NCBI RefSeq assembly: GCF_025263265.1
Contig: NZ_CP079869.1
Span: forward strand, 4,774,001 to 4,838,000
Direction of reading: 5' to 3'
Origin: Mycobacterium sp. SMC-4
GTDB lineage: Bacteria > Actinomycetota > Actinomycetes > Mycobacteriales > Mycobacteriaceae
DNA: 64,000 nt
Shown here piece by piece: positions 1 to 64,000 of this stretch (positions within the stretch are counted from its first letter, which is position 1; each line of letters begins with the position of its first letter). The notes under the pieces were generated by a model. It saw nothing but the letters and a program-made list of their open reading frames with translations, had not been told where the DNA came from and did not search any database. Both the position numbers and the translations under genes were made by a program.

Positions 1-273
1 GTCACCGAGGTCGCGGTCTACCCGATTCCCGATCCCGCGGTCGGCGACCAGGTGATGGCAGCGTTGGTGCTGCGCGACGGGGCCGCTTTCGACGCCGTGG
101 ATTTCACCGAATTCCTTTCTGTACAAGACGATCTCGGCCCCAAACAGTGGCCGTCCTTCGTCCGTGTGGCCGACGCGTTACCGCGCACCGAGACGTTCAA
201 GGTGATCAAGCGGCAGCTCTCCGCGGAGGCGACGCGATGTAGTGATCCAGTCCACCAGATCCGGCGGCCATGA
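1..273 (+). CDS. Acyl-CoA synthetase, FadD17-like (C-terminal fragment)
   Basis: The reading frame is open from base 1, so the 5' part lies outside the window; about 90 C-terminal residues are visible. They show the end of an adenylate-forming enzyme: the VAVYPIPDPAVGDQVMAAL stretch typical of FadD C-terminal subdomains, and the A10-type motif ETFKVIKRQL holding the catalytic lysine. The same segment in the next gene is clearly homologous, so the two are tandem paralogues. The stop overlaps the next ATG (ATGA), which suggests an operon with translational coupling. FadD17 activates sterol side-chain acids in M. tuberculosis; the substrate here is an inference. Confidence 0.8.
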   Translation, partial: VTEVAVYPIPDPAVGDQVMAALVLRDGAAFDAVDFTEFLSVQDDLGPKQWPSFVRVADALPRTETFKVIKRQLSAEATRCSDPVHQIRRP

Positions 274-1949
274 ATCCGCGCCGCCAGGACATTGCCGCAA
301 TGCTGCTCGACCGGGTCGGCGACGCTCACCCCGGGCTGCGCACCCGCGAGCGGAGTTGGACCTGGGACGAGGTCGTCGGCGAGTCCGCTGCACGCGCGGC
401 ACTGGCCACTGCGTTGCGCGACGAGAACTCCCCCGGCGCACCGTTTCACATCGGCGTGCTGCTGCCCAACGTGGCGGACTTCGTCTTCTGGCTGGGCGGC
501 GCGGCGCTGTCCGGTGCCACCATCGTGGGACTCAATCCCACCCGCGGCCCGGCGGATCTGGCCGCCGACATCGAGCACGCCGACTGTGCACTGATCGTCA
601 CCGACGCCGCCGGCGAGGCGCGGTTGGCAGGATTGGACCACGGCGTGCCACCGTCGCAGATCCTGTGCGTCGAAGAACCGGACTACCGAGCAGAACTCCA
701 ACGTCACCGCGGGACCCCCTCTCGGGCCGACGGTGTCGGCTCTGCCACCCTGCTGTTGCTGCTGTTCACCTCCGGCACGACAGGGACATCGAAAGCAGTC
801 AAGTGCAGCCAGGGCCGGCTGGCCGGGATCGCCTATGCGGCCGGCGACAAATACGGCCACCACCGCGGCGATGTCGACTACTGCTGTATGCCGTTGTTCC
901 ACGGCAACGCGATCATGGCGCTGTGGGCGCCGGCACTGGCCGTCGGCGCGACGGTATGCCTGACACCGGCCTTCTCGGCGTCCCAATTCCTGCCCGATGT
1001 CCGGGCCTTCGGCGCGACGTTCTTCACCTACGTGGGCAAGGCGCTGGCCTACCTGCTGGCCACCCCGGAGCACCCGGACGACGCGAACAACACCCTGACT
1101 CGGGGCTTCGGCACCGAGGCCTCACCGGACGACCAGCAGGAATTCCGACGCCGGTTCGGCGCCGAGTTGTTCGAAGGTTACGGTTCCAGCGAGGGCGGCG
1201 CGGTGGCCGTGCCTGACCCCGCGGCCCCGCCGACAGCGTTGGGCCGGCCCGCGCACCCAGAGGTGGCGATCGTCGACCCCGTGACGCTGCGACGCTGCCC
1301 TCCGGCGATGCTCGGCGCGGCCGGACAGGTGCTCAACGCCGACGAGGCTGTCGGCGAGATCGTCGATCAGCGGGGTGCGGCCAACTTCGAGGGCTATTAC
1401 AAGAACGAGATCGCCGACGCCGAACGCGTCCGCAACGGCTGGTACTGGTCGGGCGATCTGGGCTACGTCGATGCCGAGGGCTTCCTGTATTTCGCCGGCC
1501 GACGCGGTGATTGGATACGAGTCGACGGTGAGAACCTCTCCGCGCTGACGATCGAACGCGTGTTGCGCCGCCATCGGGCGGTCCTCGCCACCGCCGTCTA
1601 CGGCGTGCCCGACCCACGATCGGGAGATCAGGTGATGGCCGCCGTGGAGGTGGACGACCCGCAGAGCTTCGACGTCGAGCAGTTCGCGGACTTCATGGCC
1701 GATCAGGAAGATCTGGGGCGTATGGGTTTCCCGCGGCTGCTGCGAGTGTCGACTCGTTTGCCGACGACGGCATCGAACAAGATCCTCAAGCGCGATCTGC
1801 AGGCCCAGCGTTGGCACACCGACGAGCCGGTGTTCCGCTGGGCCGGCCGGGGCCGTCCGCGATACTCGCTGCTGAGCGACCGGGACCGCGCGGCCCTGGA
1901 TGCCGAATTCGCCACGTACGGAAGGCAACACCATGCCCGACTGGGATGA
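270..1949 (+). CDS. FadD17-like acyl-CoA synthetase
   Basis: A 559-residue AMP-forming CoA ligase. The P-loop-like motif LFTSGTTGTSKAVK lies near residues 165-180, GYGSSEGG in the middle, and YWSGDLGYVDAEGF followed by GRRGDWIRVDGENLS marks the hinge and C-terminal subdomain; the A10 lysine is in ASNKILKRDL. It would activate a steroid or side-chain carboxylate with ATP and CoA in the cytoplasm. It overlaps the preceding FadD fragment by 4 bp and the next flavoprotein by 17 bp, so these genes are one transcription unit. It resembles FadD17 of mycobacteria but is longer than the 502-residue M. tuberculosis protein. FadD17 assignment is moderate; the true substrate is not visible. Confidence 0.8.
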   Translation: MNPRRQDIAAMLLDRVGDAHPGLRTRERSWTWDEVVGESAARAALATALRDENSPGAPFHIGVLLPNVADFVFWLGGAALSGATIVGLNPTRGPADLAADIEHADCALIVTDAAGEARLAGLDHGVPPSQILCVEEPDYRAELQRHRGTPSRADGVGSATLLLLLFTSGTTGTSKAVKCSQGRLAGIAYAAGDKYGHHRGDVDYCCMPLFHGNAIMALWAPALAVGATVCLTPAFSASQFLPDVRAFGATFFTYVGKALAYLLATPEHPDDANNTLTRGFGTEASPDDQQEFRRRFGAELFEGYGSSEGGAVAVPDPAAPPTALGRPAHPEVAIVDPVTLRRCPPAMLGAAGQVLNADEAVGEIVDQRGAANFEGYYKNEIADAERVRNGWYWSGDLGYVDAEGFLYFAGRRGDWIRVDGENLSALTIERVLRRHRAVLATAVYGVPDPRSGDQVMAAVEVDDPQSFDVEQFADFMADQEDLGRMGFPRLLRVSTRLPTTASNKILKRDLQAQRWHTDEPVFRWAGRGRPRYSLLSDRDRAALDAEFATYGRQHHARLG

Positions 1950-3480
1950 GACCACCGAGGTGCTGGTCGCCGGCTCCGGCGCCGGCGGTGTCACCGGGGC
2001 CTACACGGCAGCACGGGAAGGCCTTGACGTCGTGCTCGTCGAGGCCACCGACAAGTTCGGGGGCACCACGGCCTATTCCGGCGGGGGCGGGATGTGGTTC
2101 CCGTGCAATCCGGTTCTGCTGCGTGCCGGGGCAGATGACACCCTCGACGACGCGCTGGAGTACTACCGGGCCGTGGTCGGTGACCGTACGCCCCGCGCAT
2201 TGCAGGAAACCTATGTGCGCGGTGGCGCGCCACTTGTCGAGTACCTGGAGTCCGACGAACAGATCAAGTTCACGCTGCTGCCGTGGCCCGACTACTTCGG
2301 CAAGGCGCCCAAGGCTCGCGCCGACGGAATGCGGCACATCGCGGCCAAGCCGATCAAGGTGGCTGCGGCACCGCACCTCCGTGACCTGGTTCGTGGCCCA
2401 CTGGACACCGATCGGCTCGGCAGCCCGACCCCGCAGGACTACTTCGTCGGGGGCCGCGCGCTGATCGCCCGGTTCCTGATTGCCCTGCAGCGGTACCCGC
2501 ACGCGCGCACCGAACTCAGCACGGCGCTCACCGAGTTGGTGGTCGATGATGGCAAGGTCGTCGGCGCGGTCGTCGAGACCGCCGGTCGGCGCCGATCGAT
2601 CCGGGCCACCCGCGGCGTGTTACTGGCTGCCGGCGGCTTCGAGCACAACGACCAGATGCGGGAACGCTACGGGGTGCCCGGAACGTCGCGAGACACCATG
2701 GGCCCGTGCGGGAATCGCGGGTTGGCCCACCTGGCGGCGATGGCGGTGGGCGGCGACGTCGATCTGATGGACCAGGCGTGGTGGTCGCCGGGTCTGATGC
2801 ATCCCGACGGCACGGCCGCGTTCGCGTTGTGGTTCACCGGCGGCCTGTTCGTCGACGACGGCGGCCGGCGGTTCGTCAACGAGTCGGCGTCCTATGACCG
2901 ACTCGGGCGCGGCGTGCTGGACGCGATGACGCGCGGAGACGTCACCCTGCCGTACTGGATGGTCTACGACGACAGCGATGGCGGGGTCCCGCCGGTGCAG
3001 GCCACCAACGTCTCGATGGTGGAACCGCAGGCCTACCGGTCCGCCGGGCTGTGGCGTTCTGCCGACACCCTGGCGGAGCTGGCCGCCGCGATCGGCGTAC
3101 CGCCGCACAATCTGACCGACACCGTCGCGCGGTTCAACGACTTCGCCCGCCGTGGCGTCGACGAAGACTTCGGACGCGGTGACGAACCGTACGACCGGGC
3201 GTTCTCCGGCGGAGCGTCCCCGCTGCGTCCGATCGAGCGGCCCCCGTTCCACGCGGCTGCATTCGGCGTCTCGGACCTGGGTACCAAAGGTGGTCTACGC
3301 ACCGATTCGGCTGCCCGTGTGCTCGATGCGCGCGACACTGTGATTACCGGACTGTACGCGGCCGGAAACACCATGGCAGCGCCCAGCGGAACCACCTACC
3401 CCGGCGGCGGCAATCCGATCGGAACCAGCATGGTGTTCAGCCACCTGGCCGTGCTGGACATGAAGAAAGGCTCGCGATGA
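1933..3480 (+). CDS. FAD-dependent 3-ketosteroid delta-1-dehydrogenase-like protein
   Basis: A 515-residue flavoprotein of the KstD/fumarate-reductase family. The FAD-binding GxGxxG is VLVAGSGAGGVTG at residues 9-21; the C-terminal signature LYAAGNTMAAPSGTTYPGGG carries the Tyr and Gly positions used by KstD. Other plausible active-site tyrosines are in WPDYFG and NESASYDR. The start is ATG 1933, with GGAAGG just upstream, although the frame stays open to 1900. It probably introduces a double bond next to a 3-keto group of a steroid. It sits between a FadD and a KshA-type gene, so the substrate may be a side-chain-bearing or CoA-linked steroid (inference). It is distinct from the KstD at 39511. 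Confidence 0.75.
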   Translation: MPDWDETTEVLVAGSGAGGVTGAYTAAREGLDVVLVEATDKFGGTTAYSGGGGMWFPCNPVLLRAGADDTLDDALEYYRAVVGDRTPRALQETYVRGGAPLVEYLESDEQIKFTLLPWPDYFGKAPKARADGMRHIAAKPIKVAAAPHLRDLVRGPLDTDRLGSPTPQDYFVGGRALIARFLIALQRYPHARTELSTALTELVVDDGKVVGAVVETAGRRRSIRATRGVLLAAGGFEHNDQMRERYGVPGTSRDTMGPCGNRGLAHLAAMAVGGDVDLMDQAWWSPGLMHPDGTAAFALWFTGGLFVDDGGRRFVNESASYDRLGRGVLDAMTRGDVTLPYWMVYDDSDGGVPPVQATNVSMVEPQAYRSAGLWRSADTLAELAAAIGVPPHNLTDTVARFNDFARRGVDEDFGRGDEPYDRAFSGGASPLRPIERPPFHAAAFGVSDLGTKGGLRTDSAARVLDARDTVITGLYAAGNTMAAPSGTTYPGGGNPIGTSMVFSHLAVLDMKKGSR

Positions 3481-4601
3481 CCCAGAACGACCTCCGTGAG
3501 ATCGACCCCGGGCCGGCCATGACGCGGTTCGCCCGCGGCTGGCATTGCCTGGGCCTGGCGGAGTCCTTCCGCGACGGCCAACCGCACAGCATCTCGGCGT
3601 TCGGTACCAAACTCGTGGTGTTTGCCGACTCCAGCGGCGCCATCAAGGTGCTCGACGGGTACTGCCGGCACATGGGCGGCGATCTGTCACGCGGCACCGT
3701 CAAAGGAGACTCGGTCGCGTGCCCGTTCCACGATTGGCGATGGGGTGGCGACGGCCGGTGCACGTTGGTCCCCTACGCCAAACGCACGCCGCGGATGGCC
3801 CGCACCAGAGCCTGGCTCACCACCGAGGTCAACGGTCAGCTGCTGGTGTGGCACGACCCCGAAGGCAACGCGCCGGCGCCCGAGTTGACCCCGCCGACGA
3901 TCGAGGGCTACGAGGAGGGCCGGTGGTCACCGTGGCAGTGGAGCTCGATCCTGATCGAGGGCGCTCATTGTCGCGAGATCGTGGACAACAACGTCGACAT
4001 GGCGCACTTCTTCTACATCCATCACGCCTATCCCACGTACTTCAAGAACGTCATCGAAGGGCACATGGCCAGCCAGTTCATGGAGTCCAAGCCACGGCCG
4101 GATTCCATCGCCAACCCGGAGAAGCTCTGGGACGGAACATATCTGCGGTCTGAGGCGACGTACTTCGGTCCCGCGTACATGATCAACTGGCTACACAACG
4201 ACCTCGCGCCGGACTTCACCGTCGAGGTGGCGCTGATCAACTGCCACTACCCGGTGACGCATGACTCGTTCATGTTGCAGTGGGGGGTGGCCGTGCAGCA
4301 GATGCCCAGTCTGCCCGCCGACAAGGCCGCCAAGTTGGCCGGCGCGATGAGCCGGTCGTTCGGAGAGGGATTCCTCGAAGACGTCGAGATCTGGAAGAAC
4401 AAGTCCCCGATCGAGAACCCGCTGCTGACCGAGGAGGACGGTCCGGTCTATCAGCACCGCCGTTGGTATCAGCAGTTCTACGTCGACGCTGCCGAAGTCA
4501 CCGCCGACATGACGGATCGCTACGAACAGGAAGTCGACACCACCCACGCCTACGATCTGTGGCAGCAGGAGGTCGAGCAGAACCTGGCCGCGCGTCGGTA
4601 G
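3477..4601 (+). CDS. Rieske oxygenase, KshA-type (second copy)
   Basis: A 374-residue terminal oxygenase of the 3-ketosteroid 9-alpha-hydroxylase type. The Rieske 2Fe-2S ligands are in GYCRHMGG and CPFHDWRWGG (near residues 60-90). The mononuclear iron site is in NNVDMAHFFYIHHAYP, with the two histidines in the usual spacing. It overlaps the KstD-like gene by 4 bp (ATGA), so a delta-1-dehydrogenase and a 9-alpha-hydroxylase are made together, the pair that opens ring B. It is closely related to the KshA at 21649 and differs by an insertion near residues 205-220. No reductase (KshB) gene is seen in the window. Several Rhodococcus strains carry multiple KshA isoforms with different steroid preferences; the same is inferred here. 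Confidence 0.85.
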   Translation: MTQNDLREIDPGPAMTRFARGWHCLGLAESFRDGQPHSISAFGTKLVVFADSSGAIKVLDGYCRHMGGDLSRGTVKGDSVACPFHDWRWGGDGRCTLVPYAKRTPRMARTRAWLTTEVNGQLLVWHDPEGNAPAPELTPPTIEGYEEGRWSPWQWSSILIEGAHCREIVDNNVDMAHFFYIHHAYPTYFKNVIEGHMASQFMESKPRPDSIANPEKLWDGTYLRSEATYFGPAYMINWLHNDLAPDFTVEVALINCHYPVTHDSFMLQWGVAVQQMPSLPADKAAKLAGAMSRSFGEGFLEDVEIWKNKSPIENPLLTEEDGPVYQHRRWYQQFYVDAAEVTADMTDRYEQEVDTTHAYDLWQQEVEQNLAARR

Positions 4602-4610
4602 CGCCCGGGG

Positions 4611-5732
4611 TCAGCTTTCGCGGATGCCGTCGAGGCGCTTGGTGGCCTCTTCGAAACCGCTGACCAACTCGGCGATGATGTCGGCGACCGGGCGGATCTC
4701 GTTCATCCGGCCGACGATCTGGCCGACGGGCATGGCGACCGCGGTCGGGTCTTTCGACTCGCTCATCCGCTGATGCGCTTCACTGACCAGAATGTTCTGC
4801 AGCGGCATCGGCAGTGGTTCGGGCGCCCCTTCGGCATCCCAGGCGTCAGTCCACCGACTCTTGAGCAGGCGGGCGGGTTTACCGGTGTAGATCCGTCGGC
4901 GCACGGTGTCGGCCGACGTGGCATTCAGCATCGCCTCTTGAATCACCGAACGGCCCGACTCCAGGCGCACACCCAGGTCATATTCGGCCGAGGTCAGGAA
5001 CGCCGAACCCATCCAGACACCTTGGGCGCCCAGGGCCAGCGCGGCGGCGACCTGGCGACCGGTGCCGATCCCACCGGCGGCCAGCACCGGTGCTTTGCCG
5101 TCGAGCGCATCGACGATCTCCGGCCACAGCACCATGGAACCGATCTCCCCGGTGTGGCCACCGGCTTCGTGACCTTGTGCGACGACGATGTCGACGCCGT
5201 TCTCGACATGGCGCAGCGCATGTTTGGGTGAACCCGCCAGGGCTGCGACGGGCACACCGGCGGCATGGACCTGGTCGATGACATCTTTGGGCGGGGAGCC
5301 CAGCGCGTTGGCGATGAGCTTGATCGGGTGCTTGAGAGCCACCTCGACGTGGCTGCGCGCCACCGAATGCAGCCATCCCAGAACACCTTCGGAGCGGGCT
5401 TCGTCCTCGGGCAACGGCGGGACACCGAGATCGGCGAGGGTCTTGTCGACGAACTCGCGGTGCTCGGCCGGAATCAGCTTGTTGATGTCCACCGAGGTTC
5501 CTTCGGTGGGCACCTTGGCCGGCATCACGATGTCGACACCGTAGGGCTTGCCGTCGGTGTTGGTATCCATCCACTGCAGGACGTTTTCCAGGTCGTCTGC
5601 GTCGTTGAATCGCACGCATCCCAGAACCCCGAGCCCGCCGGCCCTGCTCACCGCAGCGGCGACCTTCTCCGACGGGGTGAAGACGAAGATCGGATAGTCG
5701 ATGCCGAAGCGTTCGCAGAGTTCGGTTTTCAT
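4611..5732 (-). CDS. Nitronate monooxygenase (2-nitropropane dioxygenase)-family flavoprotein
   Basis: A 373-residue FMN-dependent TIM-barrel protein. The signatures are AAAVSRAGGLGVLG near the N-terminus, VDIVVAQGHEAGGHTG with the family's catalytic-type histidine, and PVLAAGGIGTGRQVAAALALGAQGVWMGSAF, the phosphate-binding end of the barrel. Length and sequence recall M. tuberculosis Rv1533 more than the IpdC-type paralogue at 58219. The ATG is preceded by GGGAG, supplied by the last unit of the 32-bp repeat next to it. It lies just downstream of fadD19 on the same strand and 10 bp from the convergent KshA-type gene. The substrate is unknown; a role in steroid metabolism is suggested only by location. 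Confidence 0.75.
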   Translation of the reverse strand: MKTELCERFGIDYPIFVFTPSEKVAAAVSRAGGLGVLGCVRFNDADDLENVLQWMDTNTDGKPYGVDIVMPAKVPTEGTSVDINKLIPAEHREFVDKTLADLGVPPLPEDEARSEGVLGWLHSVARSHVEVALKHPIKLIANALGSPPKDVIDQVHAAGVPVAALAGSPKHALRHVENGVDIVVAQGHEAGGHTGEIGSMVLWPEIVDALDGKAPVLAAGGIGTGRQVAAALALGAQGVWMGSAFLTSAEYDLGVRLESGRSVIQEAMLNATSADTVRRRIYTGKPARLLKSRWTDAWDAEGAPEPLPMPLQNILVSEAHQRMSESKDPTAVAMPVGQIVGRMNEIRPVADIIAELVSGFEEATKRLDGIRES

Positions 5733-5733
5733 G

Positions 5734-5889
5734 CTATTTCTCCCGTCGCTTCGCTCGCCCCGGCACTATTTCTCCCGTCGCTTCGCTCGCCCCGGCACTA
5801 TTTCTCCCGTCGCTTCGCTCGCCCCGGCACTATTTCTCCCGTCGCTTCGCTCGCCCCGGCACTATTTCTCCCGTCACTTCGCCCCAGCA
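5734..5889. repeat. 32-bp tandem repeat (four full units plus a 28-bp variant)
   Basis: Four identical 32-bp units start at 5734, 5766, 5798 and 5830. A shorter, diverged fifth copy runs 5862-5889. Read on the minus strand, the fifth copy contains the last codons and stop of fadD19, and every unit ends with GACGGGAGAAATAG. The unit next to 5732 supplies the GGGAG ribosome-binding site of the following gene. The array therefore seems to have grown from the fadD19 end/next-gene leader junction. It has no spacers, so it is not a CRISPR. Confidence 0.95.
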
Positions 5890-7523
5890 TGGTTGGCGTG
5901 CGCGTCGTCGGCGGGCCGCTCCTCGGTGGTGTCCTTGGCCCACCGGTAGTCCGGCTTGCCGGCCGGTGTGCGATGGATCTCGTCGACCCACCAGACCTTG
6001 CGCGGCACCTTGTAGCCGGCGATCTCCTGGCGGACGAACGTGTCGAGGTCCGCCAGCGTCGGATTGGTGCCGGGCCGGCGGTGCACGACGGCGGCCACAC
6101 ACTGACCGTAGCGATCGTCGGGCACACCGACCACCAGCGCGTCGAACACGTCGGGGTGACCCTTCAGGGCAGCCTCGACCTCTTCGGGATAGATCTTCTC
6201 GCCGCCGCTGTTGATCGACTGCGAACCGCGTCCCAGCATCGTCACGGTGCCGTCGGCCTCCACCTCGGCGTAATCGCCCGGGATGGCGTAGCGCACGCCG
6301 TTGTAGGTGCGGAAGGTCTCGGCCGTCTTCTTCTCGTCCTTGTAGTAACCGACCGGGATGTGGCCGCGCTTGGCGATGATGCCGCGCACCCCCGAGCCGG
6401 GCTTGACCTCGTTGCCGTCCTCGTCGAGCACCACGGTGTTCTTGTCGATGGTCACCCGCGGACCGCCGGTGTGCGACTCCCCCTTGGCCACGATGCTGGT
6501 GCCGCCGAAACCGGTCTCCGAGGATCCGATGGAGTCGGTGATGACGCGGTTGGGCAGCAGCTCGAGGAACTTCTCCTTCAGGCTTGTCGAGAACAGCGCC
6601 GCCGTGCTGGCCAGCAGGAACAGGCTCGACAGGTCGTACTCGTTACCCTTGTCCTGATGTGCGAGCAGCGCATCGAGCAGTGGGCGCGCCATCGCATCGC
6701 CGGTGAAGAACAGCAGGTTGACCTTGTGCTCGGCGATGGTGCGCCAGACCTCGTCGGGGTCGAACTCGGGCACCAGCACCGTGGTCTGCCCCGAGAACAA
6801 TGCCATCCAGGTGGCCGACTGGGTGGCGCCGTGAATCATCGGCGGAATCGGGTAGCGCACCATCGGACCGCTCTCTGCGGCCTGCTTGGCCAGGCCGTAC
6901 TCGTCGGCGATGGGCTCACCGGTCGCGAAGTCGGTGCCGCCGAACAAGACTCGGTAGATGTCTTCGTGGCGCCACATCACACCCTTGGGAAACCCGGTGG
7001 TGCCGCCGGTGTAGAGCAGGTAGATGTCGTCCTCGCTGCGCGGACCGAAATCACGCTCCGGTGAACCCTGCTCCAGCGCGGAGTAGAACTCGACGCCGCC
7101 GTAACGTGCGAAGTCGTCGTCACTGCCGTCCTCCACGACCAGGATGGTCCTGACGTTCGGCGTCTCGGGCAGCACGTTGGCCACCCGGTCGGCGTAGCGG
7201 CGCTCGTGCACCAGGGCCACCATGTCGGAGTTGTCGAACAGGTACTTCAGCTCGCCCTCGACATAGCGGAAGTTGACGTTGACCAGGATGGCGCCGGCCT
7301 TGATGATGCCCAGCATCGCGATGACGATCTCGATGCGGTTGCGGCAATACAGCCCGACCTTGTCGTCCTTTTTCACCCCCTGGTCGAGCAGGTAGTGCGC
7401 CAGCCGGTTGGCCTTCTCCTCCAACTCGGCGTAGGTCAAGGTCTCGTCACCCGAGATGAGGGCGACACGGTCAGGCACGGCGTCGATGGCGTGCTCGGCG
7501 AGGTCGGCGATATTCAGAGCCAC
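5874..7523 (-). CDS. fadD19: Steroid side-chain CoA ligase FadD19
   Basis: A 549-residue AMP-forming ligase, almost the same length as M. tuberculosis FadD19 (Rv3515c). The motif YLLYTGGTTGFPKGVMWRHED lies near residues 170-190, DSIGSSETGFGG in the middle, and GRGSQSINSGGEKIYPEEVE at the hinge; the catalytic lysine is in TPAGKPDYRW. FadD19 adds CoA to C26/C27 sterol side-chain acids and is needed for C24-branched sterols in actinobacteria. It is divergent from echA19 as in M. tuberculosis, with a KstR operator between them. The start is GTG 7523 with no ribosome-binding site; a TAGTTT box ends 6 nt before it, so the mRNA is probably leaderless. Confidence 0.95.
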   Translation of the reverse strand: MALNIADLAEHAIDAVPDRVALISGDETLTYAELEEKANRLAHYLLDQGVKKDDKVGLYCRNRIEIVIAMLGIIKAGAILVNVNFRYVEGELKYLFDNSDMVALVHERRYADRVANVLPETPNVRTILVVEDGSDDDFARYGGVEFYSALEQGSPERDFGPRSEDDIYLLYTGGTTGFPKGVMWRHEDIYRVLFGGTDFATGEPIADEYGLAKQAAESGPMVRYPIPPMIHGATQSATWMALFSGQTTVLVPEFDPDEVWRTIAEHKVNLLFFTGDAMARPLLDALLAHQDKGNEYDLSSLFLLASTAALFSTSLKEKFLELLPNRVITDSIGSSETGFGGTSIVAKGESHTGGPRVTIDKNTVVLDEDGNEVKPGSGVRGIIAKRGHIPVGYYKDEKKTAETFRTYNGVRYAIPGDYAEVEADGTVTMLGRGSQSINSGGEKIYPEEVEAALKGHPDVFDALVVGVPDDRYGQCVAAVVHRRPGTNPTLADLDTFVRQEIAGYKVPRKVWWVDEIHRTPAGKPDYRWAKDTTEERPADDAHANHAGAK

Positions 7524-7529
7524 GACTCT

Positions 7530-7535
7530 AAACTA
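7530..7535 (-). promoter_or_regulatory. -10 box of leaderless fadD19 promoter
   Basis: On the minus strand TAGTTT ends 6 nt before the GTG start of fadD19. This fits the mycobacterial TANNNT -10 element with transcription beginning at the start codon. Its TA is shared with the edge of the KstR operator, so bound KstR would cover the promoter. Inferred from sequence only. Confidence 0.55.
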
Positions 7536-7547
7536 GAACGTGTTACA
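7534..7547. promoter_or_regulatory. KstR operator, fadD19/echA19
   Basis: TAGAACGTGTTACA matches all fixed positions of the KstR consensus TnnAACnnGTTnnA. It lies between the divergent fadD19 and echA19. KstR is the TetR-family repressor of cholesterol genes, released by steroid CoA thioesters. A TACATT box (7544-7549) on the plus strand could be the -10 of echA19. Confidence 0.9.
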
Positions 7548-7593
7548 TTTTCAGACAAGTCTGTGGCAACGACGCTGGAAGGCGGATCAGTCC

Positions 7594-8400
7594 GTGAGCG
7601 ACGAACAAAAATCGGAAAAGGGTCCCGACGCACTCGTCGAGCAGCGGGGACACACTCTGATCGTCACGATGAACCGGCCGGACAAACGAAACGCGCTCTC
7701 GACCGAGATGATGCAGATCATGGTCGAGGCATGGGATCGGGTCGACTCCGATCCCGAGATCCGCAGCTGCATCCTGACCGGCGCGGGCGGCGCGTTCTGC
7801 GCAGGTATGGACCTCAAGAAGGCCGACAGTCAAGCGCCTGGCGACTCGTTCAAGGGCGGGTTCGATCCGACCAGGATCCCGGCGCTGCTCAAGGGCCGGC
7901 GGCTGACCAAGCCGCTGATTGCCGCGGTCGAGGGGGCCGCGATCGCCGGGGGCACCGAGATTCTGCAGGGCACCGATATCCGCGTGGCCGGTGAGAGCGC
8001 GAAGTTCGGCGTGTCGGAGGCCAAGTGGAGCCTATACCCGATGGGTGGTTCGGCGGTCCGGCTGGTCCGCCAGATCCCCTACACCGTCGCCTGCGACATT
8101 CTGCTCACCGGCCGCCACATCAGCGCCGCCGAGGCCAAGGAGTTCGGTCTGATCGGGCACGTGGTCCCCGACGGGCAGGCCCTGACCAAGGCGCTCGAGA
8201 TCGCCGAGGTCATCAACGGCAACGGCCCACTCGCGGTGCAGGCGATCCTGAAGACCATCCGTGAGACCGAGGGCATGCACGAGGAAGAGGCTTTCAAGCC
8301 TGACACCGCCAACGGCATTCCGGTGTTCCTCTCCGAGGACTCCAAGGAAGGCCCGAAAGCGTTCTTGGAGAAGCGCAAGCCGGTCTGGAAACTGAAGTAG
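7594..8400 (+). CDS. echA19: Enoyl-CoA hydratase EchA19
   Basis: A 268-residue crotonase-fold protein (M. tuberculosis EchA19, Rv3516, is 263). [19 protein letters not shown] forms the first oxyanion-hole segment and [25 protein letters not shown] the second; the acidic residue in KWSLYPMGG lies where family members hold a catalytic group. It hydrates the 2-enoyl-CoA of the sterol side chain in the first beta-oxidation cycles. GTG 7594 was chosen because GGAAGGCGG sits about 9 nt upstream and the length fits the family; the frame stays open to 7540, inside the operator. It is divergent from fadD19 and shares its KstR site. Confidence 0.9.
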
Positions 8401-8406
8401 ACCAAT

Positions 8407-8428
8407 CCGGCCCTGCCGAGTGGGCCGG
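8407..8428 (+). terminator. GC-rich hairpin after echA19
   Basis: CCGGCCC (8407-8413) pairs with GGGCCGG (8422-8428) across an 8-nt loop, starting 7 nt after the echA19 stop. There is no T tract, as is common for mycobacterial terminators. The rest of the 174-bp gap to the permease gene holds no gene; a TAGCGT box near 8502 may be its promoter. Confidence 0.45.
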
Positions 8429-8574
8429 CGGCGCATGCCGACGATCTGACCCGAAATCGGGGCCTTTCCTGTGCGCAACAGCTCCGAAACACACCGTGAC
8501 TAGCGTCCGGACATCCGGTCGCCCACGAGCCCATCCTCTCGAGGTCCGAGCACCGGATCGCGAAAGGAGCAAGC

Positions 8575-10134
8575 GTGTCCGAGAGCAATCCGGGGGCGGG
8601 CACCCCAGAGCCTGTTGTCGTCGCGTCGTCACCGTCGGCCGTCTTCGTCGACACCCGTGCCGACGAGGACTATGTGATCACCTCGATCGACGGGTCACTG
8701 CACAACGACGAACTCGCCCCGGTGGCGCCGTCGAAACGCCGCTGGGGATCGTTCGAGATCTTCAACGTGTGGACCAACGACGTCCAGAGCCTGGCCGGGT
8801 ACACGCTGGCCGCCAGCCTGTTCGTCACTGCCGGCATCAACGGCTGGTTCGTGCTGGCCGCGATCGTGCTGGCCGGCGCTCTGGTGATGTTCTTCGTCAA
8901 CCTGTCCGGACGCCCCAGCGTGACCTACGGCGTGCCCTACCCGGTGATCGCGCGGGCATCGATGGGTGTTCGCGGCGCCATGTTCCCGGCCACGGTTCGC
9001 GGCATCGTCGGGATCTTCTGGTACGGCGCCCAGACCTACTTCGCTTCCACCGCGGTGGCACTGGCCATCAACGCGATCATCGGCGCGACGCCGACGGGCA
9101 CCGTGCTGGGCATGACCTGGGTGGACTGGGTGTCCTACTCATTGGTGGCCGGGTTCCAGATCTTCCTGTTCGTGCGCGGGCTGGACGGGATCGTGCGGTT
9201 CCTCAACTTCGCCGGCCCAGCCGTTTACGTCGTGATGGTGTTGCTGTTGATCGCGATCTGGTGGCAAGCCGGCTCTGGACTGCTGAACGCAGTGGGCGAC
9301 CTGTTCGCCGGGGAGAAGCAGGGCACCGCCGCCATCGCGGCGTTCTTCGGAGTCGTGGGCACGATGATCGCCTACTTCGCGGCGGTGATCATCAATTTCG
9401 GTGACTTCGCCCGGTTCACCCGCAGCGACAAAGAGATGAAGCGTGGCAACCTGCTGGGGCTGCCGGTGAGCCTGACGTTCTTCACCTTCCTTTCGCTGTT
9501 CATCACCGCCGGTGCCTACATCGTGTTCCAGGACGGTCAGGGTGACCCGATGACCAACCCCGCCGACATCGTCGGCCAGGTCGGCAACGTCTGGCTGTCC
9601 ATCATCGCGGCGGTCACGTTCTTCATGGCCACCGTCGGCATCAACCTAGTGGCCAACTTCATCCCGCCGGTGTACGACATCGTCAACCTCAAGCCAAACC
9701 GGATCAACTTTCGTCTCGCTGGCTTCATCACCGCTGCAATCGGTTTCGTGATCGGCGCGCTGTGGGTGTCGGTGATCGGCAACGCCGGGCTGCCGATGTT
9801 CGTCGACACTCTGGGCGCACTGCTGGCGCCGCTGTACGGCATCATGATCGCCGACTACTTCATGCTGCGCCGGCAACGTCTGGACCTGCAGGCGCTCTAC
9901 TCCGCTGATCCGGGCGGGATGTACTACTTCACCAAGGGCTGGAATGTTCGCGCCCTGTGGGCGTTCGGCATTGCGGCGACGTTCGCGGTCGCCGCGGTAT
10001 GGGTGCCCGCGCTGCATGCACTGTCCGGGTTCGCCTGGGTGTTCGGCGCCGCACTCGGGGCAGCGCTGCACCTGCTGGTCATGCGCGGTCAGCCCTTGTC
10101 CAACACGACGCCTGAGGATCAGTTCGCCGGGTGA
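8575..10134 (+). CDS. NCS1-family permease (allantoin/uracil/purine type)
   Basis: A 519-residue polytopic membrane protein with about 12 hydrophobic segments. NCS1 signatures are visible: TNDVQSLAGYTLAASLF at the first helix, GVPYPVIARASMGVRGA, and FWYGAQTYF. Such proteins import nucleobases, hydantoins or allantoin with Na+ or H+. GTG 8575 follows AAAGGAG at good spacing. It is convergent with the allantoinase gene and overlaps its 3' end by 16 bp. Because its only metabolic neighbours are allantoinase and allantoicase, allantoin is the best guess for the substrate. The family does not separate substrates by simple motifs, so this stays an inference. Confidence 0.85.
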   Translation: MSESNPGAGTPEPVVVASSPSAVFVDTRADEDYVITSIDGSLHNDELAPVAPSKRRWGSFEIFNVWTNDVQSLAGYTLAASLFVTAGINGWFVLAAIVLAGALVMFFVNLSGRPSVTYGVPYPVIARASMGVRGAMFPATVRGIVGIFWYGAQTYFASTAVALAINAIIGATPTGTVLGMTWVDWVSYSLVAGFQIFLFVRGLDGIVRFLNFAGPAVYVVMVLLLIAIWWQAGSGLLNAVGDLFAGEKQGTAAIAAFFGVVGTMIAYFAAVIINFGDFARFTRSDKEMKRGNLLGLPVSLTFFTFLSLFITAGAYIVFQDGQGDPMTNPADIVGQVGNVWLSIIAAVTFFMATVGINLVANFIPPVYDIVNLKPNRINFRLAGFITAAIGFVIGALWVSVIGNAGLPMFVDTLGALLAPLYGIMIADYFMLRRQRLDLQALYSADPGGMYYFTKGWNVRALWAFGIAATFAVAAVWVPALHALSGFAWVFGAALGAALHLLVMRGQPLSNTTPEDQFAG

Positions 10135-11024
10135 ACCTCACGCCAGTGCCGGGCGATCTCGATACGGCGCGCCACCCACACCCGGTCGTGGGACTGCACG
10201 TGGTCGAGGAATCGCTGCAACGCAGCTGCGCGTGCCGGGCGCCCAACCAGCCGGCAGTGCAGGCCCACCGACAGCATCTTCGGTTGACCCGCAACACCTT
10301 CGGCGTAGAGCACATCGAACGCATCACGCAGGTGAGCGAAGAACTCGTCGCCGTTGGCGAACCCGGCCGCCGAGGCGAACCGCATGTCGTTGGTGTCCAA
10401 CGAGTACGGCACCACGAGGTGGTCGGTGTCGTGCACCCGCACCCAGTAGGGCAGGTCGTCGGCGTACGAGTCGGAGTCGTAGACGAAGCCGCCGTGTTCG
10501 ACGACCAGTGAACGTGTGTGCGGTGAGTCGCGGCCGGTGTACCAGCCCAGTGGGCGGTCGCCGGTGAGTTCGGTCAGGATGGCCACCGCTTCGGCCATGT
10601 GGGCACGTTCGGTGTCCTCGCCGATCAGTTGGTAGGACTTCCATCGCAGGCCATGGCACGCGATCTCGTGGCCGAGTTCACCGAACGCCGCGACGGCCTC
10701 CGGGTTGCGCTGCATGGCGCGGGCCACGGCGAACACCGTCAGCGGCAATGCTCGGTCCTCGAAGATCCGCAACAATCGCCACAACCCGGCTCGTGAGCCG
10801 TACTCGTAGAGCGATTCCATGCTCATATGGCGGTTGCCGAACGGTTCGGCCGGAGTGATCTCGGAAAGAAAGACCTCAGACGCCGGGTCGCCGTCGAGAA
10901 CGCAGTTCTCTGCCCCCTCTTCGTAATTGAGGACGAACTGGACGGCGATTGCGGCACCTCCGGGCCACCGGGGATCAGGTGGATGCGCACCGTAGCCGAC
11001 CATGTCGCGCGGGTAGGCGCTCAC
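10119..11024 (-). CDS. puuE: Allantoinase, PuuE (polysaccharide-deacetylase-like) type
   Basis: About 301 residues starting SAYPRDMVGYGAHPPDPRWP, which matches the start of PuuE allantoinases closely. AVQFVLNYEEGAE, GHEIACHGLRW and the DSDSYADDLPYW stretch are family hallmarks; the fold is that of NodB-like deacetylases, not the metal-dependent amidohydrolase allantoinase. It converts allantoin to allantoate in the cytoplasm. GTG 11024 was chosen because the start sequence is conserved and it overlaps the allantoicase stop by 4 bp (GTGA); the frame runs on to 11291 without homology. It is the last gene of a three-gene operon with allantoicase and DUF6986. Confidence 0.9.
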   Translation of the reverse strand: MSAYPRDMVGYGAHPPDPRWPGGAAIAVQFVLNYEEGAENCVLDGDPASEVFLSEITPAEPFGNRHMSMESLYEYGSRAGLWRLLRIFEDRALPLTVFAVARAMQRNPEAVAAFGELGHEIACHGLRWKSYQLIGEDTERAHMAEAVAILTELTGDRPLGWYTGRDSPHTRSLVVEHGGFVYDSDSYADDLPYWVRVHDTDHLVVPYSLDTNDMRFASAAGFANGDEFFAHLRDAFDVLYAEGVAGQPKMLSVGLHCRLVGRPARAAALQRFLDHVQSHDRVWVARRIEIARHWREVHPAN

Positions 11025-11983
11025 AGCAGATCGCCGAACATCCGCAGCCGGGCCAGCCCGCCGTCGGGATAGATGTCCAGCCGCGCCTCGGTCACCGCGG
11101 CGTCGACGTCGATCAGGAAACGGTGCCGCGTGTCGGGCAACAAGGCGGTGCGGGGCAGCAGTTCCACCCACTGCCCATCCACATCGAGTCCCTTCAGCGA
11201 TGCCGCAGCAGGGCTGTTTCCGATGAAATACGAGGTGTCGACCTCGACCAGGCGCACGCGGCCGGAGCCGGCGAGTCGGATGTGCACCCAATCGTTGGCG
11301 CCGTCACGCCGGCGTGCGGTCTCCCAGCCGTCGCCCATCACCTTGGCAACGCCGGGAAAGATGAGCGACTGCGGGGAGCTGTAGAAGCGGTTCGAGCAGT
11401 CCAGCACCATTCCACCGTTTTCCAGGGCGGCCAGGTCGACCGGACCGATGCCGAGTAAACGACGGTCTGGCATGCCCTCGCCGTGTACACGCAGACGCGC
11501 CACTCCGCCATCGGGATAGATGCGCAGGCGTACATGAGTCCACCGCTGCTCCGACATTACGTCGAACGCGTTCCTGGTATCGCCATAGATTTTGCTGCGA
11601 TCGACCAGACTGACCCAGCCCGGCGCGGCCGCGAGCTGTTCGGCTGTCGGATAGCCGTCGACCTCCAGCGCCTCCAGCGATGCCTCGGGCGGAAAGTTGC
11701 CCTTGAACCACGCCGTGTCGATGACCACACCGCGGATCCGTCCAGGCACTCCGAGTCGCACGATCGCCTCGTCGAAGCCGGGTTCGCGACGGCGCCGGGT
11801 TTCCCAACCGTCATAGATCTGGCCGCGATGGCCGAACGTCGCCGGTTGATACCTTGCGGGCCCGGGATTGATCAGATTCTCCTTCTCGGCGAAGGAGTCG
11901 TCGTTGGCCCATATCACCGCGCCCCCGGCCGTGCGCAGGGCCAGATCGGGCAGCCAGGTGAAATCCGGCGCGGAACTCGTCAT
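11021..11983 (-). CDS. alc: Allantoicase
   Basis: A 320-residue protein with the internal duplication of allantoicases: two related halves, each with a W(E)T(R)RRR-type segment (GWETRRRREPGFD near residue 60; GWETARRRDGANDW in the second half) and each ending in RLRIYPDGGVARLRVHG / RLDIYPDGGLARLRMFG. It splits allantoate into ureidoglycolate and urea. ATG 11983 overlaps the DUF6986 stop (ATGA) and the gene's own stop overlaps allantoinase, so the three are co-translated. Confidence 0.93.
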   Translation of the reverse strand: MTSSAPDFTWLPDLALRTAGGAVIWANDDSFAEKENLINPGPARYQPATFGHRGQIYDGWETRRRREPGFDEAIVRLGVPGRIRGVVIDTAWFKGNFPPEASLEALEVDGYPTAEQLAAAPGWVSLVDRSKIYGDTRNAFDVMSEQRWTHVRLRIYPDGGVARLRVHGEGMPDRRLLGIGPVDLAALENGGMVLDCSNRFYSSPQSLIFPGVAKVMGDGWETARRRDGANDWVHIRLAGSGRVRLVEVDTSYFIGNSPAAASLKGLDVDGQWVELLPRTALLPDTRHRFLIDVDAAVTEARLDIYPDGGLARLRMFGDLL

Positions 11984-13200
11984 GTAATCGTGCGCTCCTT
12001 CAGGTTTCGCAGGGCAGCGAGGTCGACGCTGGGAGCGCGCCCGGTCACGTCATCGATGGTGAATGCACCGACACCCAGGCCACGCAGCACGATGCGCGCC
12101 AGCGCCTCCGCGGTGGCCGGTTCGTCGGCGAGCGCCCCGCTGCGCCGGTCGAGATAGGCCTGCAGCCGCGGCACGGCCGCGACTGCAGCGGTGCGGAAGA
12201 ACATGAACGTGGCCGACCAGCGGCTGACCAGGTGCCCGGGGTGCATATCCCAGCCCTGGTAGTAACCCCGTTCCAGGGAGCGGGTGACCAGCCTATGGTG
12301 GCGACGCAGGGCCGATTGGATCTGCTCGGCGTCGCCGACCGGCAGAACCTGGGTGGAGCCGTCGACCACCCGCACCCCGGTCTGGGCTGCAGCCGCCAGC
12401 ATGACCGCCCTGGCGTGGTCGGCGACCGGATGGTCCAGCGCCTGCTGCTGGGGCGCTATCCCACATGCTGCGCTGTAATCGTAGGTGCCGTAGTGCAATC
12501 CGAGGCAACGTCCGGCGCTGCGGTGGATCGCTCGGGCGACGGTGGCGGTGCCGTCTGCGGCGAGAATCGCCTGCGGACTCTCGATCTGCAACTCGAAGCG
12601 CAGGCTGCCCTCGGCCAGCCCGTGCACCTGCTCGAGCTCCTCACACAGCCACACCGCGACGGTGGCCTGTTCGGCGGCGCGGATCTTCGGCACCGTGAAC
12701 ACGAAACCTGATGGGAGGACCCCGGCCGCGTCGAGCACCAACTCGAGGGTCCTGATGGCGCGTCGTCGTTCGGCGGGTGTCAGGCCTTTGATGCGGATCC
12801 CGCAGTAATCGGTACCCAGGGCGGCGAGCGTGCGACCCGCCCGGCGCGCGTCGCGATCTTCGATGTCGTCGGCTCGCTGTCGATACCCGTCCTCGAAGTC
12901 CAGCCGCAGATCCTGGATCGGCACGGACGCCAACCTCGCACGCACCCGGTCGAGGACGTCCTGGTCGCCGAGGTCGCCGAGTCGATCACGATGGCTGTCC
13001 AGCAATTCCACGGCGTGCGCACCCCACTGCGCCGGGGTCTCCTCGGTGGCCTGGGCGGCGCTGACGTACACGGTGTGCACGGGCTGAGCGGTAGCGTCGT
13101 CGCCGGGGTATCTGGCGTCCAGACCGGCGTCGACCTCGGCGAGTAGTTCGTCGATGCGGGTCAGCAGCGACGGCGCTATCTCCCTGCCGGTGTCTGCCAT
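11980..13200 (-). CDS. DUF6986 protein, HpcH/HpaI aldolase-citrate lyase family
   Basis: About 406 residues of a TIM-barrel lyase family. LRLDFEDGYRQRADDIEDRDA, FVFTVPKIRAAE, ELQIESPQAILA and LHYGTYDYSAACG hold the acidic metal and substrate residues expected of HpcH/HpaI or malyl-CoA-lyase relatives, and GWDMHPGHLVSRW lies near the C-terminus. ATG 13200 (MADTGREIAP) is preferred to GTG 13230. It heads the allantoicase-allantoinase operon, so it may act on a glyoxylate-, oxalurate- or ureidoglycolate-related compound. This is an inference from context; no reaction is proven for the family by sequence. Confidence 0.7.
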   Translation of the reverse strand: MADTGREIAPSLLTRIDELLAEVDAGLDARYPGDDATAQPVHTVYVSAAQATEETPAQWGAHAVELLDSHRDRLGDLGDQDVLDRVRARLASVPIQDLRLDFEDGYRQRADDIEDRDARRAGRTLAALGTDYCGIRIKGLTPAERRRAIRTLELVLDAAGVLPSGFVFTVPKIRAAEQATVAVWLCEELEQVHGLAEGSLRFELQIESPQAILAADGTATVARAIHRSAGRCLGLHYGTYDYSAACGIAPQQQALDHPVADHARAVMLAAAAQTGVRVVDGSTQVLPVGDAEQIQSALRRHHRLVTRSLERGYYQGWDMHPGHLVSRWSATFMFFRTAAVAAVPRLQAYLDRRSGALADEPATAEALARIVLRGLGVGAFTIDDVTGRAPSVDLAALRNLKERTIT

Positions 13201-13263
13201 CCGCCCATCGTCACAGATGCCCGGCCCCACGTCGCATCGGAGCGCGGCACACCCGGCGCGAAG

Positions 13264-14514
13264 TCAGCTCACCTTCGCGGTCGGGGTGAACACCACCGGC
13301 ATCGACTCCAACCCGCTGACGAAGTTCGCCGGCCGCAGCGGCAGCATGGACTCGTCGGCCAACCGCAGATCGGGCAGGCGCGCCAGCACCTTGGTCAGCA
13401 TGATCTTCAGCTCCAGCCGGGCCAACTGGTTACCCAGGCAGAAGTGGGTGCCGAACCCGAAAGCGAGATGACTGTTCGGATTTCGGTGAATGTCGAACTT
13501 CTCCGGATTTTCGAACGCTGTTTCGTCGAAGTTCGCCGACTCGAACATCAGCATGATCTTCTCGCCGGATGTCATCGCGGTGCCGTGAAACTCGGTATCA
13601 GCGGTCAGAGTTCGACACATGTTCTTCACCGGCGATGTCCAGCGCAGCATCTCCTCGATCGCGCCAGGCAGCAGTTCGTCGGGATTCGCCCCGGCCCTTT
13701 GGTCTTCGCGCGAGCGCTCATCCACCAGCTGCTGCCACTGATCCTGGTGACGCAGCAGCTGTTCGGTCCCGCCCGACAGCGTGTGCCGGGTGGTCTCGTC
13801 GCCGCCGATGAGAATCAGCAGCGTCTCGAAGACGATCTCGTCATCGGACATCTTCTGACCCTCGACCTCGGAGTTGCACAACACCGAGAAAAGGTCGTCA
13901 CGCGGGTTGGCCCGGCGGTCGGCGATGACCTCCATCGTGAACGCGGTGTAGGCGGCGAACGTGTCCATCAGCATCTGGATGGTGGCCTCGTCGACGTGTG
14001 AGCTGAGCCCGCAGACCAGGTTGTCCGACCACTCCAGCAGCTTCTGCCGCTCCTCGGGCAGCACGCCGAGCATGTCGCCGATCACCGCCATCGGCAGCGG
14101 GGCGGCGATGTCGCGGACGAAGTCGCATTCGCCGCGTTCACACACCGCGTCGATCAACGTGTCGCACAGCGACTCGATCGATGGCAGTCGGTCCATCACC
14201 CGCTTGCGGGTGAAACCGGCGTTGACGAGCTTGCGCCGCAACAGATGTGCAGGATCGTCCATGTCGATCATGTACGGCATCCCGGGCTGGTCAGGCCGAA
14301 TCCCCCCGGTCGAAGAGAAGAGCTCGGGGTTACGTTCGGCGTCGAGCACGGCCTGATAGGTGGTGGCCGCGGCCAGCCCGTTGCGGTCGCGGAACACCGG
14401 CTGATTGGCCCGCATCCACCGGTAGGCTGCGCGCGCTGTCGCGCCGTCGGCGTAAAAGCGACCGTCGGCGAGGTCGACATCCAGGCCGGCTTGCTGGGCG
14501 GTGGTGCTCGTCAT
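13264..14514 (-). CDS. cyp142: Cytochrome P450 CYP142, sterol C26/C27 hydroxylase
   Basis: About 416 residues, very close along its length to M. tuberculosis CYP142A1 (Rv3518c), e.g. the shared AAYRWMRANQPVFRDRNGL and NFVSGLESMPVVFTP. The heme-thiolate loop is FGFGTHFCLG; the I-helix oxygen motif is GGDETTRHTL; the ExxR is in AIEEMLRW. It oxidises the terminal methyl of cholesterol or cholestenone to the acid, in parallel with CYP125. The N-terminus is slightly longer than in M. tuberculosis. ATG 14514 overlaps the stop of the upstream acetoacetate-decarboxylase-like gene (ATGA), so both are driven by the KstR-controlled promoter at 15269. Confidence 0.95.
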   Translation of the reverse strand: MTSTTAQQAGLDVDLADGRFYADGATARAAYRWMRANQPVFRDRNGLAAATTYQAVLDAERNPELFSSTGGIRPDQPGMPYMIDMDDPAHLLRRKLVNAGFTRKRVMDRLPSIESLCDTLIDAVCERGECDFVRDIAAPLPMAVIGDMLGVLPEERQKLLEWSDNLVCGLSSHVDEATIQMLMDTFAAYTAFTMEVIADRRANPRDDLFSVLCNSEVEGQKMSDDEIVFETLLILIGGDETTRHTLSGGTEQLLRHQDQWQQLVDERSREDQRAGANPDELLPGAIEEMLRWTSPVKNMCRTLTADTEFHGTAMTSGEKIMLMFESANFDETAFENPEKFDIHRNPNSHLAFGFGTHFCLGNQLARLELKIMLTKVLARLPDLRLADESMLPLRPANFVSGLESMPVVFTPTAKVS

Positions 14515-15257
14515 CGCTCTCCTACGATTCGGGCGTCGCTGAAGGTCATGTCGACGTTGGCTGCCGAGCTCGAGACCAAGGCACGTTTGGGCAAGCCTAG
14601 AGAAGCCAGCTCGGCTGCGTAGGGATGTTCGCCGAGCCGGAGGTTGACCCCGCCCGGCCGATAGCGCACCCCGGACAGCACCATCTCTCCGGGTGTCTCG
14701 CGCACGACGCCGTCGAGGCACGAGTAGGTCGAGTGCACCTGGGGGCGCGATGTCAGCGCCGCCGGTGTGGGCAGCCCGGGCGCGAAATCCATGGCGAGGA
14801 CGAACGTCCCGTCGATCGTGAGATCGAAACCGAAAGAGCGGCCGTCACGAACGACAAAATCAGCCATCACCTTCGGGTAGCCCCAGATGGTCCGGCCCGC
14901 CTCGAGTGTGAAGGACTGGTCCACCGGCAGGTGATGGACGAATGCGCCCGCCGTCTGCAGCGCCTTCATCCCGCTGGCCTGCGGTTGGTCGGGCGGATTG
15001 ACCATCACGTTGGTGCCGTACTCGTAGTACTGACCGAGGTCGGTGTCCTCGTAGCGCATCAGCATCAGCACGACCATGGCGCGCCGGTTGCCGCGACCGA
15101 ACCGGCACACCCGCAGTCCGCTGTAGTCGATCATCCGTTGGGCGGCATCGGCCTCGACGGTGAACATCGCGGTGTGCTGTTGGGCGGTGCGCACCCGGAC
15201 CGGCATCGTCAAGACGGTGCCGGCGATGGTGTGCTGGGACGGCGTTACATCGGTCAC
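14511..15257 (-). CDS. Acetoacetate-decarboxylase-fold protein (Rv3519-like)
   Basis: A 248-residue protein with the acetoacetate decarboxylase/dehydratase-like fold: YYEYGTNVMVNPP, TLEAGRTIWGYPKVMADF and a C-terminal RLGEHPYAAELASLGLP. Whether the Schiff-base lysine of true decarboxylases is present is uncertain; the lysine in GYPK is the likely one. The reaction is unknown; its partner CYP142 suggests a steroid keto acid substrate (inference). The start is GTG 15257, with TAGATT 7 nt upstream and no ribosome-binding site, so translation is probably leaderless. Confidence 0.75.
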   Translation of the reverse strand: MTDVTPSQHTIAGTVLTMPVRVRTAQQHTAMFTVEADAAQRMIDYSGLRVCRFGRGNRRAMVVLMLMRYEDTDLGQYYEYGTNVMVNPPDQPQASGMKALQTAGAFVHHLPVDQSFTLEAGRTIWGYPKVMADFVVRDGRSFGFDLTIDGTFVLAMDFAPGLPTPAALTSRPQVHSTYSCLDGVVRETPGEMVLSGVRYRPGGVNLRLGEHPYAAELASLGLPKRALVSSSAANVDMTFSDARIVGER

Positions 15258-15264
15258 AGTCCCA

Positions 15265-15270
15265 AATCTA
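15265..15270 (-). promoter_or_regulatory. -10 box of leaderless promoter
   Basis: On the minus strand TAGATT is followed by exactly 7 nt and then the GTG at 15257. It shares its TA with the KstR operator, the same layout as at 7530 and 26323. Confidence 0.55.
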
Positions 15271-15282
15271 GAACGCGTTCTA
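15269..15282. promoter_or_regulatory. KstR operator, cyp142 operon
   Basis: TAGAACGCGTTCTA is a perfect palindrome and fits TnnAACnnGTTnnA. It lies 12 bp before the start of the acetoacetate-decarboxylase-like gene that precedes cyp142. Confidence 0.92.
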
Positions 15283-15302
15283 GACAGACTGCAAGAAAGT
15301 GT

Positions 15303-16346
15303 CTACGCCGGTGCCGCGACCAGCCCGGCGAGGTCGCGGATCTGCTCGGGCGAACGTGCGCCGACCACCATCATGGTGACCCCGGCGGCCTCCCACGCCG
15401 TGATCTGTTCTTGCACATAGGTCAGATCGCCGACGATTGCCGAGTCGTCGACCAGCTCATCGGGGATGATCTTGGCCGCCTCGTCTTTGCGGTCGCTGCG
15501 GAAGAGCCGGGTGACGTCGTCAACAACCTCCGCATAACCCATCCGGCGGTAGACGTCGGCGTGGAAGTTGGTGTCCTCGGCGCCCATGCCGCCCATGTAG
15601 AGCGCCAGGTGCGGCTTCATCAGCTCCATGATCTCGGCGCGATCGTCGGTGACCACCACCTGGGCGGTCGCGCAGATCTCGAAGGTCTCGCGGGTGTGCC
15701 GCGCGCCGGGGCGGGCGAAACCCTCGTCGAGCCACTCGTTGTACATCGTCGCGATGCGCGGCGAGTAGAAGATCGGCAGCCAGCCGTCGCAGATCTCGGC
15801 GGCCAACGCGACGTTCTTGGGCCCCTCTGCGCCCAGCATCACCGGGATGTCGGCGCGCAACGGATGGGTGATCGGTTTGAGGTTCTTGCCCAGGCCGGTG
15901 GTTCCTTCCCCGGTCAGCGGCAGCGGGTAGTGCGGGCCGTCGCTACGCACCGGGGCCTCACGGGCCCAGACCTGGCGCAGGATGTCGACGTACTCGCGCG
16001 TACGGGCCAGCGGCTTGCCGAACTTGGCGCCGTACCAGCCCTCCACGACCTGCGGTCCCGACACCCCGAGGCCGAGGATATGGCGTCCGCCGGAGAGGTG
16101 GTCGAGCGTCAGCGACGCCATCGCGCACGCTGTGGGAGTGCGCGCGGACAGTTGCACCACCGAGGTGCCCAGCCGCATCCGGGTGGTTTCGCGGCCCCAC
16201 CACGCCAGCGGGGTGAAAGCGTCCGATCCCCACGCCTCGGCGGTGAACACCGTGTCGAAGCCGGCCTCCTCGGCCGAGGCCACCAATTCGGCATGGTTCG
16301 TCGGAGGCTGCGCGCCCCAGTAACCCAGCTGCAAGCCCAGCTTCAC
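15303..16346 (-). CDS. LLM-class F420-dependent oxidoreductase (Rv3520c-like)
   Basis: A 347-residue protein, the same length as M. tuberculosis Rv3520c. It begins KLGLQLGYWGAQPP, followed by FDTVFTAEAWGSDAFTPLAWWG, GTSVVQLSARTPTACAM and GRHILGLGVSGPQVVEGWYG, all typical of luciferase-like monooxygenase and F420-using TIM barrels. GTG 16346 was chosen to match the family start; the frame stays open to 16424, overlapping the operator. It is divergent from the DUF35-ltp4-ltp3 operon and shares a KstR site with it, so a redox step in side-chain degradation is likely. The exact substrate is not known. Confidence 0.85.
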   Translation of the reverse strand: MKLGLQLGYWGAQPPTNHAELVASAEEAGFDTVFTAEAWGSDAFTPLAWWGRETTRMRLGTSVVQLSARTPTACAMASLTLDHLSGGRHILGLGVSGPQVVEGWYGAKFGKPLARTREYVDILRQVWAREAPVRSDGPHYPLPLTGEGTTGLGKNLKPITHPLRADIPVMLGAEGPKNVALAAEICDGWLPIFYSPRIATMYNEWLDEGFARPGARHTRETFEICATAQVVVTDDRAEIMELMKPHLALYMGGMGAEDTNFHADVYRRMGYAEVVDDVTRLFRSDRKDEAAKIIPDELVDDSAIVGDLTYVQEQITAWEAAGVTMMVVGARSPEQIRDLAGLVAAPA

Positions 16347-16393
16347 AGCACCCGTCCTTCCGGGCCGCCAGGCCCGCTCCTTGAAACCATTCT

Positions 16394-16407
16394 TAGAACC
16401 TGTTCTA
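16394..16407. promoter_or_regulatory. KstR operator, F420 oxidoreductase / DUF35-ltp4-ltp3
   Basis: TAGAACCTGTTCTA matches TnnAACnnGTTnnA. It lies between the divergent genes at 16346 (minus) and 16417 (plus), 9 bp upstream of the plus-strand GTG. Confidence 0.92.
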
Positions 16408-16416
16408 CTCGATGCC

Positions 16417-17409
16417 GTGACCACCAGCCAAAGCAGCCCGGTGCAGATCGATCCCCATGAACCGCCTCTTTCCGCGCCGCTGAAGCTCGCCTTCGACTAC
16501 ACCCGTTCGGTCGGACCCCTGCTGTCTGCGTTCTTCACCGCACTGCGGGAAAGGCGCATCGTCGGGGTCCGCGGATCAGACGGCCGAGTGTTGGTACCGC
16601 CGGCCGAGTACGACCCCGTGTCCTGGGAGCAGTTGAGCGAGATCGTACCGGTGGCCAGTGTCGGCACCGTGCAGTCCTGGACGTGGCAGGCCGAGCCTCT
16701 CGAAGGCCAACCGTTGGACCGCCCGTTCGCATGGGCGTTGATCAAGCTCGACGGCGCCGACACCGCGCTGCTGCACGCCGTGGCGGCCGACGGCCCCGAT
16801 GCGCTGAGCACCGGTGTGCGCGTGCACGCGCACTGGGTCGACGAGCCTGTCGGCGCGATCACCGACATCGCGTACTTCGTGCCGGGCGAGGAACCCGAAG
16901 ACGTGCCGCCTGCACCCGAAGGTCTGGACCCGGTGACCATGCTGGTGGCGCCGAGCTGGATCGAGATCCAGCACACCGCATCGCAGCCCGAAAGCGCGTT
17001 CCTGCGCGCCCTGGAACAGGGCAAGCTGCTCGGCGCCCGGTCGGGTTCGGACGGCAAGGTGTATTTCCCACCCAAAGAGGCCAATCCGGCCACCGGTCAG
17101 CCGCTCGACCAGTTCGTCGAGTTGCCCGACAAGGGCACCGTGACGACGTTCGCGATCATCAACATTCCGTTCGCAGGGCAGCGCATCAAGCCGCCCTATG
17201 TCGCCGCGTATGTGCTGCTCGACGGCGCCGACATCCCGGTGCTGCACCTGGTCTCCGAGATCGACGCCGACAAGGTGCGGATGGGGATGCGTGTGCAGGC
17301 GGTGTGGAAGCCCGAAGATCAGTGGGGCCTGGGCATCGACAACATCGAGTACTTCCGGCCGACGGGTGAACCCGACGCCGACTACGACAGCTACAAGCAT
17401 CACCTGTAG
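16417..17409 (+). CDS. Tandem DUF35 OB-fold protein (Rv3521-like)
   Basis: A 330-residue protein made of two similar DUF35-type halves. Each has a variant of 'RR/GK ...G..GRV.VPP.E.DP..' (RERRIVGVRGSDGRVLVPP near residue 45; QGKLLGARSGSDGKVYFPP near residue 205), followed by an OB-fold with LIKLDGADTALLH / YVLLDGADIPVLH. DUF35 proteins pair with thiolase-fold Ltp enzymes to form steroid retro-aldolases, as shown for ChsH2-Ltp2. Here it precedes ltp4 and ltp3, so it is the probable partner of one or both. GTG 16417 has no clear ribosome-binding site; the frame is open to 16381 through the operator. Confidence 0.82.
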   Translation: MTTSQSSPVQIDPHEPPLSAPLKLAFDYTRSVGPLLSAFFTALRERRIVGVRGSDGRVLVPPAEYDPVSWEQLSEIVPVASVGTVQSWTWQAEPLEGQPLDRPFAWALIKLDGADTALLHAVAADGPDALSTGVRVHAHWVDEPVGAITDIAYFVPGEEPEDVPPAPEGLDPVTMLVAPSWIEIQHTASQPESAFLRALEQGKLLGARSGSDGKVYFPPKEANPATGQPLDQFVELPDKGTVTTFAIINIPFAGQRIKPPYVAAYVLLDGADIPVLHLVSEIDADKVRMGMRVQAVWKPEDQWGLGIDNIEYFRPTGEPDADYDSYKHHL

Positions 17410-17424
17410 AGACAGGGAAAATCC

Positions 17425-18492
17425 ATGGCTTCGGACACTTCAGTTGCAGTAGTCGGTTTCGCGCACGCACCTCATGTGCGCCGCACCGACGGCACCACCA
17501 ACGGCGTCGAGATGTTGATGCCGTGCTTCAAGTCCATATACGACGACCTCGGAATCACCAAGGGCGACATCGGTTTCTGGTGCTCCGGGTCTTCGGATTA
17601 CCTTGCCGGACGCGCCTTCTCGTTCATCTCGGCCATCGACTCGATCGGCGCGGTGCCGCCGATCAACGAGTCGCACGTGGAGATGGACGCGGCGTGGGCG
17701 CTCTACGAGGCCTACATCAAGATCCTGACCGGTGAAGTCGAGACCGCGTTGGTGTACGGCTTCGGCAAGTCCTCGGCGGGCACACTGCGCCGGGTACTGG
17801 CCTTGCAGACCGACCCGTACACCGTTGCCCCGCTGTGGCCCGACTCGGTGAGCATGGCCGGGTTGCAGGCGCGCTTCGGCCTGGACTCCGGCAAGTGGAC
17901 TGCTGAGCAGATGGCTCAGGTCGCCCTCGACGCGCAGGCCGCGACCCCACGGGTCGACCGGCTGCAGCCCGGCACCAGCATCGGCGAGCTTCTCGAGCAG
18001 CCCTACTTCGCAGAACCGTTGCGTCGCCACGACATCGCCCCGATCACCGACGGCGCCTCGGCGATCGTGCTGGCCGCCGGGGACCGCGCCCGCGAGCTGC
18101 GCGAACGCCCGGCCTGGATCACCGGCTTCGAGCACCGTATCGAGACCCCGGTGCTCGGTGCCCGCGATCTGACCAGCTCGCCGTCGACGGCGGCCTCCGC
18201 GCAGGCCGCCACCGGCGGCGACACCGCGTCGATCGAGATCGCGGAGTTGTACGCACCGTTCAGCCACCAGCACCTGATCCTCAAAGAGGCCATCGGCCTG
18301 TCCGACAGCACGAAGATCAATCCGTCCGGTGGCGCGCTCGCGGCCAACCCGATGTTCTCGGCAGGTCTGGAACGCATCGGGTTCGCGGCCCGCCACATCT
18401 TCGAGGGCAACGCCTCGCGCGTGCTGGCCCATGCGACGAGCGGTCCTGCGCTGCAACAGAACCTGGTAGCCGTGTTGGAAGGGAAGTCCTGA
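17425..18492 (+). CDS. ltp4: Thiolase-fold lipid-transfer protein Ltp4
   Basis: A 355-residue non-condensing thiolase-superfamily protein (M. tuberculosis Rv3522 is 354). VAVVGFAHAPHVRRTDG opens the fold; the C-terminal half holds IEIAELYAPFSHQHLILKEA and INPSGGALAANPMFSAGLERIG, the thiolase-like nucleophile-elbow region. A classical SCP-x/thiolase cysteine is not evident in the expected place. Ltp3 and Ltp4 are required for breakdown of C24-branched sterol side chains in Rhodococcus, probably as aldolases. It is preceded by a DUF35 protein and is 1 bp from ltp3. Confidence 0.88.
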   Translation: MASDTSVAVVGFAHAPHVRRTDGTTNGVEMLMPCFKSIYDDLGITKGDIGFWCSGSSDYLAGRAFSFISAIDSIGAVPPINESHVEMDAAWALYEAYIKILTGEVETALVYGFGKSSAGTLRRVLALQTDPYTVAPLWPDSVSMAGLQARFGLDSGKWTAEQMAQVALDAQAATPRVDRLQPGTSIGELLEQPYFAEPLRRHDIAPITDGASAIVLAAGDRARELRERPAWITGFEHRIETPVLGARDLTSSPSTAASAQAATGGDTASIEIAELYAPFSHQHLILKEAIGLSDSTKINPSGGALAANPMFSAGLERIGFAARHIFEGNASRVLAHATSGPALQQNLVAVLEGKS

Positions 18493-18493
18493 C

Positions 18494-19666
18494 ATGGGCA
18501 AGAAACTCGCTGCAGTGCTGGGCACCGGGCAGACGAAGTACGTCGCCAAGCGCACCGACGTCTCGATGAACGGGCTGGTCCGCGAGGCGATCGACCGGGC
18601 GCTCGACGACGCCGGGGTGACGCTGGCCGACGTCGACGCCGTCGTGGTGGGCAAGGCGCCCGACTTCTTCGAAGGCGTGATGATGCCGGAGCTGTTCATG
18701 GCCGATGCCGTCGGCGCGACGGGCAAGCCGCTGATCCGGGTGCACACCGCCGGGTCGGTGGGCGGATCGACGGCTGTCGTGGCGGCCAGCCTGGTGCAGT
18801 CCGGCAAGTACCGCCGGGTGCTGACGATGGCCTGGGAGAAGCAGTCCGAGTCGAACGCCATGTGGGCGTTGAGCATTCCGGTCCCGTTCACCAAGCCGGT
18901 CGGGGCGGGCGCAGGCGGTTACTTCGCGCCGCATGTGCGCGCCTACATCCGGCGCTCCGGTGCGCCCACCCATATCGGAGCGATGGTCGCGGTCAAGGAC
19001 CGCCTCAACGCGGTTAAGAACCCGTTGGCACATCTGCATCAGCCCGACATCACGCTGGAGAAGGTGATGTCCTCACCGATGCTGTGGGACCCGATCCGTT
19101 ACGACGAAACCTGCCCGTCCTCCGACGGCGCCGCCGCCATGGTGATCGGCGACGAGGCCAGTGCTGACGCGCGGGTCGCCGAGGGTCATCCGGTGGCATG
19201 GGTCCACGCGACGGCACTGCGCACCGAGCCGCTGGCCTATGCCGGCCGTGACCAAGTCAACCCGCAGGCCAGCCGCGACGCTGCGGCTGCGCTGTGGAAG
19301 GCTGCCGGCATCGAGAGCCCTATCGACGAGATCGATGTCGCCGAGGTGTACGTGCCGTTCTCCTGGTATGAGCCGATGTGGTTGGAGAGCCTGGGATTTG
19401 CGCCCGAGGGCGAGGGCTGGAAGCTCACCGAGGCCGGCGAGACCGCGATCGGTGGACGCATCCCGTTCAACCCGTCGGGTGGGGTGCTGTCGTCCAATCC
19501 GATCGGCGCATCGGGCATGATCCGCTTTGCCGAATCGGCCATCCAGGTGATGGGCAAAGGCGGTGACCATCAGGTGCAGGGCGCGCGCAAAGCGCTGGGC
19601 CACGCCTATGGCGGTGGGGCGCAGTACTACTCGATGTGGGTGGTTGGCGCCGACAAGCCCGCCTAG
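18494..19666 (+). CDS. ltp3: Thiolase-fold lipid-transfer protein Ltp3
   Basis: A 390-residue member of the same family as Ltp4 (M. tuberculosis Rv3523, 394). AAVLGTGQTKYVAKRTDVSMNGLVREAIDRAL begins with the family's first strand; HTAGSVGGSTAVVAASLV fills the usual thiolase active-site helix; IDVAEVYVPFSWYEP and FNPSGGVLSSNPIGASG lie in the C-terminal half. It is proposed to cleave C24-branched side-chain intermediates together with Ltp4 and the DUF35 protein upstream. It ends convergently with the TetR gene, overlapping it by 4 bp. Confidence 0.88.
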   Translation: MGKKLAAVLGTGQTKYVAKRTDVSMNGLVREAIDRALDDAGVTLADVDAVVVGKAPDFFEGVMMPELFMADAVGATGKPLIRVHTAGSVGGSTAVVAASLVQSGKYRRVLTMAWEKQSESNAMWALSIPVPFTKPVGAGAGGYFAPHVRAYIRRSGAPTHIGAMVAVKDRLNAVKNPLAHLHQPDITLEKVMSSPMLWDPIRYDETCPSSDGAAAMVIGDEASADARVAEGHPVAWVHATALRTEPLAYAGRDQVNPQASRDAAAALWKAAGIESPIDEIDVAEVYVPFSWYEPMWLESLGFAPEGEGWKLTEAGETAIGGRIPFNPSGGVLSSNPIGASGMIRFAESAIQVMGKGGDHQVQGARKALGHAYGGGAQYYSMWVVGADKPA

Positions 19667-20256
19667 GGTAGGCAGCCGCGCCACACGGTGTGCACCAGCC
19701 GACTGACGGCGTCGTCGTCGAGTGCGGGCATCCCCAGCATCATCCGGTAGTACGGCGGGGAGACCAGCGCGTCGACGACAACCTCGACGTCGACGTCGGA
19801 CGCCAGTTCGCCGCGGTCCACGGCCTCGCCCACGATCGCGGCGACTGCGGCGCGTCGGGGCGTGATCCATTGCTGGAGCACCGCGCGCTCGATGACCGGA
19901 TCGGACGGAGAGGCTGCGATCACGTTGCGCAGCAGGGGCCCGACCTCAGGATCGGCCAACAGCGCGTTGAGCGCGGCGACGTGGTGGGTGACCGCCTCGA
20001 CCGAGGTGCTGCCCGAGGGCCGGGTGATCGACTCCCGTACCGCCTCGAGTAGTCCTTCCAACACGATCGCCGACGCCGACGGCCACCACTTGTAGATCGT
20101 GGTGCGGCTCACCTCGGCGCGTTTGGCGATCGCTTCGACCGTCGCGGCCGCGGGTCCGCCGGCCAGCGCGAGTTGCGCTGCCGCCGTCAGCACCGCGGTA
20201 CGGACCGCCTCGCTGCGGGGACGGCCGCGGCGGGACGCGGAGTCGGCCTGGACCAC
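19663..20256 (-). CDS. TetR-family repressor
   Basis: A 197-residue regulator. The N-terminal helix-turn-helix is in ATVEAIAKRAEVSRTTIYKWWPSASAI (residues ~38-65), preceded by a basic RRGRPRSEAVR arm. The C-terminal ligand domain contains a PPYYRMMLG segment typical of the AcrR/TetR_C-33 group. It lies 4 bp downstream of the MFS gene on the same strand, so the two are an operon and the regulator probably represses its own transporter. A palindrome across the MFS start (21490-21504) is a good candidate for its operator. It has no counterpart at this place in M. tuberculosis. Confidence 0.88.
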   Translation of the reverse strand: MVQADSASRRGRPRSEAVRTAVLTAAAQLALAGGPAAATVEAIAKRAEVSRTTIYKWWPSASAIVLEGLLEAVRESITRPSGSTSVEAVTHHVAALNALLADPEVGPLLRNVIAASPSDPVIERAVLQQWITPRRAAVAAIVGEAVDRGELASDVDVEVVVDALVSPPYYRMMLGMPALDDDAVSRLVHTVWRGCLP

Positions 20257-20260
20257 CGGT

Positions 20261-21496
20261 TCAGCTTATGGTGACCTGGCGCCTCGATCCCAGCGCGGCC
20301 ACACCCATGCAGACCGCTGCGGCCACCGCGCCGAAGACGAACATCGCGGGATAGCTCACCGACTGCTCCACCACCGACAGCGCCGCGGGCACGGCGAACC
20401 CGAGGTAACTCAGGCTGTAGAACACCGCGGTCATGCCGGCGAGATCGTCCGGACCGGCGATGCGTTGAATCTCCTGCAGCCCGGCCAGCAGCGCCAGTCC
20501 GTAGCCGGCACCCAGCGCGGCGGCCGCACCCAGCGCGGCCCACACCGTCAACGCCGAGGCGGCCAGCGCCGCCGCCGCCATGCCGACGACCAGCAATGCC
20601 AGGGCGACGACCACTCCACCGGGTCCGCCGGCACCGAGCCGACGTCCCAGTTGCTGCACGGTGAAACCGACGCCGAGCGCGACCACGCACATCAGCGCGG
20701 AGAACGCGATCGGCGCGTCGGGTACATGCGTAGACATCAACGCAGGCAGCACGGCGTAAGCGGTCGCTCCCGCGCCGAACACCCACGGCGCAACCGGAAC
20801 GACGACGAACAGGAAACGACGGTGCGACGCACCGGGGACCGCCAGGTCGTTCCACCACCGGTGCGCCGAAGCGACGGGTGCACGGGTTTCGGGAGCTGTG
20901 CGCAGCAGCGTCGCGGCGCCCACCGCCATCACCACGTTGACGGCGTAGGGCAGCACCGCTGGGGCCGGGCCCCACTGCGCGAGGACGCCGGCCACCCCGG
21001 CGCCGAGACCGAAACCGGCGGTCAAACTCATCGCCGCACGGCGCGCACCCGCGTCGGAAGCGTCCCACGGTGTGCTGGACAGCTCTTTGAGCCAGCTTCC
21101 GCCGACCGCCATCGCCAGCCCCAGCGCGAGCCCGCTGAACACCCGGCCGACGCCGAGCAGCAGCGCGGACTGCGCACCGAGCGCCAGGATCGTCGAGCCC
21201 ACCGCAGCCAGCACCGGCGCCGGCAGCAGCAGTGGACGGCGACCGTAGCGGTCCGACAACGGGCCCCCGATCAACAGCGCAGGCACGATCCCGAGCACAT
21301 AGGCGAACAGCAGCAGGTCAACGGTCAGGCCGGAGTATCCGCCCTGGGTCCGGTACATGACTAGCAGCGGGGTGAACTCGTTACCACCCCACGCGATGGC
21401 GAACATCGCCGCCGCGACGGGGAGCCACCGTCGTGCGTCGCGCGACCGCAGCGCGGTCCGCGGCGCGGACTCGACGAGCGTTGAAATACTGGACAC
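20261..21496 (-). CDS. MFS drug-type exporter
   Basis: About 411 residues with 12 hydrophobic segments. The MFS loop 2-3 motif is GGPLSDRYGRRPLL, and VGRVFSGLALGLAMAVGGSWLKE is in helix 4, like many multidrug or sugar/drug efflux pumps. GTG 21496 (VSSISTLVES) was chosen because TATAGT stands exactly 7 nt upstream, predicting a leaderless mRNA; the frame extends to 21580 but that part lies before the promoter. It is followed by the TetR gene. Substrate unknown; it may export a toxic steroid or an unrelated drug. Confidence 0.85.
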   Translation of the reverse strand: MSSISTLVESAPRTALRSRDARRWLPVAAAMFAIAWGGNEFTPLLVMYRTQGGYSGLTVDLLLFAYVLGIVPALLIGGPLSDRYGRRPLLLPAPVLAAVGSTILALGAQSALLLGVGRVFSGLALGLAMAVGGSWLKELSSTPWDASDAGARRAAMSLTAGFGLGAGVAGVLAQWGPAPAVLPYAVNVVMAVGAATLLRTAPETRAPVASAHRWWNDLAVPGASHRRFLFVVVPVAPWVFGAGATAYAVLPALMSTHVPDAPIAFSALMCVVALGVGFTVQQLGRRLGAGGPGGVVVALALLVVGMAAAALAASALTVWAALGAAAALGAGYGLALLAGLQEIQRIAGPDDLAGMTAVFYSLSYLGFAVPAALSVVEQSVSYPAMFVFGAVAAAVCMGVAALGSRRQVTIS

Positions 21497-21504
21497 TCTG
21501 TCCA
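21490..21504. promoter_or_regulatory. Palindromic operator over the MFS start codon
   Basis: TGGACA CTC TGTCCA is a perfect 6+3+6 inverted repeat. It covers the GTG start (21496-21494) and touches the -10 TATAGT (21509-21504, minus strand). A TetR protein bound here would block a leaderless promoter. The assignment to the TetR gene downstream is inferred from operon linkage. Confidence 0.65.
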
Positions 21505-21605
21505 CTATATAGGTGGGCGGCAAGTGGGTATCCCTCCGATGAGTGGCACGCACAACATTTCTCCGCAGGTGAACGGCCATCGATTGCGCGAGAGGGAGCC
21601 AAAAC

Positions 21606-21619
21606 TGTAACGTGTTCTA
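21606..21619. promoter_or_regulatory. KstR operator, kshA
   Basis: TGTAACGTGTTCTA fits TnnAACnnGTTnnA, 29 bp upstream of the kshA GTG at 21649. This gene keeps a leader with a ribosome-binding site (TTGGGAGG), unlike several other KstR targets in the window. Confidence 0.9.
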
Positions 21620-21648
21620 GTTAGAAGCCAAGAATTGGGAGGCCCGAG

Positions 21649-22791
21649 GTGAGCACCGAAACTGCGGGGATTCGAGAGATCGACACCGGCACGCTGCCCG
21701 ACCGCTTTGCCCGCGGCTGGCACTGCCTCGGACCGGTGAAGAATTTCACCGACGGCCAACCGCACGGTGTCGAGATCTTCGGCACCATGCTGGTGGTCTT
21801 CGCCGACTCCAACGGCGAACTCAACGTCCTCGACGGCTACTGCCGGCACATGGGCGGCAACCTGGCCCAAGGCACCATAAAGGGCGACGAAGTGGCCTGC
21901 CCGTTCCACGACTGGCGCTGGGGTGGCGACGGCAAGTGCAAGCTGGTCCCGTATGCCAAGCGCACCCCGCGGCTGGCACGCACCCGCGCCTGGCACACCG
22001 ATGTGCGTGGCGGCCTGCTGTTCGTCTGGCATGACCACGAAGGCAACCCGCCGCAGCCGGAGGTCCGCATCCCCGAGATCCCGGAGCACGCCAGCGGCGA
22101 GTGGACCGACTGGAAGTGGAACTCGATGCTCATCGAGGGCTCCAACTGCCGCGAGATCATCGACAACGTCACCGACATGGCGCACTTCTTCTACATCCAC
22201 TACGGCCTGCCGACGTACTTCAAGAACGTCTTCGAGGGTCACATCGCCAGTCAGTACCTCCACAACGTCGGTCGCGCCGATATCAACGACATGGGCACCG
22301 CCTATGGTGAAGCGCACCTGGACTCCGAGGCCAGCTACTTCGGCCCGTCGTTCATGATCAATTGGTTGCACAACACCTACGGCGACTTCAAAGCCGAGTC
22401 GATTCTGATCAACTGCCACTACCCGGTGACTCAGGATTCGTTCGTGCTGCAGTGGGGCGTCATCGTCGAGAAGCCCCAGGGGCTGGATGAAAACACTTCG
22501 CAGAAGCTGGCCGATGCGTTCACCGACGGGGTCAGCAAAGGCTTTCTGCAGGATGTCGAGATCTGGAAGCACAAGACGCGCATCGACAATCCGCTGCTGG
22601 TCGAAGAGGACGGCGCCGTCTACCAGATGCGCCGTTGGTACCAGCAGTTCTACGTCGATGCCGCCGACGTCACCCCGGAGATGACCGATCGCTTCGAGAT
22701 GGAGGTCGATACCACCGCGGCTGTGCAGAAGTGGAACGTCGAGGTCGAGGAGAACCTCAAGGCACAGCAGGCCGAGAAGCAGTCAACCTGA
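21649..22791 (+). CDS. kshA: 3-ketosteroid 9-alpha-hydroxylase oxygenase KshA
   Basis: A 380-residue Rieske oxygenase orthologous to Rv3526 by sequence and position. The 2Fe-2S ligands are in GYCRHMGG and CPFHDWRWGG; the mononuclear Fe site is in DNVTDMAHFFYIHYGLPTYF. It hydroxylates C9 of 1,4-androstadienedione or its CoA-linked precursors, which opens ring B after KstD acts. The electron donor KshB is not in the window. GTG 21649 follows GGGAGG, and a KstR operator lies upstream. A second KshA-type gene is at 3477. Confidence 0.95.
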   Translation: MSTETAGIREIDTGTLPDRFARGWHCLGPVKNFTDGQPHGVEIFGTMLVVFADSNGELNVLDGYCRHMGGNLAQGTIKGDEVACPFHDWRWGGDGKCKLVPYAKRTPRLARTRAWHTDVRGGLLFVWHDHEGNPPQPEVRIPEIPEHASGEWTDWKWNSMLIEGSNCREIIDNVTDMAHFFYIHYGLPTYFKNVFEGHIASQYLHNVGRADINDMGTAYGEAHLDSEASYFGPSFMINWLHNTYGDFKAESILINCHYPVTQDSFVLQWGVIVEKPQGLDENTSQKLADAFTDGVSKGFLQDVEIWKHKTRIDNPLLVEEDGAVYQMRRWYQQFYVDAADVTPEMTDRFEMEVDTTAAVQKWNVEVEENLKAQQAEKQST

Positions 22792-22802
22792 GGATCGCGT
22801 AG

Positions 22803-23261
22803 ATGGACCCCCGCCCCGACGTCGACCAGTTGGCCAAGTCGATGCTGCTGTTACACGGCGGCCATGACGACGATCACCACCATCACGGCGGTGACGACGG
22901 CGCGGGAAGCGGAACGTGGAGTAAGGCACCGGATTTCGCGTCCAATCCGGACCGGGCGGCCGCGGTACGAGAGGCTTCGCTGCGGGACCGGGAGCGCTAC
23001 CTGACTTCAGGCCTGGTCACCATCGACTGCCGGTATTGCCATGTGGCGGTTCAGGTCAAGAAGCTCGGCCCGGCGCATACGTCGGTGCAGTGGACCAGCG
23101 ACGCCACGGCCCGTTGCGCACACTTCTCCGAGATCCGCGAGGCCGGCGGCGACCCGGCCCGGGAGCGGGCCTGCCCGCGGATGACCGACAGCATCAAGCA
23201 CGCCGTCGCCGAGGGCTGCCTGGAGGAGCATTCAAGCGCCCCGCCACCCGGTGACGGCTGA
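22803..23261 (+). CDS. His-rich hypothetical protein (Rv3527-like)
   Basis: A 152-residue soluble protein 11 bp after kshA, in the place of Rv3527. It has a histidine/aspartate cluster HGGHDDDHHHHGGDDG (residues ~19-34), a central IDCRYCHVAVQVKK with a CxxCH motif, and two further cysteines (ARCAHF and ERACPRMTDSIKH). These look like metal-binding elements; CxxCH here is not a signal for c-type heme because there is no export signal. Co-transcription with kshA suggests a role with the Rieske enzyme, for example metal or cluster handling. This is an inference; no function is known. Confidence 0.75.
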   Translation: MDPRPDVDQLAKSMLLLHGGHDDDHHHHGGDDGAGSGTWSKAPDFASNPDRAAAVREASLRDRERYLTSGLVTIDCRYCHVAVQVKKLGPAHTSVQWTSDATARCAHFSEIREAGGDPARERACPRMTDSIKHAVAEGCLEEHSSAPPPGDG

Positions 23262-23267
23262 GCCCAG

Positions 23268-24410
23268 CTACAGACCCTTGAACCGTTCCGTGACCTGCTC
23301 CTCGGTCAGCCCGTAGTCGGCCAACGAGTAGGTGTGTTTCGGTGCTCGGGGCCCCTTCTTGCTCTCCTCGTGCGTATTCGACACCGCCTCCCGCGCCGCG
23401 GCGGTGAACTCGATGCCGAAAGCTCGATAGATCTCGTCGACGGCACCGACCGGGTCCTTGATCAGCGTGAAATAGTCGAGGTCGTAGAACTGTGCCGGAT
23501 CATGTTTGGCGCGTTCGGCATTGAACAACTCCAGTCCACGTGACCAGGTTTCCATCGAGTCGGCGCCGATGACCTCACCGGTGAACGTGTTCGACCAACC
23601 CTCGGTGGTGTGCGCAGCCAGTGAGCACATCGATGCCATGATGGTCTCCGCCGGCCGGTGGCACTGCACGACCAGCGCATCTGGGTAGGTGGCGAACAAC
23701 GCATCGAGCGCGAACAGGTGACTGGGATTCTTGAGGACCCATCGCTTTTCGGGGTCGTTGAGGCCGATCAACTGCAGGTTGCGCCGGTGCCGCTGGTAGG
23801 ACTTCGTCCAGTCCTGGCGTGCCAGCCACCTCGAGTAGGTGGGGACGTGGGCCAGCGTCTCGTAGGACACCGAATGCAGGGACTGCCGCAGCAATTGCCA
23901 GCATTCCTCGACCTCGTCAGCGGTCATGAAGTGCAGTCCCGTGTAATCGGGGTTTTCCTCGTGCGCCTTGGCGAACTGCGCGTCGAGCTGCGCGAAGACC
24001 GGGTTCTGCGACCAGGTTTCGCGTGGTGGTCGGGGCTGCGGGAATTCGGCCAGCCACAGTTCCAATCCCTGATGTCGCGGGTCGGCCGCCAGCAGGCGGT
24101 GCACAGCCGTGGTACCGGTGCGCGGCAACCCGGTGACGAAGATCGGCCGCTCGATCGGCACATCGGCGTGCTCGGGGTACTGCTTGAAAGCGGCCTCCGA
24201 CACCAGCCGGGCGACCAAAGCGTTCCTGACGAAGAACCGATGCATCTTGCTTCCGAGCTCGGTCAGATTCTCGTCGCGCTGGAACGATTCGAGGAGGACA
24301 GCCAGCGCCTCGCGGTAGTTGTCGTCATCGGAACCGAAGTCATCGAGACCGCATGCTTTGGTGGCCGAGGCGTGCAGGTCCTCGACGGTACCGACATTCG
24401 TGCGCGTCAC
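23268..24410 (-). CDS. Sulfotransferase-family protein (Rv3529c-like)
   Basis: A 380-residue member of the mycobacterial sulfotransferase group. The 5'-PSB loop is IFVTGLPRTGTTAVHRLLA (near residues 91-109), which binds the 5'-phosphosulfate of PAPS. LKNPSHLFALDALFATYPDALVVQCHRPAETIMASM matches the 3'-phosphate-binding segment. It would transfer sulfate to a lipid or steroid hydroxyl; the substrate is unknown. GTG 24410 overlaps the preceding SDR stop (GTGA). Its operon with the SDR and DUF1214 genes is under a KstR site, as in M. tuberculosis. Confidence 0.85.
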   Translation of the reverse strand: MTRTNVGTVEDLHASATKACGLDDFGSDDDNYREALAVLLESFQRDENLTELGSKMHRFFVRNALVARLVSEAAFKQYPEHADVPIERPIFVTGLPRTGTTAVHRLLAADPRHQGLELWLAEFPQPRPPRETWSQNPVFAQLDAQFAKAHEENPDYTGLHFMTADEVEECWQLLRQSLHSVSYETLAHVPTYSRWLARQDWTKSYQRHRRNLQLIGLNDPEKRWVLKNPSHLFALDALFATYPDALVVQCHRPAETIMASMCSLAAHTTEGWSNTFTGEVIGADSMETWSRGLELFNAERAKHDPAQFYDLDYFTLIKDPVGAVDEIYRAFGIEFTAAAREAVSNTHEESKKGPRAPKHTYSLADYGLTEEQVTERFKGL

Positions 24411-25186
24411 GCCTTGTACTCCCCGCAGTTGACGTCCAGCGCCTGACCGGTGATGCCGCTGGACAGGTCGCTGGCCAGGAACAGGATCGCCGAGGCGACC
24501 TCGTCCTCGGTCGGCAGCCGCTTGAGATCACTGTTCACCGCGGCTGCGGAGTAGATCTCCTCGACCGTCGTCCCGTACTTGCCGGCCTGGTGCTCGAAGT
24601 AGCCTTGCAAGGTACCGCCCCAGATATAGCCCGGTAGAACGGAATTCACTCGTATTCCCGCTCCACCCAGCTCACTGGCCAGGGACTGTGACATCGCCAG
24701 CAGCGCCGACTTCGCCATCTTGTACGCGCCCTGCTTCGGGTCCGAGTGCCGCACCACCATCGAGTTCACGTTGACCACGGAGCCCTTGGCCTCGGTCAGG
24801 GCCGGCGTCAGTCCCTGGATCAGCCTCAGCGCACCCAGCACGGTGAGCTCGAACGTCTCCCGGATGTGCTCGAAACTGGTCTTGGCCAACGGCTTCATCG
24901 AGGGCACCTTGAAGGCGTTGTTGATCAGCACGTCCACCTTGCCGTACGCCGCGAGGCTCTTCTCGACAAGGTTGCTCACCTGCGCTTCGTCGGTGATGTC
25001 GGTGCCCACCGCCACCGCACGCCGGCCGATGCGATCGATCTCGGCGGCCACGCCGTCGAGCCGCTCGACGGTACGCGCGGCGAGCACCAGATCGGCACCC
25101 TCGAGCGCGCAGCGCCGTGCCAGCGTCGTCCCGAGTGCCGGCCCCACCCCGCTGATCAGAACGACCTTGTTCTCCAGCATGCCCAT
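24407..25186 (-). CDS. Short-chain dehydrogenase/reductase (Rv3530c-like)
   Basis: A 259-residue SDR. The cofactor loop is VLISGVGPALGTTLARR (TGxxxGxG variant with SGVGPALG), followed by NNAFKVP in place of NNAG. The active-site set is Ser in VVNVNSMVV and YKMAKS (YxxxK). It is expected to be an NAD(P)-dependent alcohol/ketone oxidoreductase on a steroid intermediate. ATG 25186 is 1 bp after the DUF1214 stop. The substituted NNAG and glycine loop set it apart from typical SDRs. Confidence 0.85.
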   Translation of the reverse strand: MGMLENKVVLISGVGPALGTTLARRCALEGADLVLAARTVERLDGVAAEIDRIGRRAVAVGTDITDEAQVSNLVEKSLAAYGKVDVLINNAFKVPSMKPLAKTSFEHIRETFELTVLGALRLIQGLTPALTEAKGSVVNVNSMVVRHSDPKQGAYKMAKSALLAMSQSLASELGGAGIRVNSVLPGYIWGGTLQGYFEHQAGKYGTTVEEIYSAAAVNSDLKRLPTEDEVASAILFLASDLSSGITGQALDVNCGEYKA

Positions 25187-25187
25187 G

Positions 25188-26315
25188 TCAACCCACCATC
25201 CTGTAGCCGATCTGCAGCTGGCGCAGCGCAATCCGGGCGCGCCAGTCCTCATCGGAGATCTCGTTGTCCTGGTAGTACGGCAGTGCGCCGGCGACCTCGT
25301 CGACGCCCATCACAGCGACCTCAGGCCCGTCGGCCTCAGTCATCTGACGTGACACGCGTTGCCAGCGGAACTGCAGGTAGCCCTTGCGATGCCCCAGCGT
25401 CTCAACCCAATTGGTGACGCCGGGGTTGGTGTCGGAGACCACCATCCGGATCTTGCCGTCCGGATCAGCCTGGGCCTGGGTGCCGTTCAACGATGTCTGG
25501 TGGTTGATGTAGTCCAGCGAGATGTACCAGAGACTGCCCAGCTGGAAGCCCATGTAGGGGGCGTCGGAGACCGGCACGGTGATCACCATGGCTTGATCGG
25601 GTGCGAGATCGAAGTGTCCGACCGAGGAGTACTGGGTGGCCAGACCGCCCGGCGTCAGCCTCGGTGCGACCATCGTGTTGACCGGCAGCGTGTCGTAGAA
25701 CCACTGGGGAAACTGCAGCCAGGTCTTGACCCGCTGCACCAGTTGCTTTCCTGCGACGGCGTAACGCTTTTCGATCAGTTCCCGCGTCAGCGGGGGCGGC
25801 GCCGTGCCGGCAGTGTCGGTGCGCGCGATGGCAAACGTGCCGCGCTGCGCGGACCAATCGTTGTACACCTCGCGGATCACCAGTTGCGCGGGCACCTCCG
25901 GTGCGAACCGCCACTCGAAGGTTCCGTCGGCGGCGATGTCGAGCTTGCGGTCGTCGAATGCGGTCTCGCTGTCGGGGACCACCTCGTCGGTGTACTCGCC
26001 GCCGAGCAACTGGAAACTGACATCGGTGGTGGTGCCGCGCCGTCCGGTGACGACGTACTGATTACCGGGCAATACCCGGGTGCCGAAGTACAGCGTGTCG
26101 GGGTTGTCCAAACCCATCTTGGTGAACGGACCGGTCCCGCTGTGCAGGAAAGGATGATCGCGGTCGTAGTCGAACGCGACGTGCGTGCAGGCCGCGATAC
26201 AGCCGGCCAGATACTGCAGCCCTTCGAGCAGGTCCGCCTCGGATTCGATGAACGGGGCGGCGGCGACCAGCTTCTCGGATTCGGCAATGGCGTCGGCCAG
26301 CGGCTGGGAGAACAC
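25188..26315 (-). CDS. DUF1214-domain protein (Rv3531c-like)
   Basis: With GTG 26315 the protein has 375 residues, exactly the length of Rv3531c. It starts VFSQPLADAIAESEKLVAAAP and carries a C-terminal DUF1214-type domain (DLAPDQAMVITVP, MGFQLGSLWYISLDYINHQTSLNG, GVTNWVETLGHRKGYLQFRWQ). No signal peptide is visible with this start. Function unknown; it is the first gene of a KstR-controlled operon with an SDR and a sulfotransferase. The frame is open to 26627, but that part crosses the operator and the IclR gene. The promoter box TAGTTT lies 7 nt before the GTG, so the mRNA is probably leaderless. Confidence 0.8.
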   Translation of the reverse strand: MFSQPLADAIAESEKLVAAAPFIESEADLLEGLQYLAGCIAACTHVAFDYDRDHPFLHSGTGPFTKMGLDNPDTLYFGTRVLPGNQYVVTGRRGTTTDVSFQLLGGEYTDEVVPDSETAFDDRKLDIAADGTFEWRFAPEVPAQLVIREVYNDWSAQRGTFAIARTDTAGTAPPPLTRELIEKRYAVAGKQLVQRVKTWLQFPQWFYDTLPVNTMVAPRLTPGGLATQYSSVGHFDLAPDQAMVITVPVSDAPYMGFQLGSLWYISLDYINHQTSLNGTQAQADPDGKIRMVVSDTNPGVTNWVETLGHRKGYLQFRWQRVSRQMTEADGPEVAVMGVDEVAGALPYYQDNEISDEDWRARIALRQLQIGYRMVG

Positions 26316-26322
26316 AGTGAAG

Positions 26323-26328
26323 AAACTA
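26323..26328 (-). promoter_or_regulatory. -10 box of leaderless DUF1214-operon promoter
   Basis: On the minus strand TAGTTT is followed by CTTCACT and then GTG 26315, a 7-nt spacing. It overlaps the edge of the KstR operator, as at 7530 and 15265. Confidence 0.55.
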
Positions 26329-26340
26329 GAACCTGTTCTA
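26327..26340. promoter_or_regulatory. KstR operator, DUF1214-SDR-sulfotransferase operon
   Basis: TAGAACCTGTTCTA fits TnnAACnnGTTnnA, 12 bp before the GTG at 26315. The IclR gene starts divergently 62 bp away, so it may be affected too. Confidence 0.92.
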
Positions 26341-26389
26341 TCAGGAGTCAATATATCGACCGCAACGTTCCAAATATGGACCGGAAGGA

Positions 26390-26395
26390 TAGGGT
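26390..26395 (+). promoter_or_regulatory. -10 box of the IclR gene, likely leaderless
   Basis: TAGGGT stands 6 nt before the ATG at 26402 and fits TANNNT. No ribosome-binding site is seen before this ATG. Confidence 0.4.
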
Positions 26396-26401
26396 GAGTC
26401 C

Positions 26402-27304
26402 ATGTCATCGCCGTTGACGCCCGGACGCGCGTCACCCCCGACCGACCGGGTGATCCGCATCCTGGATTTCCTCGCCGGTCGTCCCCGGGAACACTTCGGG
26501 GTGTCCGAATTGGCCCGGCGGGTGGAGCTGAGCAAGCCCACCTGCCTGGGGATCGTGACCGCGTTGGCCGAGGCGGGCTACCTGGTACGCGACCCCGGCG
26601 ACAAGACGTATCGGCTGGGGCCGTCACTGATCACGCTCGGCCACCGGGCTCAGGAGTCGATGCGCGTCAGCCCTGCCGCCCACGACCAGTTGCGGCTGCT
26701 GTCCTCGCGTTTCGGCGCGACGGCGGCGCTGTCGGCCGTCATCGATGACCGCATCACGCTGCTGGATCTGGCCGCCCCGCCCGGAGCGCGGCCCGGGGTG
26801 GAGGTGGGCCAGAGTTATCCGTTCGCGCCACCGGTCGGGTTGATGTTCGTCCTCTGGGACGACGAGGCCGAGCAGGAATGGCTGCGCAAGCCGCCCACCA
26901 TTCCGCTGCGCACCGACACCGAACGACTCAAGCGGGTGGTCGCATGCTGCCGCGCCGATGGCTACCTGGTGGAGCGGCAGACTCCGGGGGGCCGGCGGCT
27001 GTATTCCCTGATGGCGGGGATGCCCACCGAGCTGCCCGACGAGTTGCGGGCCCTGCTGGGTGAATTGGTCTCCGATATCGGCGAACGGGTGTATCTGCGC
27101 GACGAGAACACCGGACGCAGAAGACACGACATCAGCGTCATCTCCGCGCCGGTATTCGACCACTACCGCCGGCAGGTCATGGTTGCTTCCATGCAGGTCG
27201 GGAAACCGTTGACCGACAACGAGATCACCGAGCGCGCACGCGCGGTGGTCGCGACCGCCGACGCCGTCACGCGTCAATTGGGTGGCACCGCACCCGAGCG
27301 GTGA
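26402..27304 (+). CDS. IclR-family transcriptional regulator
   Basis: A 300-residue regulator. The N-terminal winged helix is in RVIRILDFLAG, FGVSELARRVELSKPTCLGIVTALAEAGYLVRD and KTYRLGPSLITLG (residues 16-79). The effector domain follows, with SAVIDDRITLLDLAAPPG and YPFAPPVGLMFVLWDDE. IclR proteins sense small acids or aromatics. It is divergent from the KstR-controlled DUF1214 operon, so it may tune it or respond to a steroid fragment; this is inferred. M. tuberculosis has no equivalent here. It ends 3 bp from the convergent PGRS-like gene. Confidence 0.85.
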   Translation: MSSPLTPGRASPPTDRVIRILDFLAGRPREHFGVSELARRVELSKPTCLGIVTALAEAGYLVRDPGDKTYRLGPSLITLGHRAQESMRVSPAAHDQLRLLSSRFGATAALSAVIDDRITLLDLAAPPGARPGVEVGQSYPFAPPVGLMFVLWDDEAEQEWLRKPPTIPLRTDTERLKRVVACCRADGYLVERQTPGGRRLYSLMAGMPTELPDELRALLGELVSDIGERVYLRDENTGRRRHDISVISAPVFDHYRRQVMVASMQVGKPLTDNEITERARAVVATADAVTRQLGGTAPER

Positions 27305-27307
27305 CGA

Positions 27308-28999
27308 TCAGTCCGAGGCGGATCCGCTGCGACCGGCCCCACCGTCGCCACCGGCTCCGCCGGAACCGCCGCTGGTCCCGGACGGCCCGCTGCCGGAGCT
27401 CCCGGCGCTACCCGCGCTACCCGGGGAGATCCCGCCGCCGGAGTTGTACGCCGAGCCACCGTTGCCGCCCTTACCACCGGCGCCGCCGGTGCCGCCGGTG
27501 CCGTCGAGACCGCTGCCTCCGGTGGCGCCATCGCGGCCGAAGATGCCACCCTTGCCGCCCTCGGCTCCAGCGCCTCCGATACCGGCGTCGCCGCCGGCTC
27601 CGCCGTCGCCGCCCCGTCCACCGGTGCCGCCGTCGGCATTGCCGGGATAGGTGACCAGGGTCGGGCTGAATTTCAGGTTCTGGATCCCGCCCGCCCCACC
27701 GAGACCGCCATTGCCGCCATTGCCGCCGGTCGCCCCGTCGCCGCCGTCGCCGCCGTCGCCGCCGCCTCCCCCTGCGCCGCCGTTGCCTACCAGCAGACCG
27801 CCGCGACCTCCGGTGCCTCCCGCGCCGCCGCTGGTGCCGCTGGAGCCGGCTGTGCCCGCTCCACCATTGCCACCGTTTCCGCCGTGTCCGCCGGCCGCAA
27901 CGCCGGTCGGTTCGGTATTCGACGAGAAGATGACGGCTGTCGCGTTGTTCCCGTTGCCGCCATTGCCGCCATTGCCGCCGCCGGGACCGCCGTTACCGCC
28001 GTTACCGCCGTTACCGGCCGTCGCGTCATAGCGCGCAGATCCGCCACCGCCCCAGCCGCCGTTGCCGCCGGGCGCGCCCGGGACGTCGGTGTCCCCGCCG
28101 TTGCCGCCGTTACCGCTGACGGCGATCGACGTGCTGTTGTTCGGTCCCGTCGACTGGGCGCCCTGGCCGCGGCCACCGTGTCCACCGCCGGTGGCCCCTT
28201 CGCCGCCGGGCGCGCCATTGCCGGCGTTGGCGCCGATGACGGTTCCACTTGCCGACAGTGAGGGAGCGCCGGTGAAGTCCGGAGTGCCGGTGGCAGCCCG
28301 CGTACCGTCCCAGGCCGGGTTGACACCGTCGGCGCCGTCGAAGCCTGCTCCACCGCTACCGCCGTTGCCGCCATTGCCGATCAACGTGTACTTGCCGACA
28401 CTGCCGCCGTTGCCGCCGTTGCCGCCGTTGTGGATCGCGTCACCGGCAGCGCCGTTGCCGGCGTTACCCCCGCTGCCGATCAGGGCGAAGATGCCCGCGT
28501 TGCCGCCGTTACCCCCGGCGCCGTCGCGGAAGCCGAGGACACCGTCGGCGCCGTGACCGCCGTTGCCGCCGAACCATCCGCCGTTGCCGCCGTTGCCCCC
28601 GTTGACCCCGTTGCCGCCCTTGCCGAACAGCAGCCCGCCGTTCTGGCCGTCCGGGTTGTCCTCGGTGCCGTCCTTGCCGTTGCAGATCCATCCGCAGGAG
28701 TTGCTCAGTGCGGCGGCCAACCCGTCGGCGGTGAGCGCTGTGTAGTTCGTCGGACCGCCGCCGCTGCTGCTGCGCCGCTCGCCCTCGAGCCACCAGGGTG
28801 GCGCCCCGGAAGGGCTCAACGGGGCGAGAACCGAGTCGAACGACACCAGGTTCACGGCCACAGATTCCGGCGCTGATGCACCGTTGGGAGAATCGAGCAA
28901 CGTACCTAGCCCAGTTAATGCGAGTCCGCCGGCTCCGAGAAAACTACTCACGCGGAGCACTGCTTTAGGCTTTGAGCTGGCAATTCTATGCTTAGGCAC
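27308..28999 (-). CDS. PGRS-like Gly-Asn-rich protein, MPKH type (copy 1)
   Basis: About 563 residues. GTG 28999 gives the start VPKHRIASSKPK, which mirrors the MPKHSKVRK start of the paralogue at 44061, has CAGGGG upstream and lies after a promoter-like TTGACA; the frame itself is open to 29083. A basic N-terminus is followed by a hydrophobic segment FLGAGGLALTGLGTLL, then ERRSSSGGGP, a cysteine pair SCGWIC, and about 450 residues of GGxGGN repeats like the PGRS domain of PE_PGRS proteins. There is no PE domain. It is probably exported or cell-wall-associated. Function unknown. Located where M. tuberculosis has PPE61/PPE62. Confidence 0.8.
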   Translation of the reverse strand: MPKHRIASSKPKAVLRVSSFLGAGGLALTGLGTLLDSPNGASAPESVAVNLVSFDSVLAPLSPSGAPPWWLEGERRSSSGGGPTNYTALTADGLAAALSNSCGWICNGKDGTEDNPDGQNGGLLFGKGGNGVNGGNGGNGGWFGGNGGHGADGVLGFRDGAGGNGGNAGIFALIGSGGNAGNGAAGDAIHNGGNGGNGGSVGKYTLIGNGGNGGSGGAGFDGADGVNPAWDGTRAATGTPDFTGAPSLSASGTVIGANAGNGAPGGEGATGGGHGGRGQGAQSTGPNNSTSIAVSGNGGNGGDTDVPGAPGGNGGWGGGGSARYDATAGNGGNGGNGGPGGGNGGNGGNGNNATAVIFSSNTEPTGVAAGGHGGNGGNGGAGTAGSSGTSGGAGGTGGRGGLLVGNGGAGGGGGDGGDGGDGATGGNGGNGGLGGAGGIQNLKFSPTLVTYPGNADGGTGGRGGDGGAGGDAGIGGAGAEGGKGGIFGRDGATGGSGLDGTGGTGGAGGKGGNGGSAYNSGGGISPGSAGSAGSSGSGPSGTSGGSGGAGGDGGAGRSGSASD

Positions 29000-29061
29000 G
29001 AGATCAACCCCTGGTTGCGATGTCGTCTTGCCACCCGCCGGTGGAACTTTGGTTAATATTG

Positions 29062-29090
29062 ACATAACCGTCGAGCCATTCAAATGTCAA
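29062..29090 (-). promoter_or_regulatory. Promoter-like sequence of PGRS-like gene copy 1
   Basis: On the minus strand TTGACA (29090-29085) is separated by 17 nt from TTATGT (29067-29062). Transcription from it would begin near 29055, downstream of the ATGs at 29083 and 29065. This supports the GTG start at 28999. Confidence 0.4.
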
Positions 29091-29106
29091 GCAGCCTGCA
29101 CGAGCG

Positions 29107-31182
29107 CTAGCTCGATGCCGCCAACACAAAGGGCAGTACCTCGGGGGCCCCGCCCGCGCGCAGCATTCGCGCAGCCATCGTCAGCGTCCAGCCCGTGTCG
29201 GTGTAGTCGTCGACGAGGAGTACCGGCCCGTCACAGTCGATTGTCGGCGGCTCCCACGCCTGGTTCAGCCCAGCAACCCGGTAGGCAGAGTTCGCGGCCG
29301 TGACGGGTCGGTGGTCGATCGCATAGGCCAGCACACCCAGGTTCGCCAGACGGCCGATCTGTGCCAGTCGCTCTACCGTCGACGAGATCAGCTTCGGGTG
29401 GGTGTGGGAGTCCAGTCCCATCACCGCGGCCGGACGATACTGCCAGTCCCAGGCTTTGAGCACGATGACGGCCGCGTCCACGACCTCGTCGGGGACGTCT
29501 TGGTCGGGTTCGGCCAGCAGACGCCGCAGACGTGCACCCCAACCCAGATCGGTGAGCCGTCCCACCGCCCGGCCAGAGCTCGCGCCGTCGGTGATCCGGC
29601 CGGACAGCTCAAGGCCCAGAGAACCCAGACCCGAGGGCCACTGTTTGCGGGTCGCGACCTCTACGCCCGGACGGCGGAGTCGTTGGCTGGTCACGGTCAA
29701 CGTTGCGTCGTCGACCGTCGAGGAATAGCGGTTCCCCGTGCAGTTGTCGCAGCGTCCACACTGCTCGCCTGCTGTCAGGTCGGGGTCGTCGAGTTGCCGG
29801 CGCAGGAACACCATCCGGCACCCTTCGGTGTTCTGGTAGTCGAGCATCGCCTGCTGTTCACGTCGGCGGGCCGCGTCGAGCGCGCGGTACCGGGGTTCGT
29901 CGTAGTCCCACGCCTGCCCGGTGGCCAGCCAGCCGCCTTTGACCCGGCGCACCGCGCCGTCGACGTCGAGCACCTTGAGCACCATCTCCAGCCGGGAACG
30001 GTTCAGGTCCACTTGGGCCTCCAGCGCCGGGGTGGACTGCGGCCGCTCGGTGTCGAGGGCGCGTATAACGTTGCGCACCAACACTTCCGGCGGGAACGCG
30101 ACCGAGGCGAAGTAGCGCCAGACATCCTGGTCCTCGGTCCCCGGCAGCAGGATCACTTCGGCACTGTCTGTCGCTCGCCCGGCGCGCCCGACCTGCTGGT
30201 AGTAGGCAATGGGCGACGACGGCGCACCCAGATGCACCACGAAGCCGAGATCGGGCTTGTCGAAACCCATTCCGAGCGCCGACGTGGCGACCAGCGCCTT
30301 GACCCGATTGCCGAGTAGATCGGTTTCCAGCTGTTCACGTTCGGCGGTGTCGGTGGCCCCGGTGTACGCCGCGACGGTGTGCCCCTGCTCGCGGAGCAGC
30401 CCGGCCACATCGTGGGCCTGGGCCACGGTCAGCGTGTAGACGATGCCACTGCCGGGTAGCGAATCCAGCTGCGCAGCAAGCCAAGAAGCCCGCCGGGCGG
30501 GCGTACCGACCTTCACCACCGACAACCGCAACGATTCGCGGTCCAGCCCGCCACGAAGCACCAACGTGTCTGCACCCCCGACCTCGAGCTGGGTGGCGAT
30601 ATCGCTGACCACCCGGTCGTTGGCGGTCGCGGTGGTGGCCAGCACCGGTACACCCGCACCGAGTTCGGAAATCAACGTGCGAATCCGCCGGTAGTCGGGG
30701 CGGAAATCGTGTCCCCAGTCCGACACACAGTGGGCTTCGTCGACGACCACCAGTCCGGCGTTCGCGGCCAGGGCCGGCAGGACGTTGTCCCGAAAATCGG
30801 GGTTGTTGAGGCGCTCCGGGCTGACCAGCAGCACGTCGAGATCCCCGGCGGCGACCCGGCGGTGAATGGAGTCCCACTCGGTGACGTTGCCGGAGTTGAT
30901 CGTGGCCGCGTGCACGCCGGCCCGCTGCGCGGCAGCGACCTGGTTGCGCATCAGCGCCAGCAGCGGCGACACGATGACCGTCGGACCCAGGCCGGCGGCG
31001 CGCAGCAGCTTCGCGGCGATGAAGTACACCGCCGACTTGCCCCAACCGGTGCGCTGTACGACCAACGCCCGTCGACGCGCGACGACCAGCGCTTCTATCG
31101 CTGTCCACTGGTCGTCACGCAGTCGGGCATCGGGGCCGGCCAGTCCCTCGAGCAGCGCCTGCGCCTCGGTTCTGGTTGCCAT
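29107..31182 (-). CDS. RecQ-like helicase with C-terminal phosphoribosyltransferase-like domain
   Basis: A 691-residue superfamily 2 helicase. Motif I is QRTGWGKSAVYF (near residue 45), motif II VVVDEAHCVSDWGHDFRPDY, motif III ATTATAND, motif VI VGRAGRATDSAE. The RecQ zinc site is a cysteine set, CRMVFLRRQL and CGRCDNC (near 430-455). Instead of an HRDC domain it ends with VLLVDDYTDTGWTLTMAARMLRAGGA, the PRPP-binding signature of type I phosphoribosyltransferases such as ComF. It unwinds DNA in repair. ATG 31182 begins MATRTEAQAL; the frame runs further up without homology. It is divergent from the SARP gene. Confidence 0.85.
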   Translation of the reverse strand: MATRTEAQALLEGLAGPDARLRDDQWTAIEALVVARRRALVVQRTGWGKSAVYFIAAKLLRAAGLGPTVIVSPLLALMRNQVAAAQRAGVHAATINSGNVTEWDSIHRRVAAGDLDVLLVSPERLNNPDFRDNVLPALAANAGLVVVDEAHCVSDWGHDFRPDYRRIRTLISELGAGVPVLATTATANDRVVSDIATQLEVGGADTLVLRGGLDRESLRLSVVKVGTPARRASWLAAQLDSLPGSGIVYTLTVAQAHDVAGLLREQGHTVAAYTGATDTAEREQLETDLLGNRVKALVATSALGMGFDKPDLGFVVHLGAPSSPIAYYQQVGRAGRATDSAEVILLPGTEDQDVWRYFASVAFPPEVLVRNVIRALDTERPQSTPALEAQVDLNRSRLEMVLKVLDVDGAVRRVKGGWLATGQAWDYDEPRYRALDAARRREQQAMLDYQNTEGCRMVFLRRQLDDPDLTAGEQCGRCDNCTGNRYSSTVDDATLTVTSQRLRRPGVEVATRKQWPSGLGSLGLELSGRITDGASSGRAVGRLTDLGWGARLRRLLAEPDQDVPDEVVDAAVIVLKAWDWQYRPAAVMGLDSHTHPKLISSTVERLAQIGRLANLGVLAYAIDHRPVTAANSAYRVAGLNQAWEPPTIDCDGPVLLVDDYTDTGWTLTMAARMLRAGGAPEVLPFVLAASS

Positions 31183-31264
31183 CAGCCCATCGTGCCCGGC
31201 GGGTCCGACGCGACACCGACAGGGCGTGCAACTTACCGGTATATATGGCCCGCGATCTGCGCAT

Positions 31265-34200
31265 ATGGTTATCTCCGTGGAAGGACGCGGAAGCGACACC
31301 GTGTTAGGAGAGCCGCTCTTCGGCATCCTCGGACCGCTGACGTTGAGCAACGAGGCAGGCCGACCGGTCGACATCGGTGGGCGTAAACAGCGAGAGCTAC
31401 TCGCGGCGCTGCTACTCGACGCCAACCGCGTGATCTCTCACGCCAGGCTTGTCGATGCACTCTGGGCGGGCGGTCCCCCGGCCAGTGTCGAGGTCACGTT
31501 GCGTGCGCACGTCTCACGTCTGAGGTCTCGGTTGGCAGAAGCTGGAGCAGAGAATGCGCTCGTGTCCCGCCCCGGTGGCTACGGCCTGTTTCTGAAGCCT
31601 GAGCAGATCGACGCGCGACGTTTCGAAAAGTTGCTTTCCGACGGCCAGCAAGCGCTTCGACACAACGATCCCGATGGCGCCGCCGACCTGCTCGCCTCCG
31701 CACTGCGGTCGTGGCGCGGAGAGGTACTCCAAGACCTTCACCATCCCGACTTTGCGGCAGCTGAGGCCGCGCGGTTGAGCGAGCTCCGACTGGTCGCGAT
31801 CGAACTTCGGATCCAAGCCGACCTCATGCTCGGTGGCCACGCCGCGGTCATTCCCGAACTCGAACGCCTCATCGTGGATCATCCTTTTCGGGAGACCCTG
31901 CACCGGCAGCTGATGCTCGCGCTATACCAGTCCGGCAGACAGGTGCAGGCGCTCGCCGTAGGCACCGAGATTCGCCGTCGTCTCGCCGATGAACTCGGCG
32001 TCGACCCCGGTCCTGAGTTGCGCGACCTCGAGAGCGCGATCCTCCACCATGATCCGTCGCTGCGTCCCGGCGCATCGACAACGCGGGACGCCACGGTCAG
32101 CTTGCCGCCGGTCACCCCGACCAAGTACCGTCCGCCGGCCGCACCGCGAACGCCGGTGGCCCGGGACCGCTTGATCGACGCGCTGCGCGCTGGCGGTCAC
32201 CGGCGGCTCTTCCTCATCCACGGGCCGGCCGGATTCGGCAAGACAACGCTGGCCGCGCAATGGCGCGAAACACTTCTCGCCCAAGGGGAGACCGTCGCGT
32301 GGTTCACCATCGACGGCGACGACGACAACGTCGTCTGGTTTCTCGCGCACCTGATCGACGCGGTCGGCGGCGTCCGCGCGTTGAGCGAGGAGTTACGCGG
32401 CGCCGTGAATGATCACGACGCCGATGCCCAGCGGAGAGTGCTTGCGTCTCTGATCAACGAGCTGGAGCATTCCGGGTCGCCGTTCTGGCTCGTCATCGAC
32501 GACTGGCACCGGGTGACCGACGCGGCGACCATTGCGGCACTGACCTACTTGCTCCACCACGGCGGTGAACATCTACGCGTCGTTGTGACAAGCCGTAGTC
32601 GTGCACATCTTCCCCTGGGCCGGATGCGGGTCAGCGATCAGTTGGTGGAAATCGATACCGCAGCTTTACGTTTCGACCAGTCCGAAGCGCGGCGCTTCCT
32701 GCTGCATGCGCGCGGACTGTCACTCAACGACGCGGATGTGGCCACCCTGGGGGCAACCACCGAGGGGTGGATCGCGGCGTTGCAGCTGGTTTCGCTGTCG
32801 CTGCGCGAGAACTCCGATCCGGCGACACTGATCCAGAGCTTGTCGGGTCATCACAGCGGGCTCGGCGAATACCTCGCCGAAAACGTTCTGGACTCCCTCG
32901 AATCGAGCATGCTCGACTTTCTCATGGCCACCTCGCTGCCCGAGCGCGTCACCGGCGACCTGGCCTGCGCGCTGGCAGGGGTGACCAACGGGCAGGCAAT
33001 GCTCGAAGAGGTGGAGAACCGCGACCTGTTCCTGCGTCGACTCGATGACGAGCGGGGCTGGTTCCAGTACCACCAACTGTTCGCCGACTTTCTGCAGCGC
33101 CGACTCGAATGCGGCGATCCCGACCGCATCACGCAGTTACACGCGAAAGCTTCGCGCTGGTTCGCCGACCACCACATGCTCCACGAGGCGATCAGCCACG
33201 CGGTGTCCGCGGGTGACGAGGACCGCGCGATCGAACTGATCGAACATCAGAGCATAGAGTTCGAGCAGCGGGCGCAACTGCCGATGCTGCAGACTCTGGT
33301 TGCCGGCCTTCCGCCACGTATCGTCACCCCGAGTCCGAGGCTGCAGCTCTTCCTGGCCCGCGCCAACAGCCTGCTGCAGCAGCCCGCCGCGGCCCGCGCG
33401 GCACTCGACGCGTTCGACGCCGCCTTGCAGGCCCTGACATTGCCGGAGTCCGAATCACGCGCCATGCGTATCGAGGCAGATGTCTTCCGCGCGCTCGTCG
33501 AAGTCTGGGCCGACCACGGTGCCGGCGTCGAGGAGCTGCTTGACCCGTGTCTGTCCGATCCGGATTCTGTGTCGCCTTTCGTGGTTGCCACAGCGGCGAA
33601 CATCGCCTCATTCGTCGCGACATGTCGGTTCGACTTCACCGCGGCACGCAGATGGCAGGACTGGGCCGATGTGTACCACCGTCGGTCCGGCACATCATTC
33701 GTCCTGATCTACGGGCACTGTCTGGCTGCGATGGCATCGAACCAAGAACTCGACGCGGTCGAGACGCAACGCCGACTCCGCGAAGCGGTCCGCCTCGCAA
33801 AGACATCCGGCGCCCCGACGTCGCATGCTGCGCGCGTGGCCTATGCGCTGTCCGCCGAGTTCCTCTACGAGCGCGATCAGGTGGACGAAGCCGAGCGGCT
33901 TCTCGAAGAGAGCGGCGGCTTCGGCACGCCCGGCGGACCGCCGGTCGAATTCATGATCGCCCGCTGTGTCACCGGCGCACGAATCAAGATGCTGCGCGGA
34001 CAGCATGACGCCGCCGCTGAAATCCTAGACGGTGCAGCCAATGTCGCGGCCACCGCGGACTTGCCTCGATTGAGTGCTGCGGTGGCGACCGAGCGCATCC
34101 GGCTGGGCTTGCCGACGCCGCGGCACCCGATTCGGCAGGCCACCGACCGCGGGATCTTGCACGATGTCACCGCACAATTGCGCGACGAGTGTGCCACCCT

Positions 34201-34513
34201 CGCACTGCTGGACGACGATCCCGACCTCGCCTGCCGGCGCGCCGAGGGCTGGGTGAACCGGCTGGCAGCTCACCATCGTCCGCGGGCCCTGTTGAACGCC
34301 AACCGACTTTTCGCCGCCGCGCTGGCCGCCGCGGGTCGAGCCGATGAGGCCAGTCACGTCCTCGCCTGCGTCGCCGCACAATGCGCCGAAAGGGACATGG
34401 TCCGCTTCTTGCTCGACGGCGGACCGCACCTGGTGGCCCTGTTGCCCGGCCTGCGCAACCATCCCGGGGTTCGGCAGGACTTCCTGGAACAGGTGCTCAG
34501 CGCCGCGACCTGA
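31265..34513 (+). CDS. SARP/BTAD regulator with MalT-like ATPase
   Basis: About 1082 residues. Residues ~15-110 are an OmpR-type winged helix (PLFGILGPLTLSNEAGRPVDIGG, RKQRELLAALLLDANRVISHARLVDALW). A BTAD tetratricopeptide domain follows to ~260 (LFGG.. style WRGEVLQDLHHPDFAAAEAARL, ALYQSGRQVQALAVGTEIRRRLADELGVDPGPELRDLE). An NTPase domain has the P-loop GPAGFGKTT near 320 and WLVIDDWHRVTD as Walker B. The rest is helical repeat. This is the AfsR/MalT type of activator. ATG 31265 is chosen; GTG 31277 is also possible. It is directly followed by 11-bp-phased repeats and the small secreted-protein gene, its likely target. Confidence 0.85.
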   Translation: MVISVEGRGSDTVLGEPLFGILGPLTLSNEAGRPVDIGGRKQRELLAALLLDANRVISHARLVDALWAGGPPASVEVTLRAHVSRLRSRLAEAGAENALVSRPGGYGLFLKPEQIDARRFEKLLSDGQQALRHNDPDGAADLLASALRSWRGEVLQDLHHPDFAAAEAARLSELRLVAIELRIQADLMLGGHAAVIPELERLIVDHPFRETLHRQLMLALYQSGRQVQALAVGTEIRRRLADELGVDPGPELRDLESAILHHDPSLRPGASTTRDATVSLPPVTPTKYRPPAAPRTPVARDRLIDALRAGGHRRLFLIHGPAGFGKTTLAAQWRETLLAQGETVAWFTIDGDDDNVVWFLAHLIDAVGGVRALSEELRGAVNDHDADAQRRVLASLINELEHSGSPFWLVIDDWHRVTDAATIAALTYLLHHGGEHLRVVVTSRSRAHLPLGRMRVSDQLVEIDTAALRFDQSEARRFLLHARGLSLNDADVATLGATTEGWIAALQLVSLSLRENSDPATLIQSLSGHHSGLGEYLAENVLDSLESSMLDFLMATSLPERVTGDLACALAGVTNGQAMLEEVENRDLFLRRLDDERGWFQYHQLFADFLQRRLECGDPDRITQLHAKASRWFADHHMLHEAISHAVSAGDEDRAIELIEHQSIEFEQRAQLPMLQTLVAGLPPRIVTPSPRLQLFLARANSLLQQPAAARAALDAFDAALQALTLPESESRAMRIEADVFRALVEVWADHGAGVEELLDPCLSDPDSVSPFVVATAANIASFVATCRFDFTAARRWQDWADVYHRRSGTSFVLIYGHCLAAMASNQELDAVETQRRLREAVRLAKTSGAPTSHAARVAYALSAEFLYERDQVDEAERLLEESGGFGTPGGPPVEFMIARCVTGARIKMLRGQHDAAAEILDGAANVAATADLPRLSAAVATERIRLGLPTPRHPIRQATDRGILHDVTAQLRDECATLALLDDDPDLACRRAEGWVNRLAAHHRPRALLNANRLFAAALAAAGRADEASHVLACVAAQCAERDMVRFLLDGGPHLVALLPGLRNHPGVRQDFLEQVLSAAT

Positions 34514-34516
34514 CCG

Positions 34517-34546
34517 CGACAACAGCGCTGCAACAGATCTGCAACA
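34517..34546. promoter_or_regulatory. Three 11-bp-phased direct repeats, SARP-type operator
   Basis: CGACAACA (34517), CTGCAACA (34528) and CTGCAACA (34539) recur with an exact period of 11 bp and share CnnCAACA. SARP/BTAD activators bind heptameric direct repeats with this 11-bp spacing just upstream of, or over, the -35 region. They lie 3 bp after the SARP gene and 86 bp before the secreted-protein ATG. CACTGT near 34555 could serve as a poor -10, which is typical for activator-dependent promoters. Confidence 0.6.
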
Positions 34547-34631
34547 CCCCATGGCCACTGTTGTGGAGTCATCTCACACGGCGTTCGCGGGGGAATCAGC
34601 CGACGAGCCAATCGACTGAAGGAGCACACAG

Positions 34632-35093
34632 ATGAACACCACTTCTTTACGCAAACGCATGTCGGCTGCCGTAGTCGGCACGACAGCCGCGGCTCTGGCC
34701 GTCGGCGCACTCGTCCAGCCTGCGGTCTCACATGCGGAAAGGGTGTGGGACATCCAGGCGTGGGACACCTGCATGAAAGGCGTCCGCGAGAGAGAGGAGA
34801 AGGGCCAGATCAGTGTCCAACAAGCGCTGGAAGAAAAACGCTTTTGCTGCGACATGTCAGGTGGTGTGTGGTCTGCCGACGCCAACGGGTCGTTCTGCGC
34901 GGCCCCACCCGCGACGGCCCAGTCGGCACCACAGGCACCGTGGGATGCCGGACGGGCCCCCAGGCCACAGTCGGCGGGCGGCGGACAAACTCCGGCACCG
35001 AACGCGCCGCCACCCGCCTCAGGCGGCCCGGGGACTGTCACCGCGATTCCCAACCCGTCGGGCTGGGGATGGGGTTTCGGGTTCACCCCCTAG
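34632..35093 (+). CDS. Small secreted Cys-containing protein
   Basis: A 153-residue protein with a signal peptide: basic MNTTSLRKRMS, hydrophobic AAVVGTTAAALAVGALVQPAVS, and probable cleavage after HA near residue 36. The mature part has cysteines in DTCMKG, KRFCCDMSGG and GSFCAAPP, which suggests two disulfides, then a Pro/Gly/Ala-rich tail ending NPSGWGWGFGFTP. AAGGAG precedes the ATG. It is not recognised as any named family. It follows the SARP gene and the phased repeats, so it may be the output of that regulator; this is inferred. Confidence 0.75.
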   Translation: MNTTSLRKRMSAAVVGTTAAALAVGALVQPAVSHAERVWDIQAWDTCMKGVREREEKGQISVQQALEEKRFCCDMSGGVWSADANGSFCAAPPATAQSAPQAPWDAGRAPRPQSAGGGQTPAPNAPPPASGGPGTVTAIPNPSGWGWGFGFTP

Positions 35094-35205
35094 CCGAAGC
35101 GCGGCCTTGAGCTGACCAGACGATGACCGCCGGACCCCAGGCGAGCAGGGCCTGCGCCTTGTCGCGCGTGGTCGTCCGGCCATCGTGCTGGTGCAACCCG
35201 CTGGG

Positions 35206-35853
35206 CTAGTGGACGACGAGCCAGATCGCCGCGAAATGGCAACCCGCCGCAGCACTGGTGAATGCGTGGAAGAACTCGTGGTGGCCGAAAGTCGTGGGCC
35301 ACGGATTGGGCCATCGCGCGCCGTACAGAATCGCGCCGACGTTGTACAAGGCGGCACCGACGAGCAGCAGCGCGACCACCGTGGTTCCGGCGCCATCGAG
35401 CAGGGTCTCGGCGTACCACAGTGCTACGTAGCCCAGCAGGATGTAGAGCGACACTCCTACCCACCGAGGAGCCGAAGGCCAACAGAGCTTCAGCACGGCA
35501 CCCGCTGCGGCGCCGGTCCACACGATCGTCAGCAGATCCGCACCGATTTCCGGCTCCATCGCCAACACGGCCAACGGCGTGTAACAGGCCGCGATGAACA
35601 TGAAGATCATCGAGTGGTCCAGGCGCATCATCCACTTCTGTGCCAGCGCTGAGGTCCACTGCACGCGATGGTAGGTCGCGCTGACGGTGAACATCGCGAC
35701 GACGGCCGATGCATACACCAAGGCGGCCCAACCAGCGTCGGGAGACCTTGTCTGCCACGCGCTGGGGACTAGGACCACCGAAGCGACCACGGCCGCGACA
35801 GCGGTGCATACATGAATCCAGCCCCGCGCACGGGGGGTGATCCCGTACGTCAC
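35206..35853 (-). CDS. Hemolysin-III / PAQR-family membrane protein
   Basis: A 215-residue protein with seven hydrophobic segments. The PAQR signatures are present: VSATYHRVQW in segment 2-3, RLDHSMIFMFIAACYTP, and FGHHEFFHAFTSAAAGCHF near the end, which together hold the Ser/His/Asp metal-binding set of the family. Bacterial members (TrhA) affect membrane energetics; a true hemolysin role is doubtful. GTG 35853 has no clear ribosome-binding site, and TATACAT about 60 nt upstream may be its -10. The 112 bp between this gene and the secreted-protein gene hold no recognised feature. Confidence 0.85.
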   Translation of the reverse strand: MTYGITPRARGWIHVCTAVAAVVASVVLVPSAWQTRSPDAGWAALVYASAVVAMFTVSATYHRVQWTSALAQKWMMRLDHSMIFMFIAACYTPLAVLAMEPEIGADLLTIVWTGAAAGAVLKLCWPSAPRWVGVSLYILLGYVALWYAETLLDGAGTTVVALLLVGAALYNVGAILYGARWPNPWPTTFGHHEFFHAFTSAAAGCHFAAIWLVVH

Positions 35854-35969
35854 CTGGGACTCGATCAGGGCCGTCTCCGAGATTGTGAGCGGGCCGCAGC
35901 ATGTATACGGCAGCCGTGCCTCCTGCGACGGCGCAGCGCGAGCCTACCGCTGAAGTCACCGGAATCCAG

Positions 35970-36004
35970 CTTGCCGTGCCCGCGGGGTAAGCGAGCACGG
36001 CAAG
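35970..36004 (-). terminator. 10-bp stem hairpin downstream of the hemophore-like gene
   Basis: CTTGCCGTGC (35970-35979) pairs perfectly with GCACGGCAAG (35995-36004) across a 15-nt loop. It lies 21 nt after the stop of the minus-strand gene at 36026. No T tract follows. The rest of 35854-36025 shows nothing else. Confidence 0.55.
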
Positions 36005-36025
36005 TGGGTACTACGGACGGTCCCG

Positions 36026-36520
36026 TCAGCTGGGCGTAGCAGCAGCCTCAGGCTGTCCCGGTGTCGGCTCGATCACCTGGGGAACCTCGACAGGAACCTC
36101 AGCGGGCACCTCGGCCATGTCCGTGCTGCTCCAGACGGCCTGGGCCACCGGAGTCGGCGTCAGCTGCAGGTCACATTGCGCCTTCAGCGCGCTGACCGGC
36201 TGGTGGATGCTCGACAGCTCCTGCGCAACCTCAGGATTCTGCTCGAAGAACTCCTGATAGGCGGTCTGGGCCTGGTCCTGCGACTGCGCAGAGATGGCGG
36301 ACAGCGCCTCGTTGGCGTCCGGGTTCGCCGTCAGATACGCGCCCTCCGAAGCAGCAGCTGAGCCCACTGTCCCGGCCACGCTCGCTGCGGAGCAGTCCGG
36401 TGCGGGGGCCGGCTGAGCGTTAGCTACCGGGGTGACGATCGCTGCTGTGCCGAAAGCCAGCAGTCCACCGGCGAACATGCCGAAGAGACCGCGACGAACA
36501 CTCGTGGCGGACCTGTTCAT
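36026..36520 (-). CDS. Secreted hemophore-like protein
   Basis: About 164 residues. A signal peptide (MNRSATSVRRGLFGMFAGGLLAFGTAAIVTPVANA) precedes a short helical domain bracketed by two cysteines (PDCSAASVAG and LKAQCDLQ) with SEGAYLTANPDANEALSAI and YQEFFEQNPEVAQEL, the pattern of mycobacterial hemophore-family domains (Rv0203 type). The tail is Pro/Glu/Val-rich. These proteins bind heme outside the cell and hand it to MmpL transporters. ATG 36520 fits AAAGGAG; GTG 36529 would be too close to it. No MmpL gene is nearby, so heme binding is an inference from the fold. Confidence 0.8.
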   Translation of the reverse strand: MNRSATSVRRGLFGMFAGGLLAFGTAAIVTPVANAQPAPAPDCSAASVAGTVGSAAASEGAYLTANPDANEALSAISAQSQDQAQTAYQEFFEQNPEVAQELSSIHQPVSALKAQCDLQLTPTPVAQAVWSSTDMAEVPAEVPVEVPQVIEPTPGQPEAAATPS

Positions 36521-36615
36521 GAAAACCACTCCTTTGCTTTGCGATCAGTCGGTCGCATCGTGTCTTTTGCCCGAAAAGCCGCAGGTCAAACCCGCGCTCA
36601 CGCACAACGGACCGA

Positions 36616-36639
36616 TGACCGCGGCGTTGCCGCAGGTCA
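36616..36639 (-). terminator. Hairpin after hsaF
   Basis: TGACCGCGGC (36616-36625) pairs with GCCGC-A-GGTCA (36629-36639) around a GTT loop, a 10-bp stem with one bulged base. It lies about 28 nt after the hsaF stop and would end the hsaEGF transcript. The remaining 36530-36666 also holds the hemophore-like gene's promoter region. Confidence 0.5.
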
Positions 36640-36666
36640 GACCAGCTAGAAGGAGTTGTGGGATTC

Positions 36667-37719
36667 TTAAGTCGCAGCTGTTTCTTGTTCGCGTTTGATC
36701 TCCAGTGCGATGTCGATGAGCTGGTCTTCCTGACCGCCGATCAGCTTGCGTTGGCCGGCGCGGTGCAGCAGCTGGTGGGCGGGCACACCGTAGCGCTCGG
36801 ATTGGCGGATCGCGTGCTTGAGGAAGCTGGAGTACACCCCGGAGTAACCCATGATCAGCGCATTGCGGTCGAGCAGACATTCGGCCGGCATCGCCGGGGC
36901 GACGACCTCTTCGGCGGCGTCGGCGATGTCGAAGAAGTCGATACCGGTCTTGACGCCGATCTTGTCGAACACCCCGATCAGCGCCTCGACCGGGGCGTTG
37001 CCCGCCCCGGCCCCGAACCGCCGGCACGACCCGTCGATCTGCTTGGCCCCGGCACGCACCGCCTCGATCGAGTTCGCCACCCCCAGGCCGAGGTTCTCGT
37101 GGCCATGGAAACCCACCTGAGCGTCCTCGCCGAGTTCGGCGACCAGCGCCGCGACCCGGTCACGCACCCCTTCGAGCACCAGCGCACCGGCCGAATCGAC
37201 GACGTAGACGCACTGACAACCGGCATCAGCCATGATCCGAGCCTGCGCGGCAAGCTTCTCCGGGGAGATCGTATGGCTCATCATCAAAAAGCCCACCGTC
37301 TCCAAACCCAGCTCGCGGGCCAGCCCGAAGTGCTGAATCGACACATCAGCCTCGGTGCAGTGGGTCGCGATCCGGCAGATCGAGCCGCCGTTGTTCTGCG
37401 CTTCCTTGATGTCCTCCTTGGTGCCGACACCCGGCAACATCAAAAAGGCGATCTTCGATTCCTTGGCCGTCTCGGCGGCCAGCTTGATCAGCTCCTGCTC
37501 CGGGGTCTTGGAGAAGCCGTAGTTGAAGCTCGACCCGCCCAGACCGTCACCGTGGGTGACCTCGATGACCGGCACACCAGCCGCATCCAGCGCGGCGACG
37601 ATCGCGCCGACCTCCTCGGTGGTGAACTGATGACGTTTGTGGTGCGACCCATCGCGCAGCGACGTATCAGTCATCCGGACGTCCCAGATCGGGTTGAAGT
37701 AGATGCCGTCGGTACTCAT
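36667..37719 (-). CDS. hsaF: 4-hydroxy-2-oxovalerate-type aldolase HsaF
   Basis: A 350-residue class II pyruvate aldolase (M. tuberculosis Rv3534c is 346). [19 protein letters not shown] holds the metal-binding Asp and the RDGSH motif; [15 protein letters not shown] supplies the two metal histidines, and [10 protein letters not shown] closes the site. It cleaves 4-hydroxy-2-oxohexanoate, the C6 fragment of rings A/B, to pyruvate and propanal, which is channelled to HsaG. ATG 37719 overlaps the hsaG stop (ATGA). It is the last gene of hsaE-hsaG-hsaF. Confidence 0.96.
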
Positions 37720-38636
37720 GCTTGCGCTCCAGTCGTGGACAGACTCTCTTTGGCGATCTCTTCGCCCACCTTGGCCGCGGCGGCGGTCATGATGTCCAGG
37801 TTTCCAGCGTAGGGCGGTAGATAATCGCCCGCACCCTCCACTTCCACGAACACGGTGACCACGTGGTTTCCGCCGTTGACGACCGAGGGCTCGTCGAACT
37901 GTGGTTCGTTGAGCAACCGGTACCCGGGCACGTAGGTCTGCACCTCGGCAACCACATCCTTGACCGACTGAGTGATCGCCGCGTGGTCGGCATCTTCGGG
38001 GATCGCGCAGAAGATCGTGTCGCGCATGATCATCGGCGGCTCGGCCGGGTTGAGGATGATGATCGCCTTGCCGCGCTTGGCTCCGCCGATCACCTCGACA
38101 CCGGCACTGGTGGTCTTGGTGAACTCGTCGATGTTGGCCCGGGTGCCCGGCCCGGCCGAGGCCGACGACACCGACGCCACGATCTCGGCATAGGGCACGT
38201 CCACCACGCGAGATACTGCGTGCACCATCGGGATGGTTGCCTGTCCGCCGCAGGTCACCATGTTGACGTTCGGCGCATCGAGGTGCTCGCGCAGGTTGGC
38301 TGGCGGGATCACCCCGGGCCCGATGGCCGCCGGGGTCAGGTCGATGGCCCGGATGCCCGCCTCGGCGTAGCGCGGCGCGGCATCGCGGTGCACATAGGCG
38401 CTGGTGGCTTCGAACACCATGTCGGGCTTCTCCGACTGCGCCAGCAACCAGTCGACACCTTCATGCGAGGTCTCCAGGCCGAGCTTGCGCGCGCGCGCCA
38501 AACCTTCGCTGTCCGGGTCGATGCCGATCATCCAGCGCGGCTCCAGCCACTGCGAGCGCAGCAGCTTGTAGAGCAGATCGGTACTGATGTTGCCGGACCC
38601 CACGATCGCGACGGAGGCTTTCTTGGCCGTAGACAT
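37716..38636 (-). CDS. hsaG: Acylating aldehyde dehydrogenase HsaG
   Basis: A 306-residue enzyme (M. tuberculosis Rv3535c is 303). [18 protein letters not shown] is the NAD-binding loop, and [17 protein letters not shown] holds the catalytic cysteine. [20 protein letters not shown] is a family hallmark. It oxidises propanal from HsaF to propionyl-CoA and works as a complex with HsaF through a channel. It is 14 bp downstream of hsaE in the KstR-controlled operon. Confidence 0.96.
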
Positions 38637-38650
38637 TGCTGGTCCTTCGC

Positions 38651-39436
38651 TTATTCGAAACTGAGCCGTACTGAACCTAAACCGCTGAAGTCGGCGACGA
38701 AATGGCTACCGGGAGGTGCATCTATCGCACGGGTGCACGAGCCCGGTAAGACGATGTCGCCGGCCTTCAGACGCACCCCGAAACTGTCGACCTTGCGGGC
38801 CAGCCACGCCACCGCGGTGACCGGGTTGCCCAGCACGGCGTCGCTGCGCCCCTCGGCCACCACGTCGCCGTTGTTCGTCAGCACCGCGTCGATGCCTTTG
38901 ATGTCGATGTCCTTGGGCGACACCCGCGCCTCACCGAGCACCCAACCGGCCGAGGACGCGTTGTCGGCGATCGTGTCGCAGAGTTTGATCTGCCAGTTCG
39001 TGATCCGAGTGTCGATGAGCTCGATCGCCGGACAAAAGGCGGCAGTCGCGGCCAGCACGTCGTCCTCGGTGCACCCGGCTCCGGGCAGGTCATCGGCCAG
39101 GATGAAGCCCACCTCGACCTCGACCCGCGGGTACAGGTACTTCTCCGAGCGCACCGGCGCGTCTTCGAACACCTGCATATCGTCGAGCAGATGGCCGTAA
39201 TCGGGCTCGTCGACGTTCATCATCTTCTGCATGGCCTCCGACGAGAGACCGACCTTGTGACCGACCACGCGCGCGCCCTCGGCGACTTTCTGGCGGATGT
39301 TGATCAGCTGAATCTCATAGGCGTCGACCACATCGATGTCGGGGTGCGCGTCGGTCAGCGGAGAGATCGGTTGCCGGCTGCGCTCGGCCTGGGCCAAGTC
39401 GGCGGCAAGTCGCTCACGGACCTCGGAACTGAGCAT
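38651..39436 (-). CDS. hsaE: 2-hydroxydienoate hydratase HsaE
   Basis: A 261-residue member of the fumarylacetoacetase/2-keto-4-pentenoate hydratase family (M. tuberculosis Rv3536c). [15 protein letters not shown] carries the ExE metal ligands, and [29 protein letters not shown] is typical. It adds water to 2-hydroxyhexa-2,4-dienoate released by HsaD, giving the HsaF substrate. It is divergent from kstD across a KstR site, and a TAGAAT box on the minus strand near 39492 may be its -10. Confidence 0.95.
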
Positions 39437-39495
39437 CTTCGGTGAAGTCCCCTCGTTTCGTCGACCGGCACAGTTGTGGGTCGGCCGGGCAATTC

Positions 39496-39509
39496 TATAA
39501 CGTGTTCTA
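39496..39509. promoter_or_regulatory. KstR operator, hsaEGF / kstD
   Basis: TATAACGTGTTCTA fits TnnAACnnGTTnnA and ends 1 bp before the kstD ATG (39511). TAACGT inside it (39498-39503) stands exactly 7 nt from that ATG and can be the -10 of a leaderless kstD mRNA. Confidence 0.92.
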
Positions 39510-39510
39510 C

Positions 39511-41193
39511 ATGACCGAGCAGGAGTATGACGTCGTCGTGGTGGGCAGCGGCGCCGCGGGTATGGTCGCCGCCCTTACTGCCGCCCACCAGGGTCTCTCG
39601 ACGATAGTCGTTGAGAAGGCCCCGCACTACGGTGGTTCCACTGCGCGGTCAGGTGGCGGCGTCTGGATTCCGAACAACGAGGTACTCAAGCGCGACGGTG
39701 TGAACGACACCCGCGAGGCCGCCCGAACCTACCTGCACGCCATCATCGGCGACGTGGTGCCGGCCGAGAAGATCGACACCTATCTCGACCGCGGACCCGA
39801 GATGTTGTCGTTCGTGTTGAAGAACTCTCCGCTGAAGCTGTGCTGGGTACCCAACTACGCCGACTACTACCCCGAGACTCCGGGCGGCAAGGCCACCGGC
39901 CGCTCGGTGGAACCCAAACCGTTCGATGCGAGCAAGCTCGGGCCCGATCTCGGCGGCCTGGAGCCGCCGTACGGCAAGGTCCCGATGAACATGGTCGTGA
40001 TGCAGCAGGACTACGTCCGTCTCAACCAGCTCAAACGTCATCCGCGCGGACTGCTGCGCAGCCTCAAGGTGGGGGCACGCACGGTATGGGCCAACGCCAC
40101 GCGCAAGAACCTGGTCGGGATGGGTCGGGCGTTGATCGCACCACTGCGTATCGCGCTGCGAGACGCCGGTGTCCCGGTTCGGCTCAACACCGCGCTGACC
40201 GACCTCTACGTCGAGGACGGTGTGGTGCGCGGAATCTACGTCCGTGACACAACCACCGGGGAAAGCGCTGAGCCGCAACTGATCCGGGCGCGTCGCGGTG
40301 TGATCCTGGGCAGTGGAGGCTTTGAACACAACGAGCAGATGCGGGTGAAGTACCAACGCGCCCCGATCACCACGGAGTGGACCGTCGGCGCGGTTGCCAA
40401 CACCGGGGACGGAATCCTTGCCGCCGAAAAGCTCGGTGCCGCACTTGATGTCATGGAGGACGCCTGGTGGGGACCGACGGTCCCGCTGATCGGTGCACCG
40501 TGGTTCGCATTGTCGGAACGCAATTCACCCGGGTCGATCATCGTCAACATGAACGGCAAGCGGTTCATGAACGAGTCGATGCCCTACGTCGAAGCGTGCC
40601 ATCACATGTATGGCGGACAGTACGGGCAGGGCCCCGGGCCCGGCGAGAACATTCCGGCATGGCTGGTGTTCGACCAGCAATACCGCGACCGCTACATCTT
40701 CGCGGGACTTCAGCCAGGACAACGCATTCCGAAGAAGTGGCTGGAGTCCGGCGTCATTGTGACCGCTCCGACACTGGAGGAGCTGGCAACCAAGACCGGC
40801 CTGCCCGCCGATGCCTTCACGGCCACGGTGGCGCGGTTCAACGGATTCGCGCGGGCCGGTGTCGACGAGGATTTCAAGCGCGGGCAGAGCGCCTATGACC
40901 GCTACTACGGCGATCCGACCAACAAGCCCAACCCCAACCTGGGCGAGATCACCCACGGGCCGTACTACGCCGCCAAGCTGGTGCCGGGAGACCTGGGCAC
41001 CAAGGGTGGCATCGTCACCGACGTGAACGGACGCGCCCTGCGCGACGACGGCTCGGTGATCGAGGGACTCTATGCTGCAGGCAACGTCAGCGCCCCGGTG
41101 ATGGGTCACACCTATCCGGGTCCGGGTGGCACCATCGGCCCGGCGATGACGTTCGGTTATCTGGCGGCACTCCACCTTGCAGGAAAGGCCTGA
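39511..41193 (+). CDS. kstD: 3-ketosteroid delta-1-dehydrogenase KstD
   Basis: A 560-residue flavoprotein (M. tuberculosis Rv3537 is 563). The FAD loop is VVVVGSGAAGMVAALTAAHQG; active-site tyrosines are expected in NYADYYPE, MPYVEA and HTYPGPGG, the last with the conserved Gly that activates the 3-keto group. It makes the C1-C2 double bond in ring A of androstenedione-type steroids. ATG 39511 was chosen over an open frame from 39442 because homologues start here. The KstR operator ends at the preceding base but one, so the transcript is probably leaderless and repression direct. Confidence 0.96.
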   Translation: MTEQEYDVVVVGSGAAGMVAALTAAHQGLSTIVVEKAPHYGGSTARSGGGVWIPNNEVLKRDGVNDTREAARTYLHAIIGDVVPAEKIDTYLDRGPEMLSFVLKNSPLKLCWVPNYADYYPETPGGKATGRSVEPKPFDASKLGPDLGGLEPPYGKVPMNMVVMQQDYVRLNQLKRHPRGLLRSLKVGARTVWANATRKNLVGMGRALIAPLRIALRDAGVPVRLNTALTDLYVEDGVVRGIYVRDTTTGESAEPQLIRARRGVILGSGGFEHNEQMRVKYQRAPITTEWTVGAVANTGDGILAAEKLGAALDVMEDAWWGPTVPLIGAPWFALSERNSPGSIIVNMNGKRFMNESMPYVEACHHMYGGQYGQGPGPGENIPAWLVFDQQYRDRYIFAGLQPGQRIPKKWLESGVIVTAPTLEELATKTGLPADAFTATVARFNGFARAGVDEDFKRGQSAYDRYYGDPTNKPNPNLGEITHGPYYAAKLVPGDLGTKGGIVTDVNGRALRDDGSVIEGLYAAGNVSAPVMGHTYPGPGGTIGPAMTFGYLAALHLAGKA

Positions 41194-41196
41194 CCC

Positions 41197-42057
41197 TTGC
41201 CCATCAATCTCGATGAAGCCATCGGCGCGGAGCTTCCCGCCGTCGAATTCTCATGGACCAGTAGTGACATTCAGTTGTACCATCTGGCCCTCGGGGCGGG
41301 CAGTGATCCGGTGGACCAGAGCGAGCTGCGGTACCTGACCGACAACACCCCTCAGGTGCTGCCGACATTCGGCAATGTGGCCCAGAGTTTTCACTTGACC
41401 GAGCCGCCGGCGGTGAAGTTCCCGGGCATCGACATCGAGTTGAGCAAAGTGCTGCACGCCAGCGAAGCGGTGACCGTTCCCGGACCGATCCCGCCGTCGG
41501 GCACTGGAGTCGCGGTCACAAGGTTCACCGAGATTTGGGACAAGGGCAAGGCCGCGGTGATCTGGTCGGAGACCACCGTCAAGGATCCGGCCGGTCAGTT
41601 GTTGTGGACGCAGAAGCGCTCGATCTTCGCCCGCGGCGAGGGTGGCTTCGGCGGCGACCGTGGTCCGTCGGGCTCCTCGGCCGCCCCGGACAGATCCCCC
41701 GACCTCGAGCTCACGGTCCCGACCTCGCCACAGCAGGCGCTGTTGTATCGGATGTGCGGGGACCGTAACCCGTTGCATTCGGATCCGGATTTCGCTGCGG
41801 CAGCCGGATTCCCGCGCCCCATTCTGCATGGCTTGTGCACCTACGGCATGACGTGCAAAGCATTGGTGGACAACCTTCTCGACGGTGATGTCAGCAGCCT
41901 GAAGTCCTACGGTGCGCGGATGGCCGGTGTGGTGTTCCCCGGCGAGACGCTGAGTGTGAACGTCTGGAAGCACGACGGGGCCTATCTGGCCACGGTGACC
42001 GCACCCGAGCGCGACAACGCCGTCGCACTGGCCGGGGTGGAGTTCGTGCCGGCCTGA
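41197..42057 (+). CDS. MaoC-type enoyl-CoA hydratase (Rv3538-like)
   Basis: A 286-residue double hot-dog protein, the same length as Rv3538. The hydratase-2 motif is in YRMCGDRNPLHSDPDFAAAAGFPRPILHGLCTYG, with the catalytic Asp and His; the first half lacks this motif. It resembles the hydratase part of the peroxisomal 17-beta-HSD4 protein and is thought to hydrate 2-enoyl-CoA sterol side chains. It starts with TTG 41197, 3 bp after the kstD stop, with AGGAAAGG upstream. It is in an operon with kstD. Confidence 0.88.
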   Translation: MPINLDEAIGAELPAVEFSWTSSDIQLYHLALGAGSDPVDQSELRYLTDNTPQVLPTFGNVAQSFHLTEPPAVKFPGIDIELSKVLHASEAVTVPGPIPPSGTGVAVTRFTEIWDKGKAAVIWSETTVKDPAGQLLWTQKRSIFARGEGGFGGDRGPSGSSAAPDRSPDLELTVPTSPQQALLYRMCGDRNPLHSDPDFAAAAGFPRPILHGLCTYGMTCKALVDNLLDGDVSSLKSYGARMAGVVFPGETLSVNVWKHDGAYLATVTAPERDNAVALAGVEFVPA

Positions 42058-42070
42058 CCTCGGCCGTGAG

Positions 42071-42544
42071 TCAGCCGCAGAGCTCGTCGACCCGGGCCGC
42101 AGTGGTCTGCGCGTTGTTCATCCGCTCGCTCTGAGCCGGATCCTCACTACGTGCGCCCGCCAGCTGGCCCATCCCGATCTCGGTGAGGTCCTCGGCAAAC
42201 GAATGCACGGCGTCGGCGAGCTCGCCGGAGTCCGCCTCGGTGACCTGCCAGAGCAGGTACTGCCCGCCACCCAGCGTGGCCAGTCGTGCGTTGGCCGCCA
42301 CCGACTGAGCGGCGACAGGGTCGGGTCCCAGATCGGCGTTGGTTTGCAAGGACACTGCGTTGCGCACGGTCTCGAAGGCCGCGCACAGTTGCGCCGCGTC
42401 CACCGTGCCCGCGCCGCGCGATGCGTCCTCGGGCGAACGCAGCAGACCCCACGCAGCGAGCACCGCGGCGATCACAGCGACAACCAGGGCGGCCGGGGCG
42501 ACCCAGCTGCCAGCAGTGCGATTCGAGTATGTGGTGTCCGGCAT
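42071..42544 (-). CDS. Membrane-anchored hypothetical protein
   Basis: A 157-residue protein with a short cytoplasmic N-terminus, one membrane helix (VAPAALVVAVIAAVLAAWGLL, residues ~15-35) and an alanine-rich extracytoplasmic domain with cysteines in AAQLCAAF and at the very end, DELCG, which could form a disulfide. It resembles small mycobacterial Mce-associated or hypothetical membrane proteins but is not recognised further. It is convergent with the hydratase gene. Function unknown. Confidence 0.7.
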   Translation of the reverse strand: MPDTTYSNRTAGSWVAPAALVVAVIAAVLAAWGLLRSPEDASRGAGTVDAAQLCAAFETVRNAVSLQTNADLGPDPVAAQSVAANARLATLGGGQYLLWQVTEADSGELADAVHSFAEDLTEIGMGQLAGARSEDPAQSERMNNAQTTAARVDELCG

Positions 42545-42637
42545 GCCGCGATCATAGCCCGACCGATACCACGGCCCGGCGCGCGACTACGTCAAAGTTG
42601 CTCGTCAGCAACGATATTGGCCGGTCCACCAGCAACG

Positions 42638-42680
42638 ACGACCGGGTACGAACGCCGATTCGACATCCGTACCCGGTCGT
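42638..42680 (-). terminator. Perfect 13-bp stem hairpin after PGRS-like copy 2
   Basis: ACGACCGGGTACG (42638-42650) pairs with CGTACCCGGTCGT (42668-42680) around a 17-nt loop, 20 nt after the stop of the minus-strand PGRS-like gene. No T tract. A second small hairpin, GTTGCT-CGTC-AGCAAC, lies at 42597-42612. Confidence 0.65.
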
Positions 42681-42699
42681 GCGGTCGTTCTACTGCGCG

Positions 42700-44061
42700 T
42701 TAGTCGTCGCCGCCGCCGCTGGACCCGGACGCGGATCCGTCGCTGCCATCGCTGCCGCTACCGGCGCCACCGCGCCCGGCCGATCCTCCGAGACCGCCCT
42801 CGGCGTCGCTGGCGTCGTTGGCGCTGGCGTTGCCGCCGTCGCCGCCGTTACCGCCGCGGTTGAACAGGCTGCCCCGGCCGCCGTCGCCGCCCCAGCCGCC
42901 GCCGGCCTTCTCGCCGCCCTCGGCGTCGCCACCGCGGCCACCGTTGCCGCCCCTGCCGGTGAAGGTGGCGTCGCCGCCGAAGCCGCCGTCACCACCGTAG
43001 GCGGTGTCGTTCTCGCTGACCGCGTCGCCACCGTTGCCGCCGTCACCGGCGTTGCCGTTGCGCGAGGTGCCGCCGTCGCCACCGAAGCCGCCCTCGGCGT
43101 AGGCGTCGGTACCGCCGCTGGCGGTCCCGCCGTCACCACCGCGGCCACCGGCGCCGTTGAAGCCTGCCGAACCGCCGTGGCCGCCGTCGCCGCCCAGAGC
43201 CTCCTGGCCTTCGGCGTTCGCCGAGGAGTTACCACCGTTGCCGCCCTGGCCACCGTTACCGTAGAAGCCCTGCGAGGAGCCGCCGTTACCACCACGACCG
43301 AACGAGATGTTTTCGTTGAAGTAGCCGTAGGCGCTGCCGTTGACCGACGAGGCGTCACCGCCGTCGCCGCCGTTTCCGCCGTTACCGATGTAGCCGCCCT
43401 GACCCCCGCGCCCGCCGTTGCCCGCATAGGCGTTGTTGCCCAGGGTCTCGTCTGCTTCGGTGTCGGGATCGTTCTCGAAGTCCTGCGTGTTGAAGTCGTT
43501 GCCGCCCTTGCCCCCGTTGCCTCCGTTGCCGAACCAGCCACCGTTTCCACCGTTGCCGCCATTCGTGGCGGCGGTGCGAGCGCCGGTCTCAGGGTCGTAG
43601 ACGGCGTCGAGACCGTTACCGCCGTTGCCGCCGTTGCCGAAGAACTGGCCGGCGTTGCCACCGTTGCCACCGTTGGCCCCGTTACCACCGTTGCCGCCGA
43701 GGATGCCGCCGTTGCCGCCGTTGCATGCGGCGCCCGTGCAGTCCGCTGCCGCGTCGAGGCCGTTACCGATCAGCCAACCGCCCGGGCCGAACATCGGACG
43801 CAGGGCCGGGGTGGCCGCTGCGGCCATCTGGACGTCACCGCCCGATGAGGAGGTCGACTTGCGCTCACCGCCGTATGCGTCTTCCCACCACTCCAGGGAC
43901 ACCAACTGGACTTCGTAGCTGCGTTGCTGCGGAGCGTCGTCCACTCCGACCAGCGCGAGCGTGCCGAGACCAGCCATGGCCGCGCCGGTGACGCCCGCGG
44001 TCAGATAGGTCTTCACTGCCAGACCCCGTTGACCTTTGCGGACTTTGGAATGCTTGGGCAT
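42700..44061 (-). CDS. PGRS-like Gly-Asn-rich protein, MPKH type (copy 2)
   Basis: About 453 residues starting MPKHSKVRKGQRG at ATG 44061 with AGGGGAAG upstream (the frame continues to 44133). Basic start, hydrophobic segment LTAGVTGAAMAGLGTLALVGV, then YEVQLVSLEWWEDAYGGERKSTSSSGG, a cysteine pair DCTGAAC, and GGNGG repeats interrupted by acidic NDAS, DAYAEG and EGQEAL patches. No PE domain. It shares start, GLGTL, ER-SSSGG, Cys pair and repeats with the protein at 27308. Probably surface-located; function unknown. It lies where M. tuberculosis has PPE63. Confidence 0.8.
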   Translation of the reverse strand: MPKHSKVRKGQRGLAVKTYLTAGVTGAAMAGLGTLALVGVDDAPQQRSYEVQLVSLEWWEDAYGGERKSTSSSGGDVQMAAAATPALRPMFGPGGWLIGNGLDAAADCTGAACNGGNGGILGGNGGNGANGGNGGNAGQFFGNGGNGGNGLDAVYDPETGARTAATNGGNGGNGGWFGNGGNGGKGGNDFNTQDFENDPDTEADETLGNNAYAGNGGRGGQGGYIGNGGNGGDGGDASSVNGSAYGYFNENISFGRGGNGGSSQGFYGNGGQGGNGGNSSANAEGQEALGGDGGHGGSAGFNGAGGRGGDGGTASGGTDAYAEGGFGGDGGTSRNGNAGDGGNGGDAVSENDTAYGGDGGFGGDATFTGRGGNGGRGGDAEGGEKAGGGWGGDGGRGSLFNRGGNGGDGGNASANDASDAEGGLGGSAGRGGAGSGSDGSDGSASGSSGGGDD

Positions 44062-44464
44062 GGTTGGTGCTTCCCCTGTCTTGTCGGAAAAAGAGCGTGG
44101 TGCCGGGCCTGTGATCCCCCGACGGTACTCCACTACGCAGACTCGTCAGCAGAGAATCTATGAGTTTGCTGGCAGGCCTGTCAAGGCTTCCCCGCCGCGG
44201 CCGGGAACAGGAATGCCGACCCGCCGAAGCGCGACGTAGCCGGACGAAACCATCGCTCTGCGGGCATAAGTGCCGGTCAGGACGGCGATCTGAGCACAGA
44301 ATCGGCAGTGTTTGCCATCGCCGGCCCGGACGCCGCACAAACGGTCTCGGTGGGGCATTTCTGCAGGTGCGCGAACCGCAGCCATCGTCGCGGGGTGCCC
44401 GACCTGCTAATTTGCTCTGGGGGACAGCCTCGCTGCTCGACACAACGAATCCAGGAGGAAAACT
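44062..44464. other. 403-bp divergent intergenic region
   Basis: Between the PGRS-like gene (minus) and the MPT63-like gene (plus). No credible coding frame or RNA is seen. A TAATTT box at 44408-44413 could be the -10 of the plus-strand gene, and AGGAGG sits near 44453-44458. No KstR or KstR2 motif was found in it. Confidence 0.5.
44408..44413 (+). promoter_or_regulatory. -10-like box of the MPT63-like gene
   Basis: TAATTT fits TANNNT, giving a leader of about 45 nt that contains the strong AGGAGG ribosome-binding site. No clear -35 element is visible. Confidence 0.3.
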
Positions 44465-45196
44465 GTGAAGATCAAGCCCACCTGGGTTGCCGCCACCGTC
44501 GCTGCTGCTGCACTGGCCGTCGGCGGCGCCCCGCCGGCCGTCGCCGATGCCGACGTCACGTATCTCGGACAGCCCGGTGAACTCGTCAACGGCACCGTCG
44601 TACAACACTGGACGGTGACCGACCTCAAGCCCAGCTCCGACACCATTGCCTACGACCCCGTCGGCACACTGTGGGAGGCAACGGCGACCGACGAGGCTGT
44701 GTCGGGGTCGGTAACCCCGATCGTCTCGAACCTGAACGCTCGCGCCACCAACGGTCAGACCTACCGCGTGCTGTTCGGTGTCCCCACCGAACAGGGTGTC
44801 AACCCGTCGACCATCGCGCAGGGCGAGAAGACCACCGGCAAGATCTACTTCGATGTCACCGGCGAGCAGCCGGACAGCGTCGTATACAACGACGGCGGCA
44901 CGGATCTGTTGGTGTGGGTCCCCGCGCCCCCGGCGCCGGCCACCGGCCCCACCCCGGCCTACAGCGGCACCGCACCGTCGGGAACCGCGCCGAATGTGGC
45001 TGATGCCGAGCCGGCCGTGGAGGCAACGGAGGCCCCGGCAGCCGAAGAGCAGACACCGGAAGCAGAGCCGACCGGGAGCTCAGGTACTCCCCTGCCCGAG
45101 GGCAGCTCGGGCACCCCGCTGCCCGAAGGCAGCTCAGGTACGCCCCTGCCGGAAGGCAGCTCGGTCACCACGCTGGTTCCGGCACCGCCTGCCTGA
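44465..45196 (+). CDS. Secreted MPT63-like (DUF1942) protein with Pro/Glu tail
   Basis: A 243-residue secreted protein. Signal peptide: KIKPTWVAATVAAAALAVGGAPPAVADA, cleaved near residue 28. Residues ~30-155 match the MPT63 immunoglobulin-like domain (VTYLGQPGELVNGTVVQHWTVTDLKPS; GKIYFDVTGEQPDSVVYNDGGTDLLVWV). M. tuberculosis MPT63 stops there at 159 residues; this one adds a Pro/Ala/Glu-rich tail with GSSGTPLPE repeats. Function of MPT63 is unknown; it is a major secreted antigen. GTG 44465 has AGGAGG upstream. Confidence 0.85.
   Translation: MKIKPTWVAATVAAAALAVGGAPPAVADADVTYLGQPGELVNGTVVQHWTVTDLKPSSDTIAYDPVGTLWEATATDEAVSGSVTPIVSNLNARATNGQTYRVLFGVPTEQGVNPSTIAQGEKTTGKIYFDVTGEQPDSVVYNDGGTDLLVWVPAPPAPATGPTPAYSGTAPSGTAPNVADAEPAVEATEAPAAEEQTPEAEPTGSSGTPLPEGSSGTPLPEGSSGTPLPEGSSVTTLVPAPPA
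45074..45181 (+). repeat. 27-bp coding repeat in the MPT63-like tail
   Basis: Three units encoding GSSGTPLPE (45074-45100, 45101-45127, 45128-45154) and a fourth degenerate unit encoding GSSVTTLVP (45155-45181). Synonymous differences between units show it is not a very recent duplication. Confidence 0.9.
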
Positions 45197-45202
45197 CGCT
45201 CT

Positions 45203-45865
45203 TCAGGAGTGCGACGTCCACCAGGTGTAGAGCTGGACCATATTGGGGCCTTGCGGACCTGAATGGATCTCGCTGATCAAGTCGTTCGCGGTGGTCGTCC
45301 ACGCAACCGTCGGCCTGTTCTGCTGAAACCCGCAAACCAGCATGCCTGCCTGCTGATCAGGGGTCGCGTTACGCCGCCACGGCCCCGGCGATTGGATGTT
45401 GCCCGGACAGTTCACCACCGAGGATGTGTTGACCACCTGGTCGAACAACTCCTCCAGCGCGCCGTCGCGCGCCAAGGTGTAGGTGGCCGTCAGCGGACCG
45501 CCGGGATCGGTGTTCTGGGTGCAACTGACTTGCGCCAGCGCACCTTCCGGCGGCACCACCGGCCCGCAGGAATCTTCGGCGTAGCCGCGCGGCACCAGAC
45601 TCAGAACGCGGGCTTCGGCGTCGGACTGGGGCACGGTCACCCCCGCGGCGTCAGATTCGGCTTGGGGCGTCTCGGATTCGGCTCCTTCCGAAGACGGCCA
45701 CAACGACCAGACCAGCAGTCCGAGCGCCACGACGACGACAGTCACGGCGGCCACCCGTACCAACGGTCGACGGTCACGCCGCGCGGGCCGTGGATTGACC
45801 GACAACGGTGCGTCGTAACGCGGCCCGGTGCCATCATCACTGGCCGGTGGCTCGGAGGAGCTCAT
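45203..45865 (-). CDS. Membrane-anchored hypothetical protein
   Basis: A 220-residue protein: a Pro/Arg-rich cytoplasmic part, a membrane helix (VRVAAVTVVVVALGLLVWSLW, residues ~36-56), an acidic linker and an extracytoplasmic domain with four cysteines (EDSCGPV, VSCTQN, VNCPGN, LVCGFQ), likely two disulfides. The domain resembles extracellular sensor-like domains of mycobacterial membrane proteins but no family is certain. It ends 6 bp from the convergent MPT63-like gene. Function unknown. Confidence 0.7.
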   Translation of the reverse strand: MSSSEPPASDDGTGPRYDAPLSVNPRPARRDRRPLVRVAAVTVVVVALGLLVWSLWPSSEGAESETPQAESDAAGVTVPQSDAEARVLSLVPRGYAEDSCGPVVPPEGALAQVSCTQNTDPGGPLTATYTLARDGALEELFDQVVNTSSVVNCPGNIQSPGPWRRNATPDQQAGMLVCGFQQNRPTVAWTTTANDLISEIHSGPQGPNMVQLYTWWTSHS

Positions 45866-45917
45866 CTGGCCAAGCGTAGTGGGAACGACCAGGGCCCCGT
45901 ACGAGCCACACCCGGCC

Positions 45918-47081
45918 TCAGCCCAGGATCAACCCCGAAGTCGGCACGCCGGTACCGGCCGTGACCAGCACGTGCTCGACGTCGGGGACCTGGTTGACCG
46001 AGGTCCCGCGCAGCTGGCGCACGCCCTCGGCGATGCCGTTCATGCCATGGATGTAGGCCTCGCCGAGCTGACCGCCGTGGGTGTTGATCGGCAGTCGTCC
46101 ACCGAGCTCGATGGCACCACCGGCGATGAAATCCTTGGCTTCACCTTTGCCGCAGAAGCCCAGTTCCTCGAGCTGAATCAAGGTGTAGGGGGTGAAGTGG
46201 TCATAGAGGATCGCCGTCTGGATGTCGTCGGGCGACAAGCCGCTCTGCGCCCAGAGTTGACGGCCCACCAGCCCTATCTCGGGCAGCCCGAGTTCCTCGC
46301 GGTAGTAGGAGTACATGGTGAACTGGTCCGCGCCGGCTGCCTGCGCAGCGGCCTCGATGACCGCCGGCCGGTGCTTGAGGTCTTTGGCCCGCTCGGGTGT
46401 GGTCACCACAATGGCGACACCACCGTCGGTTTCCTGGCAGCAGTCCAGCAGCCGCAGCGGTTCGGCGATCCATCGCGAATTCTGATGGTCTTCGATGGTG
46501 ATGGGCTTGCCGTAGAAGTGCGCCTTGGGATTGTTGGCGGCGTGTTTGCGGTCGGCGACCGAGACCGCGCCGAAATCAGCGCTGGTTGCGCCGTATTCAT
46601 GCATGTAGCGCTGGGCGATCATCGCCACCGACGCCGCCGGGGTACTCAGCCCGTGCGGGTAGGACCAGCTGTATTCGACGCCGCGGGAGTCCGCGTTGAC
46701 CGTCAGACCGGTCATCACCTGGCCGAACCGGTGTTCAGAGCGTTCGTTGAACGCCCGGTAGGCCACCACCACCTCGGCCACACCGGTTGCCACGGCGAGC
46801 GCCGCCTGCTGCACGGTGGCCGCCGCGGCCCCTCCGCCGTATCCGATCTGGCTGAAGAATGTCAGCTCGCCGATGCCGGTAGAACGTGCGACCGCGGTTT
46901 CCAGATTTGAGTCCATGGTGAACGTCACCAAGCCGTCGACGTCGCCAGGTTCGAGTCCGGCGTCGTCGAGCGCATCGAGCACTGCCTCGGCGGCCAGCCG
47001 CAGCTCGCTGCGGCCCGAGTTCTTCGAGAAGTCGGTCGCGCCGATACCGGCGATCGCCGCCTTACCGGACAGCCCGGTCAT
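45918..47081 (-). CDS. ltp2: Steroid side-chain aldolase Ltp2
   Basis: A 387-residue thiolase-fold protein (M. tuberculosis Rv3540c is 386). AAIAGIGATDFSKNSGRSELRLA is its start; AILYDHFTPYTLIQLEELGFCGKGEA and LPINTHGGQLGEAYIHGMNG lie in the C-terminal half. With the DUF35 domain of ChsH2 it cleaves 17-hydroxy-3-oxo-pregnenyl-carboxyl-CoA to androstenedione-type ketone and propionyl-CoA, the last side-chain step. ATG 47081 overlaps the chsH1 stop (ATGA). It is the last gene of the igr operon. Confidence 0.95.
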   Translation of the reverse strand: MTGLSGKAAIAGIGATDFSKNSGRSELRLAAEAVLDALDDAGLEPGDVDGLVTFTMDSNLETAVARSTGIGELTFFSQIGYGGGAAAATVQQAALAVATGVAEVVVAYRAFNERSEHRFGQVMTGLTVNADSRGVEYSWSYPHGLSTPAASVAMIAQRYMHEYGATSADFGAVSVADRKHAANNPKAHFYGKPITIEDHQNSRWIAEPLRLLDCCQETDGGVAIVVTTPERAKDLKHRPAVIEAAAQAAGADQFTMYSYYREELGLPEIGLVGRQLWAQSGLSPDDIQTAILYDHFTPYTLIQLEELGFCGKGEAKDFIAGGAIELGGRLPINTHGGQLGEAYIHGMNGIAEGVRQLRGTSVNQVPDVEHVLVTAGTGVPTSGLILG

Positions 47082-47482
47082 GCCTGCGCTCCCAACGTCA
47101 TTGTCGCCGTGGCGATCACATGGTTCCCGAGACTGTTGGCTCCCACCACCTTCACGGTGGCCACCCCGTCGTCGACCGCGGTGACCTCCCCGGTGAAGGT
47201 GATGGTGTCGTAGGCGTACCACGGCACGCCCAGCCGCAACCCGATCGACCTGATCCGGGCGGTCGGCCCCGCCCAGTCGGTCAGGTAACGCTGCACCAGA
47301 CCGGTGTCGGTGAGGATGTTGACGAAGATGTCCTTGGAGCCTTTGGCCTGCGCCTTGTCCCGGTCGTGATGGACATCTTGGTAGTCGCGTGTCGCGATGG
47401 CCGTAGAGACGATGAACGTCGGGTCGCCGTGGATTTTCAGCTCGGGCAGCACGGCGCCGACCTCCAGGACGGGGGCGCTCAT
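47078..47482 (-). CDS. chsH1: MaoC-like hydratase subunit ChsH1
   Basis: A 134-residue single hot-dog protein (M. tuberculosis Rv3541c is 129). ATRDYQDVHHDRDKAQAKGSKDIFVNI carries the catalytic Asp/His of the MaoC motif. It pairs with ChsH2 to hydrate the 17(20)-ene-carboxyl-CoA intermediate. ATG 47482 (MSAPVLEVG) overlaps the chsH2 stop; the frame runs on to 47512 inside chsH2. Confidence 0.94.
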   Translation of the reverse strand: MSAPVLEVGAVLPELKIHGDPTFIVSTAIATRDYQDVHHDRDKAQAKGSKDIFVNILTDTGLVQRYLTDWAGPTARIRSIGLRLGVPWYAYDTITFTGEVTAVDDGVATVKVVGANSLGNHVIATATMTLGAQA

Positions 47483-48441
47483 CGGACCGCCTCCCACGCA
47501 TAGAGGGTCCACGCCGGGCTGATGTCGCTGTCGGGGAAGTCGATGTACGTTGCGCGCACCGCCATTCCGATCCGCACATCGCTCGGGTCGACGCCGCGCA
47601 GCTCACCGAGCATCCGCACCCCTTCCTCCAGTTCCACCAGGGCGATCACGAACGGCAGACTACGGCCGGGCACCTTCGGTGCGTGGTGTACGACGTAGCT
47701 GTACACCGTGCCCGCCCCGGAGGCCACCACGTAGTCGATCGGCGCATCCTTGCCCTGCCAGACCGCGGGCACCGGAGGGTGCTGCAACGAGCCGTCGGGA
47801 CGCCGCTGGATCCGCAACTCGTGACTGTTGACACCGTCCCAGAAGAACTGGGTGTCTTTGGACGACGCGGGCCGCATGAGCTTGTCCGGGTCGAGATCCT
47901 CGGGCACCGCGGGCCTGTCGTCGGCGCGCGGTCTGAACTTCATGATGCGCCAGTTCATCTCGGCGACGGTCTCGTCACCGTCGGCGCCGTTGGGCACCGT
48001 CCACGTGATCAGCTGGTTGATGAAGAAACCCTCACCGAGTGCAGTCTGCTTGGGCCCGACCACGTCGTTGATCTCAGCGTGGACCGTGAGCACCTCCCCG
48101 GGCTGCAGATACCGGTGGTAGGTCTGCTCACAGTTGGTCGCGACCACGCCGACGTAACCCGCGTCGTCGAACAGCGCCATCATCTTCGACAGCGGGTCAT
48201 CGTCCGCGCGACCTTGGCCGAGCCCGCCCATGGTCCACACCTGGATCATCGCCGGCGGCGCCACCACTCCGGGATGCCCGGCGGCCTTCGCAGCCGCCTG
48301 GTCCACATAGATCGGGTTCTTGTCACCGATGGCATCGACCCAGTGGTGAATCATCGGCTGGTTCACCGGATCCCGCGCAGTGCGGGGCTCACTGCGGCCG
48401 GCGGACTTGATCCGGTCGATACCCGGCTGCAGGTCCGTCAC
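47479..48441 (-). CDS. chsH2: ChsH2, MaoC/DUF35 fusion
   Basis: A 320-residue protein (M. tuberculosis Rv3542c is 311). The N-terminal MaoC-like half contains HHWVDAIGDKNPIYVDQAAAKAAGHPGVVAPPAMIQVW; the C-terminal half is a DUF35 domain with TQFFWDGVNSHELRIQRRPDGSLQHPPVPAVW and an OB-fold. The usual DUF35 zinc cysteines are absent. The first half works with ChsH1, the DUF35 half with Ltp2. It overlaps chsE2 by 4 bp and chsH1 by 4 bp. Confidence 0.94.
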   Translation of the reverse strand: MTDLQPGIDRIKSAGRSEPRTARDPVNQPMIHHWVDAIGDKNPIYVDQAAAKAAGHPGVVAPPAMIQVWTMGGLGQGRADDDPLSKMMALFDDAGYVGVVATNCEQTYHRYLQPGEVLTVHAEINDVVGPKQTALGEGFFINQLITWTVPNGADGDETVAEMNWRIMKFRPRADDRPAVPEDLDPDKLMRPASSKDTQFFWDGVNSHELRIQRRPDGSLQHPPVPAVWQGKDAPIDYVVASGAGTVYSYVVHHAPKVPGRSLPFVIALVELEEGVRMLGELRGVDPSDVRIGMAVRATYIDFPDSDISPAWTLYAWEAVR

Positions 48442-49601
48442 CGGGGAACCCTCGGCACCTTCAGACCCGACGCCGCGATCATCTCCCGCATCACCTCATT
48501 GACCCCGCCGCCGAATGTGATGACGAGATTGCGTTTGGTCACCTTGTCCAGCCAGTCGAGCAGGCGAGCGGTGTGCGGATCCGCCGGGTTGCCGTAACGA
48601 CCCACCAGTTCCTCGGCCAGTCGGCCCACCTCTTGAATGCGTTCGGTCGAGAAGACCTTGGTGGCAGCAGCATCGGCGACCGCGATGGTCTCTCCGGACG
48701 CCGCCACCTGCCAGTTGAGCAGTTCGTTGATCCGCCAGATCGCCTTGATCTGCCCGAGCAGGCGCCGAGCGGGCTCTTCTTTGAGCGGGACCACACCGTC
48801 GGAGCCGGCGGTAGCGGCCCATTCGTACACCTCGTCGAAGATCCCGGCGATCTTGCCGGCGGGGCCGAGCCCGACGCGCTCGTGGTTGAGCTGCGTCGTG
48901 ATCAGCTTCCAACCCCCGTTCTCCTCACCGACGAGCATGTCGGCGGGCACCCGCACGTCGTTGTAGTAGGACGCGTTGGTGTGATGGGCGCCGTCGGACA
49001 GGATGATCGGCGTCCAGGAGTAGCCGGGGTCCTTGGTGTCGACGATCAGGATCGAGATGCCCTTGTGCTTGGCAGCCTCCGGGTCGGTGCGGCAGGCCAG
49101 CCAGATGTAGTCGGCGTCATGGGCGCCGGTGGTCCACATCTTCTGCCCGTTGACGATGTACTCATCGCCCTGGCGAATCGCCGTCGTACGCAACGATGCC
49201 AGGTCGGTACCCGCCTCGGGCTCGGAATAGCCGATCGCGAAGTGGACGTCCCCGGAGAGGATGCCGGGCAGGAACTTCTTCTTCTGCTCCTCGGTGCCGT
49301 GCACCTGCAACGTGGGTCCGACTGTCTGCAGCGTCACCATCGGCAGCGGTACGTCGGCGCGGTTGGCTTCGTTGACGAAGATCTGCTGTTCGATCGGGCC
49401 GAAACCCAGCCCGCCGAACTCCTTCGGCCAGCCCACCCCGAGCTTGCCGTCGCTGCCCATCCGCTTGATCACCGCGCGGTAGGCCTCGTTGTGCCGATCG
49501 CTCTCCATCGCCGCCGCCTCTTCAGGCGTGATCAGCGTGGAGAAGTATTCTCGCAGCTCGGATTGCAGCTTGCGTTGTTCGGGCGTCAGTTCGATGTACA
49601 T
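48438..49601 (-). CDS. chsE2: Acyl-CoA dehydrogenase ChsE2 (FadE29)
   Basis: A 387-residue FAD-dependent dehydrogenase, same length as Rv3543c. IGYSEPEAGTDLASLRT is the FAD/CoA-binding segment, MWTTGAHDADYIWLACRT the middle strand, and ITFGGGVNEVMREMIA the C-terminal end. It forms an alpha2-beta2 heterotetramer with ChsE1 that dehydrogenates the 3-carbon side chain of 3-oxo-pregnene-carboxyl-CoA. The ATG directly follows the chsE1 stop (TAGATG). Confidence 0.95.
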   Translation of the reverse strand: MYIELTPEQRKLQSELREYFSTLITPEEAAAMESDRHNEAYRAVIKRMGSDGKLGVGWPKEFGGLGFGPIEQQIFVNEANRADVPLPMVTLQTVGPTLQVHGTEEQKKKFLPGILSGDVHFAIGYSEPEAGTDLASLRTTAIRQGDEYIVNGQKMWTTGAHDADYIWLACRTDPEAAKHKGISILIVDTKDPGYSWTPIILSDGAHHTNASYYNDVRVPADMLVGEENGGWKLITTQLNHERVGLGPAGKIAGIFDEVYEWAATAGSDGVVPLKEEPARRLLGQIKAIWRINELLNWQVAASGETIAVADAAATKVFSTERIQEVGRLAEELVGRYGNPADPHTARLLDWLDKVTKRNLVITFGGGVNEVMREMIAASGLKVPRVPR

Positions 49602-50603
49602 CTAAACTCCCACCAGATCCAGACGGTACGACGGACCGCCGAGCTGGCGGGTCAGATCCTTGATCGACGAGTAGTAGCGGTCCATGGGATAGGTGATGTC
49701 CATTCCCATGCCGCCGTGCAGGTGATGGCACAGTCGCATCGCCGGCGGCGCCTGGGAGGTCAGCCAGTACCCCAGGATCGCGAGATCGTCAGCGGCGTCG
49801 AGCCCCTCGGCAAGTCGCCATACCACCGAGTTCGCCGCCAGATCGATGGTCCGCGAGGCGATGTAGACCTCCGAGAGCTGCGCGGCAACGGTCTGGAACG
49901 TCGACAGCGGACGACCGAACTGCTCCCGGGTGGCGACGTAGTCGGCGGTCAGCCGCAGCGCACCGGCGACCAGACCGGCGGCGAATGCTCCGACCGCGGC
50001 CAGCGCCAGCTGGTTCACCCGGCTGGGCTGCGCATCGGTGAGCACGTCACCGTCCTCGACGGCGACATCGGCGAAGGTCACGACCGCTTCCTCGCCACCG
50101 TTGGCCGAGGGGGTGTTCGCGACGGTCACACCCTGCGCGCCACCGGGCACCATGACGACGCCGCTGTCGGTCGTGACGAGCAGCCAATCCGCCTGTGCGG
50201 CATAGCCGACGGCAATCTTGGTTCCGTTGAGTCTGCCCGCGGCGAAGGTCACACCGGGCTGCTCGGGCAGCGCGGCACCGGGCTCACTGAGCGCCAGCGT
50301 CAGCACCGAACCCTTGGCCACCCCGGCCAGGTAACGATCCTGCTGCGCATCGGAGGCCAGGTCCAGCACCACCGCTGTCGCAGCGAGAGTGACCAGCGCC
50401 GGACTGACCGTGCCGTGGCGGCCGATCTCGGTCAGCGCGGTCGCGATCTCGGCGAGGCCCACGCCGTCACCGCCGAGCCGCTCTGGCACCGCAAGCGCTG
50501 GGACGCCACCGGAAACCAGTGCCGCCCAGGTGTTGTCTCGCTCGAGCACGGACGTCACCACGTCGGCGACGGCCTGCTGCCCCTCGTCTGGACTAAAATC
50601 CAC
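49602..50603 (-). CDS. chsE1: Acyl-CoA dehydrogenase ChsE1 (FadE28)
   Basis: A 333-residue partner subunit (M. tuberculosis Rv3544c is 339). DFSPDEGQQAVADVVTSVL opens the fold; the C-terminal part, REQFGRPLSTFQTVAAQLSEVYI and HHLHGGMGMDITYPMDRYY, is typical. Only the ChsE1-ChsE2 complex is active, with one composite FAD site per pair. GTG 50603 follows AGGAGGAG. It sits between cyp125 and chsE2. Confidence 0.95.
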   Translation of the reverse strand: MDFSPDEGQQAVADVVTSVLERDNTWAALVSGGVPALAVPERLGGDGVGLAEIATALTEIGRHGTVSPALVTLAATAVVLDLASDAQQDRYLAGVAKGSVLTLALSEPGAALPEQPGVTFAAGRLNGTKIAVGYAAQADWLLVTTDSGVVMVPGGAQGVTVANTPSANGGEEAVVTFADVAVEDGDVLTDAQPSRVNQLALAAVGAFAAGLVAGALRLTADYVATREQFGRPLSTFQTVAAQLSEVYIASRTIDLAANSVVWRLAEGLDAADDLAILGYWLTSQAPPAMRLCHHLHGGMGMDITYPMDRYYSSIKDLTRQLGGPSYRLDLVGV

Positions 50604-50639
50604 CCGACTCCTCCTTGAGCCTTCGTTGCGATCAGAGCG

Positions 50640-51902
50640 TCACTGCGAGACGGGACAACCCTTACCGGTGTAATCCACTTGCCAGTGCTTGATCCCGTTG
50701 AGCCAGCCCGACTTCAGCCGCTCGGGCTCGCCGATCGGCTTGAGATCGGGCAGGTGGTCGGCGACGGCGTTGAAGATCAGGTTGATGGTCATCTTCGCCA
50801 GGTTCGCGCCGATGCAGTAATGCGCACCGGTCCCGCCGAAACCGACGTGCGGGTTGGGATTGCGCATGACGTCGAATTGGTGCGGGTTCTCGAAGACCTC
50901 TTCGTCGAAGTTGGCCGAGCGGTAGGACATCACCACCCGCTCCCCCTTCTTGATCTTCACTCCACTGAGCTCGGTGTCCTCCAGCGCGGTGCGCTGGAAC
51001 GCCGACACCGGAGTGGCCCACCGGACGATCTCGTCAGCGGCGGTGTCCGGTCGCTCCTTCTTGTAGAGCTCCCACTGATCGGGGTTCTGGGAGAAGGCGA
51101 TCATGCCGTGGGTGATCGAGTTGCGGGTGGTCTCGTTGCCGGCCACCGCGAGCATGATCACGAAGAAGCCGAACTCGTCGTCGGAGAGCTTCTCGCCGTC
51201 GATGTCGGCCTCGATCAGCTTGGTCACGATGTCCTCGGTGGGGTTCTTGGCCCGTTCCTCGGCCATCTGCATCGCGTACTGAATCAGCTCGAACGATGAC
51301 ATCGCGGGATCGACATCGGCGTACTCCGGATCCTCTCCGGCGGTCATCTCGTTGGACCACCGGAAGATCTTGTCGCGATCGTCCTGCGGCACACCGAGCA
51401 GCTCGGCGATCGCCTGCAGCGGCAGTTCGCACGAAACCTGTTCGACGAAGTCCCCGCTGCCCTCGGCCTTGGCGGTCTCGGCGATCTTCTGTGCGCGGGA
51501 GCGCAATTCGTCTTCGAGCCGTCCGACCGCGCGCGGGGTGAACCCCCGCGAGATGATCTTGCGCAGACGGGTGTGCTGGGGCGCGTCCATGTTCAACAGG
51601 ACGGCTTTCTGCAGGTCGATGGCGTCGCGGGTCATGTCTTGCGGCCAGACCGGGATCGCGCCGTCGGGCGAGCTGCCGAAGATGTCGTTGCGCTTGGACA
51701 CCTCCTTGACGTCGGCATGCTTGGTGACGAGCCAGTACCCCTTGTCACCGAAGCCACCCGTGCCTCCGGGCACATCGACCCAGTGGATAGGCTCGGACTT
51801 ACGCAGTTCGGCAAGTTCTTCGACGGGAAGACGCTCGAGGTTCAGAGTCGCGTCGAGGAAGTCAAAGTCGGGGCTGATCGGACATGAGTTCGGGCCGGGC
51901 AT
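50640..51902 (-). CDS. cyp125: Cytochrome P450 CYP125, sterol C26 monooxygenase
   Basis: A 420-residue P450 (M. tuberculosis Rv3545c is 433). The heme loop is FGGTGAHYCIGANLA, the I-helix VAGNETTRNSITHG, and ExxR is in DEIVRW. It oxidises C26 of cholesterol or cholestenone to the carboxylate that FadD enzymes then activate. It heads the igr operon and is divergent from fadA5. GAGGAG lies upstream of the ATG, so this transcript has a leader. Confidence 0.96.
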   Translation of the reverse strand: MPGPNSCPISPDFDFLDATLNLERLPVEELAELRKSEPIHWVDVPGGTGGFGDKGYWLVTKHADVKEVSKRNDIFGSSPDGAIPVWPQDMTRDAIDLQKAVLLNMDAPQHTRLRKIISRGFTPRAVGRLEDELRSRAQKIAETAKAEGSGDFVEQVSCELPLQAIAELLGVPQDDRDKIFRWSNEMTAGEDPEYADVDPAMSSFELIQYAMQMAEERAKNPTEDIVTKLIEADIDGEKLSDDEFGFFVIMLAVAGNETTRNSITHGMIAFSQNPDQWELYKKERPDTAADEIVRWATPVSAFQRTALEDTELSGVKIKKGERVVMSYRSANFDEEVFENPHQFDVMRNPNPHVGFGGTGAHYCIGANLAKMTINLIFNAVADHLPDLKPIGEPERLKSGWLNGIKHWQVDYTGKGCPVSQ

Positions 51903-51920
51903 AGAAAAGCACTCCTCAAT

Positions 51921-51934
51921 TGCAACGTGTTCTA
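51921..51934. promoter_or_regulatory. KstR operator, cyp125/igr operon
   Basis: TGCAACGTGTTCTA fits TnnAACnnGTTnnA, 19 bp upstream of the cyp125 start. A separate site for fadA5 lies 66 bp away. Confidence 0.9.
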
Positions 51935-51999
51935 GTGCCAGTAAAACATGCCTCCACCGCAGATGAAAGGCACGACGGCATCACTGCTTGTCAGACTAA

Positions 52000-52013
52000 T
52001 GAAACGTGTTCTA
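52000..52013. promoter_or_regulatory. KstR operator, fadA5
   Basis: TGAAACGTGTTCTA fits TnnAACnnGTTnnA. TAGCCT (52012-52017) overlaps its end and stands 6 nt before the fadA5 ATG at 52024, so this promoter is probably leaderless. Confidence 0.9.
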
Positions 52014-52014
52014 G

Positions 52015-53186
<1,172 letters not shown>

Positions 53187-53187
<1 letters not shown>

Positions 53188-53570
53188 TGATCTCGGACGC
53201 GGACCGCATCGCCGCGGCCCAGGCGTACATCTCTGCGCTGGCCTCACACCAGGCCGACGCGGTGCCCTTCGCCCCCGGTTGCACCCGCACCGAGCTCGGT
53301 ATCAAGACCGGGTTCTCCGGAAATCATCTGCGCCGCAGCCTCAACCGCGGACTCCAGTACCGGGTGATCGAATCGGTCTCGACCCCGGAGTTCACCGTCG
53401 ACGGTGACACCGTGCGGGCCCGGTTCGAGCTGTCCACCAAACCCTCACTGGCAGGTCGGCGGGTGGGAGCGCGGGTCGACGAAACGTTTCTCATCCCGGC
53501 CGAAGAGCCGGCCGGGCGGGCCCAGATCCACCGCATCACCGCCTCCATCCGACCGTTTTTGACCAGATAG
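53187..53570 (+). CDS. Small hypothetical protein, possibly SnoaL/NTF2-like
   Basis: A 127-residue soluble protein starting MISDADRIAAAQAYISALAS, which overlaps the fadA5 stop. It has a helical start followed by strands (LQYRVIESVSTPEFTVDGDTVRARFEL; GARVDETFLIPAEE), a pattern compatible with a cone-shaped SnoaL/NTF2-like fold, which in steroid isomerases and polyketide cyclases binds ring compounds. The FSGNHLRRSLNRG segment is basic. No catalytic motif is certain. M. tuberculosis has no gene between fadA5 and Rv3547. Linked to fadA5, so probably KstR-controlled. Confidence 0.65.
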
Positions 53571-54080
<510 letters not shown>

Positions 54081-54986
54081 TCAGGCGCCGTAGACCGGCA
54101 CGGGGGTGCGGGCCTTGGCCAGCAGATCCGAGACCACCGGTCCCAGTTCGGCGGGATCCCATTTGGCGGCCTTGTCGATCTGAGGCCCGTGCGCCCAGCC
54201 TTCTGCGACTCGGATCTTGCCGCCCTCGACCTCGAACACCTGGCCGGTCACCTCGCGCGACTCGACACTGCCCAGCCACACCACCAACGGGGAGACGTTT
54301 TCCGGCGCCATCGCGTCGAAATCCTGGCCCTGCGTGGCCATCATGTCGGCGAACACGGTCTCGGTCATACGAGTGCGTGCCGAGGGGGCGATGGCATTGA
54401 CGGTGACGCCGTAGCGCCCCATCTCTGCCGCCGCGACCAGGGTCAGCGCAGCGATTCCAGCCTTGGCGGCGCTGTAGTTGGCCTGGCCGACGCTACCTTG
54501 CAGTCCCGCACCGGAACTGGTGTTGATGATGCGGGCGTCGACGGTCTCACCTGCCTTGGACTTCGCGCGCCAATAGGCGGCGGCATGCTTCATGGTGGCG
54601 AAGTGGCCCTTCAGATGCACCGCCGTGACGGCGTCGAACTCTTCTTCGCTGGTGTTGGCGAACATCCGGTCACGCACGATGCCGGCGTTGTTGACCAGGA
54701 CATCGAGCCCACCGAAGTTGTCAACGGCGGTCTGGATCAGCCCCTCGGCCTGCGCCCAGTCCGAGACGTTGGCCCCGCTGGTGACGGCTTCACCTCCGGC
54801 GGAGACGATCTCGTCGACGACGCTCTGCGCGGCGCTGCCACCGCCGGCCGGTGAGCCGTCCAGACCCACTCCGATGTCGTTGACCACCACCCGTGCGCCT
54901 TCGGCGGCAAAGGCCAACGCGTGGGCGCGCCCGATTCCGCCGCCGGCACCTGTCACGATCACCACTCGGCCGTCAAGCAATCCCAT
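54081..54986 (-). CDS. Short-chain dehydrogenase (Rv3548c-like)
   Basis: A 301-residue SDR (Rv3548c is 304). The cofactor loop is VTGAGGGIGRAHALAFA, and VNDIGVGLDG follows, where an Asp selects NAD. NNAG, Ser in INTSSGAG and YSAAK complete the active site. The length and C-terminal extension recall the dehydrogenase unit of 17-beta-HSD4-type enzymes. It is probably a 3-hydroxyacyl-CoA or steroid dehydrogenase. It lies 17 bp downstream of the Rv3549c-like gene, and both follow a KstR2 operator. Confidence 0.88.
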   Translation of the reverse strand: MGLLDGRVVIVTGAGGGIGRAHALAFAAEGARVVVNDIGVGLDGSPAGGGSAAQSVVDEIVSAGGEAVTSGANVSDWAQAEGLIQTAVDNFGGLDVLVNNAGIVRDRMFANTSEEEFDAVTAVHLKGHFATMKHAAAYWRAKSKAGETVDARIINTSSGAGLQGSVGQANYSAAKAGIAALTLVAAAEMGRYGVTVNAIAPSARTRMTETVFADMMATQGQDFDAMAPENVSPLVVWLGSVESREVTGQVFEVEGGKIRVAEGWAHGPQIDKAAKWDPAELGPVVSDLLAKARTPVPVYGA

Positions 54987-55003
54987 GGGGTTGTCTCCTC
55001 AAT

Positions 55004-55783
55004 CTATTTGATGTCCGCTGTGGTCGTCGAAAGGTAGTGCGGCGGCTCGCCGCCGCCGTGCACCTCCAGTGAGGCGCCGCTGATGTAGGTTGCCGCATCG
55101 GATGCGAGAAATGCTGCGGCCCAGCCGATGTCGGCGGGTTTGGCCAACCGGCCCAGCGGGACGTTGCGCGAGATCGCGGCGATCGAGTCGGCGTCACCGT
55201 AGAACAGCTCGGATTGTTCTGTCTCGACCATGCCGACCACCACGGAGTTGACCCGCACTTTCGGGGCCCATTCCACCGCCAGCGTGGTCGTCATGCTTTC
55301 CATCCCGGCTTTGGCCGCTCCATAGGCTGCGGTGCCCGGAGTCGGACGCCGTCCGCTCACGCTGGTGATGTTGATGATCGAGCCACCGGTATCCTGACCC
55401 TGCATAACGGCATTTGCGTGCTGCGAAACCGACAGCGCGCCCAGCAGATTCAACGCCACGATCTTCGTGCTGAACTTCGCCGAGGCCTCGGCGGCCGGCA
55501 CGTACGGCGAGCCACCGGCGTTGTTCACCACCACGTCGAGACGACCGTGGTCGGCTGCGACGCCGTCGACCAGAGCCTTGACCGCGTCGTCGTCACGGAT
55601 GTCGCAGGCACGGAACTCGTAGGGCAGGCCCTCGACCGGCCGGCGTGCGCAGGTCACGACCGTGGCGCCCTGATCGCTGAAGACCTTGCTGATGCCGGCG
55701 CCGACGCCGCGAACCCCACCGGTGACGAGGACGACACGGCCGGTCAGACCCAGTTTGATCGCGCTATCGAGGGCGTCAGTCAC
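55004..55783 (-). CDS. Short-chain dehydrogenase (Rv3549c-like)
   Basis: A 259-residue SDR, same length as Rv3549c. The cofactor loop is VTGGVRGVGAGISKVF with CARRP after strand 2; NNAGGSP, Ser in INITSVSG and YGAAK form the catalytic set. The reaction is unknown, probably on a ring C/D intermediate. The start is GTG 55783; TACGCT ends 6 nt before it and no ribosome-binding site is present, so it is likely leaderless. The KstR2 operator is just upstream. Confidence 0.88.
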   Translation of the reverse strand: MTDALDSAIKLGLTGRVVLVTGGVRGVGAGISKVFSDQGATVVTCARRPVEGLPYEFRACDIRDDDAVKALVDGVAADHGRLDVVVNNAGGSPYVPAAEASAKFSTKIVALNLLGALSVSQHANAVMQGQDTGGSIINITSVSGRRPTPGTAAYGAAKAGMESMTTTLAVEWAPKVRVNSVVVGMVETEQSELFYGDADSIAAISRNVPLGRLAKPADIGWAAAFLASDAATYISGASLEVHGGGEPPHYLSTTTADIK

Positions 55784-55789
55784 TGTGCT

Positions 55790-55795
55790 AGCGTA
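55790..55795 (-). promoter_or_regulatory. -10 box of leaderless Rv3549c-like promoter
   Basis: On the minus strand TACGCT is followed by AGCACA and then GTG 55783, a 6-nt spacing. It is 3 bp from the KstR2 operator. Confidence 0.5.
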
Positions 55796-55798
55796 CCA

Positions 55799-55812
55799 AG
55801 CAAGTGCTTGCT
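55799..55812. promoter_or_regulatory. KstR2 operator, SDR pair / echA20-ipdABC
   Basis: AGCAAGTGCTTGCT fits the KstR2 consensus AnCAAGnnCTTGnT exactly. It lies between the divergent Rv3549c-like gene and echA20. KstR2 represses ring C/D genes and is released by HIP-CoA; its own gene is not in the window. Confidence 0.93.
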
Positions 55813-55839
55813 TAGGTAGCCACCCCCTCAGGAGTCCGC

Positions 55840-56595
55840 ATGACCATCAGCACCAAGACCGTCGAGCCCGGCATCGTCTCGGTCACCGTCGACTATCCGC
55901 CCGTCAACGCCATTCCCTCGCGCGGCTGGTTCGAACTCGCCGACGCGATCACCGCCGCGGGCCGCGACATGGCCACCCACGTCGTCGTGTTGCGCGCCGA
56001 GGGTCGCGGATTCAACGCCGGCGTGGACATCAAGGAGATGCAGAACACCGAAGGCTTCACCGCGCTCATCGACGCCAATCGTGGCTGTTACGAGGCATTC
56101 CGGGCGGTCTACGAGTGCGCGGTCCCGGTGGTCGCGGCCGTCAACGGGTTCTGCGTCGGTGGTGGGATCGGGTTGGCGGGCAACTCCGATGTCATCGTCG
56201 CCTCCGACGATGCGAAGTTCGGCCTGCCCGAAGTCGAGCGGGGCGCGCTCGGCGCAGCCACCCATCTATCGCGGCTGGTGCCGCAGCATCTGATGCGCCG
56301 GCTGTTCTTCACCGCCGCCACCGTCGATGCGGCCACGCTGCATCACTTCGGGTCGGTGCACGAGGTGGTACCGCGGGCCGATCTCGACGAGGCAGCGCTA
56401 CGGGTGGCCCGCGACATCGCCACCAAGGACACCCGGGTGATCCGCGCGGCCAAGGAGGCACTGAACTTCATCGACATCCAGCCCGTCACGGCGAGATACC
56501 GGATGGAACAGGGTTTCACCTTTGAGCTGAACCTGGCCGGTGTCTCCGACGAACACCGCGATGCCTTCGCAGGCACCAACAAGGGAACCAAATGA
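55840..56595 (+). CDS. echA20: Ring D hydrolase EchA20
   Basis: A 251-residue crotonase-family protein (M. tuberculosis Rv3550 is 247). LRAEGRGFNAGVDIKEMQN and AAVNGFCVGGGIGLAGNSDVIVASDDAKFGLPEVERG form the oxyanion hole and helix; the acidic residue after FGLPE fits. EchA20 opens the D ring of the HIEC-CoA intermediate. CAGGAG precedes ATG 55840. It overlaps ipdA by 4 bp and follows a KstR2 operator. Confidence 0.95.
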   Translation: MTISTKTVEPGIVSVTVDYPPVNAIPSRGWFELADAITAAGRDMATHVVVLRAEGRGFNAGVDIKEMQNTEGFTALIDANRGCYEAFRAVYECAVPVVAAVNGFCVGGGIGLAGNSDVIVASDDAKFGLPEVERGALGAATHLSRLVPQHLMRRLFFTAATVDAATLHHFGSVHEVVPRADLDEAALRVARDIATKDTRVIRAAKEALNFIDIQPVTARYRMEQGFTFELNLAGVSDEHRDAFAGTNKGTK

Positions 56596-57470
56596 GCAAT
56601 AAGACAACCACGCTCGACGAAGCCGTGGCCGGCATCCGCAGCGGGATGACGATCGGCATCGGTGGATGGGGTTCGCGGCGCAAGCCGATGGCCTTCGTGC
56701 GGGCGCTGCTGCGCACCGACGTCACCGATCTGACGGTGGTCACCTACGGCGGTCCCGACCTGGGCCTGCTGTGCTCGGCAGGCAAGGTCAAGCGGGTGTA
56801 TTACGGCTTCGTGTCGCTGGATTCGCCGCCGTTCTATGATCCCTGGTTCGCCAAGGCCCGCACCTCGGGCAGCATCGAGGCCCGCGAGATGGACGAAGGC
56901 ATGCTGCGATGCGGTCTGCAGGCCGCCGCCCAGCGGTTGCCTTTCCTGCCGATTCGCGCCGGACTTGGTAGTGACGTCCGCACGTTCTGGGGAGACGAGC
57001 TCAAGACCGTCACATCCCCGTATCCGACCGGGGACGGCTACGAGGAGCTCGTCGCGATGCCCGCGCTCAACCTGGACGCCGCGTTCGTGCACCTCAACCT
57101 CGGTGACAAGCAAGGCAACGCGGCCTACACCGGCATCGACCCGTACTTCGACGACCTCTATCTGATGGCTGCGCGACAACGCCACCTGTCGGTGGAGAAA
57201 GTGGTGTCGACCGAGGAATTGGTCAAAGCCGTTCCGCCGCAAGCACTGCTGGTCAACCGCATGATGGTCGACACGGTGGTCGAAGCGCCCAACGGGGCCC
57301 ACTTCACCACCAACGAACCGGATTACCGGCGCGACGAGAAGTTCCAGCGCCACTACGCCGAGGCCGCCGGCTCAGAGGAGACCTGGGCGGAGTTCGTCGG
57401 GACGTATTTGTCCGGTGGCGAGGCCGAATACCAGGCCGCAGTGGCCCGATTCAAGGAGCAGCAGTCATGA
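56592..57470 (+). CDS. ipdA: COCHEA-CoA hydrolase subunit IpdA
   Basis: A 292-residue protein of the class I CoA-transferase fold (Rv3551). TLDEAVAGIRSGMTIGIGGWGSRRKPMAFVRALL is the N-terminal CoA-transferase segment; ARTSGSIEAREMDEGMLRCGLQAAAQRLPFLPIRAGLGSDV follows with conserved glutamates. Despite the fold, IpdAB is a hydrolase that opens the last ring (ring C). ATGA overlaps link it to echA20 and ipdB. Confidence 0.95.
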   Translation: MSNKTTTLDEAVAGIRSGMTIGIGGWGSRRKPMAFVRALLRTDVTDLTVVTYGGPDLGLLCSAGKVKRVYYGFVSLDSPPFYDPWFAKARTSGSIEAREMDEGMLRCGLQAAAQRLPFLPIRAGLGSDVRTFWGDELKTVTSPYPTGDGYEELVAMPALNLDAAFVHLNLGDKQGNAAYTGIDPYFDDLYLMAARQRHLSVEKVVSTEELVKAVPPQALLVNRMMVDTVVEAPNGAHFTTNEPDYRRDEKFQRHYAEAAGSEETWAEFVGTYLSGGEAEYQAAVARFKEQQS

Positions 57471-58216
57471 CGTCCCCCACCCGCGCAGAGGTGTGCGCCG
57501 TCGCGTGCGCCGAACTGTTCCGTGACGCCGGTGAGATCATGGTCAGCCCGATGACGACGATCGTGTCGGTCGGCGCGCGGCTGGCCCGGTTGACGTTCTC
57601 CCCCGACGTTCTGCTGACCGACGGCGAGGCGCGGCTGATTGCCGATACCCCGGCCATCGGGGCGCCGGCAGCCATCGAGGGCTGGATGCCTTTCGGCCGG
57701 GTGTTCGAGACGCTGAGCTGGGGCCGGCGGCATGTGGTGATGGGCGCCAACCAGATCGACCGGTACGGCAACCAGAACCTCTCGGCTTTCGGCCCACTGC
57801 AGCAGCCCACCCGGCAGATGTTCGGGGTGCGGGGCGCTCCGGGCAACACCATCAACCACATCACCAGTTACTGGGTGGGCAACCACTCCAAGCGGGTGTT
57901 CGGAGACGCCGTCGACGTCGTCTCCGGAATCGGCTGGGACAAGGTCGATCCGAAGAACCCGGCGTTTCGATTCGTCAACGTCTACCGCGTGGTGACCAAC
58001 CTCGGAGTCTTCGACTTCAACGGCCCCGACCACCAGATGCGGGCCGTCTCGCTGCATCCCGGGGTGGAAGCCGCCCAGGTCACCGAGAACACCTCGTTTG
58101 AGGTGCATGGGCTCGGCGAGGCCGAAACCACCCGGCTGCCCTCCGACGAAGAGCTCACGCTGCTGCGCGAGCAGATCGATCCGAAGGCGCTGCGCGACAA
58201 AGAAGTCAAGGTTTAG
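57467..58216 (+). CDS. ipdB: COCHEA-CoA hydrolase subunit IpdB
   Basis: A 249-residue partner of IpdA (Rv3552). RAEVCAVACAELFRDAGEIMVSPMTTIVSVGARLARLTFSPDVLLTDGEA and RGAPGNTINHITSYWVGNHSKRVFG are the conserved CoA-transferase-fold segments. It completes the heterodimer that hydrolyses ring C of COCHEA-CoA. ATG 57467 overlaps ipdA by 4 bp; ipdC starts 2 bp after its stop. Confidence 0.95.
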   Translation: MTSPTRAEVCAVACAELFRDAGEIMVSPMTTIVSVGARLARLTFSPDVLLTDGEARLIADTPAIGAPAAIEGWMPFGRVFETLSWGRRHVVMGANQIDRYGNQNLSAFGPLQQPTRQMFGVRGAPGNTINHITSYWVGNHSKRVFGDAVDVVSGIGWDKVDPKNPAFRFVNVYRVVTNLGVFDFNGPDHQMRAVSLHPGVEAAQVTENTSFEVHGLGEAETTRLPSDEELTLLREQIDPKALRDKEVKV

Positions 58217-58218
58217 CG

Positions 58219-59292
58219 ATGGCCGTCCTGAAGACCGCCCTGACCGAGCTCGTCGGCATCGAACACCCGGTCGTGCAGACCGGTATGGGGTGGGTGGCCG
58301 GTGCACGTCTGGTCTCGGCCACCTCCAATGCCGGCGGACTGGGCATCCTCGCCTCGGCGACGATGACGCTCGACGAGCTGAAGGCCGCTGTCGCCAAGGT
58401 CAAAGCCACCACCGACAAGCCGTTCGGCATCAACATCCGCGCCGACGCCGGCGACGCGAACGATCGCGTCGACCTCCTGATCCGCGAAGGAGTCAAAGTC
58501 GCCTCCTTCGCCCTGGCCCCCAAGCCCGATCTGATCGCCAAGCTCAAAGAAGCCGGGGTGGTCGTGATCCCATCGGTCGGACTGGCCAAACACGCCAAGA
58601 AGGTCGCAGGCTGGGGCGCCGATGCGGTGATCGTCCAGGGCGGCGAAGGCGGTGGTCATACCGGGCCGATCGCCACCACACTGCTGCTGCCCTCGGTACT
58701 GGACGCGGTGGCCGACACCGGCATGCCGGTGATCGCGGCGGGGGGTTTCTTCGACGGCCGCGGGCTGGCAGCGGCGTTGTCCTACGGGGCTGCCGGGGTC
58801 GCCATGGGCACCCGGTTCCTGCTGACGGCTGATTCCACCGTCCCCGATGCAGTCAAGCGGCGGTACCTGCAGGCCGCGCTGGACGGCACGGTGGTGTCGA
58901 CCCGGGTCGACGGCATGCCGCACCGGGTGCTTCGCACCGGGCTGGTGGAGAAGCTGGAGAGCGGTTCTCCGGTGAAGGGCTTCGCGGCCGCAGTGGTCAA
59001 TGCCCAGAAATTCAAGAAGATGTCCGGGATGACCTGGAGATCGATGGTCACCGACGGACTGGCGATGCGCCACGGCAAGGACCTGACGTGGTCGCAAGTG
59101 CTGATGGCGGCCAACACCCCGATGCTGCTCAAGGCCGGCCTGGTCGAGGGCAATACCGAGGCCGGCGTGCTGGCGTCGGGCCAGGTGGCCGGCATCATCG
59201 AGGATCTCCCGTCGTGCGCGGAGCTGGTGCCCGCCATAGTCGCCGAGGCCGTCGAACATCTGCAGAGGGCATCGCAGGCCATCAGTGAGTGA
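58219..59292 (+). CDS. ipdC: Flavin-dependent reductase IpdC
   Basis: A 357-residue nitronate-monooxygenase-fold flavoprotein (Rv3553 is 355). VQTGMGWVAGARLVSATSNAGGLGILASA, IVQGGEGGGHTGPIATT, VIAAGGFFDGRGLAAALSYGAAGVAMGTRFL give the FMN site. In the HIP pathway it reduces a 5-hydroxy intermediate of ring C/D catabolism. It is the last gene of the KstR2 unit here. The M. tuberculosis neighbours fdxB, fadA6 and kstR2 do not follow it in this window. Confidence 0.94.
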   Translation: MAVLKTALTELVGIEHPVVQTGMGWVAGARLVSATSNAGGLGILASATMTLDELKAAVAKVKATTDKPFGINIRADAGDANDRVDLLIREGVKVASFALAPKPDLIAKLKEAGVVVIPSVGLAKHAKKVAGWGADAVIVQGGEGGGHTGPIATTLLLPSVLDAVADTGMPVIAAGGFFDGRGLAAALSYGAAGVAMGTRFLLTADSTVPDAVKRRYLQAALDGTVVSTRVDGMPHRVLRTGLVEKLESGSPVKGFAAAVVNAQKFKKMSGMTWRSMVTDGLAMRHGKDLTWSQVLMAANTPMLLKAGLVEGNTEAGVLASGQVAGIIEDLPSCAELVPAIVAEAVEHLQRASQAISE

Positions 59293-59410
59293 AGACTCTA
59301 GCTTCTTCTTCCTGGTTGACAGTTTCGCCAGCTGGCTGGTCGCCATGGCCGGTCTGACGCTTGCGCTGAACTGATCGCGCCGATTCGCCTCGGCCGGTGC
59401 ACCGGCTTCC

Positions 59411-59416
59411 TACACT
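59411..59416 (+). promoter_or_regulatory. -10 box of leaderless adh promoter
   Basis: TACACT is followed by exactly 7 nt and then ATG 59424. No ribosome-binding site is present. The 131-bp gap after ipdC otherwise holds only a 10-bp palindrome GCCAGCTGGC at 59327-59336. Confidence 0.5.
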
Positions 59417-59423
59417 CGGCTCG

Positions 59424-60536
59424 ATGAAGACCAACGCGGCGATTCTGTGGGAGTACGGGGGCGACTGGACGGTCGAGGAGATCGATCTTGATCCGCCCGC
59501 CGACGGCGAGGTGCTGGTGTCCTGGGAGGCCACCGGCCTGTGCCATTCCGATGAACACATCCGCACCGGCGACCTGCCGGCGCCGCTACCGCTGATCGGT
59601 GGCCACGAAGGCGCCGGCGTGATCCGCGAGGTGGGCCCGGGCGTCGTCGGCCTGGCGCCCGGCGACCACGTCGTGGCGTCGTTCCTTCCGGCCTGCGGCC
59701 GGTGCCGGTTCTGCTCGACCGGGCACCAGAACCTGTGCGACCTGGGCGCGCTGATCATGGCCGGCACCCAGGTCGACGGCACCTACCGGCGCCGGGCGCG
59801 CGGCCAGAACGTCGGCGCGATGGCATTCGTCGGGACGTTCTCGCAGTACGGCACCGTGCCCGAAGCATCCATCGTCAAGATCGACGACGACATCCCGTTG
59901 TCCCGGGCCTGCCTGCTGGGGTGTGGCGTCACGACAGGATGGGGGTCGGCGGTCAACACCGCCGACGTGTCTCCCGGTGACACCGTCGTCGTCATCGGAC
60001 TGGGCGGGATCGGAAGCGGGGCGATCCAGGGGGCCCGGCTGGCCGGCGCGGAGAAGATCGTTGTCGTCGAACCAGTGGAAGCCAAGCGCGAGTTGGCCTT
60101 CCGATTCGGCGCCACCCACTTCGCCACATCGATGGAAGAAGCCACTGCACTGGTGGCCGACCTCACCCGCGGAGTGATGGCCGATTCGGCGATCCTGACG
60201 GTCGGTCTGCTCGAGGGCTCGATGCTCGAGGAAGCGGCCAACATCATCCGTAAGGGTGGCGCCGTCGTGATGACCGCGCTGTCGACGATGGCAGACAACC
60301 AGCCGACGCTGGGCATGATGATGTTCACGTTGTTCCAGAAGCGGCTGCTCGGCAGTCTCTACGGTGAGGCCAATCCGCGCGCCGATATCCCGCGCCTGCT
60401 GTCGCTCTACCGCGAGGGCAGGCTGCTGCTCGACGAGACCGTCACCCACGAATACAAGCTTGCCGAGGTCAACGAGGGCTACGAAGACATGCGAAATGGT
60501 CGCAACATTCGCGGAGTGGTCCTGCACGACCACTGA
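59424..60536 (+). CDS. Zinc-dependent (NDMA-type) alcohol dehydrogenase
   Basis: A 370-residue medium-chain dehydrogenase. Catalytic zinc ligands are in GLCHSDEH and GHEGAGVIREVG; structural zinc cysteines are in ACGRCRFCSTGHQNLC. The NAD loop is VIGLGGIGSGAIQGARLAGA. The sequence matches mycobacterial NDMA-dependent alcohol dehydrogenases, some of which are induced by sterols. It oxidises an alcohol, possibly a steroid side-chain C26 alcohol (inference). ATG 59424 is chosen because homologues start here; the frame is open to 59397. It is convergent with the lipase gene. Confidence 0.88.
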   Translation: MKTNAAILWEYGGDWTVEEIDLDPPADGEVLVSWEATGLCHSDEHIRTGDLPAPLPLIGGHEGAGVIREVGPGVVGLAPGDHVVASFLPACGRCRFCSTGHQNLCDLGALIMAGTQVDGTYRRRARGQNVGAMAFVGTFSQYGTVPEASIVKIDDDIPLSRACLLGCGVTTGWGSAVNTADVSPGDTVVVIGLGGIGSGAIQGARLAGAEKIVVVEPVEAKRELAFRFGATHFATSMEEATALVADLTRGVMADSAILTVGLLEGSMLEEAANIIRKGGAVVMTALSTMADNQPTLGMMMFTLFQKRLLGSLYGEANPRADIPRLLSLYREGRLLLDETVTHEYKLAEVNEGYEDMRNGRNIRGVVLHDH

Positions 60537-60537
60537 G

Positions 60538-62274
60538 TCACGGCCGGAACAAGATTCCGTCGTCGGAGGCAGCCTTCATCAGCTGCGGAATCGTCAAGGT
60601 GCCGTACCCGGTGTGGATGGGTCCCCGCGCGGTGCCCACGAACGGCGTGATGCCGGGGTCCGGGACGACGTCGAGGTGGTAGGCCTGCACGCTCGGCAGA
60701 TGGTACTGCAGGAAATTCAACGCGAAATCGATCAGGAAGATCACGTTGCCGATCAGACCGCTGCCCCACAGAGCCGAGGCGTTGTACAGCGGTGTCATCG
60801 CGCCGGGGTCACCGATCATCACGATTGGACCGAAGTGCGGCTTACGGCCCCCGCCCGGTTGATAGCCCGGGATGAACGGCTGCAGGCCGGGCAAATCGGT
60901 CGACAGAAACGGCGCAGGGCTGCCGTAGGTTCCGACATTGACGAACATCGAGTCGACACCGTTGCCGGGGACCCGAGTGCTCATACCGGGCGCCTCGAAT
61001 CCGATACCGGCCAAACCAGTCTGCTGCGCGACGTACTGCGCCTTCCAACCTCCCAGCGAGTGGCCGGTGACGAAGATGTCGTCGAAGGTGTAGCCCTGAA
61101 GTGCCGCGGCCGCCTGCACACGCCCGGCAAACCCCACGGCGGTATGGAAGGCCATCGGCGTGGTACGCGTGAAGATCACCTGCAGGTCGGCGAGCACCTG
61201 ACCGATCGCGATGAGTGAGTTGAACAGCAGATGCGACCCGCCGGCGGTGCCCTGGAAAGCGATGATCAGCTGCCGCTCGGGAGTCACCCAGGTCTTGGCA
61301 ACCATACCGGTGAACATATTGACCGCCGACAACTGAAATCCGTTGACGGTGAACGGAACCAAGTCTCCCGGGGTGGAACCGAGCACATAAGCGGCCGAGG
61401 ATGCGTTGAGGAACTGGGCCACCGTCGGAGTGAGCCTGGTCGTCGGACCGGTGTAGGTCAACGTAGGCGCCGCCGGCTGCGGCGGTGGCACCCGGTGCAG
61501 TCCCAGCAAACGTTCGAACTCACGGAAGGCGGCGAAGAGAAGGTCGTTGATCGGTTGCAGGACGTTCGGTCTCGGCGGCCTGTTGGCCGACGAGGTCAAG
61601 TCGAAGAACTGAAACACCGCATTGGCCAGCCGGGCGGGCAGGGAGATCAGCTGGGCCAGCGGCGAAAGCGGTTGCGGTGCAGCGGCTTGTGATAACCCGA
61701 CCGCCGCGGAGGTCGCCGCTTCGGGGGGTGCGTCCTCATCGGCGGCGGGGGTAGGCGACGTCGAAGCCTGGATCGTGGGCAGCCAGACTCGCGCGGTGCT
61801 CCCCTCGGTCGTCCGCGCCGGTCTATCCGATGGATCCGGTCGCACCGAGGAGCGCCTGACCGGACGGTGATCGAGCGTCGAGGACTCCGCCTCGGCGACA
61901 ACATCATCGACGACCGCCGATGCGGGCGCATCGGCTCTCCGGGGCGCGTCGATTTCGTCTGGGTCCGGCAGGTCGGCTTCCGGCTCGACAACATCTGGCG
62001 GCGGCCCGGTGTCCTCGACGAGCGTGGGATCCGGCTGCAGCGAGGGTATCGATGTAGCCGACTCGGTGCGGCGCGCCCTTCGTTCGTCCGAACGGCCTCG
62101 ATCCGCCGTCTGACTGGACTCCGTAGCGGTCCTCGGCGCGGTCGTCGAACCCGCATTTGCGGGGTCTGCCCGCGCCAGACCGCTGACCGGGGCCACCACG
62201 AGACCCACGCAGATCGCCGTTGCGGCGATACTGACGCCGACCGGCATGACCTTCCGACATTTCTTGGCCCGCAC
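60538..62274 (-). CDS. Secreted lipase-like (class 3) protein with long acidic/proline linker
   Basis: About 578 residues. A signal peptide (VRAKKCRKVMPVGVSIAATAICVGLVVAPVSGLARA) is followed by about 180 residues rich in Pro, Asp, Glu, Arg and Ser. The catalytic domain spans ~275-578, with the nucleophile elbow VTGHSLGGWKAQYVA (Ser near residue 405), preceded by LIIAFQGTAGG. It is an extracellular alpha/beta hydrolase of the class 3 lipase type; substrate unknown, perhaps sterol esters or triglycerides. GTG 62274 is chosen because TAGGAG is upstream; the frame runs on to a TTG at 62310. Confidence 0.8.
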   Translation of the reverse strand: MRAKKCRKVMPVGVSIAATAICVGLVVAPVSGLARADPANAGSTTAPRTATESSQTADRGRSDERRARRTESATSIPSLQPDPTLVEDTGPPPDVVEPEADLPDPDEIDAPRRADAPASAVVDDVVAEAESSTLDHRPVRRSSVRPDPSDRPARTTEGSTARVWLPTIQASTSPTPAADEDAPPEAATSAAVGLSQAAAPQPLSPLAQLISLPARLANAVFQFFDLTSSANRPPRPNVLQPINDLLFAAFREFERLLGLHRVPPPQPAAPTLTYTGPTTRLTPTVAQFLNASSAAYVLGSTPGDLVPFTVNGFQLSAVNMFTGMVAKTWVTPERQLIIAFQGTAGGSHLLFNSLIAIGQVLADLQVIFTRTTPMAFHTAVGFAGRVQAAAALQGYTFDDIFVTGHSLGGWKAQYVAQQTGLAGIGFEAPGMSTRVPGNGVDSMFVNVGTYGSPAPFLSTDLPGLQPFIPGYQPGGGRKPHFGPIVMIGDPGAMTPLYNASALWGSGLIGNVIFLIDFALNFLQYHLPSVQAYHLDVVPDPGITPFVGTARGPIHTGYGTLTIPQLMKAASDDGILFRP

Positions 62275-62331
62275 GGCATCTCCTATCTGGCGACTCGAGA
62301 TGCCAGACAAGAATAACCACGGTGGTAGCCA

Positions 62332-62358
62332 ACGCCCGGATTATTGCTTTACGGGCGT
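62332..62358 (-). terminator. Hairpin downstream of ectD
   Basis: ACGCCCG (62332-62338) pairs with CGGGCGT (62352-62358) across a 13-nt AT-rich loop, 13 nt after the ectD stop. It would end the ect transcript. Confidence 0.5.
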
Positions 62359-62370
62359 GTCAGTTTTCAA

Positions 62371-63276
62371 TCAACCAACCAGGGCCGCCGTGCTGAAGGC
62401 TTGCGAAGTCCGCGCTGCTAGGTACTCGGGCCGTGGCTGCTCCGCTCGATACGGTGCAGTCAAACGGTTCTCGACTGAGTTGAACACCAGGAAGATGTTC
62501 GACCGCGGATAGGGCGTGATGTTCGAACCAGATCCGTGCATGATGTTGCAGTCGAACCACAGCGCCGTTCCTGCGGGTCCGGTCACCTGATCGATGCCGA
62601 ACCGGTGTGCAGCGTCAGTCAGTGTGGCGCGGTCGGGCACCCCGATCTCCTGCTTGACCAATGACGACGTGTGGTTGTCCCGCGGCGTGGCACCGACGCA
62701 GGGGTAGAACACCTGGTGCGAACCGGGCATCACCATCAGCGAACCGTTGAACGAAAAGTTCTCGGTCAGCGCGATCGAGCAGGACACTGCACGCATCTCC
62801 GGCATACCGTCCTCGGCATGCCAGGTCTCGAAGTCGGAGTGCCAGTAGAAGCCGCTGCCGGTGAAGCCCGGCATCAGGTTGATGCGGGCCTGATGAAGGT
62901 AGACGTCGCTGCCCAGGAGTTGGCGCGCGATCGGCAACACCGTGTCGAGTGTGACGACCTCGGAGATCACCTCACTGAACAGGTGTGGCTCGAACACCGA
63001 TCGGACACTGCCGCCGGGTTCGCGCACGATCCGAGGGTCATCGGAGTCCGCGCGAGCAGCGATCCGGTCGAGTTCGCACTGCAAGGTCGGCAACCACGTC
63101 GACTCGACGGCTTCAGGACACACCAGGTAACCGCACGTATCCATGGTGAGCAACTGGTTGTCGTTGAGTGGCCCGCTGCCCGGCGTGCCCCACACCGTCG
63201 GTTCTCTGCGGCTGATGGGCTCAATCCGGTGGTCGAGCCGGGTCGGATACGGGTCGGTGAACTCGCTGGAGGTCAA
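62371..63276 (-). CDS. ectD: Ectoine hydroxylase EctD
   Basis: A 301-residue Fe(II)/2-oxoglutarate dioxygenase of the phytanoyl-CoA family. GFYWHSDFETWHAEDGMPEMRA holds the His-x-Asp iron ligands and ALWFDCNIMHGSGSNITPYPRSN the distal His and 2-oxoglutarate residues. It converts ectoine to 5-hydroxyectoine. TTG 63276 is preferred because it overlaps the ectC stop (TTGA) and gives the family length; the frame is open to 63354. It is the last gene of ectB-ectC-ectD. Confidence 0.93.
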   Translation of the reverse strand: MTSSEFTDPYPTRLDHRIEPISRREPTVWGTPGSGPLNDNQLLTMDTCGYLVCPEAVESTWLPTLQCELDRIAARADSDDPRIVREPGGSVRSVFEPHLFSEVISEVVTLDTVLPIARQLLGSDVYLHQARINLMPGFTGSGFYWHSDFETWHAEDGMPEMRAVSCSIALTENFSFNGSLMVMPGSHQVFYPCVGATPRDNHTSSLVKQEIGVPDRATLTDAAHRFGIDQVTGPAGTALWFDCNIMHGSGSNITPYPRSNIFLVFNSVENRLTAPYRAEQPRPEYLAARTSQAFSTAALVG

Positions 63277-63665
63277 TTGACTTGCACCGCCGCGGGGTAA
63301 GCGCCGTTCTCGTCGTGCACCTCCTGGCCGGTGACCGGAGGATTGAACACGCACAACATCCGCATCGTGGTGTCACAGGCGACACGGTGCCGCTCGTGGC
63401 CGTTGAGCAGATACATCGTGCCGGCACGCAGCGGGTAATCCTGGCCGGTCTCGAGGTCGGTCAAGGTACCGGTGCCCTCCACGACCCAGACGGCTTCCAC
63501 ATGATGCTGATAGTGAAACTCGCTCACCGAGTTCGCGTCGATCGTGGTCTCGTGGAAAGAGAATCCGACACCGTCGTCAGCGAGGATGATCCTCTTGGAT
63601 CTCCAGTTCTTGGCGGCCACATCACGATCGGTGCCGGTGATCTCGTCCGTGGTGCGGACAATCAC
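63273..63665 (-). CDS. ectC: L-ectoine synthase EctC
   Basis: A 130-residue cupin. MIVRTTDEITGTDRDVAAKNWRSKRIILADDGVGFSFHETTI begins the protein, with EFHYQHHVEAVWVVEGTGTL and YLLNGHERHRV as the metal-binding cupin motifs. It closes N-gamma-acetyl-diaminobutyrate to ectoine. GTG 63665 has a strong AAAGGAGG upstream. It lies between ectB and ectD. Confidence 0.95.
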   Translation of the reverse strand: MIVRTTDEITGTDRDVAAKNWRSKRIILADDGVGFSFHETTIDANSVSEFHYQHHVEAVWVVEGTGTLTDLETGQDYPLRAGTMYLLNGHERHRVACDTTMRMLCVFNPPVTGQEVHDENGAYPAAVQVN

Positions 63666-63701
63666 GTCTGCACCTCCTTTCGCTTACGTTGTTTGGCGCT
63701 G

Positions 63702-64000
63702 TCAGCTGACGGTAGCCGCAATCGCCTCGGCGAGGATATCGATACCGGAATCGAGCTCCTCTTCCGACGTGGTCAGCGGGGGCAGCAGCTTGATGACCTC
63801 GTCGGATGGGCCGCTGGTTTCCATCAGTACGCCGCGTTCGAACGCGGCCGAGCAGGCGGCTGCCGCCAGTGGCGCATCCTCGAACTTCAGGCCCTGGGCC
63901 ATACCCCTGCCGCGTGAGCTGACACCGGGATACTGCGCGGCGATGCGATCGAGCCGTTCCCGGATCTGGCGGCCCTTGGCCAGCGTGTCCTCGACGAACG
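63702..64000 (-). CDS. ectB: Diaminobutyrate-2-oxoglutarate transaminase EctB (C-terminal part)
   Basis: About 98 C-terminal residues; the gene starts outside the window. VEDTLAKGRQIRERLDRIAAQ, SSRGRGMAQGLKFED and LLPPLTTSEEELDSGIDILAEAI match the end of EctB, a class III PLP aminotransferase that makes L-2,4-diaminobutyrate. It is 36 bp upstream of ectC in the same operon. Confidence 0.9.
   Translation of the reverse strand, partial: FVEDTLAKGRQIRERLDRIAAQYPGVSSRGRGMAQGLKFEDAPLAAAACSAAFERGVLMETSGPSDEVIKLLPPLTTSEEELDSGIDILAEAIAATVS

Follow-up and report, generated by a model that had tools for sequence, protein, structure and literature searches.

Organization of the Locus

The window, a 64,000-nucleotide stretch of DNA from Mycobacterium sp. 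SMC-4, contains the gene for a large regulator that is followed on the same strand by three short direct repeats, a -10-like hexamer, a conserved leader block and the gene for a small exported protein (Table 1). Regulator, repeats and exported-protein gene are referred to below as the trio or module, and the repeats as the operator.

Table 1. Features of the regulator-operator-exported protein trio in the window, and the regulator remnant of a related genome.
Feature	Position	Strand	Remarks
1082-aa regulator, SARP head and MalT-like STAND NTPase/TPR core	31265..34513	+	Pfam, NCBIfam and PDB sequence matches
Operator heptamer 1, CGACAAC	34517..34523	+	least conserved of the three
Operator heptamer 2, CTGCAAC	34528..34534	+	
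Operator heptamer 3, CTGCAAC	34539..34545	+	
-10-like hexamer, CACTGT	34556..34561	+	17 bp from the first base of heptamer 3 to that of the hexamer
Conserved leader block	34584..34624	+	ends in AAGGAG, the likely ribosome-binding site; predicted to form two small hairpins
153-aa exported four-cysteine protein	34632..35093	+	signal-peptide-like start (by eye); no Pfam or NCBIfam match
Regulator remnant in genome G105	L096, about 1236-2205		residues ~50-735 skipped

The regulator combines a SARP head, with the N-terminal winged helix and BTAD domain that characterize SARP regulators (residues ~15-275), with a STAND NTPase/TPR core (residues ~285-1065). A database copy has 1078 amino acids, which leaves the position of the start codon in doubt by a few codons. 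Pfam assigned Trans_reg_C (1.2e-09), BTAD (1.1e-45), AAA and MalT-like TPR domains and listed no LuxR-type HTH/GerE domain, and a SARP head on an ATP-binding core without the LuxR HTH is the architecture of PimR-type SARP-LAL proteins. An earlier reading of the sequence alone had described a BTAD regulator of ~1082 residues that ends just before the repeats; the domain is indeed recognized by Pfam and the stop codon lies at 34511-34513. In PDB sequence alignments, residues 15-332 aligned with AfsR, residues 9-280 with EmbR (2fez) and residues 285-692 with Escherichia coli MalT. According to the NCBIfam equivalog models, the protein is an orthologue neither of AfsR (185.3 bits, cut-off 1430) nor of MalT (317.4 bits, cut-off 537, with no HTH listed).

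A genome scan with the whole regulator returned 39 loci. Approximately full-length matches were obtained at two of them, in a Mycobacteriaceae MAG (L001) and in M. elephantis (L002), and the other 37 aligned from about residue 224 or later. In the three core-matching loci that were tested, a protein-kinase domain replaced the SARP head, and no relative of the secreted protein lay beside any of the 37 within the neighbourhood DNA examined. Searching proteins with residues 1-500 gave at least 60 clusters with BTAD plus NTPase domains. A close relative of the head (E <= 1e-80, best five candidates per genome scored) was present in 7 of 396 genus genomes, and one of the seven was truncated. Twenty regions were examined, two with close relatives (L156 and L157) and 18 with lower SARP hits that served as controls. 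One of the latter, L168, is a chimera with a MalT-type core, while the other 17 match up to about residue 465 only and have no site; further chimeras may exist beyond the lower hits examined.

The trio is flanked by the steroid-degradation genes hsaF, hsaG and hsaE and a kstD-like gene (36667-41193). The switch may be connected with steroids; a second module (see section “Conservation of the Trio”) lies elsewhere, and none of these steroid genes was detected around chimera L168. A haem-binding, haemophore-type exported protein of the MHB family (Pfam) is encoded at 36026-36529 on the - strand. Next to the trio, or to what remains of it, an MHB protein is also encoded in L002, L050, L051, L095 and L157; in L001 it lies further off, and none was found near L052. 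Divergent from the regulator is a gene for a RecQ-like DEAD helicase (Pfam; 29107-31233, - strand), the C-terminal part of which has a putative resemblance to phosphoribosyltransferases. This helicase occurs in six of the seven hsa-locus relatives (not in L052), although it is not always adjacent. A very glycine/asparagine-rich open frame of 591 amino acids (27308-29083, - strand), which presumably resembles PGRS-type repeats, is probably the source of a 9-bp periodicity in the repeat scan.

Operator Repeats and Promoter Geometry

The array reads CGACAAC agcg CTGCAAC agat CTGCAAC (34517-34545), with 4-bp spacers and a period of 11 bp, and begins four bases past the stop codon of the regulator. 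The pentamer CAACA starts at 34520, 34531 and 34542, and on both strands this is the single such triple in the window. The exact 11-bp triple repeat of the sequence-only reading is thus present, and the interval given there (34517..35093) was also right, with the refinement that the motif itself occupies just 34517-34561. Direct repeats 11 bp apart in the target promoter are what is seen with SARP regulators.

When the + strand of the window was scanned for period-11 triples of any identical 5-mer, CAACA was the one found. CAACA triples did not occur in 200 dinucleotide shuffles of the window, and identical 5-mer triples of any sequence at this period occurred 0.285 times per shuffled window. 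In the 118-bp spacer, shuffled 20,000 times, a period-11 triple had a frequency of 0.00035, and a triple at any period from 6 to 22 had a frequency of 0.00285 (further 20,000 shuffles). The repeat triple by itself is only moderately unusual, and it is therefore the conservation that carries the weight.

The -10-like hexamer was set at -12 to -7 by convention and its role as a working -10 element is putative. With this placement, transcription is predicted to start near 34568, the heptamers start at -51, -40 and -29, and heptamer 2 covers about -40 to -34.

Conservation of the Trio

The sequence-only reading had suggested a search for the trio in other mycobacterial genomes and held that the idea would fail if the repeats were absent beside orthologous pairs. 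Regulator, repeats and secreted gene do recur together in a group of environmental mycobacteria, and an operator with a -10-like hexamer was present in 9/9 intact modules for which DNA was available. Of 297 genus genomes, five contained strong matches (E up to 1e-30) to a profile built from three secreted-protein sequences; as many as 13 candidates were scored per genome among those listed. The regulator and the secreted gene occur together with hsaF-hsaG in L001, L002, L050 (G107), L052 (G018) and L095 (G303). The second module, with heptamers CCTCAAC ggat CCTCAAC, was found in M. elephantis (L053) and G211 (L156), and no hsa genes lay around it within 13-14 kb.

The hexamer takes the form NANNGT (CACTGT, GACCGT, GACGGT, GATCGT or CATCGT) and starts always exactly 17 bp from the start of the last heptamer, so that the fixed distance between the 3' repeat and the -10 element known from afsS is also found here. 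The site rule was drawn up with all nine modules already in view, so that the 9/9 is a description and the fair contrast comes from the controls. The same rule found no site in the 250 bp upstream of secreted paralogues without a regulator (0/12) or in the 250 bp after other SARP genes (0/17), and it was satisfied by 0.76% of 130-bp stretches drawn at random from the window. The count of nine leaves out relatives available as protein only, e.g., those of M. novocastrense, M. celeriflavum, M. lehmannii, M. moriokaense and strain XJ662. Across seven distinct operators (L051 duplicates L095 and was omitted; L156 and L168 lie outside the set), the CAAC cores reached 1.90 bits per column, above the other columns (permutation 0.00014). 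The heptamers as a whole were more conserved than the spacers, with a weaker contrast (0.019).

Two relatives have lost parts of the module. In G105 (L051/L096) the operator and the secreted gene are kept, and of the regulator tblastn recovered residues 6-49 (weakly) and 736-1028 only. This loss looks recent, since the near relative G303 has both genes intact. In L157 (G223, about 1983-2842), regulator residues 6-249 run straight into residues 47-89 of the secreted protein, as though a single deletion had taken out core, operator and the beginning of the secreted gene.

Target Specificity

The exact pattern CTGCAAC-N4-CTGCAAC occurred once each in 5 of the 11 genomes scanned (G001, G002, G105, G107 and G303), always at the operator, and the G018 operator has it with one mismatch. 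Allowing up to one mismatch gave 29 sites in the 11 genomes, six of which are the operators, against 49 for a reversed control pattern. None of the 23 non-operator sites had a CAAC first heptamer together with NANNGT in place. A wider regulon was considered and rejected, as the 29 sites fall below the 49 control matches and 0/23 non-operator sites are complete. Seven local stretches were scanned for a further operator upstream of the regulator or elsewhere and none was found. From the distribution of its sites the regulator looks like a one-target protein, with weaker sites possible.

In AfsR, R92 is described to contact the base at repeat position 3 (T-38 and T-27), and replacing this base by A blocks binding (PMC10936776). 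In L053/L156, heptamer position 3 changes from G to T together with a change from R to H at the residue aligned with R92. This co-variation fits the AfsR contact map, but it was given little weight because a single lineage shows it and, in AfsR, R92 is paired with T.

The Exported Protein and Its Leader

The N-terminus of the exported protein resembles a signal peptide (by eye), and the four or more cysteines proposed earlier for the 153-residue protein are exactly four (residues 47, 72, 73 and 89), invariant in 16/16 aligned sequences including that of the window. An AlphaFold2 model was confident only for residues ~41-90 (block means 93-97), which form two helices and a beta-hairpin. Overall the model reached a pLDDT of 64 and a pTM of 0.41, with low confidence in the proline-rich tail, and it had no PDB fold match at E 0.001 (best E 1.1). 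The family comprises 62 proteins, none with a Pfam domain, and all named hits are mycobacterial. Twelve paralogues without a nearby regulator were examined, and the family is therefore wider than the switch. PADLOC returned no match to anti-phage defence systems. Most likely, the exported protein belongs to the envelope or is extracellular.

The leader is near-invariant in six hsa-locus sequences, namely those of the window, L001, L002, L050, L095 and L051 (the last two nearly identical), and diverges in L052. Six of 396 genus genomes contain its first 20 bases with no more than one mismatch, five of them at the operator, and there were no 11-bp repeats upstream of leader matches lying away from the operator. 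Two RNA structures were considered and discarded. Between operator and leader, the window, L001 and L002 look palindromic by eye, which suggested a covarying hairpin; the palindrome fails by eye in L048, and in the fold of the six aligned leaders 0/11 pairs had changed on both sides. The G-run raised the idea of a known riboswitch, but the four Rfam hits obtained with E values up to 10 were unrelated and scored far below their cut-offs.

A Chimeric Module and a Second Cassette Family

In the module of G205 (L168), core identity to the other eight is 63-68% in the NTPase part and 53-60% in the TPR part, whereas the head is only 32-35% identical to their heads, which share 58-99% among themselves. 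Its exported neighbour has 88 residues, two cysteines and no Pfam family above the cut-off. The site reads TTCGAAT ccgc CCCGAAT with CATCGT at 17 bp, and base shuffling of the spacer produced such a site with a frequency of 0.0015.

Counting G205, seven of 396 genus genomes encode the 88-residue protein. In five of the six others its relative is preceded by a regulator with a G205-type head (62-64% identical); in G375, no regulator was found beside the G205-type exported protein in 7.5 kb. The cores of these five family-2 regulators are 26-28% identical to that of G205, and the one tested (L183) is NB-ARC-like; a different core had not been predicted. The strict site rule fails in all five family-2 modules: the scan returned nothing in three, and inspection of the sequence showed the same for the other two. 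A looser pattern of degenerate heptamers with GACGGT or GAAGGT at 17 bp is present in 5/5, for example ATTTCAC gatc GTCCAAC gtct GCCGAAA, in a register that was picked after looking, with a pair identity of 2-4 of 7 and with other NANNGT hexamers in each of the five stretches. The G205 heptamer is closer to family 2, with CCGAA in common.

These comparisons of head, neighbour and core make G205 a combination of a family-2 head and exported neighbour with a family-1 core. As far as this chimera indicates, head, operator and secreted gene may move as a unit between sensors. A broader reading is that a transferable set of SARP head, 11-bp-phased promoter and exported protein has been recombined onto STAND cores that carry kinase heads elsewhere, and that the exported proteins are dedicated outputs of NLR-like bacterial sensors. 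We offer this tentatively and at less than even odds.

Proposed Mechanism and Alternatives

We propose, with a probability of about 0.82, that the trio is a self-contained cassette in which the regulator switches on the adjacent exported protein through the 11-bp-phased operator. The MalT-like STAND core would sense a signal and oligomerise, and the SARP heads would bind side by side on the 11-bp-spaced heptamers at 34517-34545 and contact RNA polymerase. RNA polymerase would then start from the weak -10 element (34556-34561), and the four-cysteine protein would be switched on. The DNA and its relatives supply the anatomy, the repeats, their spacing and conservation, the homologies of head and core and one core-keeping relative with a differing head, operator and neighbour. 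The sequence-only reading had the regulator activating the secreted gene: the link between the two is supported as far as comparison of genomes reaches, and activation, like binding, the signal sensed and the role of the exported protein, is what we infer from it.

Chance repeats within a GC-rich spacer are hardly credible. About 0.285 identical 5-mer triples of any sequence are expected at period 11 per shuffled window, but the frequency within the 118-bp spacer is 0.00035, and conservation of the array across species refutes this explanation. It is also very improbable that the conserved element is an RNA leader or read-through element that acts post-transcriptionally, with the 11-bp repeats as a by-product. 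The strong conservation of the leader at 34584-34624 would suit such an element; against it, compensatory changes were found in 0/11 pairs (six sequences), no Rfam family came near its cut-off and the repeat spacing is kept in modules without the leader (L053, L156 and L168).

A different SARP could bind the repeats in trans, the neighbouring regulator being incidental or acting elsewhere. Other SARP genes are present in these genomes, and the G105 operator persists though its regulator lost most of the head and the NTPase region. However, the operator adjoins the regulator in 9/9 intact modules, a differing head goes with a differing heptamer and the exact heptamer pair is found nowhere else in the 11 genomes scanned, which makes binding in trans decidedly unlikely. 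Lastly, the switch could be real and the exported protein a component of the sensing loop, acting back on the STAND core as a reporter or ligand, and not an effector. We regard this as unlikely: one apparent target, strict adjacency and the description of STAND cores as inducer-triggered platforms (PMC4381067) speak for it, but in G205 the same core type adjoins an unrelated exported protein, so that the exported protein does not follow the core, and paralogues exist without any such core nearby. The self-contained cassette, with the exported protein as its output, is the reading that we retain.

Comparison with Known Systems

SARPs are chiefly activators of antibiotic synthesis in Streptomyces, and the mycobacterial example in the literature that we searched is EmbR. 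Among open-licence papers, by titles and the starts of abstracts, we found no mycobacterial cassette of a SARP and a secreted protein. A cassette with an uncharacterised exported output is a small and directly testable system, and G205 can serve as a natural experiment, in which the target would be expected to depend on the head and the signal on the core. We know of no signal for PknK; since the sensor core is of the MalT/PknK type, finding the inducer could inform PknK too.

The gene afsS is small and adjoins afsR, and the trio resembles this pair of Streptomyces coelicolor in its homologous SARP head, its large STAND-type regulator with TPR and its small target. In afsS, a SARP promoter with a solved structure, two 11-bp repeats are described to span -40 to -19, with CACTGT as the -10 element (PMC10936776), which we place at -12 to -7 by convention. 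In the window the 11-bp repeats would likewise overlap the -35 position and precede a predicted weak -10 with the identical letters, and with the -10 predicted for the window the heptamer register matches the position of the afsS box. Differences are that the core matches MalT, with 185 against 1430 bits at the AfsR equivalog, that there are three heptamers of other sequence instead of two repeats, and that the target is exported.

PimR of Streptomyces natalensis, the archetype SARP-LAL, controls pimM. It shares with our system a SARP joined to a large ATP-binding half without the LuxR HTH, three heptamers, given as TGGCAAG/CGGCAGG/CGGCAAG with 4-bp spacers, and one target (PMC3367932, PMC5930380). 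In these accounts the PimR operator is clear of the -35 region, whereas the operator here, judged from the predicted -10, sits over it, as the afsS box does. By this position the operator does not belong to the polyene type of SARP-LAL sites, which lie upstream of the -35 element without overlapping it; the operators of peptidyl-nucleoside SARP-LALs are described as overlapping -35 (PMC3367932, PMC5930380). The PimR target is moreover a regulator of antibiotic synthesis, in contrast to the exported protein here.

The STAND core family is held in common with PknK-type Ser/Thr kinases of Mycobacterium, Rhodococcus and Nocardia, which carry an N-terminal protein kinase (3/3 tested) where our regulator has a SARP head; PknK has been named as a STAND protein (PMC4381067). 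EmbR of Mycobacterium tuberculosis has a SARP head as well (PDB 2fez), joined to an FHA domain instead of a STAND core (PMC10936776). The one-regulator, one-target cassette is a variant on the AfsR-afsS and PimR-pimM theme, to which are added here the promoter geometry, a STAND core common to kinase-headed proteins and, in G205, a change of head, operator and neighbour with the core kept.
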